Below are positions 1-64,000 of a stretch of DNA of 64,000 nt, in pieces. Position 1 is the first letter of the stretch; every line of letters begins with the position of its first letter. The notes beneath the pieces are model-generated. The model was not told where the DNA came from and did not search any database. It was given only the letters and a program-made list of their open reading frames with translations. The stretch lies in the NCBI GenBank assembly GCA_018402545.1, contig JAGYIL010000003.1, forward strand, positions 62,001 through 126,000. The letters are read 5' to 3'. This stretch comes from Saccharospirillum sp. GTDB taxonomy: Bacteria > Pseudomonadota > Gammaproteobacteria > Pseudomonadales > Natronospirillaceae. Made by a program: the position numbers and the translations under genes.

Positions 1-215
1 GCGCCCTGATAGCGCCAATCGCTCAGTTGTTTCAATTCAGCAGTGCCGTGGGTTCGGACCAGAATGGGGCAAAACAAAGCGGGGCGCGAGCCTCGACCGA
101 CCGCCGTAAACCGCCCCTGATTCGGGGTGAGCAGCTCCAGTAACCAGTGAGATTCGCGAAACGGACGGGCATGCAGCACGTAGGCGGGCTGATCTGGCGC
201 ACGCCGGCCGGTCAT
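1..215 (-). CDS. recO: DNA repair protein RecO (N-terminal part only)
   Basis: RecO helps load RecA onto SSB-coated single strands in RecF-pathway recombination. Only the first 71 codons lie in the window; the rest runs off the left edge. The visible part has the family's N-terminal OB-fold pattern: [12 protein letters not shown], then LLTPNQGR and AVGRGSRP. The ATG (213-215) overlaps the era TGA (212-214), so the two genes are translationally coupled. The order rnc-era-recO is the standard gammaproteobacterial one and supports the call. Confidence 0.85.
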
Positions 216-1123
216 GGTTCGTTAAAGTAGCCCAGGCTTTTCAAAGCGCGCTCGTCATCGGCCCAGCCACCCTTCACTTTAACCCAGAGATTCAACATGA
301 CCTTGGCGTCGAACAATTGCTCCATGTCCATACGGGCATCCTGACCCACCTTCTTGATGCGACTGCCTTTGTCACCAATAACGATTTTCTTCTGTCCCTG
401 GCGTTCCACCAGAATCAGGCCGTGAATGTGCAGCACCCGATCTTCAAACTTGAACTGTTCGATTTCAACTGCCATCGAGTAAGGCAATTCTGCACCGAGC
501 TGACGCATCAGTTTTTCCCGAATCATCTCGGCCGCCATAAAACGCTCTGTCCGATCGGTGATCTGGTCTTCGGGAAAATAGAACAGGCTCTTGGGCAGAC
601 GCTTCGCGATTTGCTCAACCAGGGTTTCGAGGTTGTTGCCCCTAAGCGCCGATAAAGGAACGACCTCGGCAAAATCGAACTGCTCAGCCAGTCGCTGCAT
701 GTGAGGCAACAGGCTTTGCTTGTCTTCAAGGTGATCCACCTTGTTGATCGCCAGAATGACTGGTGCCTTGTTGGCCTTGAGCTTATCGAGTACCCACTGA
801 TCTTCGTCGGTCCAGACTGTGCGGTCGACGACCAGTACGATTACATCGACATCGGCCAGGGCAGAATCGGCAGCCCGGTTCATATAGCGGTTGATGGCCT
901 TTTCTTCGCCGCGGTGCATCCCCGGTGTATCGACAAAGATCATCTGCACATCGCCTTCACTGTGAATCCCCATGACCCGGTGACGGGTGGTCTGGGGCTT
1001 GCGCGAGGTAATGGACACTTTCTGGCCCAGAACATGGTTCATCAGCGTGGATTTACCAACGTTCGGACGACCCACAATGGCCACAAAGCCACAGCGGGTA
1101 TTTAATTCGTAGGGTTCGTTCAC
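212..1123 (-). CDS. era: GTPase Era
   Basis: Era is an essential GTPase that binds 16S rRNA and assists maturation of the 30S subunit. At 303 aa it is the normal length. The G1 loop GRPNVGKST is at residues 18-26, G3 DTPG near 65-68 and G4 NKVD near 127. The C-terminal third is a KH RNA-binding domain containing [11 protein letters not shown]. The start overlaps the rnc end by 4 bp and the stop overlaps recO by 3 bp, so rnc-era-recO read as one operon. Confidence 0.97.
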
Positions 1124-1803
1124 TTGGCGTGCTCTCCGAGCGCTTTGAGGGCCGCGCGTGCGGCTTCCTGCTCTGCAATACGACGACTGTTACCGGCGCC
1201 GACGGTCGGCTGTTCCAGACCCTCGACCTCACAATCAACGGTAAAGGTCTGATCGTGTGCCTCGCCGCTCACTTCGCGCACACTGTACTGCGGCAAGGGG
1301 GCTTTTCGGGATTGCAAAAACTCCTGCAAGCGGGTTTTGGAATCCTTGATGTTGTCGCTCAGGTTCAGTTCCTGCAACCGTTGCTCGAACCACTGAACGA
1401 TGACGCTCTGTGCTGCGTCCAGTGATTCATCCAGACTGATGGCACCGATGATGGCTTCAATCGCATCGGCAAGAATACTATCGCGCCGGAAGCCGCCGCT
1501 TTTCAGCTCGCCACTGCCCAGACGCAAGCACTCACCGAGTTCAAATTCGCGGCCCAGTTCAGCCAGCGTTTCACCTTTTACCAGGTGTGCCCTTAACCGG
1601 GACAGCTGGCCTTCACGCGCTTTGGGGAAACGATCATACAACTGCTGGGCAATGGTGCAGTTGAGAATAGCATCCCCGAGAAACTCGAGTCGCTCGTTAT
1701 TCTTTCGGGAGAAGCTGCGATGCGTCAGCGCCTGTTGCAACAGCGCTACGTCCTTAAACTGATAACCCAGCCGCTGGCTGAGTCGTTCAATCATTAATGA
1801 CAC
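1120..1803 (-). CDS. rnc: Ribonuclease III
   Basis: This double-strand-specific endoribonuclease processes pre-rRNA and structured mRNAs. At 227 aa it matches the E. coli enzyme. The RNase III signature [12 protein letters not shown] is at residues 36-47, including the catalytic acidic residues E40 and D44. A second acidic motif DAIEAIIGA lies near residue 113, and a C-terminal double-stranded-RNA-binding domain spans about 150-225. It overlaps era by 4 bp and starts just after the DUF4845 gene. Confidence 0.97.
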
Positions 1804-1806
1804 CGG

Positions 1807-2178
1807 TTAGAGTCCGTATTCTTCATAAAACGTCAGCACGACATCAATATTGGCGAAGATGTGCACTCTTTTTTCATAGTCGAGGATGACTTTGGGGTCA
1901 TTGGAGCGCACATCAAACGATAGATCTTTGCGCAGATCGAGCTCAATATTATTAATGCCCAGGTTTTTCGACATCCGGTCTCTGAACTCGGATTCAAAAG
2001 CCTCGTCACCCTTTAAATCCTGGGCGGTACGACTGATCATCTGGTCGATGGTGAACTGATCATAGTAAGGGCCAGATAACTTGATGATCAGGGTGCCGAA
2101 AAAAATGACCATAAACAACAAGATGGCCATTGAAAGAATCGTCATGCCCTGCTCACGTTTCGGAGTCCGCATTGTCAT
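1807..2178 (-). CDS. DUF4845 family single-pass membrane protein
   Basis: A 123-aa protein of unknown function that commonly sits between lepB and rnc in gammaproteobacteria. A short basic N-terminus containing KREQG is followed by one hydrophobic segment at about residues 12-32. The junction looks like a prepilin leader (G then MTILSMAILL), but the pilin glutamate at +5 is absent. The remainder is a small soluble, charged domain. It ends 3 bp before rnc and probably belongs to the same transcript. The family call rests on position and sequence pattern; no function is assigned. Confidence 0.8.
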   Translation of the reverse strand: MTMRTPKREQGMTILSMAILLFMVIFFGTLIIKLSGPYYDQFTIDQMISRTAQDLKGDEAFESEFRDRMSKNLGINNIELDLRKDLSFDVRSNDPKVILDYEKRVHIFANIDVVLTFYEEYGL

Positions 2179-2287
2179 TCATCCTGTATGGGGCAATGCC
2201 GTTCGCATTGCCGGTCTTATGGGGCAGGCTGGAACACCGGTTCACGGCTAGCCACTGCTTCGGGGTAAACTCGCGCAGTCTGGCGAC

Positions 2288-3391
2288 TTAGTCAATAGCA
2301 CCAACGCGCGAGAAGGCCGGATACCAGCCCTTCCAGGTCATCCAGACGGCCACTGCCTCACCGAGAATCGCATTTTCGTCTACAAACCCCCAGGCATTAT
2401 TGCCCTGGTTATTATAGTCGCTTTGCTCCAGACGACGCTGCCCTTCCCAGTACCGGGAATCGTGACTGGCGTCACGGTTATCACCCATCACAAAGTAATG
2501 CCCTTCCGGCACAACTACGCCTTCGGCTGGCACCCATTCGTGTGGATGTCTGCTCGGACCCGCCTGATTCTGATAGATAAAATGCTCTACATCGCCCAAT
2601 TGTTCGCTATACAGCGTATAGCGGCCTTCGTCGTCAGCCGTACGCTGTTCAAAGGCGAAGTCAATTGCTTCTCCATTGATGCTGAGCTGACGGCGACCGT
2701 AATCGTATTGAATCAGGTCTCCCGGCAAGCCAACGACTCGCTTGATGAAGTTTTTGCTGGGCTCATGCGGTGGCCGGAATACGATGACATCACCGCGCTC
2801 GGGCTGGCTAACCGGAATGACCACGTCATTGGTCACCGGCATGCGCAGGCCGTAAGTGAAGCGGTTAACAATGATGAAGTCACCAATTTCCAGTGTCGGC
2901 TTCATCGAACCCGAGGGAATCTGAAAAGGTTCAAACAAAAAGCTGCGCAGCACGAACACGATGAGCAAGACGGGGAAAAAAGACCGGCTGTTTTCTATCA
3001 GCCCCGGCTCTACATTCAAGTCTTCACGAACGGTTTTGAAATCTGCCATAGACTGTTCAGCTGCCGCCAGCACCTTGCGACGATAAGCCCGCAACAGCAG
3101 AATATCGGCCAGATACACCAGGCCGGTAACCAGCGTGGCCACCACCAGCAACAGGGCAAAATCAAAACTCTGCTGAATGGTCTGCCAGATCAACGCCAAC
3201 AGCAGTGCCAGCAAGGCGTAACCCAAGCCCCGCTCCAGCATGCTGGGGGCAAACAGTGCCTCCAGCTGTTCGCGGCTCCAGTCGCTCTGGTCGACCACGT
3301 CCGCCAGGCGTCGCCGCTGCCGGATAAAGATCGCCGCTGCCAACACCACCGTCATGACCAGGCTGGCCCAAAAAAGCACAATCACGTTCAT
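2288..3391 (-). CDS. lepB: Signal peptidase I
   Basis: Type I signal peptidase cleaves signal peptides from Sec and Tat substrates at the outer face of the inner membrane. The catalytic serine is S162 in IPSGSMKPTL and the general-base lysine is K217 in NFIKRVVGLPGD. The box MGDNRDASHDSR is near residue 300. At 367 aa it is longer than the E. coli enzyme (324 aa). The extra length is N-terminal, with hydrophobic segments at about 2-22, 56-72, 78-100 and 138-154 instead of the usual two. It follows lepA, its normal partner. Confidence 0.95.
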   Translation of the reverse strand: MNVIVLFWASLVMTVVLAAAIFIRQRRRLADVVDQSDWSREQLEALFAPSMLERGLGYALLALLLALIWQTIQQSFDFALLLVVATLVTGLVYLADILLLRAYRRKVLAAAEQSMADFKTVREDLNVEPGLIENSRSFFPVLLIVFVLRSFLFEPFQIPSGSMKPTLEIGDFIIVNRFTYGLRMPVTNDVVIPVSQPERGDVIVFRPPHEPSKNFIKRVVGLPGDLIQYDYGRRQLSINGEAIDFAFEQRTADDEGRYTLYSEQLGDVEHFIYQNQAGPSRHPHEWVPAEGVVVPEGHYFVMGDNRDASHDSRYWEGQRRLEQSDYNNQGNNAWGFVDENAILGEAVAVWMTWKGWYPAFSRVGAID

Positions 3392-3432
3392 TCCATACTG
3401 TCCTTATGCAAAACCCTGGCACGAAGGGCCGG

Positions 3433-5235
3433 TCAACTATCCACTTTCAAAATCGCCAGGAAGGCATCCTGCGGAATCGATACCGATCCGACCTGCTTCA
3501 TTCGCTTTTTGCCTTCTTTCTGGCGTTGCAACAATTTCTTCTTGCGGCTGACGTCGCCGCCGTAACATTTTGCGGTGACGTTCTTGCGCAGGGCTTTTAC
3601 CGTAGTGCGGGCAACCACCTGGTTGCCAATGGCAGCCTGTACCGCTACATCAAACATCTGACGGGGAATCAGCTCCTTCATCTTTTCACACAACGAACGG
3701 CCACGGCGTTGCACGTGATCCCGGTGCATGATGACCGCCAGGGCGTCTACCCGGTCGCCATTGACCAGCACATCGAGACGCGTCAGTTCCGATGCTTCAA
3801 AGCGATCGAAGGCAAAATCAAGTGAGGCAAAGCCACGACTGACCGATTTGAGCCGATCGAAGAAATCCATCACGATTTCAGCCATCGGCAAATCGTATTC
3901 AAGGGATACCTGCCCGCCCAGGAACTGCATGTCACGCTGCACTCCCCGTTTTTCAACGCAGAGGGTAATCACATTGCCGACGTGCTCCTGAGGCACCAGA
4001 ATCGACGCCCTGACAATGGGTTCACGGAATTCCTCGATGTTGTTAACAGCGGGCAGTTTCGACGGATTATCGACAAAAATAACCTCACCGTCTGTTTTCA
4101 GAATCTCGTACACCACCGTCGGTGCCGTGATGATCAGGTCCAGGTCGTATTCGCGTTCCAACCGTTCCTGGATGATCTCCATGTGCAACATGCCAAGGAA
4201 ACCACAGCGAAAACCAAAACCCAGTGCGTCAGAGCTTTCCGGCTCATAGAACAAACTGGCGTCGTTCAGGCTGAGTTTTTCAAGGGCGGTACGAAAGTCT
4301 TCGTAGTCGTCTGCGGATACCGGAAACAGGCCGGCATAGACCTGCGGCTTGCTTTTCTTGAAACCGGGCACGGCAGCGACATTGGGTGTGCTCGACAGAG
4401 TAATGGTATCGCCAACCGGTGCACCGCGAATCTCCTTGATGGAGGCACAGATAAACCCGACCTCACCCGCTCTGAGACGGTTCTTTTCAGCCATCTTCGG
4501 CGTAAAGATACCCAGCTTGTCGACCACGTGAATACGGCCGGTGCTTTTGATTATGATCTTGTCACCCTTGTTCAGGGTGCCATGGCGAACCCGAACCAGT
4601 GAAACCACCCCCAGGTAGTTATCAAACCAGGAATCGATGATCAGCGCCTGCAAGTCGCCGTCGAGGTTGCCTTCCGGTGGGGGTATGCGTTCGATCAGTT
4701 GCTCGAGCACGTCTTCGATGCCCAGGCCACTTTTTGCCGAGGCATGTACCGCATCGTGAGCGTCGATGCCGATAATCTCTTCAATTTCCTGGGCGACACG
4801 GTCAGGCTCTGCCTGGGGCAGGTCCATCTTGTTCAACACCGGCACAACCTCAAGGCCCTGTTCAATGGCGGTGTAACAGTTGGCGACCGACTGGGCTTCA
4901 ACCCCCTGGGCGGCGTCGACGACCAGCAAGGCCCCTTCACAGGCAAACAGCGAGCGCGAGACCTCATAGGCGAAGTCAACGTGCCCTGGCGTATCAATGA
5001 AATTCAACTGGTACACTTTGCCATCGCGAGCCTTGTAGTCGAGGGTCACGCTCTGTGCCTTGATGGTGATGCCCCGTTCACGCTCCAGATCCATGGAATC
5101 CAGCACCTGCTCGGCCATCTCACGCTCGGTCAGGCCGCCACACACCTGAATAAAGCGGTCTGCCAGTGTGGATTTGCCATGGTCGATATGGGCGATGATG
5201 GAGAAATTACGGATGTGGGAGAGATCACTGCTCAC
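3433..5235 (-). CDS. lepA: Elongation factor 4 (LepA), back-translocating GTPase
   Basis: LepA is a ribosome-dependent translational GTPase thought to act in initiation or in rescuing badly translocated ribosomes. It is 600 aa, the family length. The G1 motif AHIDHGKST is at residues 15-23, followed by DTPGH and NKMDLP. The C-terminal LepA-specific domain ends in a basic stretch ([15 protein letters not shown]). It lies 41 bp upstream of lepB, matching the conserved lepA-lepB operon. Confidence 0.97.
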
Positions 5236-5302
5236 AGAAGCAAATACTCAGCTTAAAAATGGGGTCGCGAGTTTAAACCATTTGACCTGTGAACACCATG
5301 AC

Positions 5303-5332
5303 AGCCCCGGCCGAAAGCGACCGGCCGGGGCT
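5303..5332 (-). terminator. Strong GC hairpin downstream of mucD
   Basis: An 11-bp perfect stem (AGCCCCGGCCG / CGGCCGGGGCT) with an 8-nt loop lies 5 bp after the mucD stop codon and 67 bp before lepA. No T-run follows on the minus strand. It is therefore not a classical intrinsic terminator and may instead stabilise the mRNA 3' end or attenuate transcription into lepA. Confidence 0.55.
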
Positions 5333-5337
5333 GTGCC

Positions 5338-6723
5338 TCACTCGGTGGGAATCGCCAGATAGACGATGTTGGTGCCGCGCAGAATGCGGACCGCTACGGC
5401 CCCATTTTGCGGCAACTCACGCACGATACGGTCGAAATCTTCTTTATCGCGGACAAAGGAGCCGCCCATCATGGTGATGACATCGCCGGATTGCAGCCCC
5501 GCTTCCTGAGCAGGCCCGGCCAGCACTTCTTCAACCAGGACGCCATCGCGGTCGCCTGCATCCACCACCAGGATGTTCAGCGAGTTATCTGAACTCGGCT
5601 CCGGAGGCGCTGCCTGGGCCGCCACACGCGTCTCATCGAGTATTCCGATGGTAACATCGAGGGTTTCCCGCTCTCCGTTACGCAGCACCAGAACCTCGAC
5701 CGTACTTTCGGGTCTGACCTGACCCACCAGGGGTGGCAGATCGGAATAGCGACGCACCGGCTTGCCATCAAACTCAAGAATGATGTCATCGGCCCGAATA
5801 CCGCCCTGCTCGGCCGGGCTGCCTTCAAATACCCGGGCAATCAGCGCCCCTTCGGCACGATCCAGGCCCATTGACTGAGCCAGCTCAAGGTTCTCGTTAA
5901 ACGGAGGGTACATCTCGACGCCCAGCCAGCCGCGCTGAACTTCCCCATTTTCACGCAGCTGGTCAGCGATGTTCATGGCAATATCAATCGGGATGGCAAA
6001 GGACACGCCCATAAACCCACCCGAACGGGTATAGATCTGGGAATTGATGCCCACCACTTCACCATCAAGGTTGAACAATGGACCGCCGGAGTTACCGGGA
6101 TTGATGGCGACATCGGTCTGAATAAAGGGAACGTAGCGGTCTGACCCACCCAGTGCGCGCCCCTTGGCGCTGACAATACCGGCGGTAACCGAGTACTCGA
6201 AATTGAACGGTGACCCGATGGCCAGCACCCACTCACCCACTCTGAGGTCTTCGCTGCTACCAATCGTCACCGCGTGCAGGTCTTCCGCTTCAACTTTCAA
6301 CAGGGCCACATCACTTTGCGGGTCGGTACCTATTACCTCGGCCGCGTAGGAGGTGCCGTTCGTCAGCATCACCCGAACGTCGTCCGCCCCGTCGATGACG
6401 TGATTATTGGTCAGAATATAACCATCTTCAGAGAGAATAAAACCTGAGCCGAGCCCCTCTCTTGGCGTTGGATTAGGCCGCTGGAAATCAAAATTCGGCG
6501 GCAATTGATCGCCAAAGAAATACCGGAAAAACTCCGGCACCTGCTGGTTGCTGTCCGGCTGGGCCGACCGTTCAACCGGTGCGGTTGAGGTGGTGATTTT
6601 AACCACTGATGGCGAATGATCTTCCACCAGCTCGGTAAAATCGGGCAAGCCTTCAGCCATGGCCTGGCAGGCCAAAAACAAAACGCCCACGACTGCGGTA
6701 ACAATGGATGTCCGTTGAAACAT
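5338..6723 (-). CDS. mucD: Periplasmic Do-type serine protease (MucD/DegP family)
   Basis: A periplasmic quality-control protease with a trypsin-like domain and two PDZ domains. From the ATG at 6723 it is 461 aa. This start has GGAG 9 bases upstream and gives a typical signal peptide cut near AMA-EG (residues 21-24). An upstream in-frame GTG at 6738 is less likely. The catalytic triad is H108 (NNHVIDG), D138 (SDVALLKV) and S212 (GNSGGPLF). PDZ domains occupy about 260-350 and 375-455. It follows rseC, as mucD does in pseudomonads, where this protease is linked to the sigma-E envelope stress response. Confidence 0.92.
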   Translation of the reverse strand: MFQRTSIVTAVVGVLFLACQAMAEGLPDFTELVEDHSPSVVKITTSTAPVERSAQPDSNQQVPEFFRYFFGDQLPPNFDFQRPNPTPREGLGSGFILSEDGYILTNNHVIDGADDVRVMLTNGTSYAAEVIGTDPQSDVALLKVEAEDLHAVTIGSSEDLRVGEWVLAIGSPFNFEYSVTAGIVSAKGRALGGSDRYVPFIQTDVAINPGNSGGPLFNLDGEVVGINSQIYTRSGGFMGVSFAIPIDIAMNIADQLRENGEVQRGWLGVEMYPPFNENLELAQSMGLDRAEGALIARVFEGSPAEQGGIRADDIILEFDGKPVRRYSDLPPLVGQVRPESTVEVLVLRNGERETLDVTIGILDETRVAAQAAPPEPSSDNSLNILVVDAGDRDGVLVEEVLAGPAQEAGLQSGDVITMMGGSFVRDKEDFDRIVRELPQNGAVAVRILRGTNIVYLAIPTE

Positions 6724-6847
6724 GAATGAGTACTCCACTCAGCTTTGAGTTGAACTGGGATGTTAGGCCTAAGTGTGTCTTATCAAAGCGCCCGGGGTGT
6801 TCGTTTTACATGCCATTTACGCCCTGCCAGTCCGCGTACTGAAGCCT

Positions 6848-7381
6848 CTAGCCGGCTTCCCGGGCGAATACGTCCAGCGCTGGCTCTTCGATTGACAAAA
6901 TGCGCGGCTGTGCGGCCTCGCCCGGATGGGCAAAGCGCCAGCGGGTGATCACCACCGCGGCGGCACCGGCAAGAACGGCCACCAACAACTGAACCGGCTC
7001 AGCCAGTGACAGCCGGGTGGCCACCCAAAGCGCCAGAAAAGTGGGCAACAGAGGCCACAGATACATCCAGACGGCCGCCCGCGACAGGGCATCTTCAGGA
7101 ATGCCCAGGCGAACCACATCGCCCGGGCGCAAGGCCCGTGACACCCGGGTGTTGGCGCCGTCGATAAAGAAATGGTTTTTGGCATCCTGACGGTCAGTGC
7201 TGCCCCACTCGCTCAACACCGCCTGGCCGCACCCCTGTCGGGCCTTGCAACTCTGACAGGCGCTGGTTTGCACAACGGAGACAACGACCCCGGCAGCATT
7301 CACGTCAATGACCTGTCCACGCTCTTCGACCACTGGGTATCCGTCTCTGGCTGATTTAAAACTCACAGTATAACGATTCAA
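6848..7381 (-). CDS. rseC: SoxR-reducing / sigma-E positive regulator RseC (MucC family)
   Basis: A 177-aa inner-membrane protein. The N-terminal cytoplasmic part carries the RseC cysteine signature ACQSCKARQGCGQ at about residues 41-53. Two hydrophobic segments follow (about 106-122 and 130-146). RseC/MucC proteins modulate sigma-E signalling or form part of electron-transfer systems reducing SoxR. Here the gene lies directly upstream of mucD, but rpoE, rseA and rseB, normally just upstream, are absent: nadB starts divergently only about 80-140 bp away. Confidence 0.88.
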   Translation of the reverse strand: MNRYTVSFKSARDGYPVVEERGQVIDVNAAGVVVSVVQTSACQSCKARQGCGQAVLSEWGSTDRQDAKNHFFIDGANTRVSRALRPGDVVRLGIPEDALSRAAVWMYLWPLLPTFLALWVATRLSLAEPVQLLVAVLAGAAAVVITRWRFAHPGEAAQPRILSIEEPALDVFAREAG

Positions 7382-7518
7382 CTGCGCTCAACAAATGACC
7401 GCAACGTTCGGGGTTACCCGGGAGTAAGTAATCAACCGGAGTTTGGTTATACTGACGCCCCATGCGCCTGGCTTTATTCGCTCCGGGCTACCCCACACTG
7501 TCTACGGAGTACCCATCG

Positions 7519-9126
7519 ATGCCTTCACGATTGTCCGCTGATGTTCTGGTTATCGGCACAGGTGCGGCCGGGCTTACCCTGGCCCTGAGTCTGCCGCGCA
7601 ACCTGAACATTTATCTGGTGTGCAAGGGTGAACTGGGCTGGGGCTCGACAGCCTGGGCACAGGGGGGTGTTGCGGCGGTGCTGGATAAAGTCGATTCCGT
7701 CGACGATCACGTCGCGGATACGCTCAAGGCAGGCGCCGGGCTATGCGAGCCCAAAGCGGTTCGCCATACGGTTGAGCGGTCGGCCAGTGCCATCCAGTGG
7801 CTGATCGATCAGGGGGTTCCCTTTACCCATGAAGACGGCTCCGAAGTCGACTACCACCTGACCCGTGAGGGAGGTCACCGGCACCGGCGCATCATTCATG
7901 CCGCAGATGCCACTGGCCGGGCCATTTCCGAAACTCTGGTCCGCAACGTTCAGCAACGCGCCAACATTCACGTGCTGGAACAGCACATTGCGGTCGATCT
8001 GATCACCCACAACAAGATCAATGGCACTTCAGACGCGCCTGACCGCTGTCTCGGCGCCTATGTTCTGGACCGTCGCAACGACCGGGTGGTAACTATCGGC
8101 GCCCGGTCAACGGTGATCGCCAGCGGCGGGGCCAGTAAGGTGTACCTGTTCACCAGCAACCCGGATGGTGCCACTGGAGACGGCATCGCCATGGCGTGGC
8201 GGGCCGGCTGCCGCGTGGTCAACATGGAGTTCAACCAGTTCCACCCGACCTGCCTGTATCACCCCAAGGCCAAGTCATTTCTGATTTCCGAAGCCGTTCG
8301 TGGAGAAGGCGGGCTGTTAAAGCTGCCCAATGGCGAACGGTTTATGCATCGTTTCGACGAACGCGGCGAACTGGCCCCGCGGGACATCGTCGCCCGAGCC
8401 ATCGACCATGAAATGAAGCGACTGGGTGCTGACCACCTGTATCTGGATATCAGCCACAAGCCCGCCGCCTTCATTCGCAGCCACTTTCCCACCATTTACG
8501 AGCGCTGTCTGAGTTATGGCTACGACATGACCCGCGAGCCCATTCCCGTCGTGCCGGCAGCGCACTATACCTGCGGCGGCATTCGCACCGATCTGCATGC
8601 CCGTACCGATCTCGCTGGCCTTTACGCTGCCGGTGAATGCGCCTATACCGGTTTGCACGGTGCCAACCGGCTGGCGTCCAATTCCCTGCTGGAGTGCATC
8701 GTTTTTGCGCAAATGGCCGCCGCCGATATTCTGGAAAGCGAACCGGCACCCAGTGACCCGGACGCCCTGCCACTCTGGGACGAGTCCAGAGTGTCCGATT
8801 CCGATGAAAAAGTCGTCATCAGTCACAACTGGGATGAGATTCGCCGTTTCATGTGGGATTACGTGGGCATTGTACGCAGCGATAAACGCCTGGAACGCGC
8901 CCTGCGCCGGGTGCGCTTGCTTAAGCAGGAGATTCAGGACTATTACGCCAATTTCCGGGTCAGTTCCGACTTGCTGGAGTTGCGCAATCTGGTGGTCGTG
9001 GCCGAACTGATCATCGAATCGGCCCTGTCACGCAAGGAAAGCCGGGGCCTGCACTACACCCGCAGCTACCCGGGGCCCCAGGAGCAGACGGAGATTACCG
9101 TGCTGTCTCCCGAGCGAAAAGGCTGA
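7519..9126 (+). CDS. nadB: L-aspartate oxidase
   Basis: NadB oxidises L-aspartate to iminoaspartate with FAD, the first step of de novo NAD synthesis. I choose the ATG at 7519 (535 aa): GGAG lies 9 bases upstream and the protein begins just before the FAD-binding GTGAAGL. An upstream in-frame ATG at 7462 has no ribosome site and lies only 9 bases after a -10-like TATACT (7448-7453). Family motifs include [16 protein letters not shown] and the C-terminal flavoprotein segment with [11 protein letters not shown]. In E. coli nadB is divergent from rpoE; here it is divergent from rseC. Confidence 0.95.
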
Positions 9127-9134
9127 CACCTGGC

Positions 9135-9575
9135 TTACAGATTTTCCGCCCCCCGCCGCACAGCGCTGGCCTGAATTCGAAACCAGGCATTGAGACTGCG
9201 CCAGCTGGGGTCGGTTACGCTGTCGCGCCAGATCATCAGGTCGCGACGGTTTCCGGTATCGGCGCATTCAAGCTCAAAGCGGATATAGAGCGAGTTTCGA
9301 CGGCCACGGCCATGCCACAAGTAGCGTTCGGCCCCGGAGGGCGCCAACTGGTCATACAGCCAGATATCGGCCCCCACCCAGCGCAGATAAGCCGGCGGTG
9401 GTTCTGAGTGAATGGCCACCACCAGGCATAAGCCCAACACCAGAGCCAGCGCACCCAAAGACCAAAGAGGCAAAGCACTGAAACCCAGCAATAACAGACA
9501 CAAGACCAGGGGCGCCGACATCATCAGCCAGCGCAGGCGGGAAGATTGTAACCGGCACTCAATCGGGCTGGACAC
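9135..9575 (-). CDS. ygfX: YgfX/CptA-like membrane protein
   Basis: A 146-aa protein encoded immediately downstream of sdhE with a 17-bp overlap. Two adjacent hydrophobic segments (about residues 16-33 and 38-55) are followed by a soluble domain with a conserved-looking [10 protein letters not shown] region. This architecture and the sdhE-linked position fit the YgfX (CptA) family, described in E. coli as an inner-membrane partner of SdhE and as a toxin affecting the cytoskeleton. The family call rests on synteny and topology; toxicity cannot be judged. Confidence 0.75.
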
Positions 9576-9819
9576 GGTCCAGTATCTTGCGCACCATATA
9601 GGCCATTTCGGGGTCTTCGGGAGCGGATTTTTCCAGAAACCAGTTCCACAAATCCTGATCTTCGTTATCGATCAGGCGGCGATAAATGCGCTGATCCTCC
9701 TCACTCAGGGTCGGATACACCGATTCGGTGTAGGGCACCAGCAATACATCCAGCTCGAGCATGCCACGCCGACTGTGCCACCAAAGGCGACGGTGAATCA
9801 AAGCCTGTTCTTCTGTCAT
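9559..9819 (-). CDS. sdhE: FAD assembly factor SdhE
   Basis: SdhE (YgfY/CptB) is a small factor that promotes covalent attachment of FAD to succinate dehydrogenase. From the ATG at 9819 it is 86 aa, the normal size. The key RGMLELD motif, containing the conserved RGxxE used for flavinylation, is at about residues 17-23. A longer open frame extends upstream to 9999, but those residues do not resemble the family. It sits beside ygfX and divergent from ygfZ, the usual arrangement. Confidence 0.92.
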
Positions 9820-10064
9820 TTCCACGATTAAACGCCCACACTCAAACCCACAATGAGACGCCGGATACTTGGAAGTCCCGATACTCCCTGGAGAGTGACG
9901 CGAGACACCCTTGATGAATCCGGCCGGTGAGGGCAAAGTGTAACAGCAAAGCGTGCGCAAACCGAACCTCTCACCACGGCGGTTTGTCTGGCATGCCAAG
10001 GTTCATTAACCTTTACTTTCCGGACTCAACACCCACTACCCAGCCAAATACGGACACTGACATC

Positions 10065-11006
10065 ATGCCTTCGGCTACCGAACAAACCACCGAACCCTCT
10101 TCGCCAGTCGACACCCCTGTTTTTTACCCGCTTGAACATCTGGCGATACTCGATATTACCGGCACCGACGCCCTGACATTCCTGCAGGGCCAGGGCACCC
10201 AGGACTATCTGAAACGCCTGCCACAGGCGCCACTGCCAGGGGCATTCTGCACGCCCAAAGGGCGCGTGGTGGCAAACGTCTGGAACGTTCTGCTGTCGAC
10301 TGAACCGGCCACCGTCAAACTGGTGACCGAGCGCAGCGCCGCCGACACCCTGAAACGCCATCTGGCCAAGTACATCCCGTTCTTTCGCGGCTCTAAACTG
10401 ACGGACCAGAGCCAGGCGTTACATGGGCTAGGGTTATCCGGACCGGAAGCCGAACGCTGGCTGACCCGTGTACTGGGTGAAGGCAACAATGGTGTCTGGC
10501 GCAAGGGCAGCCATTTTGCGTTCAGCCTGCCCGACGGCCGCGCCCAGCTCTGGTTGTCGGCGCTGGCAGACGATTACGAAACCCTGATGGAGCAGATCGA
10601 AAATGCCTGGGTGCACCCTGCAGCCGACTGGCAAAAGCTGGACATCGTCGCCGGTTTTCCCTGGGTTAACGCCAGCCTGACCGGCGAGTTTGTGCCCCAG
10701 TCGATCGGGCTCGACCAACTCGACGGGATTTCATTCAACAAGGGTTGCTACACCGGCCAGGAAGTAATTTCCCGGCTTCACTATAAGGGACAGAGCAAGC
10801 GCGGCCTGCAACGCCTGCGCTGGCAGGGCGGAGCAACACCGGCCGGGCCAGAGGTCTACACCGCCACAGGCACCGCCGGCACCTGGATCAACTGGGTGGC
10901 AGACGGCACTCAATGCCTGGGGCTGGCCATGGTCAAACAGTCTGCCGAGACCCCGGCACTCTACCTGGACAGTGAGCGGCAGATACCGTTGGAGCTGCTA
11001 GACTAG
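10065..11006 (+). CDS. ygfZ: Folate-binding protein YgfZ
   Basis: YgfZ is a folate-binding protein related to the glycine-cleavage T-protein. It supports Fe-S enzymes such as the tRNA-modifying MiaB. The diagnostic motif KGCYTGQEVISR, containing the essential cysteine, is present at about residue 225. From the ATG at 10065 it is 313 aa. In-frame starts at 9993 and 9927 would add up to 46 residues unlike the family. No clear ribosome site marks the start, so it is uncertain. Neighbouring divergent sdhE is typical. Confidence 0.88.
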   Translation: MPSATEQTTEPSSPVDTPVFYPLEHLAILDITGTDALTFLQGQGTQDYLKRLPQAPLPGAFCTPKGRVVANVWNVLLSTEPATVKLVTERSAADTLKRHLAKYIPFFRGSKLTDQSQALHGLGLSGPEAERWLTRVLGEGNNGVWRKGSHFAFSLPDGRAQLWLSALADDYETLMEQIENAWVHPAADWQKLDIVAGFPWVNASLTGEFVPQSIGLDQLDGISFNKGCYTGQEVISRLHYKGQSKRGLQRLRWQGGATPAGPEVYTATGTAGTWINWVADGTQCLGLAMVKQSAETPALYLDSERQIPLELLD

Positions 11007-11106
11007 TTGATAAAGTGCCCGCAGGCCTGACTGCCTGACGCAGCATGCCCGTGTTACACTGCCCTACCGATGAACGGCATCCCGGTATCAAGGAAACGTT
11101 GGCCCC

Positions 11107-11943
11107 ATGAGCACACTGTTAGAGACAGTAAAGCAAGACATCATCGACGCGCTGAACAACGACCAACTGGTTCTGCCCAGTCTGCCAGAAGTAGCCCTGA
11201 AAGTGAGGGATACGGCCGAGGATCCGGATGCGACGATCAAACAACTAACCGACATTATTTCCCGCGACAGCGCCCTGAGCGCTCGCATCATCCGGGTGGT
11301 TAACAGCCCTCTGCTGCGTGCACCACAGGAAGTCCGGGACTTGTCGATGGCGGTCAGCCGTCTGGGCATGAACTACACCTCGAATCTGGCGATTGGCCTG
11401 GCCATGGAGCAGATGTTTCAGGCCACCTCAGACATGATCGACAAGCGTATGCGCCAGCTGTGGCGCCTGACCGGCCAGGTCTCGGCCATGGCAACCATAC
11501 TGGCACGTCAAACCGCCGTCGTGGGTGCCGAAGAGGCATTGCTGGCGGCCCTAGTGCACCGGCTGGGCGCCCTGCCCATTCTGACCTTCGCCGAAGAACG
11601 CGATGACCTGATTCTCGACAACATCACCCTGGGTCAGATCATTGATCAGCTCCACGGCCATCTGGGCAGTATCATCCTGGAACGCTGGGACTTTTCGCCG
11701 CAGCTCAGCCGGGTACCGCGTGACTATCGCAAATTCGACCGGTCACCGGCCGAGGCCGATCTGACCGACATCATCACCGTCGCAAATCTGGTTGTGCTGA
11801 AAGACAGCACCAGCGGCTGGTCCCGAATGGACTGGACCAAGGTCTCGGCCTTTGAACGACTGGCCCTGCCGAATGATCGCGAAGACCCACTCTATGCGGA
11901 ACTGGAGCGCGAGGCGGCAACCGCACAGGCCGCTTTCCTCTAG
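11107..11943 (+). CDS. HDOD domain protein
   Basis: A 278-aa protein made mostly of an HDOD domain (a catalytically degenerate HD-type output domain). Motifs include LPSLPEVALKV, SRDSALSARIIRVVNSP and AVSRLGM. Proteins of this kind act in signalling, often with c-di-GMP or chemotaxis-type systems. No sensory or GGDEF/EAL domain is attached. AAGGAAA lies upstream of the ATG. The TAG stop overlaps the stop of the convergent cysteine-cluster gene by 3 bp. Its partner is unknown. Confidence 0.85.
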   Translation: MSTLLETVKQDIIDALNNDQLVLPSLPEVALKVRDTAEDPDATIKQLTDIISRDSALSARIIRVVNSPLLRAPQEVRDLSMAVSRLGMNYTSNLAIGLAMEQMFQATSDMIDKRMRQLWRLTGQVSAMATILARQTAVVGAEEALLAALVHRLGALPILTFAEERDDLILDNITLGQIIDQLHGHLGSIILERWDFSPQLSRVPRDYRKFDRSPAEADLTDIITVANLVVLKDSTSGWSRMDWTKVSAFERLALPNDREDPLYAELEREAATAQAAFL

Positions 11944-12200
11944 GAAGCAGGTCTGGAGCTGACCTCCAGATCATCCAGTATCTGCAGAGCTTCTTCCCGG
12001 TTCGCCCCGCAAAACGCCGCCTCGGCCAGAAAGGCCGAGCATACGGCAGGCCGCTCGGGCCGCCCGAACAGGGCACAGCGGGCATCGTCCAATAAATGCA
12101 CACAACGCACACCGGCGGGCTTGCCCTCAGGCATCCCATGGAACGCCTGGTTAATTGACGGCGCGATGCAGCAGGCACCGCACCCGGAACGACATTGCAT
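11940..12200 (-). CDS. YkgJ-type cysteine cluster protein
   Basis: An 86-aa protein with a CxxxCxxCC-type cluster at its N-terminus (CRSGCGACC, residues 3-11), then RCVHL, ARCALF and PAVCSAF. This pattern marks the zinc- or iron-chelating YkgJ/UPF0153 family. The ATG at 12200 is preferred because it begins just before the cluster; an open frame upstream to 12230 has no family similarity. It overlaps the end of the HDOD gene tail to tail. Confidence 0.8.
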   Translation of the reverse strand: MQCRSGCGACCIAPSINQAFHGMPEGKPAGVRCVHLLDDARCALFGRPERPAVCSAFLAEAAFCGANREEALQILDDLEVSSRPAS

Positions 12201-12267
12201 AACCCACCTCTGGTAACATAGACGACTCAATTACCCCGCATCCCAACGCAGGAGACTCCGAGGCATA

Positions 12268-13038
12268 ATGGAACTGTACAGCGACACTCTGGGTTCAGGA
12301 CCCGATCTGGTCATCCTCCATGGCTTGTTTGGCAGCGGCGATAACTGGCGCAGCATCGCCAAATCGTTATCGGACCACTTTCGGGTTCATCTGCTGGATT
12401 TGCCCAACCATGGGCGTTCTCCCTGGGTAAAGCAACAGTCGTATCCGGTATTTGCCAGGGCAGTAACCGACTGGATGTCTTCACAAGGCATCGAAAACAC
12501 AGCTCTGCTCGGACATTCGATGGGAGGCAAAGTGGCCATGCAAATGGCACTGAACGACGCTCAATCCCACCTCAATAAACTGATTATTGTCGACATCGCG
12601 CCAAGAGCCTACCCGCCCCATCATCAGGACATCTTCCGTGCCCTGGCAAGCACGGACCTGAGTCAGTTCAAGAACCGTTCAGAGGTCGACGAAGCACTCA
12701 AAGACGGTATCGAAACCACAGGTATCCGCCAGTTCATCCTGAAAAGTCTATATCGAAACGACGAGGGTCAATTGGCCTGGCGCTTCAATCTGGAGGCGTT
12801 GCAACAGCAGTACGACAGCATCGCCAACGAACCCGACTTCGAGCATCCCTTTGAAGGACCAACGCTCTTTATCAAGGGTATGAACAGCCAGTACATTCAG
12901 ACCAGCGATCAGTCGGCTATCACCGAGCGCTTCCCGAAAGCGACCGCGAAGATCATTGAGGGAGCAGGCCACTGGCCCCATGCCGAAAAACCCGCCGCGT
13001 TTCTAAGAATTCTGGAACGGTTTCTGGAAGCCGACTAA
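12268..13038 (+). CDS. ybfF: Alpha/beta hydrolase, YbfF-type esterase
   Basis: A 256-aa single-domain hydrolase. The oxyanion region HGLFGSGDNW is near residues 18-27, the nucleophile serine is in LGHSMGG near 82, and the catalytic histidine is in GAGHWPHAEKP near 235. DLPNHGRSPW is typical of the YbfF/acyl-CoA esterase branch. AGGAG lies 17-21 bases upstream of the ATG. The natural substrate is not evident. It is a monocistronic gene between the divergent cysteine-cluster gene and a convergent small membrane protein. Confidence 0.85.
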   Translation: MELYSDTLGSGPDLVILHGLFGSGDNWRSIAKSLSDHFRVHLLDLPNHGRSPWVKQQSYPVFARAVTDWMSSQGIENTALLGHSMGGKVAMQMALNDAQSHLNKLIIVDIAPRAYPPHHQDIFRALASTDLSQFKNRSEVDEALKDGIETTGIRQFILKSLYRNDEGQLAWRFNLEALQQQYDSIANEPDFEHPFEGPTLFIKGMNSQYIQTSDQSAITERFPKATAKIIEGAGHWPHAEKPAAFLRILERFLEAD

Positions 13039-13389
13039 TTAAAAAGACTTGGAGCCGCCCTGCTCCAGGCGGCTCAGAAAATGACGCAACCGGATCTGCC
13101 CCGCCTCCTTGAACCGCACCTTGCCCGCGCGGGGCCGCAAACCCTGCTCGTCGTGCAGCTGAGCACAGTCTTTGCGCAGCGCTTCCAGATCCGGGTCATG
13201 GCGTATGGGCATATCCAGAAAGAACTGCCACTCATCCTCGCCCGCTTCACCTTCTAGCGCCCGGGTAATCAGTGCCTGAACGCTATCCTGAGTCGGGCGA
13301 TACACCGGGGCCTTGCCCCAGATCATCGCCAGCGTAACGCCGACTATCACTACAAGTGTGACGGCAAAGACGAGCAGAAATTCAGCCAC
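13039..13389 (-). CDS. Hypothetical single-pass membrane protein
   Basis: A 116-aa protein with one N-terminal hydrophobic segment (about residues 3-24) followed by a charged cytoplasmic domain. It starts 2 bp after the purL stop codon, so it is probably co-transcribed with purL. I do not recognise the family. The segment EDEWQFFLDMPIRHDPDLEALR looks like a conserved small-domain core. No function is assigned. Confidence 0.75.
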   Translation of the reverse strand: MAEFLLVFAVTLVVIVGVTLAMIWGKAPVYRPTQDSVQALITRALEGEAGEDEWQFFLDMPIRHDPDLEALRKDCAQLHDEQGLRPRAGKVRFKEAGQIRLRHFLSRLEQGGSKSF

Positions 13390-13391
13390 CG

Positions 13392-16300
13392 CTACCCGAC
13401 CCAGACCCGGGCATTGCGGAACATCCGCAGCCAGGGGCCGTCTTCCTGCCAGTGATCGGGCCGCCAGGAATTCGTGACCGACCGGAATACCCGCTCCGGG
13501 TGCGGCATCATGATGGTGATGCGACCATCGGTGTTGGTAAAACCGGTCATCCCCGCAATGGAACCATTAGGATTGAACGGATACCGCTGGGTCACTTCGC
13601 CGTAGTTGTCGACGTAACGCAGGGCGACCAGACCACTGTTGATCGCGTCATCGGCGTGGGCCTGGTCGCGAAACTCGGTCAGGCCCTCGCCATGGGCAAC
13701 GGGTATCGGCAAACGTGACCCGGCCATGCCCGCCAGGAAAATAGACGGCGATTCGGGGATCTCGACCATAACGGTTCGGGCTTCGAATTGCTCCGATTCA
13801 TTGCGCACGAAGTGCGGCCAGTGATCGGTGCCGGGCATCAGATCGCGCAGGTTCGACAGCATTTGGCAGCCGTTGCACACCCCGAGCGAGAAGGTCGAGG
13901 GGTCGTGAAAAAACGCCTGGAACATATCGCGGACACGGTCATTGAAGCGAATGGTTTTGGCCCAGCCTTCGCCTGCGCCAAGTACGTCGCCGTAGGAAAA
14001 GCCACCACAGGCTACCAGACCGCGGAACTCGCTCAGCGAACGCCGGCCCGTCAGCAGGTCGCTCATGTGGACATCGACAGTATCAAAGCCGGCCCGGTCA
14101 AAGGCGGCGGCCATTTCAACCTGGCCATTAACGCCCTGCTCCCGCAGTACGGCGACTTTCGGGCGTGCGCTCGAATCGACAGATCGGGTGACATCGCTGT
14201 TCGGGTCAAACGTCAATTGGGCATGCAGGCCAGGGTCGTTGGCGTTCAGCCAGGCATCGTACTCCTGCCGGGCACAGGCCTCGTTGTCGCGCAGGGCCTG
14301 AATGCGGTAGCTGGTTTCGGTCCACAGGCGCAGCAAATCCGTTCGTGCCTTGACCAGCACTTCCTCTTCTTCATCGCAGAAACGAATGAAGTCATCGTCA
14401 TTACACTGGCCAATCACCGCCGAACAGTCACCAAGGCCTGCCGCCGTCAGTTGCTGCAGGACGTCTTCGGTTTGCGCCTGTGCAACCTGAATAACGGCAC
14501 CCAGCTCCTCGGAAAACAAGGCGGCGGTGACATCATCACCGGCAAAACGTTCGACTTTTATGTCGATGCCGGTACGACCGGCAAAAGCCATTTCACAGAG
14601 CGTTGCAAACAAGCCGCCGTCGGAACGGTCGTGATAGGCCAACAGTTTGCCATCGGCAACCAGCCCCTGCATCACCGCCCAGAAGGCCTTCATGTCTTCA
14701 CTGTCGTCCAGGTCGACCGGCTCAGAACCGACCTTGCGATAGACCTGTGCCAGCGCTGACCCGCCCAGGCGGTTCTGGCCACGGCCCAGATCGATCAGTA
14801 TCAGATCGGTCTCGCCCTTATCCGTCCGCAATTCTGGCGTCACGGTTTTGCGCACATCATCCACCGGCGCCAGGCCCGACACGATCAGGCTGAGCGGCGC
14901 AGTGACGGCCTTGGTGCGCCCGGCTTCGTCCCAGGTGGTGCGCATCGACATAGAGTCTTTGCCGACCGGTATGGTCAGACCCAGGTCGGGACAGAGTTCC
15001 AGCCCCACGGCCTTGACGGTGTCGTACAGGGCCTGATCTTCGCCGGGGTGGCCAGCGGCAGCCATCCAGTTGGCCGACAAGCGAACCAGCTCCAGCTCGC
15101 CAATGGACACAGACGCCAGGTTGGTCAACACCTCGGCTACCGCCACACGGCCGGAGGCCGGGGCATTCAACAGCGCCAGCGGTGTGCGCTCACCCATGGC
15201 CATGGCTTCGCCGGTGTAGCCGGAAAAACCGGTTGTGGTCACCGCCGCATCCGCTACCGGAATTTGCCAGCGGCCTACCATCTGGTCGCGAGCGACCATA
15301 CCGGTAATGGAGCGGTCGCCAATGGTGATCAGAAAGCTCTTGCTGGCGACGGCCGGCAAGCGCAGCACCCGTTCGGCCGCCTCATGCAAATCAATGCCCC
15401 GGGTCGAAAACGGGCTTGGCTCAAAACTCTGGCGCTCAAACTGACGCTCCATACGTGGCGCCTTGCCGAGCAGAATATCCAGCGGCATATCAACCGCTTT
15501 GTTGCCAAAGTGCCGGTCATTCAGTACCAGCTGGCGTTTTTCGGTCGCAGTACCGATAACGGCGAAGGGGCAGCGTTCGCGCTGGCAAATGGCTTCAAAT
15601 TCAGCCAGTCGCTCCGGGGTAACCGCCAGCACGTAGCGTTCCTGGCTTTCGTTGCTCCAGACCGCCAGTGGTGACATGCCCGGTTCGTCGTTGGGGATAT
15701 CGCGTAACTGGAAGTCACCGCCACGCCCGCCATCATTAACCAGTTCCGGAAAGGCGTTCGACAGACCACCGGCGCCCACGTCGTGGATAAAGGCCACCGG
15801 GTTGTTGGCACCCAGCTGCCAGCAGCGGTCGATCACTTCCTGGCAGCGTCGCTCCATTTCGGGGTTGCCACGCTGAACCGAGGCGAAATCCAGATCTTCG
15901 TTGCCTTCGGCGCTGTCCATCGACGAGGCAGCACCGCCACCCAGGCCAATCTGCATGGCCGGGCCACCGAGCACGATCAGCGCCGAATCGGCCGGAATGG
16001 CGTCCCACGCCTTGTCGACGTGGTCTTCGCGGATGTTGCCGTAACCACCAGCAATCATGATCGGTTTGTGATAGCCGCGCACTTCGGTGCCGTTGACACC
16101 GGCCGCCGACATTTCATAGGTGCGGAAATAGCCCAGCAGGTTAGGCCGGCCGAATTCGTTGTTAAACGCCGCCGCGCCTAATGGGCCGTCAATCATGATA
16201 TCCAGCGCCGACACAATGCGACCCGGCTTGCCATACTGGCTTTCCCAGGGCTGCACGAACCCCGGAATATTCAGGTCCGATACGCTGAAACCGGCCAGGC

Positions 16301-17303
16301 CGGCCTTGGGCTTGCCACCGGTTCCGGTAGCGCCCTCGTCGCGGATCTCGCCACCGGCACCGGTCGCCGCCCCGGCAAAGGGAGCGATGGCTGTGGGGTG
16401 GTTATGGGTTTCAACCTTGAACAGGATGTGCACATTTTCTTCGTGATAGCGGTACTGATGATCCGCATCCGGGTAGAACCTGCCCGTGCGGAAGCCTTCA
16501 ACGACGGCTGCATTGTCTTTATAGGCCGAGAGCACACCCGCCGAATTATGCTGATAGGTGTTCTTGATCATCTTGAACAGCGACCAGGGCTGCTCCTCGC
16601 CGTCAATCGTCCAGGTCGCATTGAAAATTTTGTGCCGGCAATGCTCTGAGTTGGCCTGGGCAAACATCATCAGCTCGACATCGGTCGGGTCGCGCTCCAG
16701 GCGCTGGTAGGCCTCAACCAGATAATCCATTTCATCGTCGGCCAGAGCCAACCCCAGCGACTGATTAGCCTCGGCCAGCGCCTCCCGGCCACCCGTGAGA
16801 ATGCCCACCTGACTGAGGGGTCGCGGCTCGTGATGACTAAACAGATGAGCGGCATCGGGCGTGTCATACACCACCGATTCGGTCATCCGGTCATGCAGCG
16901 CCTGGCCAACCTGTCGCACTTCGTCTTCGTTTAATGGTTCATCGGTACGAATGCAATAACGGACGCCACGTTCCAGCCGCCGTATGGACGACAGGCCACT
17001 GTTTCTGGCAATGTCGGTGGCCTTGCTCGACCAGGGCGAAATGGTGCCAAACCGCGGCAATACCCAGACCGGGGCGCCATCGACCGATTCGACGTCAACC
17101 CGGGGGCCATAGTGCAGCAATTGCTCCAGTGTATCCTGTTCGCTTGCCGTCAGGTCCCCTGAGGTGTCGGCAAAATGCATGTACTCTGCGTAGACATCCC
17201 GAATCCGGGCGGCAAGCCCGGCATCCAGCACGGTCGGCAAGCGGGCCAGCAAGCGCTGACGGCGAAACGTGGATAAAACGGGATTTCCTCGGAGTATCAG
17301 CAT
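13392..17303 (-). CDS. purL: Phosphoribosylformylglycinamidine synthase
   Basis: The single-chain PurL converts FGAR, glutamine and ATP to FGAM in purine synthesis. I use the ATG at 17303 (1303 aa), close to E. coli's 1295; an in-frame start 78 bp upstream is not family-like. Visible parts are the N-terminal PurS-like domain, ATP-binding synthetase domains ([28 protein letters not shown]-like [15 protein letters not shown]) and a C-terminal class I glutaminase with [10 protein letters not shown] (catalytic cysteine) and PHPERVF. It is divergent from mltF with only 39 bp between starts. Confidence 0.97.
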
Positions 17304-17342
17304 ATCGGGGCCTGTTCTGGATGCGGGCAAAAATCGGCGCGT

Positions 17343-18854
17343 ATGGTAGCCGAAAAACAGGTAAAATGGCACTGCAATCAAAGCCGTATCAAACCCCGGG
17401 GACCGCGCTTGTTACTGACCAGACGTTCAATTTTTTCTTTCTGCCAAGGCGCGATACTGGTGTTATTGCTGGCGGGCATCGGCTTCTGGGTAGCCACCGG
17501 TTTCAGCTGGCACAACCACTGGCAACGGGTACAGGCGCGAGACACCCTGATCATCGCCATTCGGGAAACGGACGGTGTCTATGTACAGTACGACCAGACC
17601 ATGGCGGGCCTGGAATACGATCTGGCCCAACTGCTGGGCCGACAACTGGGCCTCGACGTTCAGCTGTTCGCGGTTAGCGATCTGCCCGACCTGTATCGTG
17701 CGCTGGCGGCCGGGGCTGTAGACATGGCGCTCACAGGCACCACCTATAACGCCAGCCAGCAAGCCTTTACACCCGGGCTGCCCTACCTGATGACCCGTGT
17801 CGGACTGGCCCGGGAGATGGCCAGCACAGCGCCAGAACTCGATCAGCAGCGCATTGCCACGCTCGACCCGGTCAGCCACGGCGGCCTCAGCGACCGTCTG
17901 ACTACAGACAACCCGGCGCTGGACATGACGCTGACCAGCGCCGGTCCTGCCGAACTGATGACCCGCATCGACATGGGCGAGCTCGATATGGCGCTGCTCG
18001 ATGAACGTGATTTTCTGGTGATGCGCCCGTTTTTCCCCAACCAGCGTTTCGACCCGCTGACCGAGCACCCGCGGCCAGTCGCCCCGCTGTTTCGCAACCA
18101 GCGCGATCGCTCCCTGATCGATGCAGTTAATAACGCCTTGCGCGAACTCGAACAGACCGAACTGATCCCCCGACTGGAAGATCGTTATCTCGGCCACACC
18201 CGTGATTTCGACTACGTAGGTAATCTGACCTTCGAACGCCACATCGGCTCACGATTGCCAGAGTTTGAAGCCGACTTTCGGGAACAGGCCGATCTGCACG
18301 GACTGGATTGGCGCCTACTGGCAGCCGTGGCCTATCAGGAGAGTCATTGGCGGCGCAATGCGGTTTCGCCAACCGGTGTGCGAGGGCTGATGATGGTTAC
18401 GCTGACGACCGCGCGAGAAATGGGTATCGATAACCGGCTCGACCCGCGGCAGAGCATTCAGGCCGGCAGTCGCTATCTGGCGAGTCTGCACAGGCGCATT
18501 CCCGAACGGATCCAGGAACCGGACCGCACCTGGATGGCCCTGGCATCTTACAATGTCGGCGCCGGGCACCTCGAAGATGCCCGCATAATCACCGAAACCC
18601 TGGGTGACGATCCGGATTCATGGCTCGACGTTCGCCGGCACCTGCCCAAACTGGCACTTAAGGAATGGCACCCTTATACCCGCTTCGGGTATGCCCGGGG
18701 CCGGGAACCCGTGGTGTACGTCGCAAACATAAGGCGGTATTACAACGTACTGTTACGCGCCTTTCCCGAACAACAGTCAGAGCCTGGTGTCTTTTTCACA
18801 GACCGGCTGGAAACCCTGCCGATGCCGGGCCTGACCGTAACCCCCGGCCCCTGA
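17343..18854 (+). CDS. mltF: Membrane-bound lytic transglycosylase F
   Basis: MltF cleaves peptidoglycan glycan strands with 1,6-anhydro-muramyl formation. At 503 aa it has a TM/signal segment at about residues 34-54 and an SBP_bac_3-like regulatory domain (about 65-290). The C-terminal catalytic SLT domain (about 310-460) contains the [11 protein letters not shown] motif with its catalytic glutamate, and [11 protein letters not shown]. The first 25 residues may not be translated: a TTG at about 17408 is an alternative start closer to the TM segment. It is divergent from purL, as in many gammaproteobacteria. Confidence 0.92.
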
Positions 18855-18862
18855 CACTGACT

Positions 18863-19795
18863 TCAGAACGTCAATTTGAAACCGGTCATCCAACGCCACT
18901 GTTCGGGCTCCGGCTGCCAGCGAATTTCTGAATAATTGAGTATGGCATCACTGAATACCTGGTCGATGCCAAAGGCCCAATAACTGGCCTCATCCGAGGC
19001 ATTTTGCAGGTTATCACGGCCATAACTCAACTTGCTGACGACGGTACCGGCCAGGTAGGCACCTACCAGATCCCAGGCTACGACCTCTTCCCGATACAAG
19101 GCACTGCCACCAAGTTGCAGACCGTCGCTTTCCCACAGAATGGAACTGCCGAAAAGGCCAGCGTCGAAGGCATCGTTGCGTCGGTAGGTCAGCGCCACAC
19201 TGCCTTCCGGCGTGTCGAGACCCGCTGCGACTGCCCACTGCTGCAACGTAGAGGAAGCCGTTTCATCCTCAAAGGTCCACTGACCACTGATGTACATCAG
19301 CTCGCCATTACTTGCGGTGAACTCAAGGCTGGGCTGTTCAAGACCAAGGCCGTTACGGGCACTGTAGGTATCAATGGCCAGCGCATCGGTGAACCGGTCG
19401 GCACTGGTCGGTTGTGAGCCATCGTAACCATGCATCTGGTCAATCGGGTCAGCCAGCAAGCGCTGCTCCAGGCTGCGCAACTGGCCACCCCGTATGCTGT
19501 AAAGCGGTTGCAGCCATTCAATAAACACCTGTCGGCTGGAAACCGGCTCGTCCAGAGACAGCGGATCAAGATCGGCCTCCAGTACCGCGCGATACTGGCT
19601 GCCGGTTACCGACTCCAGCACCTCCAGCCCGAGCCAGCTGTTCGGAGCCTGCAGATACCAGCGCCCTTCGCCATCCAGAGCCGGTTCAAGGTAGGCACCC
19701 TGCACTTGCAACTGCCCGGTTACCCGGGATTCCGCGCCCCATGCCAGGCCAGACCCGGCTAACAGCACCAGCGCTACATTGACGTGTTTTTGCAT
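18863..19795 (-). CDS. Porin-like outer-membrane beta-barrel protein
   Basis: A 310-aa exported protein: signal peptide residues 1-20 (cut after GLAWG-A), then alternating aromatic/hydrophobic strands and a C-terminal phenylalanine (KLTF), the hallmark of outer-membrane barrels. Short glycine/aspartate turns separate the strands, as in gram-negative porins. Its ATG overlaps the purU stop (TGATG), so it may be translationally coupled to purU, which is an odd pairing. Specific substrate unknown. Confidence 0.75.
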   Translation of the reverse strand: MQKHVNVALVLLAGSGLAWGAESRVTGQLQVQGAYLEPALDGEGRWYLQAPNSWLGLEVLESVTGSQYRAVLEADLDPLSLDEPVSSRQVFIEWLQPLYSIRGGQLRSLEQRLLADPIDQMHGYDGSQPTSADRFTDALAIDTYSARNGLGLEQPSLEFTASNGELMYISGQWTFEDETASSTLQQWAVAAGLDTPEGSVALTYRRNDAFDAGLFGSSILWESDGLQLGGSALYREEVVAWDLVGAYLAGTVVSKLSYGRDNLQNASDEASYWAFGIDQVFSDAILNYSEIRWQPEPEQWRWMTGFKLTF

Positions 19796-20649
19796 CAGTT
19801 GAATACCACCGTTTTATTGCCGTGAACCAGAACCCGGTCTTCCAGATGCCAGCGCAACCCTCGCGCCAGCACGGTACGCTCGCAATCTTTTCCAAGCCGT
19901 ACCATATCTTCAATTTCATCCCGATGAGACACCCGGATCACATCCTGATCGATGATCGGGCCAGCGTCGAGGTCGGCGGTCACATAATGGCAGGTCGCCC
20001 CAATAAGTTTGACGCCACGCTCATAGGCCTGGTGATAGGGTCTGGCACCAATAAAAGAGGGCAAAAAGCTGTGGTGAATGTTGATGACCCGATACGGCAT
20101 GCGGGCACACAGGTCTGCGGGCAGAATTTGCATGTAACGCGCCAGCACCACGGTATCCGCCGCATGCTGTTCAATAAGCCGTTCGACTTCCGCAAAATGC
20201 GGCGCCTTGTTGGCTGGGTCGACCGGTACATGAAAGAACGGAATGGCGTGCCACTCGGCCAGACTGCGCAGTGAATCGTGGTTGGAGATAATACAGGCAA
20301 TGTCACAATGCAAATCACCGCTGTGCCAGCGGTTCAGAATATCCGCCAGGCAATGACTGTCGCGACTCACCATCAGGGCCAGTCGCGGTCGCTGGTCACT
20401 GTCGGTCACGCGCCAGGTCATGCCCAGCTCTTCGGCGATGGGCGCAAACTGACGTGCCAGCTCTTGCGCATCGAACGGTAATGAACTGGCTTTGATTTCA
20501 TTGCGCATGAAAAACCACCCTTGCTCCAGATCGGCGTGGTGATTGGCCTCCAGAATGCTGCCATTATGGTCGGCCAGAAACCGGCTGACCCGGGCAACAA
20601 TGCCAACTCGGTCCGGACAGGACATCACCAGGCGAAAAACGCGTTCCAT
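19795..20649 (-). CDS. purU: Formyltetrahydrofolate deformylase
   Basis: PurU hydrolyses 10-formyl-THF to THF and formate, balancing one-carbon pools. At 284 aa it has an N-terminal ACT domain (about residues 5-85, with CPDRVGIVARVSRFL) and a C-terminal formyltransferase domain. Catalytic motifs are NIHHSFLPSF and the aspartate in DLDAGPIIDQD. It is divergent from dksA and followed by the porin-like gene with a 1-bp overlap. Confidence 0.95.
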   Translation of the reverse strand: MERVFRLVMSCPDRVGIVARVSRFLADHNGSILEANHHADLEQGWFFMRNEIKASSLPFDAQELARQFAPIAEELGMTWRVTDSDQRPRLALMVSRDSHCLADILNRWHSGDLHCDIACIISNHDSLRSLAEWHAIPFFHVPVDPANKAPHFAEVERLIEQHAADTVVLARYMQILPADLCARMPYRVINIHHSFLPSFIGARPYHQAYERGVKLIGATCHYVTADLDAGPIIDQDVIRVSHRDEIEDMVRLGKDCERTVLARGLRWHLEDRVLVHGNKTVVFN

Positions 20650-20954
20650 TCAGTTCTACTCCAAGGGCTTGAATTTGCAGAAAAAAAGCTATTTTAACCG
20701 AATGGGCGATGATATATGATGTGCCCTCTTTTGACGACACTGGCTATTATTTAACCATCCAGGTACGACGGCAGGGTGGTCAAAGTCCGGCTTGATCAGG
20801 GTCTGGCTCACTGTCTCTAACACAGCGCCCAAGCTCTCAACTCCGGAACGACGACCCGATCAGTGCCTCGATCAATAACCGGCCAGGTTGCAAGATCGCA
20901 ACACAGTTCGCATGGGTTTTTATCCCAGCGGCATCACAGCACAGGAATCGCTTT
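20650..20954 (+). promoter_or_regulatory. 305-bp leader region between purU and dksA
   Basis: This gap has no gene. A sigma-70-like candidate for dksA is TTTTAA (20692-20697), 17 bp, then TATGAT (20715-20720), which would give a leader of about 230 nt. I looked for a Zur-type palindrome, because DksA2 genes are Zur-controlled in Pseudomonas aeruginosa, and saw none. The dksA ribosome site AGGA lies just before the start. Confidence 0.35.
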
Positions 20955-21362
20955 ATGCTGACTCAAGAACAGCTGTTGGCAGCCCCAGATGACGAGTACA
21001 TGAACGACGCTCAACTGGAGTTTTTTCGCAACCTTCTGCAAGAGCAGGCCGACGAAGTACGCGCCTCCCTGAAAGAAGCCCGCGAGACGCTGGCTACCTT
21101 CGAGAACGAACCCGACGAGCTGGACAAAGCAAGCATCGAGGAAGAACGCCGCATGAACCTGCGCTTCCTGGATCGCCAGACAAAGCTGCTGCCAAAGATC
21201 GACGATGCCATCAAACGCATCAACAGTGGCGATTTCGGCTATTGCGCGGTAACCGGTGAACCCATCGGTGTGCGTCGGCTGCTGTTACGACCCACAGCAA
21301 CACTCTGTGCTGAAGAGAAACAACGCCAGGAACGCCAGGAACGCAACTTCCGAGACGCCTGA
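20955..21362 (+). CDS. dksA2: DksA2-type RNA polymerase-binding transcription factor lacking the full zinc finger
   Basis: DksA enters the RNA polymerase secondary channel and, with ppGpp, controls rRNA and amino-acid promoters. This 135-aa protein keeps the coiled-coil tip acidic motif DELDKA (equivalent to D71, D74 and A76 of E. coli). Only two of four zinc-ligand cysteines remain: the finger reads CAVT ... CAEE instead of CxxC ... CxxC. The N-terminus (LLAAPDDEYMNDAQ) and C-terminus (RQERNFRDA) match the zinc-independent DksA2 branch of pseudomonads as I recall it. No second dksA is present in the window. Confidence 0.85.
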   Translation: MLTQEQLLAAPDDEYMNDAQLEFFRNLLQEQADEVRASLKEARETLATFENEPDELDKASIEEERRMNLRFLDRQTKLLPKIDDAIKRINSGDFGYCAVTGEPIGVRRLLLRPTATLCAEEKQRQERQERNFRDA

Positions 21363-21386
21363 TCCTGGCGGCTTTGCATCCCTGAC

Positions 21387-21427
21387 AGACCAAAAAAAAG
21401 CGCCCGCAGGCGCTTTTTTTTTGGTCT
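21387..21427 (+). terminator. Intrinsic terminator of dksA
   Basis: A near-perfect hairpin 25 bp after the dksA stop: the A-rich left arm plus GCGCC pairs with GGCGC plus a run of nine T, flanked by AGACC/GGTCT. It has the GC stem and T-tract of a rho-independent terminator. With A-runs on one side and T-runs on the other it could work in both directions. Confidence 0.9.
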
Positions 21428-21520
21428 GAATTTCCTGCTCAATATCCGCATCATTCTACTGATTCAGGCATGAAGCTTGCTGATAGACAGTTACCTCACC
21501 AACTGCGGCAATGCCTTACC

Positions 21521-21961
21521 ATGAGCCTGAACATCAGCGGCCTCGAACACTACCAGGCACATCAACAGTTTCATCGCGCCGATACCGGTACCGGCGCAGT
21601 TGATAAAACAAACAAAACCAGGGAATCAGCACCTGCGGACGCTGGAGACGATGCGGTATACGTCAGTGATGCCGTCGCCGTACTTGAATGGGTTGCCGCT
21701 CAGGCGCCGGACATTGCCTCAGTTCAGGCCACTGAGCCGGCCAACCTTGGCCGGTTGACCGGACACCTGCTGCAATACAATCTGATTACGCTTCAGGATG
21801 CCGGTCGACTGATGCAGCTATCGGAACCTGCAGAACTGACCAGTGACGATTCACTGCTGGCCCGCATCCAGACTCACAGCACCCGGACAGAGCATTACCA
21901 GGAGTCCCAGAGCTGGCAGAAGCTGAACCGCATTGTCAGTAACGTTCATGCGGCTCAGTAA
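21521..21961 (+). CDS. Hypothetical protein
   Basis: A 146-aa protein (163 aa if translation begins at 21470). Polar, acidic, rich in alanine and glutamine, with no signal peptide or membrane segment. It has a low-complexity N-terminal part and a more helical C-terminal half (DAVAVLEWVAAQ, LLQYNLITLQDAGRLMQL). I do not recognise a family. It lies downstream of the dksA terminator and converges on the PilH-like regulator gene, ending 6 bp from it. Confidence 0.55.
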   Translation: MSLNISGLEHYQAHQQFHRADTGTGAVDKTNKTRESAPADAGDDAVYVSDAVAVLEWVAAQAPDIASVQATEPANLGRLTGHLLQYNLITLQDAGRLMQLSEPAELTSDDSLLARIQTHSTRTEHYQESQSWQKLNRIVSNVHAAQ

Positions 21962-21967
21962 CCAGCC

Positions 21968-22330
21968 TCAGGGCAAAAGTTGGTTGATCAGTGCGATCAA
22001 CTCGCCTTCATCGACTGGCTTGACCAGGAAACCTTTGGCGCCCTGGCGCTCGCCCCAGACCTTATCGGTCGGCTGATCCTTGGTGGTCACGATAATGACC
22101 GGTATATGCGCGGTCTGCGGATCATTGGTCAGCTTGCGGGTGGCCTGAAAGCCATTCAGCTCTGGCATCACCACGTCCATAAGAATCAGATCCGGCAGAA
22201 TGCTCTTGGCTTCCGCCACGCCGGTCGCGCCATCCTCGGCAATCACCGGTGTGTGGCCGTGCTTTTCCAGAATTTTCTTGAACAACGTCACTTGACTCGG
22301 TGAGTCATCGATGACCAGGATGGTAGCCAT
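21968..22330 (-). CDS. PilH-like CheY-type response regulator
   Basis: A 120-aa stand-alone receiver domain. The phospho-acceptor aspartate is in ILMDVVMPELNGF, the acidic pocket is IDDSPSQ near residues 7-13, the conserved threonine is in VIIVTTKD and the lysine in LVKPVDE. VWGERQGAKGFLVKPVDE closely matches PilH, the twitching-motility receiver of the Chp chemosensory system. No Chp partners are adjacent. The ATG at 22330 is chosen because it begins the receiver fold; an upstream frame to 22576 is not conserved-looking. Confidence 0.85.
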   Translation of the reverse strand: MATILVIDDSPSQVTLFKKILEKHGHTPVIAEDGATGVAEAKSILPDLILMDVVMPELNGFQATRKLTNDPQTAHIPVIIVTTKDQPTDKVWGERQGAKGFLVKPVDEGELIALINQLLP

Positions 22331-22624
22331 ACAGTCAATCCTCTTAGAGCTCAGGCACAGACCACCGATAACACCGGGCTGGTGGTGTGCGATGTTTACA
22401 AGACGCTGATTATAGCGCGCAATCGCAAATGACCGCCAGAAGGCGTCAGAAGAATTCGCACAGAGTTCCGGCATCAGGGGATATCGGCAGTATTTCGCCA
22501 GGGTGAATGTGACAAACCCTGACCATTTCCGGCACCTATCATGAGTCAGGTTACAAAATGACACGAAGCGTGGCATAGCGAAGAACCTGAACCACTGCTA
22601 GATTTTAAAACGCTGTTTACTTGG

Positions 22625-23032
22625 ATGACTGACGCCATGATTAAAAAAGAGAACATACTGGAATCAGCTAGAAAGGTGCTGTCCGAACAAGGCATCAGTA
22701 AGTTGTCGTTGCGTAAAATAGCCGCGGAAACGGGCTGCGCAGCCCCTTCCATCTATTACTATTTTCGCAACAAGCAGGAAATTGTCGCGGGGCTTTGGGA
22801 AGCCATAGCACCAGACCTGTTGCGCCAGTTGAACCAGGGGTTCGACAAAGGCGATGCCTACCGGCAGTTCTGGAGGCAGCGACCAGATGACTTCAAACTC
22901 TTCATCACTCATCCGGACTACTATCCATCGGTCTGCCAGACCGATGCCTACCAGTCACTGAACACCACACTGGGTGACCAGCTACATACCCTGAATGGCC
23001 AACTGATGGACCAAATCTATCGCTCTGCCTAA
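22625..23032 (+). CDS. TetR-family regulator, short
   Basis: A 135-aa protein with a complete N-terminal TetR helix-turn-helix (ILESARKVLSEQGISKLSLRKIA..., residues 10-55, including PSIYYYFRNKQEI). The ligand-binding domain is only about 80 residues, against roughly 140 normally. It ends cleanly at TAA with no frameshifted continuation that I could recognise. It may be a truncated or minimal regulator. The neighbouring genes are not an obvious target set. Confidence 0.75.
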   Translation: MTDAMIKKENILESARKVLSEQGISKLSLRKIAAETGCAAPSIYYYFRNKQEIVAGLWEAIAPDLLRQLNQGFDKGDAYRQFWRQRPDDFKLFITHPDYYPSVCQTDAYQSLNTTLGDQLHTLNGQLMDQIYRSA

Positions 23033-23054
23033 TACTCTCTGCCTGCGATAAAGT

Positions 23055-23076
23055 ACTCGCCTCGTGAGAGGCGAGT
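23055..23076. repeat. Perfect 9-bp hairpin with GTGA loop
   Basis: ACTCGCCTC / GAGGCGAGT separated by GTGA lies 22 bp after the TetR gene stop. There is no T-tract. It could serve as a TetR-gene terminator of the non-classical kind or be a REP-like single hairpin. No second copy was seen in the window. Confidence 0.5.
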
Positions 23077-23217
23077 CAGGGGACGGGAACATACTCCTTG
23101 ACCGGCCTGCCAGCACAGTTTTCATGCTGACAACACCTTTGCCACTTCCCTGTAACAGCGCCAGAAATCCCTTCAGCGCCCTTGTATTCTGCCCCACACT
23201 AATTCATTGAAACAGTC

Positions 23218-23258
23218 ATAAAAGTGACCAAATTTCGACAGAATATGGTCACTTTTAT
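23218..23258. repeat. Perfect 13-bp inverted repeat between the TetR gene and lipA
   Basis: ATAAAAGTGACCA (23218-23230) and TGGTCACTTTTAT (23246-23258) are exact inverse copies around a 15-bp spacer. It lies 38 bp beyond the lipA stop on the minus strand, so a terminator role is possible, with ACTTTTAT as a weak T-tract. The length and symmetry would also fit a protein-binding operator. Confidence 0.6.
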
Positions 23259-23296
23259 AGAGGAGCCGGGAATGCCCGGACGATAAACCGCAAAAA

Positions 23297-24292
23297 TTAG
23301 CGCCCCAGACCCACATTGTTCTTCTGCAGCACCTGTTCAGCCCGGTAACTGGAGCGGACAAAAGCGCCGGATACCACTTCCAGAAACCCCTTTTCAAGCC
23401 CGATATCACGATAGCGGTTAAACTCATCCGGGGTTACATAGCGCTCGACCGGCAGGTGATTAATAGACGGCTGCAGATACTGACCCAGCGTTAAAATGTC
23501 AACACCGATCGCCCTAAGGTCATCCATGGTTTCCAGAATTTCCTCATCCGTCTCACCCAATCCCAGCATCAAGCTGGTTTTGGTCAGTACATCCGGTTTG
23601 TAGCGTTTGGCGTGGGCCAGGACATCCAGTGTTTGTTCGTAGGTGGCACGCGGGTCACGCACCGGATGAGTCAGTCGCTTAACGGTCTCGACATTCTGGG
23701 CAAAGACTTCAACACCGGAATCGACCACGGCCTCGACATCGGCATGCTTGCCCTGGAAGTCGGGCGTCAATGCTTCGACCGCAGTATCCGGGTTCACTTC
23801 CTTGACCCGACGGACCGTCGCGGCGTAATGACCCGCACCACCGTCTTCAATGTCATCGCGGTTAACGGAGGTAAGGACCACGTATTTGAGGCCCATCAGT
23901 GCCACCGACCGGGCCGTATTGTCCGGCTCTTCAGGGTCCAGCCAGCCCCTGGGGTTACCCGTATCAACCGCACAGAACTTGCACGCTCGGGTGCAGACAT
24001 CCCCCATCAGCATGATGGTTGCAGTGCCGGCACTCCAGCACTCACCAATGTTCGGACACATGGCTTCTTCACATACGGTGCTCAGCCGGTGCTCACGAAC
24101 GATGGTTTTGACACTGTCGTATTTGGGGCCGCTGGAAAGCTTGATGCGCAACCATTCCGGTTTCTTGTCGGTGGAACGACGAGCGTTGGAGTGCTGTTTG
24201 ACCCCGTTCTTAATGGCCCTTACACCCTTTTCGTTAACGAACTTGGTGCCGCTGCTAACCTGAACTACGGGAATTCGATTGGTGTCGCTCAT
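23297..24292 (-). CDS. lipA: Lipoyl synthase
   Basis: LipA is a radical-SAM enzyme that inserts two sulfurs into octanoyl groups bound to lipoyl domains. At 331 aa it has the auxiliary-cluster cysteines in [12 protein letters not shown] (about residues 74-85), the radical-SAM CxxxCxxC in CTRACKFC (about 100-107), and the C-terminal serine pair in VRSSYRAE. It follows lipB by 67 bp, the usual order. Confidence 0.96.
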
Positions 24293-24359
24293 CGGTTCGC
24301 ACTGCCTCTTAACTGTAGGGAAGGTTGGTCACCCGGCACGCGGGCTGTGCAAGCGTTTT

Positions 24360-25061
24360 TCAGGCTCTCTCGACCTGAAGCGCTGCACCTTCATTCGGAT
24401 TCACTGGCTGCAAATTATACCTTGTACAAAACTCGGTCAGCCATTGCTGTTTGATGGTGTCGACATCCGCTGCTTCGACCCAGTCGGCCATCTGCGTCAT
24501 TTTCAGACCCTGATATCCGCAGGGGTTAATGCGGGCAAAGGGCTCCAGATCCATATCAATGTTCAACGCCAGACCGTGATAGCTGCACCCGCGTTTGATG
24601 CGTAACCCCAGGGAGCACACTTTTTCAGCGCCGATATAGACACCCGGCGCATCTGCCCGGGGCGCCGCTTCAACGCCATACCTGCCTAGCACGCCGACCA
24701 CACTGGCTTCGAGTGCCGATACCAGCTTGCGCACATCCGACTTCAGGCGGCGGATGTCGAGTAACACATAGGCAACCAGCTGGCCCGGGCCATGGTAGGT
24801 GACCTGCCCTCCCCGGTCAGCGGGAACAACCGGAATATCGCCCGGACTGAGCAGATGCTCCGCCTTACCTGCCTGCCCCTGGGTAAACACCGGATCGTGT
24901 TCAAGCAACCATATTTCGTCCAGCGCATCGTCATCACGATTCAGCGTAAAGTCCTGCATGGCTTCCCACGTCTGCTGATACGGAACACGCCCCAGGTCAC
25001 GCACAATCACTGAACGAGACGCCACAGCAAGCCCTGCTCCGTTATCAGCGGTCGTCATCAA
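24360..25061 (-). CDS. lipB: Octanoyl-[acyl carrier protein] transferase
   Basis: LipB moves octanoate from ACP to lipoyl domains, the step before LipA. At 233 aa it has [18 protein letters not shown], the catalytic lysine in [10 protein letters not shown], and the catalytic cysteine in INPCGYQGL. It overlaps ybeD by 4 bp, giving ybeD-lipB-lipA as in E. coli. Confidence 0.95.
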
Positions 25062-25330
25062 AGTACCATGCGTACCCGTTCGTCGGCTTTGAGCGCCTCA
25101 AACAGCTCCGTCAGGTGGTCTTCATGTTCAATGCGCATACGCACGGTCAGGCTTTCGAAACGCCCGTTACGGCTGGTGCTGACCGAGAAGGCCGACAACG
25201 TCAGGCGGTTGTCATAGCGCACCAGAACGCCGTGAACGAAAGGCTTGAACCCTTCGTGCACATCCCCAACGACCTTGATCACATAGTCATCGCAGGGAAA
25301 AGTAATTTTCGGTGGGTCTTGCCGGGTCAC
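25058..25330 (-). CDS. ybeD: YbeD / DUF493 family protein
   Basis: A 90-aa ACT-like fold protein of unknown role, always near dacA and lip[16 protein letters not shown] and the C-terminal [19 protein letters not shown] match the family. It starts 3 bp after the dacA stop and overlaps lipB by 4 bp. Confidence 0.92.
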
Positions 25331-25333
25331 CCA

Positions 25334-26503
25334 TCAACTCCCGTTAAATAAATTGAAGAAAAACAGCAGGATGTAATCCCAGATACGGGCAAAGAACCCT
25401 GCCGGTTCAACCGCTTCAAGCGCCAGCAAGGGACGGCGGGCCACTTCTTCGTCGCCGTGCGTCACAACCAGCTCACCCAAACGTTGCCCGGCTTCTATGG
25501 GGGCTTTCAGCACAGGATCAATGTTCAGCACCGTGTTCATGCTGGATTCATCGCCACGGGCAATCGTCAGCATCAGGTTTTCTTCCAGGCCCAGGCGGAC
25601 GTTATCGGCCCGGCCGCCCCAGACACGCCCAGAGTAGAGCTCTTCGCCACCATCGTGAAGCTGTGCTGTTTGAAAGTAACGAAATCCGTAGGTCAACAGC
25701 TTCTGCGTCTCCTGAACGCGTGCCTCCTCCGATGCCGTACCCATAACCACGCTGATCAGACGCATGCCGTCTTCAAGGGCAGACGCTACCAGACAGTAGC
25801 CCGCTTCTTCGGTATGACCGGTCTTCAGCCCGTCAACTGAGGGGTTACGCCCGAGCAGGGAATTTCGATTGGCTTGTGATATCCCATTAAAAGTGAAGCT
25901 GCGTTCGGCATAGATGGGGTAGAACTCGGCATTGTCTTCAATGATATGGCGGGTCAGAATGGCCATATCAGCCGCCGAGGAGTAATGCTCGTCTGCTGGC
26001 AGACCAGTGGCATTCTGAAACCGGGAGTTCTCCATACCCAGCCGTTCTGCGTAGGAATTCATCATCTGGGCAAACATGGTTTCGCTGCCAGCAATGTGTT
26101 CCGCCATGGCAACAGAGGCGTCATTGCCCGACTGAATGATGATACCGCGCAACAGGTCTTCAATACTGACAAAGCGGCCTTCCTGGATGAACATTCGTGA
26201 ACCGCCTGTCTGCCAGGCATTCACACTGATCAGAGATTCGTCATCCAGAGCGATACGGCCTTCAATTATTTCCCGCTCGGCAATATAGCTGGTCATCAGC
26301 TTGGTCAGGCTGGCCGGTGGCAGACGTTCGTCTGCATTGTGCGAGACCAGAATGTGACCGGTGGTCCCATCCATCAGAATATAGGAGCTGGCGGCCAACT
26401 GGGGGGGAGAAGGTATGATCGTTTCGGACATGGCAGCGCCTGAAAACAGGGCCAGTCCGGCAACACACAAAGAAGTCCAACGCTTAAAACGATGCTTCAA
26501 CAC
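25334..26503 (-). CDS. dacA: D-alanyl-D-alanine carboxypeptidase (PBP5/6 family)
   Basis: This penicillin-binding protein trims the terminal D-Ala of stem peptides in the periplasm. I choose the GTG at 26503 (389 aa): AAGG lies about 9 bases upstream, and the protein then starts directly with its signal peptide, cut near AAMS. The ATG at 26641 would add 46 residues unlike the family. Active-site motifs are SLTK, SGN (SGNDAS) and KTG (LKTGHTEE). A C-terminal amphipathic membrane anchor (about 370-389) ends in LLFFFNLFNGS. Confidence 0.93.
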   Translation of the reverse strand: MLKHRFKRWTSLCVAGLALFSGAAMSETIIPSPPQLAASSYILMDGTTGHILVSHNADERLPPASLTKLMTSYIAEREIIEGRIALDDESLISVNAWQTGGSRMFIQEGRFVSIEDLLRGIIIQSGNDASVAMAEHIAGSETMFAQMMNSYAERLGMENSRFQNATGLPADEHYSSAADMAILTRHIIEDNAEFYPIYAERSFTFNGISQANRNSLLGRNPSVDGLKTGHTEEAGYCLVASALEDGMRLISVVMGTASEEARVQETQKLLTYGFRYFQTAQLHDGGEELYSGRVWGGRADNVRLGLEENLMLTIARGDESSMNTVLNIDPVLKAPIEAGQRLGELVVTHGDEEVARRPLLALEAVEPAGFFARIWDYILLFFFNLFNGS

Positions 26504-26525
26504 TGAGATAACCTTTTTTATGAGC

Positions 26526-26556
26526 GGCGTGATACCCGTATACCCGGTATCACGCC
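26526..26556 (-). terminator. 11-bp perfect hairpin between rlpA and dacA
   Basis: GGCGTGATACC / GGTATCACGCC with a 9-nt loop lies 23 bp before the dacA GTG start and about 150 bp after rlpA. No T-run follows. It may attenuate read-through into dacA or protect the downstream mRNA end; it could also be an operator. Confidence 0.5.
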
Positions 26557-26712
26557 AACGCTGTTCAACGGTAGACGGCCAGACAGTCAGATTTGATGCG
26601 GCCAGGCCCGGGCATTGTATCAACCCATGGCAAAATTTCATCTACAGGGCGAAGCGTGCTTGGTATATGAAACGTATAGCCAGGCGCCCTGCCTCCCGGC
26701 AAAGCATCAAAA

Positions 26713-27525
26713 CTAATTTGGAACGACCAGCAGCGGCTTGCCCAGTTCAGGAGTGGTCAGGGCGCGCTGAAGCGCTTCTGCGCGATCGTACTGAACGGGC
26801 CCGACGCGTACCCGATAGAACTCGCCTTCACTAACATTCACATCGTCATCGATCTGCCGCGCAATCTGGTCTCTGAGGTTTTGAGCTGACTGGCGCTGAC
26901 TGAAGGCGCCAAGCTGAACATAGTAAACGGGCTGGTCGAGCTCCTGACCGGCCAATGCCTCTACCCGCACCCGGGCTGTGCCTTTGTGGACAAAATCGAG
27001 TTTAACGGCTGCCGCATAGGACATATCGATAACGCGCCCGGGGTGAAAAGGCCCGCGATCATTTACCCTTGCCACAATACTCAGGCCATTATCGAGATTG
27101 GTAACTCTCACCCAGGTCGGCAATGGCAGACTCTTGTGCGCTGCGCTGATCTGGTACATATCGAACACCTCGCCATTGGAGGTTGTATGGCCATGGAACT
27201 TGGCTCCGTACCAGGAGGCCAGCCCTTCCTCGGAATACTGGTCGGCACTCGCCATCACCTGGTACTGACGCCCATTGACCGTATAGGGGCTGGCATTGCC
27301 CTGGCGGCTGCGTGGCTCAACCCGGGGAGTGATCTCACTGACCTCATCGGCCGTTAGTGTCTGGTCGGGCCCCCTATCCTGATCCATGGAATACCTCCCG
27401 GCATTACTGACCTGGCTACCGCCGGTTTCATGAGACACATACTGGCCGGCACACCCTGCCATGATCAGCGCCGTCAGCAGGGTTATTCCACTCGCCCGGG
27501 TTGACCGGTAACTCATACTCACCAT
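26713..27525 (-). CDS. rlpA: Septal-ring lytic transglycosylase RlpA
   Basis: RlpA is an outer-membrane lipoprotein that cuts peptidoglycan strands lacking stem peptides. At 270 aa it has a lipobox (LIMAGC, cysteine near residue 25) and a double-psi beta-barrel domain (GLASWYGAKFHG ... RVNDRGPF with the catalytic aspartate, about 100-190). A C-terminal SPOR domain (YYVQLGAFSQRQSAQNL, about 195-268) binds denuded glycan at the septum. GAGGA precedes the ATG at 27525. It lies between mltB and dacA, as in Pseudomonas. Confidence 0.93.
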   Translation of the reverse strand: MVSMSYRSTRASGITLLTALIMAGCAGQYVSHETGGSQVSNAGRYSMDQDRGPDQTLTADEVSEITPRVEPRSRQGNASPYTVNGRQYQVMASADQYSEEGLASWYGAKFHGHTTSNGEVFDMYQISAAHKSLPLPTWVRVTNLDNGLSIVARVNDRGPFHPGRVIDMSYAAAVKLDFVHKGTARVRVEALAGQELDQPVYYVQLGAFSQRQSAQNLRDQIARQIDDDVNVSEGEFYRVRVGPVQYDRAEALQRALTTPELGKPLLVVPN

Positions 27526-27596
27526 CGACCATCCTCTTACCGGTCATTATTGTGTTCAGATCCGGCCTTCGGCCCTGATAACCTCTGTTTCAGTGG

Positions 27597-28571
27597 CTAT
27601 TGTGACAACCGCAGGGCTTCTGACAATTGAAAGATTGCCATGCTGTAGGCAACCGACCGGTTGTACCGGGATATTACCCAAAAATTCCGATAACCCAACC
27701 AAAATTCCGCACCTTCGTCTCCATCGAGCCGGATAGGATGCACCTGGGCGTCCTCCGGTGCAGAGATCAGTGGATCCCACCCCAGAGCGACGACGTCAGC
27801 CAGTGTCCGGTCGCGGTCAAAGCTGTTCAATTCGACTTGCCGGTACTCACCGCTGACGTGTGCCCGGGTTGCAATGGGTTCGTCCTGCTGCCAGCCATGC
27901 TCACTGAGATAACGGGCGATGGACCCGATCGCATCCACCGGATCGTTCCAGATATCGATATTACCATCGCCATCCAGATCATCGGCATAGGCAAGGTAGC
28001 TGCTCGGCATAAACTGGGGATACCCCATGGCACCCGCATAAGAACCTTTTACCGACAACGGATCAAACGACTGATCGCGACTGATCAGCAGAAAGTTGAT
28101 CAGCTCTCGCTGAAAGTAATCGGCGCGTCGTCCTTCTGTGACAGCCAGCGTGGCCAGTGCATCGAAAGTACGATGCACGCCCAGAAAATTACCATACCGG
28201 GTTTCAACACCCATAATCGCCGCAATCACTTCACCGGAAACGCCGGTCCGCTCTTCGGCCAGCGCCAACCATTCGGCCTGTTCCTCCATAAAGCGCTTGC
28301 CGTTTTCGACAGTTTCGTCCGAAACAAAGAGGGGGCGGTATTCGGCGTAGGTTTTGGTTGTCTCGGCGGGCTTGGCCAGAGATTCGACGTTACGTGCAAT
28401 GTACTCACCTTCGGCAAACCAGGCCTCAACCTGGGCGGCCTCAAATTCGTGCTCGTTCACCAGGACGTCGATGATGGCGGACGTGCGGGGAAACTCGGTC
28501 AGCTCTTCAGCCTGAGCAGCGGTGACAGTCACCAGGCCACTGGCGAGAAGCGCGCCCAAAAATCGTTGCAT
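27597..28571 (-). CDS. mltB: Lytic murein transglycosylase B
   Basis: MltB cleaves glycan strands in the periplasm. At 324 aa it has a signal peptide at residues 1-21 (TAAQA-EE) and no lipobox, so it is a soluble, SltB1-like form. The catalytic glutamate is in IMGVETRYGNF, and the later motif GAMGYPQFMPSSY is diagnostic. AGGAG precedes the ATG. It sits between rodA and rlpA, as sltB1 does in pseudomonads. Confidence 0.94.
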   Translation of the reverse strand: MQRFLGALLASGLVTVTAAQAEELTEFPRTSAIIDVLVNEHEFEAAQVEAWFAEGEYIARNVESLAKPAETTKTYAEYRPLFVSDETVENGKRFMEEQAEWLALAEERTGVSGEVIAAIMGVETRYGNFLGVHRTFDALATLAVTEGRRADYFQRELINFLLISRDQSFDPLSVKGSYAGAMGYPQFMPSSYLAYADDLDGDGNIDIWNDPVDAIGSIARYLSEHGWQQDEPIATRAHVSGEYRQVELNSFDRDRTLADVVALGWDPLISAPEDAQVHPIRLDGDEGAEFWLGYRNFWVISRYNRSVAYSMAIFQLSEALRLSQ

Positions 28572-28720
28572 GACTATTGATACTCCTGTCCGGATTCTGA
28601 ATCGAAACTGATGGTCTGCGAATTGAAAAAGGAAGCAGGAAGGCGAGATACGCTTACCCTTGAACTCCCTGTCACCACGATGTCGACCAGGGAGTCACTG
28701 ACTACATCACACCCGGCTCC

Positions 28721-29854
28721 CTAATTTCGCTGATGGGTACTGATGGACATTAACATTCCGAAGCCAGTGAGCAATGTCACGATGGACGTTCCGCCATAGC
28801 TGACCAGAGGTAAGGGTACACCGACCACCGGCAGGATACCGCTGACCATGCCAACATTTACAAAAACGTAAATGAAAAACGTCAGGGTCAGACTGCCGGC
28901 CAGAAGCCTGCAAAAATTATCGCGACCGCGAATCGCAATCAACATTCCGCGCAGGATAATAACGGCATAGAGTGCGATCAATATCACTGCCCCGGCAAAC
29001 CCAAATTCTTCCCCCAATACCGCAATGATGAAATCGGTATGGCTTTCCGGCAGAAAATCGAGCTGCGACTGAGTGCCCAGCATGTACCCTTTTCCGCTTA
29101 GCCCACCCGAGCCTATGGCGGTCATCGATTGGATAATGTTCCAACCCGCCCCGAGAGGATCGACATTGGGGTCGAATAATGTAAGTACTCGCTGACGCTG
29201 ATAATCACGCATGACCCAGATCCACAGCACAGGAATCATGGCAATGGCGATGGTGCCGAAGCTGACAATCAACTTCCAGCTCAGGCCCGCTAAAAAAATG
29301 ACGAAGATACCGGACGATGCGATCAGCAGTGACGTTCCCAAATCCGGCTGCTGAATAATCAATGCAACCGGCACAAACAGCAGCACAGCGGACACCAGCA
29401 AATCGCGATAACGGGGTGGCAGACCATAGCGGGAAATGTACCAGGACAACATCACTGGCACCGCCAGCTTCATCAGCTCGGAGGGTTGAAACCGAAACAG
29501 ACCTGGAATCTGCAACCAGCGCTGTGCACCCATGGCCTGGGCGCCACTGACAATAACCGCCACCAGTAACAGAACTCCAATCAGGTAGACGGTTCCACCC
29601 CACTGCTGAAACCAGCGAGGGTCGAACTGGGCGACGATGATCATCGCCATAAAGCCAATGCCAAACCGAATGGCCTGCCGGTAGACCGCGCCCATGTCAC
29701 CACTGGTCGCGCTGTACAAAACGACCATGCCGCCCAGGGATACTGCCAGCAAGGCTGCGAACAAATAGGGGTCCAGGTGCAACCGGGTCCAGATACTTTG
29801 CCGGCGGTCCATGCTGCCCTGAGGTAACTGGCGAACGTATTCGGTGAAATTCAT
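28721..29854 (-). CDS. rodA: Rod shape-determining glycosyltransferase RodA
   Basis: RodA is a SEDS-family peptidoglycan polymerase that elongates the side wall with PBP2. At 377 aa it has about 10 membrane segments. Characteristic motifs are RWLQIPGLFRFQPSELMK, QPDLGTSLLI and PLPLVSYGGTS. Its start overlaps the mrdA end by 4 bp, so PBP2 and RodA are made together. Confidence 0.96.
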   Translation of the reverse strand: MNFTEYVRQLPQGSMDRRQSIWTRLHLDPYLFAALLAVSLGGMVVLYSATSGDMGAVYRQAIRFGIGFMAMIIVAQFDPRWFQQWGGTVYLIGVLLLVAVIVSGAQAMGAQRWLQIPGLFRFQPSELMKLAVPVMLSWYISRYGLPPRYRDLLVSAVLLFVPVALIIQQPDLGTSLLIASSGIFVIFLAGLSWKLIVSFGTIAIAMIPVLWIWVMRDYQRQRVLTLFDPNVDPLGAGWNIIQSMTAIGSGGLSGKGYMLGTQSQLDFLPESHTDFIIAVLGEEFGFAGAVILIALYAVIILRGMLIAIRGRDNFCRLLAGSLTLTFFIYVFVNVGMVSGILPVVGVPLPLVSYGGTSIVTLLTGFGMLMSISTHQRN

Positions 29855-31698
29855 TGTTCGAGCTCGCGAGTCAGATAGAAATCAAACAGCGAACGCATCA
29901 TGGGCCCCGCAACGCCACTGCCACTGCCTCCATTTTCAACCAGAACGGCGACGGCTATCTGAGGGTTTTCGAGCGGAGCAAACCCCATAAACCAGGCATG
30001 ATCGCGAAACTGCTCAGGCACATCACCAATCGGATCACCGTTCTCGTCACGCTCTATTCGAATAACCTGCGCCGTGCCGGATTTTCCCGCGTATTCGTAG
30101 GTCGCCCCCAGACCCGAGGCGCGCGCTGTACCCCGGGCTCCCTGCACCACATCCTGCATGGCAGCGTGCATCCGGTCCCAGTTGGCATCGTTGTTCAGGT
30201 GCACATCGGGGGGTGGCTCGGGAATATTGTCGAGCAGGCTTTCATCATTGCTGTGCATCAGCAACCTGGGTGTGACCCAGCGTCCCCGGTTGGCCAGCAC
30301 CGAGGTGGCAATGGCCAGTTGCATCGGCGTTGCCAGCATGTAGCCCTGCCCGATGCTCAGGTTGATGGTGTCACCGGCATACCAGGAAAACCCGTGCCGG
30401 TTTTGCTTCCATTCCCTACTGGGGTTTATGCCGGTAAAGGGGTTGTAGATATCGGCTGTCGTGTTCTTGCCAAAGCCAAACTGATCGTAAATGTCATGAA
30501 TGGCTTCGAGTTTCATGTCGTAGGCCAATTCATAGAAATAGGTATCACAGGACTCGGCGACGGCTTTGCGCAGATTCACGCGACCATGCCCGCCGCGCTT
30601 CCAGTCGTTGTAGATCCGGTCATCCGTCGGCAACTGGTAGTAGCCCCGGTCGTTGATGGTGTAGTCCCAGGTAACAAAGCCCTGATCAACCCCGGCCAAC
30701 CCCAGAAAGGGCTTGATGGTGGATGCCGCCGGGTACTGACCGCGAATGGCCCTGTTCAGAAAGGGGTTATCCGGTGAATCCCGAAGGGCGTTGTAGATTT
30801 CTGTGGGAAACCCGCTAACGTATAAATTGGGGTCGAAGCCCGGGTTGCTGACCATGGCCAGAATGCCACCCGTCTCGGGTTCAATGGCGACAATCGAGCC
30901 CCGCTGGTCGCCCAGCAGGTCGTAAGCCATCTTCTGCAACTCCTGGTCGAGATACAAATGCAGGTTAGACCCGGGTTTGGGCGCCTGCTTCTCGATAACC
31001 CGTATGATCCGGCCCCGCGCATTGGTTTCTACACGTTGAAACCCAGGCTCACCGAGCAGCGCATCTTCATACTGGCGTTCAACCCCTTCCTTGCCGATAA
31101 AACGAGTCCCGGCGTAGGCGCCGACATCGAGATCGCGCAGTTCTTCCTGATTAATACGGCCAACAAATCCGAGCGCATGAGCAAATTCCTCGCCATAGGG
31201 ATATTGTCGAATCAGCTCGGCGTCTACTTGCACGCCTTCCAGAAAGATGCGATTGGCCGAAACCCGGGCAACTTCTTCTTCCGTCAGCCGCACTTTGAGT
31301 GGAATGGGCTCAAAGGGCCGACGATAGCCACGCACACGGTCAAAGAAGCGAGATACCTGGTCTTCTGACAGGTCAACCAGTGCACCCAGCTCCTGAACCA
31401 GCGCGTCCAGGTCTCCACTTCGCTCTACCACGACGCTCAGTGTATGGCTGGGCTCATTGCGCGCGAGCAATTCACCGTAACGGTCGTAGATAAGTCCGCG
31501 AATGGGTGGAATTGGCAGTACTTCCAACCGGTTGGTTTGAGACCGGGCTTCATGGTGTTCATTTTGCACCACTTGCAGATAGAACAGTCGTCCTACCAAC
31601 GCCAGCATCAAAATGGCAATGAAGATAAACGAGGCGGTCATCCGACTCAGGAACAGACGCCGTTCTTTTTCGCGATTGTCGAGTGAGCTGTTCAACAT
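29851..31698 (-). CDS. mrdA: Penicillin-binding protein 2
   Basis: PBP2 is the transpeptidase of the elongasome. At 615 aa it has one N-terminal TM (about residues 20-42), a non-catalytic pedestal domain and the transpeptidase domain. Active-site motifs are STIK (AASTIKPFLG, near 327), SCD (AESCDTYFYE) and KSGT (GKSGTAQV). It overlaps rodA by 4 bp and follows rlmH by 88 bp. Confidence 0.96.
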   Translation of the reverse strand: MLNSSLDNREKERRLFLSRMTASFIFIAILMLALVGRLFYLQVVQNEHHEARSQTNRLEVLPIPPIRGLIYDRYGELLARNEPSHTLSVVVERSGDLDALVQELGALVDLSEDQVSRFFDRVRGYRRPFEPIPLKVRLTEEEVARVSANRIFLEGVQVDAELIRQYPYGEEFAHALGFVGRINQEELRDLDVGAYAGTRFIGKEGVERQYEDALLGEPGFQRVETNARGRIIRVIEKQAPKPGSNLHLYLDQELQKMAYDLLGDQRGSIVAIEPETGGILAMVSNPGFDPNLYVSGFPTEIYNALRDSPDNPFLNRAIRGQYPAASTIKPFLGLAGVDQGFVTWDYTINDRGYYQLPTDDRIYNDWKRGGHGRVNLRKAVAESCDTYFYELAYDMKLEAIHDIYDQFGFGKNTTADIYNPFTGINPSREWKQNRHGFSWYAGDTINLSIGQGYMLATPMQLAIATSVLANRGRWVTPRLLMHSNDESLLDNIPEPPPDVHLNNDANWDRMHAAMQDVVQGARGTARASGLGATYEYAGKSGTAQVIRIERDENGDPIGDVPEQFRDHAWFMGFAPLENPQIAVAVLVENGGSGSGVAGPMMRSLFDFYLTRELEQ

Positions 31699-31786
31699 GC
31701 CATCAGTACTCTACTACCCCGGCATCGGCTGCCGGATCGTCTGCGAATGCGTTGTCGGCCCGGACGGCTCAATGCAGCCCGGGTCG

Positions 31787-32254
31787 TCATTTATGGTAGG
31801 GGTGATTCTGGGTAACGGTCCAGGCTCGGTACAGTTGCTCGGCCAGCAATACGCGCACCAGCGGGTGCGGCAACGTCAGGTTCGACAGGCACCAGCGCTG
31901 GGCGGAACGCGCCAGACACCTGGGGTCAAGACCGTCCGGCCCGCCAATTAACAACGTAAGATCACGCGCTTCAAGCCGCCATTGTGTCAGCTGGTCGGCC
32001 AATTGCTCTGTCGACCAGGCTTTGCCGGACAAGTCCAGTGCTACCACCTGGTCTTCCGGCTTAATGGCCGCCAGCATGGCATCCCCTTCCTGTGCAATGG
32101 CCTTGTCTATCGAAGCATTGCGACCGCGCTGCCCGAGCGCCAGCGGAACGAAGTCTACCGGCAATTCCCGGGGCATTCGTTTCTGGTACTCGGCAACGGC
32201 AGCGTCAACCCAGGCTGGCATTTTCGGACCAACGGCCAGAATTCGGATCTTCAT
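31787..32254 (-). CDS. rlmH: 23S rRNA (pseudouridine1915-N3)-methyltransferase RlmH
   Basis: RlmH is a SPOUT methyltransferase acting on pseudouridine 1915 of 23S rRNA. At 155 aa (family length) it carries [11 protein letters not shown] and the C-terminal [21 protein letters not shown], the cofactor knot and active site. It begins 5 bp after rsfS, the usual pairing. Confidence 0.96.
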
Positions 32255-32259
32255 GTCTG

Positions 32260-32643
32260 TCAGTCAGGCTCTGATTCTGACTCAGCCCCCATCGGGCCGG
32301 CGCCGGACCAGAGCCGTTCGATGTCATAATAGGCCCGGGTTTCGGGAATCATGACATGCAACACCAGGTCGGTCAGGTCGATCAGGACCCAGTCGGAATC
32401 ACTGCTGCCTTCCTGTGCACGTACCACAAAGCCTTGTTTCTTGAGGTCTTCTGCAACGCTGCTGACAACGGCACTGACATGCCGCTTCGAGGTGCCGGAA
32501 GCAACCACCAGCGTATCCATCAATGCGGTTTTCTCGTGCACATCAATCACTTGAATGTCTTGCGCCTTGATGTCTTCCAGAGCGCGGATGACCGCCTCGG
32601 TCAAACCTTCAGGTTGTGCGTTTCGATCAGTTGTATCGGTCAT
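32260..32643 (-). CDS. rsfS: Ribosomal silencing factor RsfS
   Basis: RsfS binds ribosomal protein uL14 and blocks subunit joining in stationary phase. The ATG at 32643 gives 127 aa; a GTG 15 bp upstream is possible. Motifs are [26 protein letters not shown], and [18 protein letters not shown] with the conserved DW. It is co-transcribed with rlmH. The usual upstream neighbour nadD is separated here by a structured repeat. Confidence 0.93.
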
Positions 32644-32703
32644 TCGTACCTTGTCCACCTGTTTAAGTTTACCCGCGCTTAAGCTGCAATCGAGGCTCCA
32701 TCA

Positions 32704-32816
32704 GTGCCAGTCACCGGGTAGGCCTTTCCGGGGTCGGCGTGAACCCGTCCATGGGGCCTAGACCGCAGCATCCATGCTGCGGACTTCCCCGGAAAGGCCT
32801 ACCCGGCAACTGACAC
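32704..32816. repeat. Branched palindromic repeat, family A, copy 1
   Basis: A 113-bp element between nadD and rsfS. A 30-bp outer stem (left arm ending GGCCTTTCCGGGG, right arm starting CCCCGGAAAGGCC, only three mismatches near the base) encloses two hairpins whose loops both read TCCATG: a conserved one (CCCGTCCATGGG) and a variable one (CCGCAGCA-TCCA-TGCTGCGG). The core GGCGTGAACCCGTCCATGG is shared with copies 2 and 3. No open reading frame. Confidence 0.9.
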
Positions 32817-32937
32817 GGATCGCTGGTTTCTCTTACTATCACTAAAGAAAAGAAACCGAGCCCCGCAACGCGAGTGGCCGAATACGGCAATAATCGCCAT
32901 ATTCTAAAAATTGAAAACGTTGAATCCGGGCATCGTC

Positions 32938-33582
32938 TTATTCATCGACATCCAGATAAAGTCCCTGCTGTTGAATATAGTCCTGAATGGGCTTCGGGAT
33001 CGCGTATTGCCATTGCTGCGTGTTGTCGCGCAAATCCCGGGAGGCCCAGTCGCGTTCTGACGAGGGACCCGCAATCCAGAGCCCTGAATGCTGTTGGCTG
33101 AAATCAGCCAGAGATTGAACCTGGGTCAATGGCAAGTTGGGCGGCTCGATAGGCTGCGAACCCCGGCCGAACACCCAAAAGTGCGTCTCCCGGACTAAAT
33201 CATCGATGCCCTGCCACTGGGCCATACCGGCGAACGCATCGGCCCCCAGCACAAACACCGTTTGGTATTCCGGGTACTCCCGGTGCAAATCCCGAATGGT
33301 ATCCAGAGTGTAACTCGGGCCAGGGCGTCGCAACTCACGATCATCGACCTGCAAGCGTTCGCCGTCACTCCGCGAAGCGACCCATCGTTCGAGCATGGCC
33401 AGGCGCTGCTCGGGGCTTGCCTGTGCCGCCGATTTCAACGCCGGTATCTGGCAGGGTATTACCCGAAGCTGGGCCACTTCCTGTTGAGACAGCACCAGAT
33501 CGCACAACTGCGCGTGGCCATCGTGAAACGGATCGAAGGTTCCGCCAAACAGGGCCATCAGTGGCCGTTGCGAATCACTCAC
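32938..33582 (-). CDS. nadD: Nicotinate-nucleotide adenylyltransferase
   Basis: NadD joins nicotinate mononucleotide and ATP to form deamido-NAD. The GTG at 33582 gives 214 aa and overlaps the proA stop by 8 bp; an internal ATG at 33558 is the other candidate. The nucleotidyltransferase signature [11 protein letters not shown] is near the N-terminus, with [14 protein letters not shown] in the middle. The usual C-terminal ISSTxIR motif is degenerate here (WASRDLRDN). The order proA-nadD-rsfS-rlmH is common in gammaproteobacteria. Confidence 0.92.
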
Positions 33583-34831
33583 GAATCTGGCCGTCTCCGA
33601 GCACCACATACTTCTGGGATGTCAGCCCGATCAAACCGACCGGGCCGCGAGCGTGAATTTTGTCGGTCGAGATACCAATCTCGGCACCCAGGCCATATTC
33701 GAAGCCGTCGGCAAAGCGCGTAGAGGCATTGATCATCACCGAGGCCGAGTCAACTTCCGTCAGGAAACGGCGGCCCCGGGTGTAATTCTCGGTCACGATG
33801 CTGTCGGTGTGCTGACTGCTGTAGGTGTTGATGTGATCGATGGCTTCATCCAGGCCCGCGACTACGCGAATGGCCAATACGGGCGCGAGGTATTCGGTGG
33901 TCCAGTCAGCTTCAGTAGCCAGCACACAGTCGATCAGCTCGGCCGTGCGTTCGCAACCCCGTAATTCAACGCCTTTGTCGGCATAGGCCCGGGCCAGTTC
34001 CGGCAGCATCTCTGCAGCACGGGATTCGGCAACCAGCAGGGTTTCCATCGCGTTGCAGACGCCGTAACGGTGCGTCTTGGCATTAATGGCGATGGGAATG
34101 GCCTTGGCGACGTCGGCGTCATCATCGATGTACACATGACAAATGCCATCGAGATGTTTGATGACCGGGACCCGGGCATCCTGACTGATGCGTTCGATCA
34201 GCGCCTTGCCACCGCGCGGCACAATAACGTCTACATAGTCGGGCATGGTAATGAGTGCGCCCACGGCCTCACGATCGGTGGTTTCGACCACTTGCACCAC
34301 GGTGCCCGGCAGTTGCGCCTGATCGAGCCCAGCGTGAATGCAGGCCGCAAGCGCCTGGTTCGATTCGATGGCTTCACTGCCACCGCGTAAAATAACGGCA
34401 TTGCCGGATTTGATGCACAGGCTCGCCGCTTCAACCGTCACATTAGGGCGGGATTCGTAAATAATGCCAATAACACCGAGGGGGACGCGCATTTTGCCGA
34501 CCTGAATCCCACTGGGGCGAAATTCGAGGTCGGTGATGCCGCCAACCGGATCAGCCAGGCCGGCAACCTGATGCAGGCCTTCGATCATGGAGTCGATGCG
34601 AGCGTCGGTCAGTTCCAGACGATCCAGCATTGCCGGTTCAAGCCCCTTGGCACGACCGGCTTCCAGATCGCGCTGATTGGCTTGCTTCAGGGTCTCACGC
34701 TGGTCGTCGATAACCCGGGCCATCGCCAGCAATGCCTGGTTTTTCATGCCCGTATTGGCTTTCGCCAGTGCCTTCGACGCCTGCCGGGCTTGTCGGCCCA
34801 GTGTTGTCATGTAGTCTTGAACGGTTGTCAT
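33575..34831 (-). CDS. proA: Gamma-glutamyl phosphate reductase
   Basis: ProA reduces gamma-glutamyl phosphate to glutamate semialdehyde in proline synthesis. From the ATG at 34831 it is 418 aa (E. coli 417). Visible motifs are [25 protein letters not shown], the cysteine region [11 protein letters not shown], and C-terminal [19 protein letters not shown] 12 bp upstream is less likely by length. No proB is adjacent. Confidence 0.95.
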
Positions 34832-34985
34832 GCCTTGCCACACAGCTCGTTATTGATGCAATTGTGCGATTATAGCGACTTGAAGCCGCTGCGACTATGA
34901 GGGATACCGGCTGTTTATCCGCCTGACAAAGATTTACCATCCGGCCTGAACCCAAGTTCGATAACTGAGTTGCCCAACCGCCAAG

Positions 34986-36338
34986 ATGATTGCCTGGATA
35001 CAGTCTCACCCCGAAGGTGTCTTGATCGCCATTGCCCTGACCGCTTTTGTTGAATCCTTTGCGCTCATTGGCGTCTTTGTACCCGGCGTGGTCGCCCTGT
35101 TCAGCCTTGCCGCCGTGGCGAGCAACCTTGATATTCCAGCAATCTGGGTGCTTGCGGCCGCCGCATTGGGAGCAACGGCAGGAGATCTGGGCAGTTTCTA
35201 TCTGGGTTATCGGCTCAGGCATCGGCTGTACGAGCACCCCTGGTTCAAACGCCACGCGGACTGGCTGTCGCACGGCATCTGGTTTTTCAAACGCTGGGGG
35301 TGGCTTAGTGTGGTTATCGGTCGCTTTGTCGGCCCGATCCGCCCGGTCGTGCCGCTGATTGCCGGTAGCCTATCGATGCCCGCCCGGGTGTTTGTCAGTG
35401 TCAACCTGATCACCGTGTTGTTCTGGGCACCTGCCTACATGCTGCCGGGGTACCTGGCGGGCGAGGCCAGCTTTTTCCTGACGACGCAGAGCCTGGCGGT
35501 TCGAACGCTGATGCTGTTGCTGGTGTCAGGCCTGGCGATTCTGATTGCGCTATTGGCCATCTATCATCACCTCCATCCAGAACACCCCAGAATGGCCCGG
35601 TGGGTGCCGGCCCTCAAACGGTTACCCGATCGCTTTCCGTTCGCTGCATTATTGCTGGTAATCGTCACCGCCGCCGGATTCATCGTGACGGCGCTCACCC
35701 GCCCCTGGGCTCTGGATACCCTGCTGACAGGTCAGGTCGGCGCCTGGCGTGCAACCGATTTCGATGACTTTGCGATTGGCCTGACACTACTGGGAGACCC
35801 GGCCGTTTTAGTGTTGACCGGAATGATGATCACGCTCTGGCTATGTCTAAGCAGGCAATTCCGCCTCAGTGCCGTGCTGCTGATCAGCTCTGGTGCTTTG
35901 ACTTGGGGTGTTTCGCTGTTAAAAACAGCGTTCAATATCGCCCGCCCCGACTGGATGGCCACGCCTCTGGCAACAGAAGCCTTTCCTTCTGGCCATGCCG
36001 CGGGTGCTGCGCTCTTCTTGGGGTTATTGTCAGGTTTCGCCAACCAGCGGCGACCTGCCATGAGTCGCTGGCCACTTTATTTGCCCGCTGGTGTGGGGAT
36101 GCTGATCATAGCGTTGAGCCGGGTCTGGCTGGGCGCTCACTGGCTGTCGGACGTTGTGGCAGGCGTTTGCCTGGGCTTGTTCGCCGCTGCACTGGCACAG
36201 GCCGCTCACAGGCTAACCGGGCAATCACGGGCTGACTTAGGCAACAGCCTGGCGCTCTGGTTGCTTGTCCTGCTGGCCGTAGCGGCCTATCTGGTTATAG
36301 CCTGGCCTTTTGCATCAATGGCATATCGCCTGAATTAA
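34986..36338 (+). CDS. DedA-PAP2 phosphatase fusion membrane protein
   Basis: A 450-aa membrane protein combining two families. Residues about 1-190 are a DedA (VTT/SNARE-associated) domain, with GVFVPGVVAL, GDLGSFYLGYR and GRFVGPIRPVVPLIAG. Residues about 215-440 are a PAP2 phosphatase with the triad motifs KTAFNIARP, PSGHAAG and SRVWLGAHWLSD. DedA proteins are linked to lipid-carrier flipping and PAP2 enzymes dephosphorylate lipid phosphates such as undecaprenyl diphosphate. A combined role in carrier recycling is my inference. Fusions of this type occur in other proteobacteria. Confidence 0.9.
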   Translation: MIAWIQSHPEGVLIAIALTAFVESFALIGVFVPGVVALFSLAAVASNLDIPAIWVLAAAALGATAGDLGSFYLGYRLRHRLYEHPWFKRHADWLSHGIWFFKRWGWLSVVIGRFVGPIRPVVPLIAGSLSMPARVFVSVNLITVLFWAPAYMLPGYLAGEASFFLTTQSLAVRTLMLLLVSGLAILIALLAIYHHLHPEHPRMARWVPALKRLPDRFPFAALLLVIVTAAGFIVTALTRPWALDTLLTGQVGAWRATDFDDFAIGLTLLGDPAVLVLTGMMITLWLCLSRQFRLSAVLLISSGALTWGVSLLKTAFNIARPDWMATPLATEAFPSGHAAGAALFLGLLSGFANQRRPAMSRWPLYLPAGVGMLIIALSRVWLGAHWLSDVVAGVCLGLFAAALAQAAHRLTGQSRADLGNSLALWLLVLLAVAAYLVIAWPFASMAYRLN

Positions 36339-36348
36339 CCGGCAGAGA

Positions 36349-36969
36349 TCAGGCATCTCTTTCGCCAGATGAGTCAGGAGAACCGGATAATTCCGCCAAG
36401 GCAGATTCCAGCAAGGCACACCGCTGCAGAAAGCTGTCTTCAGCCAATAGCCTGCGCTTCAACTCCGACTCAAGGGGCAACCACACCATTAACTGGTGGA
36501 CGCTGCCCCGGGTTGAATCGAGCTGGAGGCCCACCTGATCCGCCAGATAAGGGTGTTCCAGCAGCGCATCCAGCAATGGCTGGTAACGCAAGGCCGCTCG
36601 CATCTCCAGCTCCGGATCGGCCAGCGGTTCCTCTCTGGCCTCACAGTCGCCCCACCACAGACCCGTTACATCCTTGGCGGCAGCACTCACCCTGACCCTC
36701 TGCTCGCCGACAATGGTGATCCCCAGCAAACCATTCGCCTGCTGATTGAAATCAACAATGCGTGCCAGGCACCCCAGGCCACTGCGGTCTTTGCCGGGCT
36801 CCGACACCATAATCACGAAGGGCCGGTTATCCCGGGTGCTGCTCGATACCATCATCAGGTACCGGGGTTCAAAAATCTGCAGTGGCAATGAGGCGTCGGG
36901 GAGCAGCAAGGCCCCCATGGGAAACAGGGGGTAGCGTGCTGCTGTGCTGTCCGGTTCGAATTGAGTCAT
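36349..36969 (-). CDS. Lon substrate-binding (LON-N) domain protein
   Basis: A 206-aa protein made only of the Lon N-terminal domain, without ATPase or protease parts. YPLFPMGALLLPDASLPLQIFEPRYLMM and GCLARIVDF match stand-alone LON peptidase substrate-binding proteins. The ATG at 36969 has CAGG 7 bases upstream; a longer frame to 37038 is not family-like. Function unknown. It is convergent with the DedA-PAP2 gene. Confidence 0.85.
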   Translation of the reverse strand: MTQFEPDSTAARYPLFPMGALLLPDASLPLQIFEPRYLMMVSSSTRDNRPFVIMVSEPGKDRSGLGCLARIVDFNQQANGLLGITIVGEQRVRVSAAAKDVTGLWWGDCEAREEPLADPELEMRAALRYQPLLDALLEHPYLADQVGLQLDSTRGSVHQLMVWLPLESELKRRLLAEDSFLQRCALLESALAELSGSPDSSGERDA

Positions 36970-37089
36970 GATCAACCTGTCAGAGAGTGATTTGCCTTGC
37001 CGCGGGAGGGACTGTTTATTCGCATACACACTCACCAATACGAGGTGAGTATCATTACCAGATTAGCCATCTCGCAAGGCGGACGTTGA

Positions 37090-37326
37090 TCAGGCCGTTT
37101 CGTCGAGCAACACGAAAGACAAAAACGTCAGAATCAGTACCCAGACCACGGCGAACGCCGGTACCGGAACGGCCAAAACGACCAACAACCCTGCTGACCA
37201 CATCCAGCGCACCCACACCACCTTGCGGCCGTGTTTTGCCGTTGCAACGCGATCCGAGGCCGCCGTTTGCGGTAAACGCCAGAACCCCCACCAACGCAAC
37301 ACCCAGAGCGTGCACCAATACGCCAT
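37090..37326 (-). CDS. Small hypothetical membrane protein (78 aa)
   Basis: The ATG at 37326 follows a strong ribosome site (GGGAGGGG, 2-9 bases upstream). The protein is tryptophan-rich at the N-terminus (MAYWCTLWVLRWWGFW) and has a long hydrophobic C-terminal segment at about residues 45-75. An overlapping frame (37055-37408) also stays open, but its product is glycine/arginine-rich with no supporting start. No family recognised. Confidence 0.5.
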   Translation of the reverse strand: MAYWCTLWVLRWWGFWRLPQTAASDRVATAKHGRKVVWVRWMWSAGLLVVLAVPVPAFAVVWVLILTFLSFVLLDETA

Positions 37327-37503
37327 AACCCCTCCCGGCCGACTCAAGTCGTTTCATCGCAATGCGTTGGCCAAAACCAGGGGGCCTGCATCGCCGCTCA
37401 TTGATCAATGTAGACCAATATGAACGGTCTATTGACCTGCATCAGGGTACTTGACGCACCGCGGCGCATACTGACAGGCGTCAACCCAGCGTATGGAGGC
37501 TGT

Positions 37504-37641
37504 ATGAACGAGCTCAACACTCACCACAAACCCACGGCCAGCGACACCTCAGTGATTCGCTGGGCACCGCTGTTACTGATTTTATTCCTGATCGCACTGA
37601 GCCCGGTCGGCACCGCGTTTTACTGGGCGTTTACACGCTAG
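37504..37641 (+). CDS. Small membrane protein (45 aa)
   Basis: ATG at 37504 with GGAGG 5 bases upstream. A polar N-terminus (MNELNTHHKP) is followed by one hydrophobic segment at about residues 20-42. The size and clear ribosome site suggest a real single-pass small protein. Its stop codon TAG is the start of the 164-bp inverted repeat. No function assigned. Confidence 0.55.
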   Translation: MNELNTHHKPTASDTSVIRWAPLLLILFLIALSPVGTAFYWAFTR

Positions 37642-37801
37642 TGGTCCATGCGCAAAGTACTGTCACTGTTCACTTTGCCAGTAAGCCCAGAGCTTCGTTG
37701 TCAAACCTTGAAATAGCGGTGCTATTACTGCGGCTTTCCGCTTCGCTCTGAACTTACTGGTGTCGCTCCTTAGTAACAGAACTTCACGCATGGACCACTA
37801 G
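37638..37801. repeat. 164-bp branched inverted repeat between convergent genes
   Basis: The ends CTAGTGGTCCATGCG (37638-37652) and CGCATGGACCACTAG (37787-37801) are exact inverse copies. Pairing continues imperfectly through CAGTAAG ... CAGAGC. Inside lie two small hairpins, AATAGC-GGT-GCTATT and GCGG-CTTT-CCGC. The stop codons of both flanking convergent genes lie inside the terminal arms. It may act as a bidirectional terminator or be a non-autonomous repeat. Confidence 0.8.
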
Positions 37802-38172
37802 TCAGCACAGCCGGCCCTGGCTGGCCGTTGCTCGCCTTCAGCCAACCGGGCTGCGCCTTCGGCGGCCTGGCGGACCCAGGGTGCGATCTGGCCGGTATTT
37901 TGATATACCGGCTCTGGCAGCAAATACCACTGCTCATACACCCGTCCATGGGCAATCCAGTGTTGATCGCCGCAGGCTTGCTGCAGCTGGGTTTCGAGTT
38001 CGGGATCAGTCGCGCGGATACCCACCTGCCCCTTCAGTGTAACCACCAGGCACAGCTGCCCTTCAACACGAATAACGTGCTCACCAAAGTAGAGGCCAGT
38101 TTCGGGTTCCGGGCGTTCCGGCAAGAGTTGCAATAACGAGTGTAAACGACGGGATCGATTCAGTTTGTCCAT
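37798..38172 (-). CDS. TfoX N-terminal-domain-like protein
   Basis: A 124-aa soluble protein. The pattern YFGEHVIRVEGQLCLVV, then WYLLPEPVYQNTGQIAPWVRQA, resembles the stand-alone TfoX N-terminal domain (a short beta-sheet fold plus a terminal helix), but similarity is weak. Its last codons and TAG stop come from the terminal arm of the adjacent inverted repeat, so its C-terminal end may have been altered by that element. It is divergent from the XRE regulator. Confidence 0.55.
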   Translation of the reverse strand: MDKLNRSRRLHSLLQLLPERPEPETGLYFGEHVIRVEGQLCLVVTLKGQVGIRATDPELETQLQQACGDQHWIAHGRVYEQWYLLPEPVYQNTGQIAPWVRQAAEGAARLAEGEQRPARAGCAD

Positions 38173-38552
38173 TCGCCTTTCCTTAGTGAATGAATGATGG
38201 AATTCTGCGAAAACGCCTGAACTGGACTCCGTTTATCCTTCGGTGACCAGTGGCAAGCCAGTACTCGTCTTGAGTACCGGAACTGCAGAATCAGAAGTCT
38301 ATCAAACTACCCCTATAAAAACAGCCGATCTGTCAATTTTTCCAACACTCAGCCAACAAATTCCAGCCGCTTTCCAAACGACCCGAAACCGGGCCTCTTG
38401 GTAGATGGCAGCAATTTGACGATCTGCTCGCCCCATTCAGGGTGCAGTTGACATGGCATCACCAGGCAACGCCCGCGAACCCGCATTGTTTTGCACCGGT
38501 CACCTCTTTAGAATGCGCAGGCTATTTCGCTCATCGCGAACTTGGAAGGGTT
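38173..38552 (+). promoter_or_regulatory. Divergent control region, with a sigma-70-like promoter for the XRE gene
   Basis: A 380-bp gap without genes. For the plus strand, TTGTTT (38486-38491), 17 bp, then TAGAAT (38509-38514) is a fair promoter about 35 bp ahead of the preferred ATG. A small inverted repeat GTACTC-GTCTT-GAGTAC lies near 38260 and could be a binding site. Nothing else recognisable. Confidence 0.45.
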
Positions 38553-40070
38553 ATGCAAATCAACAGTGAGAGCCTGAGATTCATTCTCGGCATTAAAGTC
38601 AAACAACACCGCCAGGCGGCCGGGTTATCGCTCAAGCAACTGGGCGAGCGAACCTCACTGTCCATTTCCTATCTGAGTGAAATCGAAAAGGGTAAGAAGT
38701 ACCCCAAACCGGAAAAAATCATTCAACTGGCCCAGGGGCTAGGCGTTTCCTTTGACGAGCTGGTGTCGCTGCAGCTGGATGACGAGTTGAACCCGGTTAC
38801 CGCCCTGCTGAACTCTCCCTTGTTCAACGACTTCCCGCTGAAACAGTTTGGCATTGGCCTCTCGGATGTGTTCGATCTGGTGACCGATTCGCCCAGCAAG
38901 GCAGGCGCCTTCGTTCGTACACTGCTCGAAATTGGCCGGGGCTACGACATGCAGGTCGAACATTTCCTGCTGGCATCGCTGCGCTCTTATCAGAAGATGC
39001 ATCTGAACTACTTTGAAGAAATCGAAGGCCAGGCAGAGGCTTTTCGAACGCAATTCGCCTCAGCCGAGCCGGTGATCAGCCTTGCCTGGCTGGAGTCCCT
39101 GCTGTTGGAGCAGTACCAGTGCCGAGTGATTTACGACGATTTTTCCGCCACACCCGAACTGCAAACGCTGCGCTCGCTCTGCGTTTCACCCGGCAAACTC
39201 GTGGTCAATTCCCGGTTGATGCCGCAACAGCAAAAGTTCGTACTGGCCAAGGAGATAGGCTACCGCTTCCTCGAACTGGAGGAGCGGGCGCTAACGTCTT
39301 CCTGGATCAAGGTAGAGTCCTTTGAACAGGTGCATAACAACTTCAGAGCATCCTACTTTGCCGGCGCCTTGCTGATTCCCGAAATGGCACTGCTGACCGA
39401 CCTGAAAGCCTGGCTGGCCAACAAAACCTTTGACGGCGATGCGCTTAACCGAATGATGGACCAGTACGACGCGACCCCCGAAATGTTCGTATACCGCATG
39501 TCGCAACTGATGCCCCACCACCTCGGCCTGCACAAAATGCACTATATGCGCCTGCACAACAAAGCCGGCGTCGACAAGTTCCACATTGCCAAGGAACTGA
39601 ACACCACCACCGTCTTCACACCCCGCGGCATCGGCCCGAGCGAACACCACTGCCGGCGCTGGGTCGCCATCGGCTTGCTCAACGAAGTTGGCGAACGCCA
39701 GGCAGCCGGAGAAGCCCCTAAACTGGCCATCGCCGCACAACGCAGCCATTTCATTGCCCAAAACCAGACCTTCTTCAACATCGCCGTCGTGCGCCCCTTG
39801 TCACTGGGGCAAAACAGCAACACCGGCATGGCGCTCGGGTTCTTGATGGACGAGCGATTCAATGACACCGTAGCCTTCAGTGAAGACCCGTCCGTCCCAC
39901 AAATGGACGTTCACGAAACCTGCGAGCGCTGCCCGCTGACCGATTGCGCCAGCCGCGTCGCCGAGCCAACCCTTCACATCAGCCAACAACAGCAACTCGA
40001 CCGGGAGCAAGCCTTGCAGACCTATCTGGATCACCACCAAGCTCAATCAACGCTGCAGGATTCGCACTAA
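38553..40070 (+). CDS. XRE-family regulator with degenerate IrrE-like and ScfR-type C-terminal domains
   Basis: A 505-aa regulator from the ATG at 38553, which has GGAAGGG just upstream; an in-frame start at 38442 lies before the likely promoter. Residues about 8-65 are an XRE helix-turn-helix (AGLSLKQLGERTSLSISYLSEIEKGKKYP). The middle resembles ImmA/IrrE but lacks HExxH (it reads AKEIGYRF). The C-terminus carries a cysteine cluster, CERCPLTDC, like the DUF2083 part of short-chain fatty-acyl regulators (ScfR, RamB). Its TAA directly abuts the minC ATG with no gap. Confidence 0.82.
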   Translation: MQINSESLRFILGIKVKQHRQAAGLSLKQLGERTSLSISYLSEIEKGKKYPKPEKIIQLAQGLGVSFDELVSLQLDDELNPVTALLNSPLFNDFPLKQFGIGLSDVFDLVTDSPSKAGAFVRTLLEIGRGYDMQVEHFLLASLRSYQKMHLNYFEEIEGQAEAFRTQFASAEPVISLAWLESLLLEQYQCRVIYDDFSATPELQTLRSLCVSPGKLVVNSRLMPQQQKFVLAKEIGYRFLELEERALTSSWIKVESFEQVHNNFRASYFAGALLIPEMALLTDLKAWLANKTFDGDALNRMMDQYDATPEMFVYRMSQLMPHHLGLHKMHYMRLHNKAGVDKFHIAKELNTTTVFTPRGIGPSEHHCRRWVAIGLLNEVGERQAAGEAPKLAIAAQRSHFIAQNQTFFNIAVVRPLSLGQNSNTGMALGFLMDERFNDTVAFSEDPSVPQMDVHETCERCPLTDCASRVAEPTLHISQQQQLDREQALQTYLDHHQAQSTLQDSH

Positions 40071-40751
40071 ATGACAGACACAAAGCCCATGACTGTGCGC
40101 GCACGCATGTTGCCCATTCAACGCCTGATCATCGACGACCTTGACCCATCAGGCTTTGCGCAGAGACTGACTGAAAAGCTGGAACAGGCACCTGCCCTCT
40201 TCAACCGGGCACCGGTAGCCCTTGATGTAGGCGCCGTGCTCACCGAACTGACTGATAGTACCCTGCAACAGATGTTGGATTTCGCCCGCGAACAGCGCCT
40301 GGTCGTGTTCGCCCTGGCCGGCCCAAAAGACACCCTGACCCCCTGGTGCGAACGATTCAACCTGGCCTGGGTAGACGATAAAGACCGGGCAACCCGGGCA
40401 AGCAAAGCCGAAGCGGCCGTTACCGGGCTGGAAACCCAGGTTATTCGCCAGCCCGTGCGTTCAGGCCAGCAAATATATGCGCGTGGCGCTCACTTACTGA
40501 TCATGAACCAGGTCAGTTCCGGTGCCGAAGTCATCGCCGATGGCAGTATTCACGTTTACGGCGCGCTGCGCGGTCGTGCAATGGCCGGGGTTCAAGGCGA
40601 TACGTTAGCCGAGATTGTCTGCCAGAACCTTGATGCCGACTTGCTGGCGATCGCTGGTAATTATCAGGTTCGGGATGATTTGAATGCGGAACCAAACCGA
40701 CCGACTCGGGTCAGGTTGGAAAACGAGCAGTTGGTGATCGAGCAGTTTTAG
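40071..40751 (+). CDS. minC: Septum site-determining protein MinC
   Basis: MinC inhibits FtsZ polymerisation away from midcell. At 226 aa it has an N-terminal FtsZ-inhibiting domain and a C-terminal beta-helix that binds MinD (RSGQQIYARGAHLLIMNQV ... DGSIHVYGALRGRAMAG). The ATG immediately follows the regulator's stop, so translation may be coupled. Unusually, minD is not directly downstream: 320 bp containing a palindromic repeat intervene. Confidence 0.95.
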   Translation: MTDTKPMTVRARMLPIQRLIIDDLDPSGFAQRLTEKLEQAPALFNRAPVALDVGAVLTELTDSTLQQMLDFAREQRLVVFALAGPKDTLTPWCERFNLAWVDDKDRATRASKAEAAVTGLETQVIRQPVRSGQQIYARGAHLLIMNQVSSGAEVIADGSIHVYGALRGRAMAGVQGDTLAEIVCQNLDADLLAIAGNYQVRDDLNAEPNRPTRVRLENEQLVIEQF

Positions 40752-40781
40752 AAATAGTAATGCGCTACTGAATCAAGTGCG

Positions 40782-40884
40782 GGGCACTGGGTGTGACTGG
40801 CTGGGGTAGTCTGAGGCATGGATGCCGAAGCCTAGGCCCCATGGACGGGTTCACGCCGACCCCAGCCGGTCATACCCAGTGCCC
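40782..40884. repeat. Branched palindromic repeat, family A, copy 2 (inverted orientation)
   Basis: A 103-bp element between minC and minD. The outer stem GGGCACTGGGTGTGACTGG / CCGGTCATACCCAGTGCCC pairs over 25 bp with two mismatches, and its sequence is unrelated to the stems of copies 1 and 3. The inside repeats the conserved core in reverse complement (CCATGGACGGGTTCACGCC) and a variable hairpin GGCA-TGGA-TGCC. Confidence 0.9.
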
Positions 40885-41071
40885 TAAACGGACTTCCGGC
40901 ACCCAGGCGAAAGTTGCGGTCTCTTGCAGTAGGTTGTAAGCCTCTGAGACACTGACAGGCAACATCATGAAGTTCCTACACTGAGATAGATTGGCCGGTG
41001 CCGGTAAAAAAGCGGATAATCCCGCCTAAGCTATTTCAGCCAACTGTCTAACGTAAAAAGGAAGCGTCATC

Positions 41072-41881
41072 TTGGCAAAGATCGTTGTCATCACCTCCGG
41101 CAAGGGCGGCGTCGGTAAAACCACCTCCAGTGCCGCCATCAGTATGGGCCTGGCGTTGCGCGGCCATAAAACCGTTGTTATTGACTTTGACATCGGCCTG
41201 CGCAACCTGGATATCATCATGAACTGCGAACGCCGCGTCGTGTTCGACTTCGTCAACGTCATTCAGCAGGAAGCCAGCCTCAACCAGGCCCTGATCAAAG
41301 ACAAGCGTTGCGACAACCTATATATCTTGCCTGCGTCCCAGACCCGCGACAAAGACGCCCTGACCAAAGAAGGCGTGAAAAAGGTACTGGACGACCTGGC
41401 CGAACAGTTCGAATACATTGTCTGCGACTCCCCGGCCGGCATCGAGCAAGGCGCACAAATGGCGCTTTATTACGCCGATGAAGCCATTGTCGTAACCAAC
41501 CCCGAAGTCTCCTCAGTGCGGGATTCCGACCGCATTCTGGGCATACTGCAAAGCAAAAGCTTCCGTGCCGAGAACAATCAGCCGCCGGTTCGCGAACACC
41601 TGCTGATCACCCGCTTCGACCCCGAACGGGTCGCCCGGGGCGACATGCTGGATGTACCCGATATCGAAGAAATTCTGGCCATCCCCTTGCTCGGTATCAT
41701 CCCTGAAAGCCAGGCCGTACTGAATGCATCCAACAAAGGCATGCCGGTGGTTCTGGACGAAAAAAGCGATGCCGGCCAGGCTTATCTGGACACCGTGGCC
41801 CGATTCCTCGGCGAAGACAAACCGCACCGGTTCCTGGAAGCCCAGCGCAAAGGCTTCCTGAAACGCGTCTTTGGAGGCTGA
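41072..41881 (+). CDS. minD: Septum site-determining ATPase MinD
   Basis: MinD is a membrane-cycling ATPase that recruits MinC and is driven off by MinE. At 269 aa it has the deviant Walker A GKGGVGKTT (residues 10-18), the switch DFDIGLRNLD, and a C-terminal amphipathic targeting helix (RKGFLKRVFGG). Translation begins with TTG at 41072, with AAAAAGGAAG about 8 bases upstream; no better in-frame ATG precedes the Walker motif. It ends 1 bp before minE. Confidence 0.96.
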   Translation: MAKIVVITSGKGGVGKTTSSAAISMGLALRGHKTVVIDFDIGLRNLDIIMNCERRVVFDFVNVIQQEASLNQALIKDKRCDNLYILPASQTRDKDALTKEGVKKVLDDLAEQFEYIVCDSPAGIEQGAQMALYYADEAIVVTNPEVSSVRDSDRILGILQSKSFRAENNQPPVREHLLITRFDPERVARGDMLDVPDIEEILAIPLLGIIPESQAVLNASNKGMPVVLDEKSDAGQAYLDTVARFLGEDKPHRFLEAQRKGFLKRVFGG

Positions 41882-41882
41882 G

Positions 41883-42137
41883 ATGTCAATTTTTGACTTG
41901 TTCAGAGACAACAGCAAAACGCCCAAGTCAGCGCATGTAGCCAAAGAGCGGTTAAAGGTCATCGTCGCCCACGAACGCCACCAGCGAAACGCGCCCGACT
42001 ACCTGCCCGCTTTACAGCGCGACATCATGGATGTTATCCGGAAATACGTCGACATCGGCCCGGAACAGCTCCAGGTCGATATCAATGAAGAAGGGAATTA
42101 CTCAATACTGGAAGTGAACGTTAATTTACCCAAGTAG
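41883..42137 (+). CDS. minE: Cell division topological specificity factor MinE
   Basis: MinE stimulates MinD ATPase and sets the pole-to-pole oscillation. At 84 aa from the ATG at 41883 (GGAGG 6 bases upstream, within the end of minD). The N-terminal membrane/MinD-binding part includes MSIFDLF and AKERLKVIVAHER; the C-terminal dimer domain includes YLPALQRDIMDVIRKYV. It is co-transcribed with minD. Confidence 0.96.
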   Translation: MSIFDLFRDNSKTPKSAHVAKERLKVIVAHERHQRNAPDYLPALQRDIMDVIRKYVDIGPEQLQVDINEEGNYSILEVNVNLPK

Positions 42138-42190
42138 AGCAGGTTTGCCTCAAGTCTAGGAGGCGAATTTTACTGATTTGCCAGTGGTCC

Positions 42191-42303
42191 GTGCCACGCA
42201 CGGGGTACACCTATCCGGGGTCGGCGTGAACCCGTCCATGGGGCCTAGACTGAAGCATCCATGCTTCAGACTACCCCGGATAGGTGCACCCCGCACCCGA
42301 CAC
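42191..42303. repeat. Branched palindromic repeat, family A, copy 3
   Basis: A 113-bp element between the convergent minE and trxB genes. The outer arms (ending ACACCTATCCGGGG and starting CCCCGGATAGGTG) pair over about 23 bp plus a looser base. Inside are the conserved core GGCGTGAACCCGTCCATGG and a variable hairpin CTGAAGCAT-CC-ATGCTTCAG. Same orientation as copy 1. Here it could also act as a terminator for both genes. Confidence 0.9.
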
Positions 42304-42349
42304 TCACTTGAGTGCAACTTTCAAATGTTAAACCCTGCAACAACCAAAC

Positions 42350-43351
<1,002 letters not shown>

Positions 43352-43487
43352 TCAAACTGCGCTAAGGATGGTGGTTTCACCCGCCAAATCAACCCCGGCG
43401 GCGCTATGGCCGCGATAATAAATGACAATGAAGGAGGTTGATTGGCAGTTATGCCTACTTGAAGACGGTTAACCGACGTACACAGGG

Positions 43488-44312
43488 TTAACCAAAAATG
43501 GTCGCCAGAGCGATCACGACCATCCACAGCACCTGAGCGCGCTTAACCAGCGCCAGAACATCTTCAGGCCGCTGGGCATCCGGGTTTTCGGGAAGCGATA
43601 CCTTCAGAGAGGTCTCTAACAGCGCCCGGTCAACCAGCTCAAAGTCCCGTATACGCCGCAGCCAGATGGCAAAGCTCTGCGAGAAATCACCCACCAGCGC
43701 CAGTGACAGCGTTAATAGGCGAGCCGGAATCCAGTTGATGGCATGGTGAACCTGAACCGCCAGAGAGGCAGCCGAACTGGATTCAGAAGGCATTTGCAGC
43801 AAAATAGACCGAGCGTACCTAACCAGTACCACCAGCAAGACCCCGGGCGCACCGAAGGCAACAAACCAGAATAGGGCCACAAAGAACCGCTCAAGCAACT
43901 GATAAGCCAGGCTAAGGTTCAGTGCGTCATCCATCTGCGACGGCCCACCCTCATACAGCCCTTCTGGTAAATCAAAGGTCTCAACCGCCAGCTCATAGGC
44001 CCGCTCGGTATCTCCGTCAATTTGATGCTGCCTGTAAAGCTTGAGCTGATCAGCCTGATCACCCGAACCAAACACCAGTACCAGACTGCCAAACCCGACC
44101 AAAAACGTCACCAGCCAATGGTCAAACCAGCCTAGAATGGCCGCCAACAGCACAACCGGCACGGCAATAACCAGACAGTACACCCAGACACTGCCACCCA
44201 AGCGAGCAAAGACCTGATCCAGGGGGCGAGCCAGCATTTCCCGCCCCGGCATCCGGCTTCCCGACAAACTCAGCGACACCAACCAGGCCAGAATAGCCGC
44301 CAGAAAGGTCAT
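43488..44312 (-). CDS. ampE: AmpE-like inner-membrane protein
   Basis: A 274-aa membrane protein with about four hydrophobic segments (2-18, 40-62, 66-86 and 140-162) plus a C-terminal one. The pattern FWFVAFGAPGVLLV, with NWIPARLLTLSLALVGDF, matches the AmpE/CobD-like family linked to AmpD and beta-lactamase signalling. In pseudomonads ampDE lies near pilA-pilBCD, which fits this position, but ampD and nadC are missing here. GGAG lies about 8 bases before the ATG. Confidence 0.72.
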   Translation of the reverse strand: MTFLAAILAWLVSLSLSGSRMPGREMLARPLDQVFARLGGSVWVYCLVIAVPVVLLAAILGWFDHWLVTFLVGFGSLVLVFGSGDQADQLKLYRQHQIDGDTERAYELAVETFDLPEGLYEGGPSQMDDALNLSLAYQLLERFFVALFWFVAFGAPGVLLVVLVRYARSILLQMPSESSSAASLAVQVHHAINWIPARLLTLSLALVGDFSQSFAIWLRRIRDFELVDRALLETSLKVSLPENPDAQRPEDVLALVKRAQVLWMVVIALATIFG

Positions 44313-44395
44313 TGTTGCGTCTCCATCCGTAAAGTGGGTTCAGGTTAACACCCGAAGGAGCTCCAGAACAATTTACAACTCATACGACCTCAGCC

Positions 44396-45286
44396 TCAGC
44401 CGTGCTGTTCCAACATCTTGAAGAAAACGGCTTCCAGCGAGACAAGAGGTTTCACTTCCAGCAACTGACCTTGCTGACCATTCAAGCGTCCCAGCCAATC
44501 GGGAAGATCCTGTTGCGATACTTGCACCTCATACTCACCCGGGCGCACAGCCTGCCCCTCGGTGATGGCATCACTCTGGTATCGCACCAGAAACTCATTG
44601 GCGTGTTCGGCCATCAATTCCCGTGGCGACTGAGTGGTCAGCAGGCGTCCCTGGTTGATAAAACCAAAGCGGTCAGCAATCCGCTCTACGTCGTGCAGTA
44701 CATGAGACGTAAAGAAAATAGCCCCACCCTGCTGCTTGTACTCCTGCAGAATATCGACCACATCCTTGCGCCCTACCGGATCCAACCCCGACAAGGGCTC
44801 ATCCAGCACCAGCAATTTCGGCTCAACCACCATGGCATGTGCTAGCGCAACTCGTTGCACGTTGCCCTTTGAGAGCTGACGAATCTTGCGCTTGGCGTTG
44901 CCGGCAACAGAAAACCGCTCAAGCCAGTACATGCACCACTCAAGCTCGTCTGCCCGCTTGATGCCATACATCCGCAAGGCAGTTTTAAGAATATCCAGTG
45001 GCGTAAACTGCTCATACAACGCAGCGGCCTCCGGTAAATAGGCTACTTTCTGGCGACTGCTGGCCTGGCGTGCGGATTGGCCAAACAAGCGTACCTCACC
45101 CTCATAATCGCTGATGATATCGAGCAGAATCTTAATGGTAGTCGACTTCCCGGCGCCGTTAGGGCCCACGAACCCGAAGACTTCGCCTTCCTCGATGGAA
45201 AAAGATACCGACTTCAGAGCCTCAACCGTCTGGCGACGCTTAGTGAAAGTTTTCGAGACCGATTGAAATTCCAGAATAGCAGTCAT
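44396..45286 (-). CDS. ABC transporter ATPase of the pilin-linked cassette
   Basis: A 296-aa ABC ATPase. Walker A is GPNGAGKST (about residues 40-48), the signature is degenerate (LSKGNVQRV in place of LSGGQ), Walker B is LLVLDEP, and the H-loop is in FFTSHVLHDVE. About 90 extra C-terminal residues follow, as in ABC-2 exporter ATPases. It overlaps the preceding gene by 4 bp (ATGA). By gene neighbourhood it may be the counterpart of Myxococcus PilH, an ABC ATPase needed for pili; this is inference. Confidence 0.9.
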   Translation of the reverse strand: MTAILEFQSVSKTFTKRRQTVEALKSVSFSIEEGEVFGFVGPNGAGKSTTIKILLDIISDYEGEVRLFGQSARQASSRQKVAYLPEAAALYEQFTPLDILKTALRMYGIKRADELEWCMYWLERFSVAGNAKRKIRQLSKGNVQRVALAHAMVVEPKLLVLDEPLSGLDPVGRKDVVDILQEYKQQGGAIFFTSHVLHDVERIADRFGFINQGRLLTTQSPRELMAEHANEFLVRYQSDAITEGQAVRPGEYEVQVSQQDLPDWLGRLNGQQGQLLEVKPLVSLEAVFFKMLEQHG

Positions 45287-46137
45287 TGTGGGCGCTCGAC
45301 TCCTTGAATAGTTAGCTGGCGTAACTTGAATTGACCATCAACAAACTCATAACCAACGCCTAACGGATCTACAGGATAAGCGTCAAGAATGCCTTTATCT
45401 AGCAATGCTTGAGGCACCTTCAACTCCTCGCCATATTCCTGCTCATAAACAGAATGTGCTTCTTGCAGTGTAACCAACCCTTCTAAACGCACTATCCTTT
45501 TCTGTAATGAGTCTACTAAAGATTTGCTAGTAGTCTGCTTTCTTTGCTCTTCAAGATAGGCGATCGCCGCTGACACGTCATTCAGTTCTTCTGTAGCGAT
45601 CATAATTGAAAACCGGCGAATAGAACTCGCGTTGAACTCATCTCGATCAGCAGCTATTTCCAACCCTTTCTGAGCCGCTTGGATGTCTCGCGAAAAAAAG
45701 TATTTATTGAATCCATACAAAAAAGGAGGCAAAAAATCCCAATGACGACACTCTGCCGCTGCCCATAGAGTTTCATTTGCCTCTTGGCTTGCTCCTGCCC
45801 AAGCAAGAATAGCATTCGCCAGATAATAATTATCTTCGTGACAAGCGTTTAAGTCGGTTACAACTTGATGCGCTCTAAGTAGATATCGACCATCTATAGT
45901 CCCGGTTGCAGGATTAATCTCCATTCCAGTTGCGGCCAACCGAATTGTTTCAACGTTCGCTGCCAGATAACGATCTCCCATGTACAGCAGCAACTGCAAA
46001 GGTGCTGTCACTACAACCCGGTCTTCGGGTGGAGCACCACTGGTAGATTCCCATCTAGGGCCATAAATGACAAATAAAGAATATGTTAAAAAAGATCCAA
46101 GAAACAGCCAAAGCGACCATTGACGCATCACTTTCAT
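45283..46137 (-). CDS. Membrane-anchored TPR-like protein in the ABC cassette
   Basis: A 284-aa protein. One N-terminal TM (about residues 7-25) is followed by a periplasmic helical region with repeat-like alanine-rich helices (about 95-230, e.g. ANAILAWAGASQEANETLW and AAQKGLEIAADRDEF). I do not recognise a family. The tight arrangement, 1 bp after the permease and overlapping the ATPase, implies an accessory subunit. Sampled lines are about 40% GC, against about 55% in ampE. A role like Myxococcus PilG is possible but unproven. Confidence 0.75.
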   Translation of the reverse strand: MKVMRQWSLWLFLGSFLTYSLFVIYGPRWESTSGAPPEDRVVVTAPLQLLLYMGDRYLAANVETIRLAATGMEINPATGTIDGRYLLRAHQVVTDLNACHEDNYYLANAILAWAGASQEANETLWAAAECRHWDFLPPFLYGFNKYFFSRDIQAAQKGLEIAADRDEFNASSIRRFSIMIATEELNDVSAAIAYLEEQRKQTTSKSLVDSLQKRIVRLEGLVTLQEAHSVYEQEYGEELKVPQALLDKGILDAYPVDPLGVGYEFVDGQFKLRQLTIQGVERPQ

Positions 46138-46138
46138 A

Positions 46139-46933
46139 TCAATCTAACCTGCGGCGTTTAAAAAGAAACATCGCCAGACTCAGCACCGCGATACAAAAGA
46201 AGGTCACAGAAATTAATCCGATCCCAAAATTAGCGGGCAAGTTGGACACATCATCATATAATGCAATGTGCCGCATATCCAATGCACCAAGATCAGGTAA
46301 AATAATTCGAATCAAGCTTAAGGTGCTACGATACTCTTCCTGCCTTTCTACTATAATAATATTTCCACTCAACAGGTCCAATATAGCTCCGTACGATCGA
46401 GCAACAATGGCAAAACCAATGGTACCTAACAGCACAAATCCTGGTGTCTTGGCTACCACAGCTAGTAAAAGTGACACAGAGGCAATGACCAAAATGTCCA
46501 GCGCGACGAAGCACACTGCCATCCAGTATTCTAGCCCTACCGATACCGGCCTCGATTGGTCATAGGTCGATTCAACAAAAGCAACAAGCACCTGAAGTAA
46601 TAGCGCACCAAATAGCAAGGTTGCCAGAGCAATTGAGAAAACTGCCATAAACCGAGAAATAATGAAACGTGCACGATCAAACGGGTAAGACAGTGAATAA
46701 AGAAAATATCGCCGCTCAAACTCCTTGGAAATAAGATCTTGAAACAAAAGCGCAATCAACAGTGGGAGGCTTAGTTTCAAAAAAGACAATCCAATATCCA
46801 TGGCCACAGTAGCTGGTTGGCGACCACTAAACTGCGAAGCACCGTAGGCCACCCCAATAAGCAATAGATAAAAAGAGATGACAATTACTTGATACCTAGA
46901 ACGCCATGCAATCAATAGACTTAATCGATACAT
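46139..46933 (-). CDS. ABC-2 type transporter permease of the pilin-linked cassette
   Basis: A 264-aa protein with six predicted membrane segments (about residues 14-30, 46-64, 90-115, 130-160, 165-185 and 232-255). The cytoplasmic-side motif SKEFERRYFLYSLSYPFDRARFIISRF sits after the second segment, typical of ABC-2 permeases. It is followed 1 bp later by the TPR-like gene. It is AT-rich (24 of 60 bases G/C in one counted line). Substrate not evident; its position after the short pilins suggests a PilI-like role. Confidence 0.82.
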   Translation of the reverse strand: MYRLSLLIAWRSRYQVIVISFYLLLIGVAYGASQFSGRQPATVAMDIGLSFLKLSLPLLIALLFQDLISKEFERRYFLYSLSYPFDRARFIISRFMAVFSIALATLLFGALLLQVLVAFVESTYDQSRPVSVGLEYWMAVCFVALDILVIASVSLLLAVVAKTPGFVLLGTIGFAIVARSYGAILDLLSGNIIIVERQEEYRSTLSLIRIILPDLGALDMRHIALYDDVSNLPANFGIGLISVTFFCIAVLSLAMFLFKRRRLD

Positions 46934-47019
46934 CTAATAGCAATCCTGACTAATATGAATTCACTTTAATCCCCAACCCATCTACCTGGAGCACTTAAAT
47001 CAACTGAGATTACAATAGC

Positions 47020-47196
47020 TCACTTCCTGGCAGCCACCAGCAAAACGATTAAATTTTTCGCATCGCTATGTGCTGATGCTTCACGGGCATTCCCCCTATA
47101 TTCTGAGAACGCGGGTATAGCAATCGCAACGAGCACACCAATGATACCTACTACAATCATTAACTCTAACAAAGTAAACCCGCTTTCCTTTGTCAT
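47020..47196 (-). CDS. Short type IV prepilin, second copy (58 aa)
   Basis: A gene too small for ordinary ORF thresholds. It reads MTKESG followed by [13 protein letters not shown], so it has a prepilin peptidase site after G6, phenylalanine +1 and glutamate +5. The mature part is only 52 residues and consists of the N-terminal pilin helix (F24, Y27, R28 conserved), ending ...LLVAARK. There is no globular head. It shares 27 of 52 mature residues with the first short pilin. It lies after a terminator and 86 bp before the ABC permease. Confidence 0.9.
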
Positions 47197-47211
47197 ATTT
47201 CATTCTCTCAT

Positions 47212-47246
47212 AAAAAAAGGGCACGCTTCACTCATGAAACGCACCC
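47212..47246 (-). terminator. Intrinsic terminator between the secreted protein and the second short pilin
   Basis: On the minus strand GGGTGCGTTTCA pairs with TGAAGCGTGCCC (12 pairs, three of them G-T) around a TGAG loop and is followed by seven T. It lies 37 bp after the 153-aa gene and 15 bp before the second pilin start. It would limit transcription of the second pilin and the ABC cassette relative to the first pilin. Confidence 0.85.
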
Positions 47247-47283
47247 CTCTGGAGCTCAAGTGGTTAGACCACTACCATTTAGA

Positions 47284-47745
47284 TTAATTGAAAATCTCAA
47301 TGGCACCCAGGTTATCAATCGTGCAGTTACCTTCCAAAGGAGCTTGCTGCACTGAACCACCAGTGCTTGACGCTGCGTAGCCTGTGTACGACAGCTCAAC
47401 GGTTACGTCTTCACCAGCTGTTGTACAGGTAGAGACGTTCCATACTGGGTCAGCCGGATCGCCGCTGAAATTCTCGCAGGTAATAGTGCGAGTAGCACGC
47501 TGACCAGCTTCATGGCATGTACCAATATCAATGGCGTTATTTACTTCTTCACACTCAAAGGCTGCAACAACATCTGAAGACAAGCTAACTCTTACCTGCT
47601 CACCCAAAAGGACACAGTCTTGTGTAGCACCACCATCCTCTGGCCCGATAGTTTCACCTGTACTGATTTCTATCGCTTCTGCAAAGGCAAAAGAACTGAC
47701 TGCCGAGAAAGTCACGGCAACAACTGTAGCTAGAATTTTGTTCAT
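47284..47745 (-). CDS. Secreted six-cysteine protein, putative detached pilin head (PilA-C-like)
   Basis: A 153-aa protein with a Sec signal peptide (residues 1-22, cut near AFA-EA) and no prepilin motif. The mature part is beta-prone, rich in Thr/Ser/Val, with six cysteines (44, 65, 77, 90, 107, 141), enough for three disulfides. The C-terminal part (ELSYTGYAASSTGGSV ... GNCTIDNLG) resembles the ends of full-length type IV pilins. It starts 24 bp after the first short pilin with GGAG upstream. I infer that it is the separate globular partner of the short pilin, as geopilin domain 2 is in Geobacter. No homology search was possible. Confidence 0.7.
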   Translation of the reverse strand: MNKILATVVAVTFSAVSSFAFAEAIEISTGETIGPEDGGATQDCVLLGEQVRVSLSSDVVAAFECEEVNNAIDIGTCHEAGQRATRTITCENFSGDPADPVWNVSTCTTAGEDVTVELSYTGYAASSTGGSVQQAPLEGNCTIDNLGAIEIFN

Positions 47746-47769
47746 TTCAATTCTCCAAAAATCAGTTTA

Positions 47770-47949
47770 TCAACGCTGGGAAGCTGTCATTACGCTAATG
47801 AAGTTACGTGCATCTGCCTGGGCAGTTGAATCGTTAGCCTTCGCGCGGTAGTTGTTAAACTGAGGAATTGCCACAGCCGCCAGGATGCCGATGATCGCCA
47901 CAACGATCATCAGTTCGATCAGAGTAAAACCTTTTTGAGTTTTCTTCAT
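47770..47949 (-). CDS. Short type IV major prepilin candidate (59 aa)
   Basis: It reads MKKTQKG then [18 protein letters not shown], a textbook prepilin site with glutamate +5 and proline 22. It stops after 52 mature residues (...SVMTASQR), so only the helical spine is present. The first 31 residues are very close to Geobacter PilA-N (F1, E5, P22, F24 and Y27 all present). It occupies the site divergent from pilB where pseudomonads have full-length pilA. A possible promoter on this strand is TTGTGC-16-TACACT (48022-48049). I saw no sigma-54 site with correct spacing. Confidence 0.92.
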
Positions 47950-48021
47950 CTTGCACTCTCCACAGGGTTAGCAGAACACTTAACTGGACTGGCACCTGCC
48001 AAGACCAACGTGCCTTGCGAT

Positions 48022-48049
48022 AGTGTAAGCAGAAAGTATGCCAGCACAA
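48022..48049 (-). promoter_or_regulatory. Possible sigma-70 promoter for the first short pilin
   Basis: Read on the minus strand: TTGTGC, 16 bp, TACACT, about 70 bp before the pilin ATG. It is a moderate match only. No correctly spaced GG-N10-GC sigma-54 element was found, although pilA in Pseudomonas uses one. Confidence 0.35.
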
Positions 48050-48279
48050 CCAAAGATCCATAAACCGGCGATAATCGTGACTTGTGTCTCACTTGGGCCT
48101 AAAAACCTAAACACCAATGCAGCCACTTCACATCTCTTGGGTGACGTATATGGTCAGTTTCGTGCCCTTCATGGGCAGAAGGCCAATGTTAATTGAATCG
48201 CTCGCCAGCCTTTGGACTGATTCATAGCTGGCAATTCGGGCTAGCGCTGTACTTTGGCTCCTTGCCACACCGGGGCGAA

Positions 48280-48309
48280 TTGACTAAGTTACTGAAAAGG
48301 TTCTATAAA
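48280..48309 (+). promoter_or_regulatory. Sigma-70-like promoter upstream of pilB
   Basis: TTGACT (48280-48285), 18 bp, TATAAA (48304-48309) is the best promoter match in the 616-bp gap between the short pilin (47949) and pilB (48566). If used, the pilB mRNA would have a leader of about 250 nt, containing only a 7-codon ATG frame near 48493 and no hairpin that I could define. Confidence 0.5.
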
Positions 48310-48565
48310 TACATGTAAGTGAGGCGTCACTACCTGGGTTTTGCAAGCGATAGCGATTTTCGGAATTTAATCGTAGAGGCGCATTTTGACTGCAATTGTC
48401 GCTTTGAGCATACATTAGCCTAAGCCCATCCTTTAGAGGGCGAGACGATTCTGGTCTGAGTGAGTTATAGTGGCGAGTAGGGGGTGAAACCGATGCCCCT
48501 CGACCCATGCGGGTAAAAATTACCTATATTCGTCTGCCCGACGGTAAAGTACAGGAACTGATATT

Positions 48566-50263
48566 ATGGCAACATCCCTCGGTGGCCTGGCCAAACGGCT
48601 GGTCCGGGACGATCTGATCAACGAAGACGAGGCGCTGACAGCAACTCAGAACTCCGAAAAGGAGAAGAAAAGCCTTGTCGCCTACCTGGTTGAAACAGAT
48701 CTGGTCAGCGCCCAGCAACTGGCCAATGTCGCCTCTGAAGAGTTTGGCACCCCCATTTTCGACCTGACAGCCTTCGACCTCGAAGCCTTGCCACGGGATT
48801 TGATCGCTAACAATCTACTGCAAGCTCACCATGTGATCCCGTTGATCAAGCGTGGGAACCGCCTGTTTATTGGCGTTTCAGACCCGACTAACCTGATCGC
48901 CATAGATGAGATCAAGTTTCACACCGGACTCAGCGTTGAAGCAGTTCTGGTAGAGGAAGACAAGCTCAACCTGGCTCTGGAAGCCCTGCTGGATGACTCC
49001 TCAGACGCCTTTGGTGATTTGGGCGACGACGAAGGCCTAGATGACCTGGACGTTGTTGACACCAAAAAAGATGACGACGCCAATGTGGCGGACGGTGCAG
49101 ATGATGCACCTGTGGTGCGGTTCATTAACCAGATGCTACTGTCAGCCATCAAAAAAGGCGCATCGGACCTTCACTTCGAGCCTTACGAGAAGTCGTATCG
49201 TGTCCGGTTTCGGGTTGACGGTGTATTACAGAACATCGCCAAACCCCCTATTGGCCTTGGCCCCAAGCTATCTGCCCGCTTGAAGATCATGTCGAACCTT
49301 GATATTTCCGAGCGTCGGGTGCCTCAGGATGGCCGGATCAAGCTGAAAATCTCCAAGACCAAGTCCATCGACTTCCGGGTAAACACCCTGCCGACCCTGT
49401 TTGGCGAGAAGATCGTACTTCGTATTCTGGATTCCGCCGCCGCCAAGATGGGGATTGACGCCCTGGGCTATGAGGACGATCAAAAAGATTTGTACATGAC
49501 GGCCTTATCAAAGCCGCAGGGCATGATTCTGGTAACCGGGCCGACCGGGTCAGGTAAAACAGTATCACTCTACACCGGCCTGAATATCCTGAACCAGGAA
49601 GGAACCAACATCTCTACTGCAGAAGACCCGGTAGAGATCAACCTCGATGGCATCAACCAGGTCAACGTAAACAACAAAGTCGGTCTCGACTTCGCAGCCG
49701 CCCTGCGCTCCTTCCTCCGCCAGGATCCGGATATCATCATGGTTGGTGAGATTCGTGACCTGGAAACGGCATCGATTGCGATCAAAGCCGCTCAGACCGG
49801 CCACATGGTGCTATCTACGCTGCACACCAACAGTGCGGCGGAAACCCTGACCCGAATGCTTAACATGGGCGTCCCCTCGTTCAACCTGGCAACCACAGTT
49901 AACTTGATCATCGCTCAGCGCCTTGCCCGCCGGTTATGCAGCAACTGCAAGCAACCGGCTGATCTGCCCGTTGATGTGCTCAAGAAAGAAGGGTTTACGG
50001 ATGAAATGGTCAAAACGTCGACCGTCTACAAACCGGTTGGTTGCGGCAGCTGCAATAAAGGGTATAAAGGGCGAGTAGGGATCTATGAAGTGGTTCGCAT
50101 CACTCCGGCTATTTCCCGTATTATCATGGAAGAAGGCAATTCGATCGATTTAAGCAAAGCCTTCGCTGAAGAAGGCTTTAACAGTTTACGCAAATCAGGG
50201 CTGATTAAGGTTGCCAAGGGCATCACCAGCCTGGAAGAAGTGAACCGCGTAACCACAGACTGA
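48566..50263 (+). CDS. pilB: Type IV pilus assembly ATPase PilB
   Basis: PilB powers pilus extension. At 565 aa it has N-terminal GSPII_E N domains (about 1-150), Walker A GPTGSGKT (near 328), Asp box, Walker B MVGEIRDLETA, and the zinc-binding tetracysteine CSNCKQP ... CGSCNKGYKGR. AGGA lies 9 bases before the ATG. It leads pilB-pilC-pilD-coaE-yacG and is divergent from the short pilins, so it is the likely motor for them. A long acidic linker (about 145-175, DSSDAFGDLGDDEG) lies between the domains. Confidence 0.97.
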   Translation: MATSLGGLAKRLVRDDLINEDEALTATQNSEKEKKSLVAYLVETDLVSAQQLANVASEEFGTPIFDLTAFDLEALPRDLIANNLLQAHHVIPLIKRGNRLFIGVSDPTNLIAIDEIKFHTGLSVEAVLVEEDKLNLALEALLDDSSDAFGDLGDDEGLDDLDVVDTKKDDDANVADGADDAPVVRFINQMLLSAIKKGASDLHFEPYEKSYRVRFRVDGVLQNIAKPPIGLGPKLSARLKIMSNLDISERRVPQDGRIKLKISKTKSIDFRVNTLPTLFGEKIVLRILDSAAAKMGIDALGYEDDQKDLYMTALSKPQGMILVTGPTGSGKTVSLYTGLNILNQEGTNISTAEDPVEINLDGINQVNVNNKVGLDFAAALRSFLRQDPDIIMVGEIRDLETASIAIKAAQTGHMVLSTLHTNSAAETLTRMLNMGVPSFNLATTVNLIIAQRLARRLCSNCKQPADLPVDVLKKEGFTDEMVKTSTVYKPVGCGSCNKGYKGRVGIYEVVRITPAISRIIMEEGNSIDLSKAFAEEGFNSLRKSGLIKVAKGITSLEEVNRVTTD

Positions 50264-50275
50264 GGACGGCACTGA

Positions 50276-51496
50276 ATGGCCACCAAGGCACAGAAGATTT
50301 CGATGTTCACCTACGAAGGCACCGACCGTAATGGCCGGGTGCAAAAAGGTGAGATATCCGGTACCAATCCGGCGCTGATCAAGGCCGATCTTCGCCGAAA
50401 AGGCGTCGTTAAGATCAAGAAACTGGCCAAAAAGCGTGGCGATATACAGCTATTTCAACCCGGCATCAAATCTGCCGACATTGCCCTCTTTACCCGCCAG
50501 ATGGCAACGATGATGAAAGCCGGAGTTCCTCTGATGCGGGCCTTTGAGATCGTAGCGGAAGGCCTGGAAAACAAGAAAATGGCCGAACTGGTCATGCAAA
50601 TGAAGAATAATGTGGCCAGTGGCGGCTCTTTCGGGGCTGCTCTGCGAGAGCACCCCAAGTATTTCGATGATCTATTCTGCTCTCTGGTTGAAGCTGGCGA
50701 ACAGGCCGGTGCTTTAGAAACCATGCTGGACCGGGTAGCGCTCTACCAGGAAAAAGCGGAAAGTCTGCGCAAGAAGGTAAAAAGCGCGATGAAGTACCCT
50801 GCAACTGTACTTACGATTGCAGCAATTGTAACCGTCATTCTTCTACTAAAGGTTGTACCGGTTTTCGCGGAAATGTTTTCTGGCTTTGGTGCAGACTTGC
50901 CCGTCCCTACTCAGGTAGTTATGGATATGTCCACCTGGATCCAGAGTAACGGTATTGTCGCCCTGGGCGTTTTGATCGTGGCTTTCATACTGTTCAAACA
51001 AGGTATGCAGCGATCCAAACCCTTCAAACATGCGGTACAGAGAATGGTTGTGAAACTGCCCATTTTTGGACCTATTCTGTACCAGTCGGCTATGGCCCGT
51101 TACGCTCGAACCTTGTCAACAACCTTTGCTGCAGGTGTCCCTCTGGTCAGTGCACTTGAATCGGCGGCAGGCGCATCCGGCAACATCATTTATGAGACGG
51201 CCATTATGAACGTTCGCCGGGATGTAGAAACCGGCACCGAATTGGCGGTTTCGATGAAAACTCAGGAAACCTTCCCACCAATGCTGATCCAGATGGTCTC
51301 TATTGGTGAACAATCCGGCTCACTGGATGACATGCTGGCTAAAGCAGCTGTTATCTATGAAGAAGAAGTCGACAATCTTGTTGATGGCTTAACGTCCATG
51401 ATGGAACCATTGATTATGTCGTTTCTCGGTATTGTGGTTGGTGGGCTTGTTGTGGCCATGTACCTGCCCATGTTCCAGATGGGTAACGTTATCTGA
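50276..51496 (+). CDS. pilC: Type IV pilus inner-membrane platform protein PilC
   Basis: PilC is the inner-membrane platform that PilB turns to add pilins. At 406 aa it has two GSPII_F domains, three TM segments (about 172-195, 222-240, 378-400) and the motif FTRQMATMMKAGVPLMRA. It starts 12 bp after pilB and overlaps pilD by 1 bp (TGATG). Confidence 0.97.
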   Translation: MATKAQKISMFTYEGTDRNGRVQKGEISGTNPALIKADLRRKGVVKIKKLAKKRGDIQLFQPGIKSADIALFTRQMATMMKAGVPLMRAFEIVAEGLENKKMAELVMQMKNNVASGGSFGAALREHPKYFDDLFCSLVEAGEQAGALETMLDRVALYQEKAESLRKKVKSAMKYPATVLTIAAIVTVILLLKVVPVFAEMFSGFGADLPVPTQVVMDMSTWIQSNGIVALGVLIVAFILFKQGMQRSKPFKHAVQRMVVKLPIFGPILYQSAMARYARTLSTTFAAGVPLVSALESAAGASGNIIYETAIMNVRRDVETGTELAVSMKTQETFPPMLIQMVSIGEQSGSLDDMLAKAAVIYEEEVDNLVDGLTSMMEPLIMSFLGIVVGGLVVAMYLPMFQMGNVI

Positions 51497-52359
51497 TGCC
51501 ATTTTTCGAACTGCTGCAATCCAACACGGTCGCCCTGCTGGCGACCGTTTTAGTATTGGGGTTGCTCGTTGGAAGCTTCCTTAACGTGGTGATCTACCGC
51601 CTACCAGTGATGATGCAAAACGCATGGGCGCGCGAAGCCGCCGAGATGGCGGGTGAGGATGAACCGGAACAGCCTCGATTTGACCTGATCAAGCCAGATT
51701 CCACCTGCCCTTCCTGCAGTCACCAGATACGTGCCTGGGAGAATATCCCCGTTATCAGCTACCTGGTGCTGGGTGGTAAATGCTCGCAGTGTAAAACCCG
51801 GATTTCGCCCCGCTACCCCATTATTGAGCTTACGACAGGTCTGCTTTCGCTGGCGCTGGCCTGGCAGTTTGGGGCTTCCGTTCAAACGGCCGCCTTACTG
51901 GTCCTTTTTTGGGCACTGATCGCCCTGACGATGATTGATGTCGATCACCAGTTGCTGCCAGATTCGATCACCTTGCCATTATTGTGGTTGGGGCTGCTGC
52001 TTAACCTTGGGAACACCTTCGTTCCGTTGGAGCAAGCCGTCATCGGCGCCGTTGCTGGCTATCTGTCGCTGTGGAGCATCTATTGGGCCTTTAAGTTGCT
52101 GACCGGCAAGGAGGGCATGGGCTACGGTGATTTCAAGCTGTTTGCCGCCTTTGGTGCCTGGTTTGGCTGGGGGGCCTTACCACTAATTATTCTGCTGTCT
52201 TCGCTGGTGGGTGCTGTTGTTGGCATTGCTCTCATTGCCTTTATGGGTCGTGAGCGGCAAATCCCCATCCCGTTTGGCCCCTATTTGTGCGGGGCGGCTC
52301 TGGTCTATGTATTCTGGGGCAATGCCATCACCGCCTGGTATCTGGGCAGTTTTACATGA
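51496..52359 (+). CDS. pilD: Prepilin peptidase / N-methyltransferase PilD
   Basis: PilD cuts prepilin leaders after glycine and methylates the new N-terminus. At 287 aa it has the cytoplasmic cysteine domain CPSC ... CSQC, the first catalytic aspartate in MIDVDHQLLPDS, and the GxGD-type site in GMGYGDFKLFAAFG. About eight membrane segments. It can process both short prepilins here. Overlaps coaE by 4 bp. Confidence 0.97.
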   Translation: MPFFELLQSNTVALLATVLVLGLLVGSFLNVVIYRLPVMMQNAWAREAAEMAGEDEPEQPRFDLIKPDSTCPSCSHQIRAWENIPVISYLVLGGKCSQCKTRISPRYPIIELTTGLLSLALAWQFGASVQTAALLVLFWALIALTMIDVDHQLLPDSITLPLLWLGLLLNLGNTFVPLEQAVIGAVAGYLSLWSIYWAFKLLTGKEGMGYGDFKLFAAFGAWFGWGALPLIILLSSLVGAVVGIALIAFMGRERQIPIPFGPYLCGAALVYVFWGNAITAWYLGSFT

Positions 52360-52946
52360 TCATAGGGTTAACCGGGGGCATTGGTTCCGGAAAATCAGCG
52401 GCCAGCAGGGTATTTGAATCGCTGGGCATTGGCTGTGTGGATGCCGATGTCGTCGCCCGTGACGTGGTCGCCAAAGGCTCACCGGCACTGAGTGCCATCG
52501 CCGAAAAGTTCGGTTCGGATATTCTGACCCCTGAAGGCCAGTTAAACCGGGCCTTGCTGCGTGAGCGAATATTCACCTCGGTTGAAGACAAAATCTGGCT
52601 TGAAGCCCTGCTCCACCCTCTGATTCGCGAGCAAATGCTCGCTCAGCTGAAACAGCAACCGCCCCCCTACTCGGTTCTGGTAGCGCCATTATTGTTCGAA
52701 AACGGCCTTGAGGCGTTGTGCGACGAAACGGTACTGATAGACGTACCGGAGTCGGTTCAGCGCCAGCGGGTGACTCAGCGTGACTCTGTAGAAGAAAACC
52801 AGGTACAGCAAATTATCGATAGTCAGATGAGCCGCTCCGACAAACAGGCCAGAGCCACACATTGCATAGAAAACACCGGCACACTCGCCCAACTGGAATC
52901 CGCTATTCTTGCATTGCACCGCCACTTTGTGGCAAAAAGCTCCTGA
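52356..52946 (+). CDS. coaE: Dephospho-CoA kinase
   Basis: CoaE makes the last step of coenzyme A synthesis. From the ATG at 52356, which overlaps the pilD stop, it is 196 aa. The P-loop is GLTGGIGSGKS (residues 4-14), followed by DADVVARDVV and later LIDVPESVQRQRV. A longer frame starting at 52287 overlaps pilD and is unlikely. Its TGA stop is the first base triplet of a 270-bp repeat, so its 3' end borders an inserted element. Confidence 0.95.
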   Translation: MIIGLTGGIGSGKSAASRVFESLGIGCVDADVVARDVVAKGSPALSAIAEKFGSDILTPEGQLNRALLRERIFTSVEDKIWLEALLHPLIREQMLAQLKQQPPPYSVLVAPLLFENGLEALCDETVLIDVPESVQRQRVTQRDSVEENQVQQIIDSQMSRSDKQARATHCIENTGTLAQLESAILALHRHFVAKSS

Positions 52947-53213
52947 GGAGCCTCTGAATCATTCCCCCTGGGCTCTGGCTTATCCGAGTGACGTTGCCAC
53001 AAGGCGGACTTATGCAGGAATGTCTGGACCTTTCAAATGAGTCCAACGCGGTGGCAGCGTTCCTCGGAAAGCCCCGGAGGGCGCGGCTAAAACGTCCTGC
53101 CCCGGCGTTGCACTTCTTGACAAGGGCTACGGCCATTGCGCTGCGAAGTGCGCCTTGTGCCAGAACGTTTTAGCTCGCGCAGAGCCCTGGGGGAATGGTT
53201 CAGAGGCTCCTCA
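52944..53213. mobile_element. MITE-like element with 34-bp terminal inverted repeats
   Basis: The ends (52944-52977 and 53180-53213) are inverse copies over 34 bp with two mismatches; the outer end reads TGAGGAGCCTCTGAA. The interior has nested pairs, for example GCGGCTAAAACGT with ACGTTTTAGC, and TGGAC ... GTCCA. It has no coding capacity. This fits a miniature inverted-repeat element or a large structured repeat between coaE and yacG. Part of its right half recurs at 55141-55250. No obvious target-site duplication. Confidence 0.75.
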
Positions 53214-53245
53214 ATAATCTGAACTGAATCAAGAGGAATAACGGC

Positions 53246-53467
53246 ATGTCAGCCAAAGCGCCACCCCAGGTGCCCTGCCCCACGTGCAAGAAGCTCATTA
53301 CCTATTCAAAAGACAATACCTGGCGGCCCTTCTGCTCGGAACGGTGCAAGCTGATAGATTTGGGTGAGTGGGCGAGTGAAGGTCATAAAATCGCCGGCAA
53401 ACCGGCTTATGACGAAATGATGAGCGAAGACCTGGAACGTTGGACTTCCAATGACGCGAAACATTGA
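53246..53467 (+). CDS. yacG: DNA gyrase inhibitor YacG (zinc finger)
   Basis: YacG is a small zinc protein that binds GyrB and can inhibit gyrase. At 73 aa it has ligands CPTC (residues 11-14) and FCSERC (about 30-35), then [14 protein letters not shown], as in the family. GAGGAA lies about 10 bases upstream. The coaE-yacG pair is standard; here a repeat separates them. Confidence 0.94.
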
Positions 53468-53525
53468 CAGACGCAGAACAGTTATAGACGCAACACAATA
53501 GAAGACGTACGACATTAAGGGACGT

Positions 53526-54992
53526 CTAAGAAATGGGTTGAGTGGCCGATTTTGAGGGAATCCACCAGGCGGCTATCAATGCCGCGCCCAGGGCGCCGGC
53601 TGCAAGCATGACCAGGCTGCCCGCGTAAGCCAGTTGATAAGCGCTAACAATGGCTTCAAAGCCACTGGCATCCGAATCGGGGAACAGGCCAAATGCCCCC
53701 TGCTGTTGCTGGTTAACGGTTCGAAAAAGGAGAGCCGCACAAGCACCCGCTCCAGCGATGGCAAACAGCCCCGCCAGGCGACTGGCCGTGTTATTGATGC
53801 CTGAAGCGGTACCTGCGCGGGCGTCGGGTACCGAATTCATGACCGTCGTCGTCAGCGGAGAGACGACGATGGCCATGCCCAACGCCATAATGCACAGGGG
53901 CAGTTCCACGCCCAGCCAGAAGTTGTCGAACTGAAATGCCAGCCCGGCGACCCCTGCAGCCACCACCAACGAACCACAAATCAACATCGGGCGCGCACCT
54001 ATCCGGTCGCTCAGCTTGCCTGCCGGGCTCGACAACAAGCCAATAATCAGCCCAAACGGCATCATCGCCAACCCTACCTGGGTCGGCGTCAGGCCCCGAT
54101 ACTCAATCAGGTCAATGGGCACCAGAAACATGGTGCCGGACAGTGTCCCGTAAAGCAGAAGGGTCATCAGGTTGGTGCCGGTAAAAGCCCGGCTTCGAAA
54201 CAATACGGTCGGTGCCAGGGGTTGCTCAGCCCGGCTTTCATACCAGAAAAAAACCAGCAAACCAGCGAGCCCCAGGCAAACCAGTGCAAGGGACAGGGCG
54301 AGACGCCCTTCCGATTCAGTCAACCAGGTCAACCCCAACGTCAGCGACCCGCAAGCGAGAAAAGCGATTAGCGTTCCACCCCAGTCGAGTCGACCACTGA
54401 CGGAGCGGTCGCGGGTTTCAGGCATGAAAGCCAGGGTCAGCAACAGCACCAGCGCGGCCAGTGGCAGGTTGATCCAGAAGGCCGCTCGCCAGTTGAACAG
54501 ATCCATCAGAAAGCCGCCAAAAGCAGGGCCAAGCGCCGTGGTCAGTGCTGAGGCTCCAGCCCAGAGGCCGATGGCATGGCCGCGTTCCTCGGCCGGATAG
54601 CAGGCCGAGATAATAGCCAGGCTTTGGGGAACCAGCAGTGCAGCGCCAATGCCTTTGAGCGCCCGTCCAGCGATCAGCACTTCCGGGCTCGGCGCGAGGG
54701 CGCAGAGCAGCGATGCCAGCGCAAAAAGAAGGGTACCGGCCAGGAACACGCGGCGTCGGCCAAGGCGGTCACCGGCGCCACCGCCGACCATCAACAGGGC
54801 TCCCAGCAACAAGGTGTAGGCATTCAGCACCCAAAGCATCTCTGTGAGGGAAGCATCAAGATCGGTGCGGATGACCGGCAGTGCAATGGTGACAACCGAG
54901 CCGTCGATGAAGGCCATGGCCGAGGCCAGGATCGTAGCCGCCAGCACCCAGGGCCGTTGTTGCGGTGAGCAGGGTTCGACACGGTCAGTCAT
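53526..54992 (-). CDS. MFS drug-efflux transporter (DHA2 / EmrB-QacA type)
   Basis: A 488-aa protein with about 14 membrane segments. Motif A is GDRLGRRRVFLAG, and motif C-like GASALTTALGPAFGG follows. FIDGSVVTIALPVI in TM1 (with the conserved D) is typical of the EmrB/QacA drug:H+ antiporters. No adjacent EmrA-like adaptor or regulator is visible, so the substrate is unknown. It is convergent with yacG. Confidence 0.88.
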   Translation of the reverse strand: MTDRVEPCSPQQRPWVLAATILASAMAFIDGSVVTIALPVIRTDLDASLTEMLWVLNAYTLLLGALLMVGGGAGDRLGRRRVFLAGTLLFALASLLCALAPSPEVLIAGRALKGIGAALLVPQSLAIISACYPAEERGHAIGLWAGASALTTALGPAFGGFLMDLFNWRAAFWINLPLAALVLLLTLAFMPETRDRSVSGRLDWGGTLIAFLACGSLTLGLTWLTESEGRLALSLALVCLGLAGLLVFFWYESRAEQPLAPTVLFRSRAFTGTNLMTLLLYGTLSGTMFLVPIDLIEYRGLTPTQVGLAMMPFGLIIGLLSSPAGKLSDRIGARPMLICGSLVVAAGVAGLAFQFDNFWLGVELPLCIMALGMAIVVSPLTTTVMNSVPDARAGTASGINNTASRLAGLFAIAGAGACAALLFRTVNQQQQGAFGLFPDSDASGFEAIVSAYQLAYAGSLVMLAAGALGAALIAAWWIPSKSATQPIS

Positions 54993-55140
54993 AATTCGAA
55001 AGACTCGCGTTTTCTATAGTCGACGCCAATGCGACAGCCTGATTTCGCAGGGAAGGCGCAGTTAACGTGAGGTTTCCAACTGAAGGAGTAAACTGGCTAG
55101 CGGGCTTGATCATGACTGTCCTCCAGGCACCTGATACCCA

Positions 55141-55250
55141 TTCTTGACAAGGGCTACGTCCATTGCGGTGCGAGCCGCGGCGGATTAGCCCCCACCTGGC
55201 CAATAAGGTTTGGCCCGCGTTGAGCCTCGGGGGATTGTTCAGAGACTCCT
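55141..55250. repeat. Truncated relative of the 270-bp repeat
   Basis: The segment starts TTCTTGACAAGGGCTACG and ends GGGGATTGTTCAGAGACTCCT. Both parts match the right half of the element at 52944-53213 (TTCTTGACAAGGGCTACG and GGGGAATGGTTCAGAGGCTCCT). The middle has diverged and the left arm is absent. It lies between the divergent MFS start and the mutT end. Confidence 0.7.
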
Positions 55251-55269
55251 AGATCAGCCCCTCCCAATG

Positions 55270-55680
55270 CTAACGCGATTGCCGGAATCTCGAGATCAAT
55301 TCTGTATTGGCTTCGGGGAAGGTGTACCCGTCGAGCTCATCGACAGCTACCCATTGAACAAGCTGGCCTTCGCAGCCCCGGGCAACTCCTTCACTGCCGT
55401 GGCACACCCAGGTGTCCAGCAGGACGGTTTTGTCGCCGTAGTCGAAGGGTAGCTCCATCAGAGGGGACATTTGCTCGGGGTCTAGGATCAGGCCCACTTC
55501 TTCCTGAAATTCGCGAACCAGTGCCTGGGGCGTGGTTTCACCAGCCTCTACCTTGCCACCGGGAAATTCCCAGAGGCCGCCCTGGTGCTGGTGATCCTGG
55601 CGCTTGGCTATCAGCACCTGGCCATAACGCACCACCATACCAACGGCAACATGTACGGTTTTTTTAGGAGTGTTGGCCAA
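55270..55680 (-). CDS. mutT: 8-oxo-dGTP diphosphatase MutT
   Basis: MutT hydrolyses oxidised dGTP to prevent A:T to C:G changes. At 136 aa the Nudix box is complete: GGKVEAGE then REFQEEVG (about residues 40-62), preceded by GLWEFPGG. It starts 14 bp after argJ, giving secA-argJ-mutT as in Pseudomonas. Confidence 0.93.
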   Translation of the reverse strand: MANTPKKTVHVAVGMVVRYGQVLIAKRQDHQHQGGLWEFPGGKVEAGETTPQALVREFQEEVGLILDPEQMSPLMELPFDYGDKTVLLDTWVCHGSEGVARGCEGQLVQWVAVDELDGYTFPEANTELISRFRQSR

Positions 55681-55694
55681 TGTCTCGCAACCCT

Positions 55695-56915
55695 TTAACT
55701 ACGGTAGTCTGCATTGATGCTGACATAGTCGTGAGACAGGTCTGTGGTCCAAATTCGGTCTGAGACCTCGCCCCGGTTCAGTTGAACGCGAATGGTGATC
55801 TCTTCCTGAGCCACGACAGCACTGCCTGCCGCCTCGGTATATCCGGGGGCACGCTCGCCTTTGCTGACGATCTGAACATCATCCAGCCAGATATCGACCT
55901 GGTCGACGTCGAGCTCTGTTACGCCACTGCGGCCTACCGCGGCGAGAATGCGGCCCCAGTTGGCATCAGAAGCGGTGAGCGCGGTCTTTACCAGTGGGCT
56001 GTGTCCAATGGTGTAGGCAACGCTGAGCGCTTCTTCGGTCGTTTTGGCACCTTCAACGGCGATTTCAACAAACTTGGTTGCTCCTTCGCCATCCCGCACG
56101 ATGGCCTGCGCCAGCTCCAACATGACTTCCGAAACAGTCTTGAGCAAATGGCGGTAAACGTCGCTGTCTGTTGAAGTGATAGCCGGAGCTTCGGTCTGGC
56201 CGGTGGCAATCAGAATGCAGGCGTCGTTGGTCGAGGTGTCGCCATCGACGGTAATGCGGTTAAAGCTGCGCTCATTCGCGCCCGCCAGCAATTGCTGCAG
56301 GATCTCTGGCGCTACTTTCGCATTGGTGGCAACAAAACCCAGCATGGTGGCCATATTGGGCTTGATCATGCCCGACCCCTTGGCGATGCCGGTGACGCTG
56401 ATGGTTTCGTCCTGGTATTCGAACTGGCGCGAGCAGCCTTTGGCACGGGTATCGGTGGTCAGAATGCCTTTGGCTGCATCGGCCCAGTGGTTAGGGCTCA
56501 TCGCGGCAACCACATTGGGCAGTGCCTGGGCAATGGCGGGCATTGGCAGGTATTCGCCAATAACCCCGGTTGAAAACGGCAGCACCTGCTCAGGTTCAAT
56601 ACGCTTCAGAGCGGCCAGGCGGGCACAGGTTTCATGGGCGTCATCCAGCCCCTGTTGGCCAGTGCCGGCGTTGGCATTTCCGGTGTTAATGACCAGACAA
56701 CGGATATCACCCTGTTTCAGATGCTCACGGGCGACGATAACCGGTGCAGCACAGAAAGCGTTGGTGGTGAATACCCCGGCCACCGAACTGCCCGGAGCCA
56801 GTTGGAACACCACCAGGTCTTGCCGGTTGGGCTTCTTAATGCCGGCGCAACCGACACCGATGGAGACGCCGTCGATCGGAATCAACGGGGCTGTATTGGG
56901 TTGTCCAACGGCCAT
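55695..56915 (-). CDS. argJ: Bifunctional glutamate N-acetyltransferase / ornithine acetyltransferase ArgJ
   Basis: ArgJ recycles the acetyl group in arginine synthesis. At 406 aa it has GVGCAGIKKPNRQDL near the N-terminus and the self-cleavage/nucleophile threonine region GDTSTNDA (near residue 205), where the precursor splits into alpha and beta chains. The C-terminal SHDYVSINADYRS is diagnostic. It follows secA by 10 bp. Confidence 0.95.
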   Translation of the reverse strand: MAVGQPNTAPLIPIDGVSIGVGCAGIKKPNRQDLVVFQLAPGSSVAGVFTTNAFCAAPVIVAREHLKQGDIRCLVINTGNANAGTGQQGLDDAHETCARLAALKRIEPEQVLPFSTGVIGEYLPMPAIAQALPNVVAAMSPNHWADAAKGILTTDTRAKGCSRQFEYQDETISVTGIAKGSGMIKPNMATMLGFVATNAKVAPEILQQLLAGANERSFNRITVDGDTSTNDACILIATGQTEAPAITSTDSDVYRHLLKTVSEVMLELAQAIVRDGEGATKFVEIAVEGAKTTEEALSVAYTIGHSPLVKTALTASDANWGRILAAVGRSGVTELDVDQVDIWLDDVQIVSKGERAPGYTEAAGSAVVAQEEITIRVQLNRGEVSDRIWTTDLSHDYVSINADYRS

Positions 56916-56925
56916 CCTTGCACCC

Positions 56926-59670
56926 TCAGTTCAATTTACCGTGACAGTGTTTGTATTTCTTGCCTGAACCACAGGGGCAGAGCTCGTTGCGACCCACCTT
57001 GGGGCCCTGACGTGCCGGAGCAGGCTGGGCAGCCGCCGCACCTGGTGCAGAACTCGCGTCGGCTTCCGCCTTGGCGGCATCTTCCAGCGGGGTAGCCTTG
57101 CTATGTTCGAAATTCATTCGGGCCATAGCGGCTTCGCGGCGCTTGCGCTCTTCTTCGGCTGATTCTTCCGGTGTACGCACCTGAACATGTGACAGGATGC
57201 GAATGGTGTCGGCTTTTACCTGCTCGAGCATGGCCTGAAACAGTTCGAACGACTCGCGCTTGTATTCCTGCTTGGGGTTCTTCTGCGCATAACCGCGCAA
57301 ATGAATGCCCTGACGCAAGTGGTCCATGTTGTAGAGATGCTCTTTCCAGTGCTGGTCAAGCACCTGCAGCATGACCTGCTTTTCGAACTGACGCAGGGCC
57401 TGAGGGCCAGCGACCGATTCTTTCTCTTTATAGTGAGCAACTGCGGCTTCGAGGATGCGTTCGCGCAGCTTCTCTTCATGCAGATGGTCGTCGGCATCCA
57501 GCCATTCCTGAATCGGCAGTTTCACGCCGAATTCTTTCTGCACTGCGGTTTCCAGGCCAGGAATATCCCATTGCTCGGGCAGGCTCTGTGGCGGAATGTA
57601 CTCGCTGATTTCGGCGTTGACGATGTCGCTGCGAACGTTGTCGATTACATCTTCGATGCTGTCGGCGGCCATCAGATCGTCGCGCTGCTGGTACACCACC
57701 TGACGCTGGGAATTGGCCACATCGTCGTATTCCAGCAACTGTTTGCGGATATCGAAGTTGCGGTTTTCAACCTTGCGCTGTGCCTTTTCGATGGCGTTGC
57801 TGACCATCTTGGCTTCAATGGCTTCGCCATCTTTCATACCCAGCGACTGCATGATGCCTTTCATGCGCTCTGGCATGAAAATCCGCATCAGACTGTCTTC
57901 CATGGACAGGAAGAAGCGGGACGAACCCGGATCCCCCTGACGGCCAGCACGGCCGCGCAACTGGTTATCGATACGGCGGCTTTCATGACGCTCGGTGCCG
58001 ATAATGTGCAGACCACCGGCTTCAATCACTGTCTGGTGGCGCTCTTTCCAGTCAGCCTCGGCGCGTGCCAGTACATCGGGATCGGCACTGTCGAGATCCA
58101 GCACTTCGGTTTCCCAGTTACCGCCCAGCTTGATGTCGGTACCCCGACCCGCCATGTTAGTCGCAATGGTCACCGCGCCGGGCTGGCCAGCCTGGGCAAT
58201 TACCTGAGCTTCCCGGTCGTGTTGCTTGGCGTTCAGAATGTTGTGCGGCACCTTGGCTTTGGTCAGGGCCTCGGAGATACGCTCCGACGCCTCAACCGAG
58301 GCTGTACCTACCAGTACCGGGCGTTTCTTATCGCGCTCGGCAATGATGTCTTCAATGACCGCATTGAATTTTTCAGGTTCGGTCAGGAAGATCAGATCGT
58401 TAAAGTCAGTACGGGCAATGGGCTTGTTGGTCGGGATCACCACCACGTCGAGGCCATAGATCTGGTTAAGCTCGAACGCTTCGGTGTCGGCCGTGCCCGT
58501 CATGCCAGACAACTTGTCGTACAGCCGGAAATAGTTCTGGAAGGTGGTCGATGCCAGCGTCTGGTTCTCTTTCTGAACCTGCAGGCCTTCTTTGGCCTCT
58601 ACCGCCTGGTGCAGACCATCGCTCCAGCGGCGCCCGGGCATGGTGCGACCGGTGTGCTCGTCAACAATGACCACCTGGTCGTTTTGCAGAATGTAGTCGA
58701 CGTTGCGCTGGAACATGTAGTGGGCTTTCAGACCCGCTGTAACGTGGTGAAACAGCAGAAGATTGTGCGGTGCGTAAAGGGATTCACCCTCGGGTAACAA
58801 ACCCGCTTCCTGCAACAGGGATTCAACCCGGTCATGGCCACGCTCGGTCAGTTCAATGGAACGATTCTTCTCATCGACCAGGAAATCGCCTTCTACGGCT
58901 TCTTCACCCTCGGTCGCTTCTTTGGCTGGTTTCAGCGACGGAATCAGCTTGTTTATCTGGATGTAGCGTTCGCTGGAATCTTCGGCGGCCCCGGAGATGA
59001 TCAGCGGTGTCCGGGCTTCGTCGATCAGAATGGAATCCACTTCATCGACAATGCCGAAGGCCTGGCCACGCTGGAATTTGTCTTTCAGACTGAACGCCAT
59101 GTTGTCGCGCAGGTAGTCGAAGCCGAATTCGTTGTTGGTGCCGTAGGTGATGTCAGCCTGGTAGGCGGCCCGTTTCTCGTTCGGGTCCTGTTGCGAGACC
59201 ACAATCCCGACCGTCAGCCCAAGCGCTTCATACAAAGGGCGCATCCATTCCGCATCACGCCGTGCCAGGTAGTCGTTCACGGTGATGATGTGAACCCCCT
59301 TGGCAGGCAGGGCATTCAGGTAGGCGGCCAGGGTAGCAACCAGGGTTTTACCCTCACCGGTTTTCATCTCGGCGATCTTGCCGGAGTTGAGCACCATGCC
59401 GCCGATCATCTGCACATCGAAATGGCGCAAACCCAGCACGCGCCGGCTGGCTTCCCGCACCAGTGCAAAGGCTTCGGGGATCAGGCTGTCGAGCGCCTCA
59501 CCCTTTTCCAGCCGTTCACGAAATACAGCCGTCTGACCTTTGATCTCGTCGTCAGACAGGCGTTCCATGTCGGGTTCCAGGACGTTAATTCGCTGTACCA
59601 GGCGGGCCAATCGCTTAATTTCGCGGTCGTTCTTGGAGCCGACCACCTTCTTCATCAGTGTCGTGAACAT
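56926..59670 (-). CDS. secA: Preprotein translocase ATPase SecA
   Basis: SecA drives Sec-dependent export through SecYEG. At 914 aa it has Walker A MKTGEGKT (near 102), the DEAD-like [11 protein letters not shown], motif [10 protein letters not shown], and the C-terminal zinc-binding [14 protein letters not shown] that binds SecB. It leads argJ-mutT on the minus strand. Confidence 0.98.
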
Positions 59671-59820
59671 AGGAGAGTGTCGTTTTTTAGATTCGATTCA
59701 AAGACTTAGTGGTGGTCAACTATACTGACTGCAAGTGCTCTTGTCTTTGAAATTGTAAAAATAGTCTGGCGGGAGCTTTTCGGGCCATCACCCGAAAAGG
59801 TGAGGTTAATCTATCTGGCC

Positions 59821-59840
59821 AAAACGCCCCTGACAGGGCG
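59821..59840 (-). terminator. Intrinsic terminator after the M23 peptidase gene
   Basis: Immediately after the TAG of the M23 gene, CGCCC-TGTCAG-GGGCG (minus strand) is followed by TTTT. A short GC stem with a T-tract ends the transcript coming from the M23 gene before secA. Confidence 0.75.
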
Positions 59841-60767
59841 CTAAAACCGGGCAACGCGATCAATGTATTTCGCCGGATCAACCGACTTGTCTCGGTGCAG
59901 CACTTCAAAATGCACGTGCGGGCCAGTCGAGCGGCCGGTACTGCCCATCAGGGCGACGACATCGCCCTTGCTGATGACGTCGCCCACGTTAACCAGTATT
60001 TCCCGGGCATGGGCGTAGCGGGTCACATAGCCGTTGCCATGGTTCACTTCGACCAGATTACCGTAGCCATACCGATCACTCGCCCAGGTAACCACCCCGG
60101 CCGCAACGGCAATGACGTTCGAGCCTTCCTTGCCAGCAAAGTCGACCCCGTCGTGCCAGGCGACGTTGCCATTGAAGGGGTCATTCCGGTAGCCATAGCG
60201 GGAACTCATCCAGCCGCGCTCAATGGGACGGCCGGCAACAAAGGTAGAGGATTGTATTTTTCGGTCGCCCAACAGAGAGTCCAATACAGACAACTGCTGC
60301 TCGCGGCTGTCGATCAGGCTGGAAAGTTCATTGAGGGCATTTACGAAATCGGGCGGGGAATAGGCATCGCCGACGTCGCTTTCCGGGCCACCCACGGCCG
60401 GGTCGATACTGAAATCAAACTCGCCGTCTTCCAGTTTGGCAACGTTAACCAGGCGTTCACCAAGTGCATCGAGGCGGGTAAGACGGGATTGTTGCTGGGC
60501 CAGTTTTACAGTTAGGGCACGAATTTGGTCTTCGGTATAGCGGCGGGTACGTTCAAGCTCTTCTTCCTGGAATGCCATTCGCTCTTGCCAGGCCTGAACC
60601 GCTCGGGAATCCATAACCAGGGGGGTGTCGTCCTGATACCAGAGGTGCACCATATAAGCGCCACTGCCCATCAGGCTGATCGCGATCAACACCATGAATG
60701 CCACCAGCAGTGGCAACGATAACGTTCTGGAGCGGCTGTGACGCCGACCGACAAAGATCACGTTCAT
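59841..60767 (-). CDS. Membrane-anchored M23 (LytM-type) metallopeptidase
   Basis: A 308-aa protein with a TM segment at about residues 17-41, a coiled coil at about 60-105 (ERTRRYTEDQIRALTVKLAQ), and a C-terminal LytM domain. Zinc and catalytic motifs are intact: HDGVDFAG (HxxxD), RYAHA and HVHFEV. It could be an active cell-wall endopeptidase. Position between lpxC and secA is conserved in pseudomonads. Confidence 0.9.
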   Translation of the reverse strand: MNVIFVGRRHSRSRTLSLPLLVAFMVLIAISLMGSGAYMVHLWYQDDTPLVMDSRAVQAWQERMAFQEEELERTRRYTEDQIRALTVKLAQQQSRLTRLDALGERLVNVAKLEDGEFDFSIDPAVGGPESDVGDAYSPPDFVNALNELSSLIDSREQQLSVLDSLLGDRKIQSSTFVAGRPIERGWMSSRYGYRNDPFNGNVAWHDGVDFAGKEGSNVIAVAAGVVTWASDRYGYGNLVEVNHGNGYVTRYAHAREILVNVGDVISKGDVVALMGSTGRSTGPHVHFEVLHRDKSVDPAKYIDRVARF

Positions 60768-60907
60768 ACTGCGCGATTACCTATCCTGAACAAGCGGCAC
60801 GAAAGACCGGGACGAGTGTTTCGTGCGAACCGCCCGATCACCACTTAGTGCTGCCCTGCCATTAGCAGGCGCCGTGATTCGGAGACCCGAGCGGTACACA
60901 AGAGTTG

Positions 60908-61825
60908 TTAGCTTGTTGCAAGCACCGGCGCATAGGCGATGGGTACTGAAGCCGCTTCTTCGTTTTCGAAAGTTACGAACTCCCAGGCATCTTCCTGCTT
61001 GAGCAAAGCCCGTAACAGCAAGTTGTTTAGCCCGTGGCCTGACTTGTAACCGACAAAGCGGCCGATCAGGCTGTGGCCCAGCAAGTACAGGTCGCCTACG
61101 GCGTCCAGTACTTTGTGCTTGACAAACTCGTCTTCATATCGGAGCCCATCTTCGTTCAGAATCTTGTAATCGTCAACGGCGATTGCGTTATTCACGCTGG
61201 CGCCCAGCGCCAGATTATTGGCTCTCAGGTACTCGAAATCGCGCATGAAACCGAAAGTACGCGCCCGGCTGATCTCTTTCACAAAGGCCGTGGTGGAAAA
61301 ATCCAGCTCGGCCGTTTGCGAACGATCACGGAACACCGGGTGATCGAAATCGATGGTGAAGCGCACAGCGAAGCCTTCATAGGGCTCAAACCGGGCGATT
61401 TTGTCGCCATCTTCCACGATGACCGGTTTCTTGATGCGAATAAAACGTTTGGCCTTGCCCTGCTCTTCGATTCCGGCGGACTGCAGCAGGAAGACGAAGG
61501 GACCAGCGCTGCCGTCCATAATCGGCACCTCGGCCGCGCTGACTTCAATGTAGGCATTATCGATGCCCAGGCCAGCGCAGGCCGACAGCAGGTGCTCGAC
61601 GGTGTCGATGCAGACATCACCCTTTACCAGGGTCGTCGACAAGGTAGTATCGCCCACATTCAGGGCATGGGCAGGAATTTCCACAACCGGATCAAGATCC
61701 GTGCGGCAGAAAACGATACCCGTGTCGACGGGCGCAGGTTTCAACGTCAGATACACCTTTTTGCCTGAGTGCAAACCCACGCCGGTGGCACGAATTGCGT
61801 TCTTGAGTGTTCTCTGTTTCACCAT
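60908..61825 (-). CDS. lpxC: UDP-3-O-acyl-N-acetylglucosamine deacetylase LpxC
   Basis: LpxC is the committed zinc enzyme of lipid A synthesis. At 305 aa (E. coli 305) the zinc ligands and active site are visible: TVEHLLSA (His near 78) and [20 protein letters not shown] (His and Asp near 237-241, His near 247). Also [11 protein letters not shown] at the C-terminus. It follows ftsZ by 118 bp. Confidence 0.97.
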
Positions 61826-61943
61826 GCGTTCCGATCCTACTGTTTGGTTCAGCCATTCGCTACTGGCTCAACGCCGTCAAAATAATAAGGGCAAGCATTC
61901 TACCAGAAGCTTGACAGCGAACCTACGCTATTTCTGTACAGAT

Positions 61944-63143
61944 TCAGTCAGCCTGACGGCGCAAAAACGCTGGAATATCGAGGTAATCCAGGTCTTTTGC
62001 ACTGCGCATTGGTTTGCTGTCTTCCGCTGCGGCTTCTGAAGGCTTGGCATTACGCACTGCAGTGGGGCGATCGAGCTTTTTGTAGTCGACGCTGCCATCT
62101 GCTTTGCGGGTGTTATCCACCGCCACCTTGGGCTTGGCAGCCATGGCTTCGGCCTGGCCAATGCCAGTCGCTACCACGGTCACACGAATTTCATCACCCA
62201 ATTCCGGATCAATAACCGTGCCAACTACCACAGTTGCGTCTTCTGAAGCGAATTCTTCGATGGTATCACCCACCTGAGTGAACTCATCCAGCCCCAGATC
62301 GACACCGGCAGAAATGTTGACCAGGATGCCTTTGGCGCCATGCAGATCGACGTCTTCAAGCAGCGGGCTGCGAATCGCCATCTCAGCGGCTCTGACCGCA
62401 CGGTCTTCTCCGGAGGCAATGCCACTACCCATCATCGCCATGCCCATCTCAGACATAACAGTCCGGACGTCGGCGAAGTCGAGGTTGATGGTACCTGGAC
62501 GAATAATCAGGTCAGCGACCCCCTGAACGGCGTTCAGAAGTACGTTGTTGGCTTCGGAGAAAGCCTCCAACAGCGTCACATTCTTACCCAAAACGGTCAG
62601 TAATTTCTCGTTGGGGATGGTGATCAGCGAATCCACATGCTCACGCAGCAGGTCCAGACCTTCGTTGGCGACCTTCATCCGGCGGCGGCCTTCGAACGGG
62701 AAAGGCTTGGTCACCACGGCAACCGTCAGAATGCCGAGCTCTTTGGCCACTTCTGCCACGACAGGCGCAGCGCCGGTACCGGTACCGCCACCCATGCCTG
62801 CGGTGATGAACACCATGTCAGCACCCTTGAGTACTTCGGCAATGCGCTCACGGTCTTCCAGAGCCGCCTGACGGCCTACTTCCGGGTTCGCACCGGCACC
62901 CAGTCCGCGGGTAATGCCATTACCCAGCTGCAGCTGAGTCGTCGCCTCTACCCCACGCAATGCTTGAGCATCGGTGTTTGCGCAAATGAATTCGACGCCA
63001 TTGATGTGCGACTGCAGCATGTGACGCACAGCGTTACCGCCGCCACCACCACAGCCAAACACCTTGATCACCGCAGCTTGCGGCTGTTCGTCGACGAGTG
63101 TGAACATATCGCCGCCGTTTACTTCCGGATCATAATGTTTCAT
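61944..63143 (-). CDS. ftsZ: Cell division protein FtsZ
   Basis: FtsZ is the tubulin-like GTPase of the Z ring. At 399 aa it has the GTP signature GGGTGTGAAPVVAEVA (about residues 117-132), T7-loop region, a variable linker, and the C-terminal peptide YLDIPAFLRRQ that binds FtsA and ZipA. AAGGAG lies 8 bases before the ATG at 63143; an internal ATG 36 bp later is another possibility. Downstream of ftsA as usual. Confidence 0.97.
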   Translation of the reverse strand: MKHYDPEVNGGDMFTLVDEQPQAAVIKVFGCGGGGGNAVRHMLQSHINGVEFICANTDAQALRGVEATTQLQLGNGITRGLGAGANPEVGRQAALEDRERIAEVLKGADMVFITAGMGGGTGTGAAPVVAEVAKELGILTVAVVTKPFPFEGRRRMKVANEGLDLLREHVDSLITIPNEKLLTVLGKNVTLLEAFSEANNVLLNAVQGVADLIIRPGTINLDFADVRTVMSEMGMAMMGSGIASGEDRAVRAAEMAIRSPLLEDVDLHGAKGILVNISAGVDLGLDEFTQVGDTIEEFASEDATVVVGTVIDPELGDEIRVTVVATGIGQAEAMAAKPKVAVDNTRKADGSVDYKKLDRPTAVRNAKPSEAAAEDSKPMRSAKDLDYLDIPAFLRRQAD

Positions 63144-63308
63144 TTTCCTGCTCCTTCCATTGTTTTAAGAATGGATGTTGTTGTTTCAGACCCGAAGGTC
63201 TGTGCCCTGAATGTGTGAGGGTCGTCCTGTCTTGGCTGCCCCTTACTGCTTGAATGTGGCAACCGTCCTTGTTCCGATCCGGCGTACCGGGTCGGTCTTG
63301 CAAAATGG

Positions 63309-64000
63309 TTAAAAATTGTTGGCCATCCAGCTGCGAAACCGGGTCCAGGCGCTCTCTTTTGGAACCTGTGCCTGTTTGCGTACCCGGGTGGCGGGTTGCT
63401 TGCCGCCCTGAAGCTGCTTCAGCCCGTACTGCAACAAGCCAACGCCGGTGGCGTGAATCGGGTTGGAGACCACATCCGACAAGCCTGACACGTTCTGCGG
63501 ATAGGCCAGCCGAACCGGCACATGAAACACCTCTTCGGCCAGCTCCACGGCGCCTTCCATCTTGGCGGTGCCACCGGTCAGCACGACACCGGCCGGAATC
63601 ATGTCTTCAAAGCCGCTGCGGCGCAGTTCCGACTTGATCAGATTGAACAATTCCTCGTAGCGTGGCTCGACCACTTCGGCCAGAGCCTGGCGGGTCAGTT
63701 CGCGGGCACTGCGGTCACCCACGCTCGGCACCTTGATGGTTTCATGCGCGCCGGCCAGTTGAGACAGCGCGCAGGCATATTTGATCTTGATCTCTTCGGC
63801 ATGCTGGGTCGGCGTAGCAAAGGCCATGGCGATGTCGTTGGTCACCTGGTCACCGGCAATCGGGATCACCGCTGTGTGGCGAATCGCGCCTTCGGTGAAA
63901 ATCGCCATATCGGTAGTACCGCCGCCGATGTCGACCAGACAGACACCCAGTTCCCGTTCATCGTCGGTCAGTACAGCCTGGGCGGAAGCCAGTTGCTCCA
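63309..64000 (-). CDS. ftsA: Cell division protein FtsA (C-terminal part, 5' end beyond window)
   Basis: FtsA is the actin-like tether of FtsZ to the membrane. The frame is open from the right edge to the TAA at 63309, giving about 229 codons. It contains the actin-family phosphate motif VDIGGGTTDMAIFTEG, GVVLTGGTAKMEGAVELAEEVF and the C-terminal amphipathic membrane helix (SAWTRFRSWMANNF). The first ATG inside the window (63908) is internal, not the start. Confidence 0.95.
   Translation of the reverse strand, partial: EQLASAQAVLTDDERELGVCLVDIGGGTTDMAIFTEGAIRHTAVIPIAGDQVTNDIAMAFATPTQHAEEIKIKYACALSQLAGAHETIKVPSVGDRSARELTRQALAEVVEPRYEELFNLIKSELRRSGFEDMIPAGVVLTGGTAKMEGAVELAEEVFHVPVRLAYPQNVSGLSDVVSNPIHATGVGLLQYGLKQLQGGKQPATRVRKQAQVPKESAWTRFRSWMANNF

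Follow-up and report, generated by a model that had tools for sequence, protein, structure and literature searches.

A split type IVa major pilin, built from a headless prepilin (spine 1) and a separately secreted head protein as in Geobacter PilA-N/PilA-C, is probably encoded by a gene cassette of Saccharospirillum sp.; we place the probability of this reading at about 0.8, with a second headless prepilin (spine 2) as the predicted less abundant component. The cassette lies on the minus strand of the window (i.e., the whole stretch of 64,000 nucleotides analyzed), where it is flanked by ampE and the divergent pilBCD genes and has the order spine 1, head, spine 2, permease, PilG-like protein, and ATPase (Table 1). 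The PilG-like protein is labeled after Myxococcus pilGHI, a putative relation. A Shine-Dalgarno-like stretch, read from the sequence, precedes each start of spine 1, the head, and spine 2. The G+C content of the cassette is 0.468, against a mean of 0.560 (standard deviation, 0.031) for 3.55-kb segments of the window, the lowest of which begins at position 45000.

Table 1. Features of the split-pilin locus and the adjoining pilus assembly genes (positions in the window)
Feature	Position	Strand	Description
Spine 1	47770..47949	(-)	Prepilin of 59 aa, 52 mature residues, headless
Head	47284..47745	(-)	Secreted six-cysteine protein of 153 aa, geopilin-domain-2-like (match weak once signal peptides removed)
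Terminator-like hairpin and T run	47212..47249	(-)	Between head and spine 2
Spine 2	47020..47196	(-)	Second headless prepilin, 58 aa, 52 mature residues
ABC-2 type permease	46139..46933	(-)	ABC2_membrane_4 match, E 0.0013, under its cut-off
ABC-accessory protein, PilG-like	45283..46137	(-)	284 aa, without Pfam family
ABC ATPase	44396..45286	(-)	ABC_tran, E 9.2e-30
pilB, pilC, pilD (assembly ATPase, platform protein, prepilin peptidase)	48566..52359	(+)	

Both prepilins carry G-1, F1, and E5, comprise exactly 52 mature residues without a globular domain, and match the Pfam family N_methyl above its cut-off (E values of 1.5e-11 for spine 1 and 6.1e-8 for spine 2). These open reading frames, motifs, and matches agree with the preliminary description of the locus, which had claimed two short prepilins of this length around a Sec-type secreted six-cysteine protein without a prepilin motif. 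The latter was also confirmed from its sequence: the head has a signal-peptide-like start ending in SSFAFA, no prepilin motif, and cysteines at residues 44, 65, 77, 90, 107, and 141 (signal peptides were called by eye and with a custom rule). The pilin-like C-terminal end previously ascribed to the head gained no support from hidden Markov models, the Pilin family (PF00114) being matched neither by the window head nor by any of 70 heads scanned. Searches with the 153-aa head returned zero Pfam matches up to an E value of 1 and just three weak NCBIfam matches, all within its first 25 residues.

Related loci were collected in several ways. Among 22 genomes of the family, the window head matched its own genome only. 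The 284-aa PilG-like protein matched 10 of 369 genomes of the class, and a profile of heads matched 7 of the 369 (G000, G183, G145, G142, G314, G329, and G357). G000, G183, and G145 supply heads to that profile, G142 holds a split locus already known, and the matches in G314, G329, and G357 were weak; the profile missed G193, G047, G257, and G354, though the PilG-like search found them (the G354 contig begins inside the cassette). Named genomes were scanned with a profile of eight PilG-like proteins, and the best 80 of 99 relatives were kept. These loci belong to Pseudomonas, Stutzerimonas, Thauera, Accumulibacter, Rhodocyclales, Thiobacillus, Chitinibacteraceae, and other taxa.

A short spine of 52 to 54 mature residues is present in 71 of these best 80 loci, although the search accepted 45 to 220 residues, and a separate Sec-type secreted head gene lies directly behind it in 69, as in the window. 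The median gap between spine and head is 21 nt under a pairing rule that admitted short gaps only. Nine loci without a spine (L161 to L165, L170, L178, L183, and L190) and two in which the rule paired no head with the spine (L166 and L184) were left out of the pair counts. Both the permease and the PilG-like protein were recognized in all 69 paired loci (best 80 of 99) and the ATPase in 67. In the Thauera loci L112, L117, L137, and L144, the start of the ATPase match is shifted downstream from the PilG-like gene by an additional 0.4 to 1.0 kb relative to most other loci, as if by an insertion. At L110, genes for a PilG-like protein, a permease-like protein, and an ABC ATPase adjoin two full-length pilins, which suggests that the ABC trio also occurs outside split-pilin loci. 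Within the stretches read, pilB accompanies the cassette in 32 of the 69 paired loci from the best 80 of 99 (Pseudomonas, Stutzerimonas, Thiohalophilus, Thiohalomonas, and one metagenome-assembled genome), and in Thauera, Accumulibacter, and other Betaproteobacteria the cassette stands apart from pilBCD.

Because the spine and head have their own starts and stops in 69 other loci (from the best 80 of 99), a frameshift or chance arrangement is very unlikely, and we rejected the possibility that the pair is a frameshifted or fragmentary one-piece pilA. A sequencing frameshift joining the two frames, named beforehand as an observation that would refute a split pilin, is thereby very unlikely. The arrangement is a genuine and widely distributed version of the split pilin. 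In the window and the 69 paired loci, the mature length of spine 1 is 52 residues in 57 of 70 cases, 53 in 11, and 54 in 2. The heads are more variable, with 6 cysteines in 38 of the 69 loci, 4 in 16, 7 in 9, 5 in 3, and 2 in 3 (best 80 of 99). A 35-row alignment of the nearer heads shows full conservation of C44, C65, C77, L47, and G81 and nearly full conservation of C107, C141, and H78.

Sequence comparisons tie both components to the geopilin domains. The best three matches of spine 1 among solved structures were geopilin domain 1 chains (E values of 1.6e-16 to 2.9e-14), followed by a match at 1.1e-10. To exclude the helix shared by all pilins, a profile of spine residues 26 to 52 alone was scored against 72 targets consisting of 2 geopilin stretches and 70 full-length pilins, minor pilins, and pseudopilins, some of them duplicated via overlapping loci. 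The geopilin domain 1 stretches ranked first and second of the 72 (23.3 and 22.2 bits; next, 10.0), a kinship that extends beyond the common N-terminal helix.

For the head, a profile of 70 sequences, signal peptides included, placed geopilin domain 2 (9egp_B) first among 177,635 PDB sequences (E value of 1.4e-7; next, 0.026), with an E value of 0.22 for Geobacter sulfurreducens PilA-C (7tgg_a). An 8-head profile, also including signal peptides, gave geopilin domain 2 an E value of 0.016, and a profile of the 35 nearer heads did not match it in the PDB. When signal peptides were removed, the PDB search lost the match. With a profile of mature heads, the top two of the 72 targets were the geopilin domain 2 stretches (23.2 and 12.2 bits; next, 6.5). 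New alignments of the mature heads, made by MAFFT L-INS-i or G-INS-i, were used for unfiltered searches, with 2,000 shuffles as a control. Against all 70 heads, mature 9egp_B then scored 23.2 and 20.0 bits (E values of 0.00045 and 0.0042), and none of the shuffles scored as high. Against the 47 gamma-type or 23 beta-type heads alone it scored 12.1 to 13.5 bits (E values of 0.45 to 1.4), above all 2,000 shuffles. The partial PilA-C of 7tgg_a scored approximately 12 bits against all heads (0 and 1 of 2,000 shuffles as high), 15.1 bits against beta-type heads (0 of 2,000), and 6.4 to 6.9 bits against gamma-type heads (9 and 12 of 2,000). In the comparison of heads with geopilin domain 2 proposed in the preliminary description, domain 2 ranked at the top when all 70 heads were used, but the match was weak once signal peptides were removed. 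On these scores, distant homology of the heads to geopilin domain 2 is likely, not proven.

These ties bear on the possibility that the short pilins form a bare filament and that the secreted protein is something separate, such as a chaperone, an adhesin, or a filament cap. An early proposal for Geobacter, that nanowires are made solely from the PilA-N-like protein (as recounted in PMC12954529), provides a precedent, but we consider such a filament improbable here: the head adjoins the spine in 69 of the best 80 (of 99) loci, and the heads score best against geopilin domain 2, which is described as a component of the solved Geobacter pilus.

The window's spine-head-spine order recurs in 13 of the 69 paired loci (best 80 of 99). 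The pairing of two spines with one head was not known to be described when first noted, and no description of it, or of heads outside Geobacter, was found in the open literature; it is, however, not a one-off. In 4 of the 69 (L160, L176, L171, and L181; best 80 of 99), a further spine precedes the spine-head pair, and in L160 and L176 it lies nearly 4 kb before the PilG-like gene. In one Stutzerimonas (L103:6920-7900, L127), one spine is followed by two different heads. Spine 2 has a mean identity of 0.69 (range, 0.42 to 0.90) to its own spine 1, which does not support recent duplication as its general origin. The dN/dS ratio, computable for 5 of the 20 spine 2 pairs with more than 60% identity, was approximately 0.15 to 0.40. 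On a tree of PilG-like proteins (70 rows), the two-spine label requires at least nine changes, seven of them forced by well-supported branches, so the two-spine form has been repeatedly gained or lost.

The hairpin after the window head has a folding z score of -3.36 (1 of 200 shuffles as good) and an energy of -20.5 kcal/mol under a custom rule; a terminator pattern scan did not list it. A hairpin with a T run within approximately 250 bases after the head was found in 52 of the 69 paired loci (from the best 80 of 99), compared with 140 of 690 random stretches from the same loci. Some of the 52 sites are far enough downstream to fall inside the permease gene. No spine-head gap (0 of 69) contains such a hairpin, the gap being too short for a fair comparison. 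The hairpin and T run after the head suggest that spine 1 and the head share an abundant transcript and that spine 2 and the ABC genes are reached by a lower level of read-through.

Could spine 2 be the major or an alternative core subunit, with spine 1 and the head acting as a competitor or regulator? All 14 second spines retain E5 and 52 to 54 mature residues, as a core subunit might. Nonetheless, a spine stands immediately before the head in all 69 paired loci (their defining trait) and one behind it in only the 13 noted above (best 80 of 99). First spines are also more conserved than second spines in the 14 two-spine loci (mean identity, 0.80 versus 0.55), and the hairpin precedes spine 2 in the window and in 6 of the 13 other two-spine loci, where the stretch scored is shorter. 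A leading role for spine 2 is accordingly unlikely.

The position of the cassette was evaluated in the family search, which covered 22 genomes including the source genome. Of the remaining 21, the pilB locus was read in 19; G013 gave no match to pilB at the threshold used, and G001 was left out. In 17 of the 19 loci, the start of pilB has a full-length prepilin no more than 1.5 kb away, divergent in 16 and codirectional with pilB in L049. The nearest full-length prepilin in L050 is approximately 4 kb away, past two regulator-like genes, and in L054 the sequence before pilB amounts to 190 bases only. None of the 19 loci contains a prepilin-like open reading frame of fewer than 80 mature residues, and a search for the Pilin family (PF00114) in 16 family relatives gave a match in every one.

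The source genome yielded 16 prepilin matches: the 2 spines, 5 in a minor-pilin operon (two of the genome's prepilins resemble the minor pilins PilV and FimU/FimT), 4 in an MSHA-like operon, 4 in a T2SS-like operon, and 1 lone MshA-like gene, labels that were assigned by reading the sequences. The lone MshA-like prepilin (L061:5463-6035, contig C4; 190 aa) has no recognized pilus genes nearby in the 12 kb read. The only Pilin-family match in this genome (L205:5662-6111, contig C6; PF00114, E value of 4.3e-5) is a lipoprotein-like protein with a start containing ALVACQT. It was rejected as a hidden pilA, having no prepilin site and having a counterpart (L206:5377-5826) in G015, a relative from the same genus that possesses an ordinary pilA. 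Prepilin and Pilin-family searches of the whole assembly, which is 95% complete, found no conventional pilA.

A split pilin in the place of pilA is therefore supported by the full-length pilin at this site in relatives, the lack of another pilA in the 95% complete assembly, the adjacent spine and head in 69 of the best 80 (of 99) loci, and the geopilin ties, of which that of the head is weak. The preliminary claim of a split system at the site divergent from pilBCD, where a full-length pilA is normal, is upheld, and the cassette stands in for a one-piece major pilin. No PilT-family match above the cut-off was obtained in the source assembly, whereas each of the other 17 of the 18 genomes searched had at least one; pilU and yggS were also unmatched, the yggS search having no positive control of its own. 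Since pilT, pilU, and yggS are clustered in G015 (L209) and yggS, beside pilT there, is likewise unmatched, the missing genes probably reflect an assembly gap, a simpler reading than loss of the retraction motor, which was dropped. That an ordinary pilA missed in the same incomplete assembly builds the pili, with the split cassette as an accessory or relic, is very unlikely, because the cassette itself occupies the pilA site and, among six other split-locus genomes, five (G183, G193, G047, G142, and G257) have no Pilin-family match and G145 has one below the cut-off (E value of 0.0099).

We propose that spine 1 would be cut by PilD after G-1 and that its 52-residue helix would join the filament core. 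After export via Sec, the head would fold in the periplasm, forming as many as three disulfides, and dock noncovalently on the spine helix along its outer half, at approximately residues 26 to 52. One spine and one head would then do the work of one conventional pilin, a stoichiometry modeled on Geobacter PilA-N/PilA-C. The abundant transcript would stop at the terminator, leaving spine 2 and the ABC transporter to be expressed by read-through. Spine 2 would probably be a second, scarcer spine, either sharing the head with spine 1 or entering the filament without one. The low G+C content and the occupied pilA site fit replacement of a one-piece pilA by the cassette, probably through horizontal transfer.

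The split design, best known from Geobacter, turns up in many Pseudomonas relatives and Betaproteobacteria. A large gamma- and betaproteobacterial class of split pili with a detachable head coat, using two spines per head or either of two heads per spine (Stutzerimonas L127), is a tentative and rather unlikely extension. If it exists, a cell could vary the coat and the core of one filament separately through expression or gene swapping. The near-fixed spine length and freely diverging heads, sometimes with two spines or two heads, make two-part pilin assembly testable in easily grown Pseudomonadaceae.

Truncated pilins were listed in 2016 for Pseudomonas, Candidatus Accumulibacter, Neisseriaceae, and others, and electron transfer was inferred for strains that have them; in the portion consulted, a head gene was paired with a truncated pilin only for eight Geobacter genomes (PMC5174107). 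These genes are headless prepilins, some from the same genera, and, judged by their description, are probably of the same kind as spine 1. Because 69 of the 71 spine-bearing loci (best 80 of 99) also encode a head, the electron-transfer reading of headless pilins in such bacteria needs revision. The e-pilin of G. sulfurreducens has the aromatics Y32, F51, and Y57 after residue 27 (PMC5566968), and the first spines do not qualify as e-pilins: 62 of 70 have no aromatic after residue 27, and 8 have one (the window plus paired loci from the best 80 of 99). Conductivity is not implied by these spine sequences, as had been cautioned earlier.

The closest known system is that of Geobacter, whose major pilin consists of PilA-N (61 residues) and PilA-C (104) (PMC11046646), present in equal parts in the pili (PMC12954529), in line with the two-protein pilin named in the preliminary description. 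A 2023 review names Geobacter as the case of a two-protein major pilin, stick plus head (PMC10191384). In G. sulfurreducens (GSU1496/GSU1497; 6vk9 and 7tgg), as here, a single operon carries a headless prepilin gene and, behind it, the gene of a secreted head, and geopilin domains 1 and 2 are the best sequence matches for our spine and our head, respectively. The spines here are shorter (52 residues versus 61), and the mature stretches of 9egp_B and 7tgg_a that were compared are without cysteine, whereas six occur in 38 of 69 heads (best 80 of 99). The cassettes here also differ in adjoining an ABC trio, in some cases having an extra spine, and, in Pseudomonadaceae, being divergent from pilBCD. 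A Zetaproteobacterium PilA reported in 2017 likewise has 52 mature residues and is without three of the five aromatics, but a head partner is unmentioned in the section on it (PMC5566968).

Conventional type IVa PilA has in common with the spines the prepilin site, E5, and a position beside pilB, but its head is fused to the helix and matches PF00114, whereas the window spines have no fused head. PilE1 and PilE2 of Streptococcus sanguinis have fused heads. Although these are two very similar ordinary major pilins, their presence as two major pilins per filament is a possible parallel to the two spines described here (PMC11046646).
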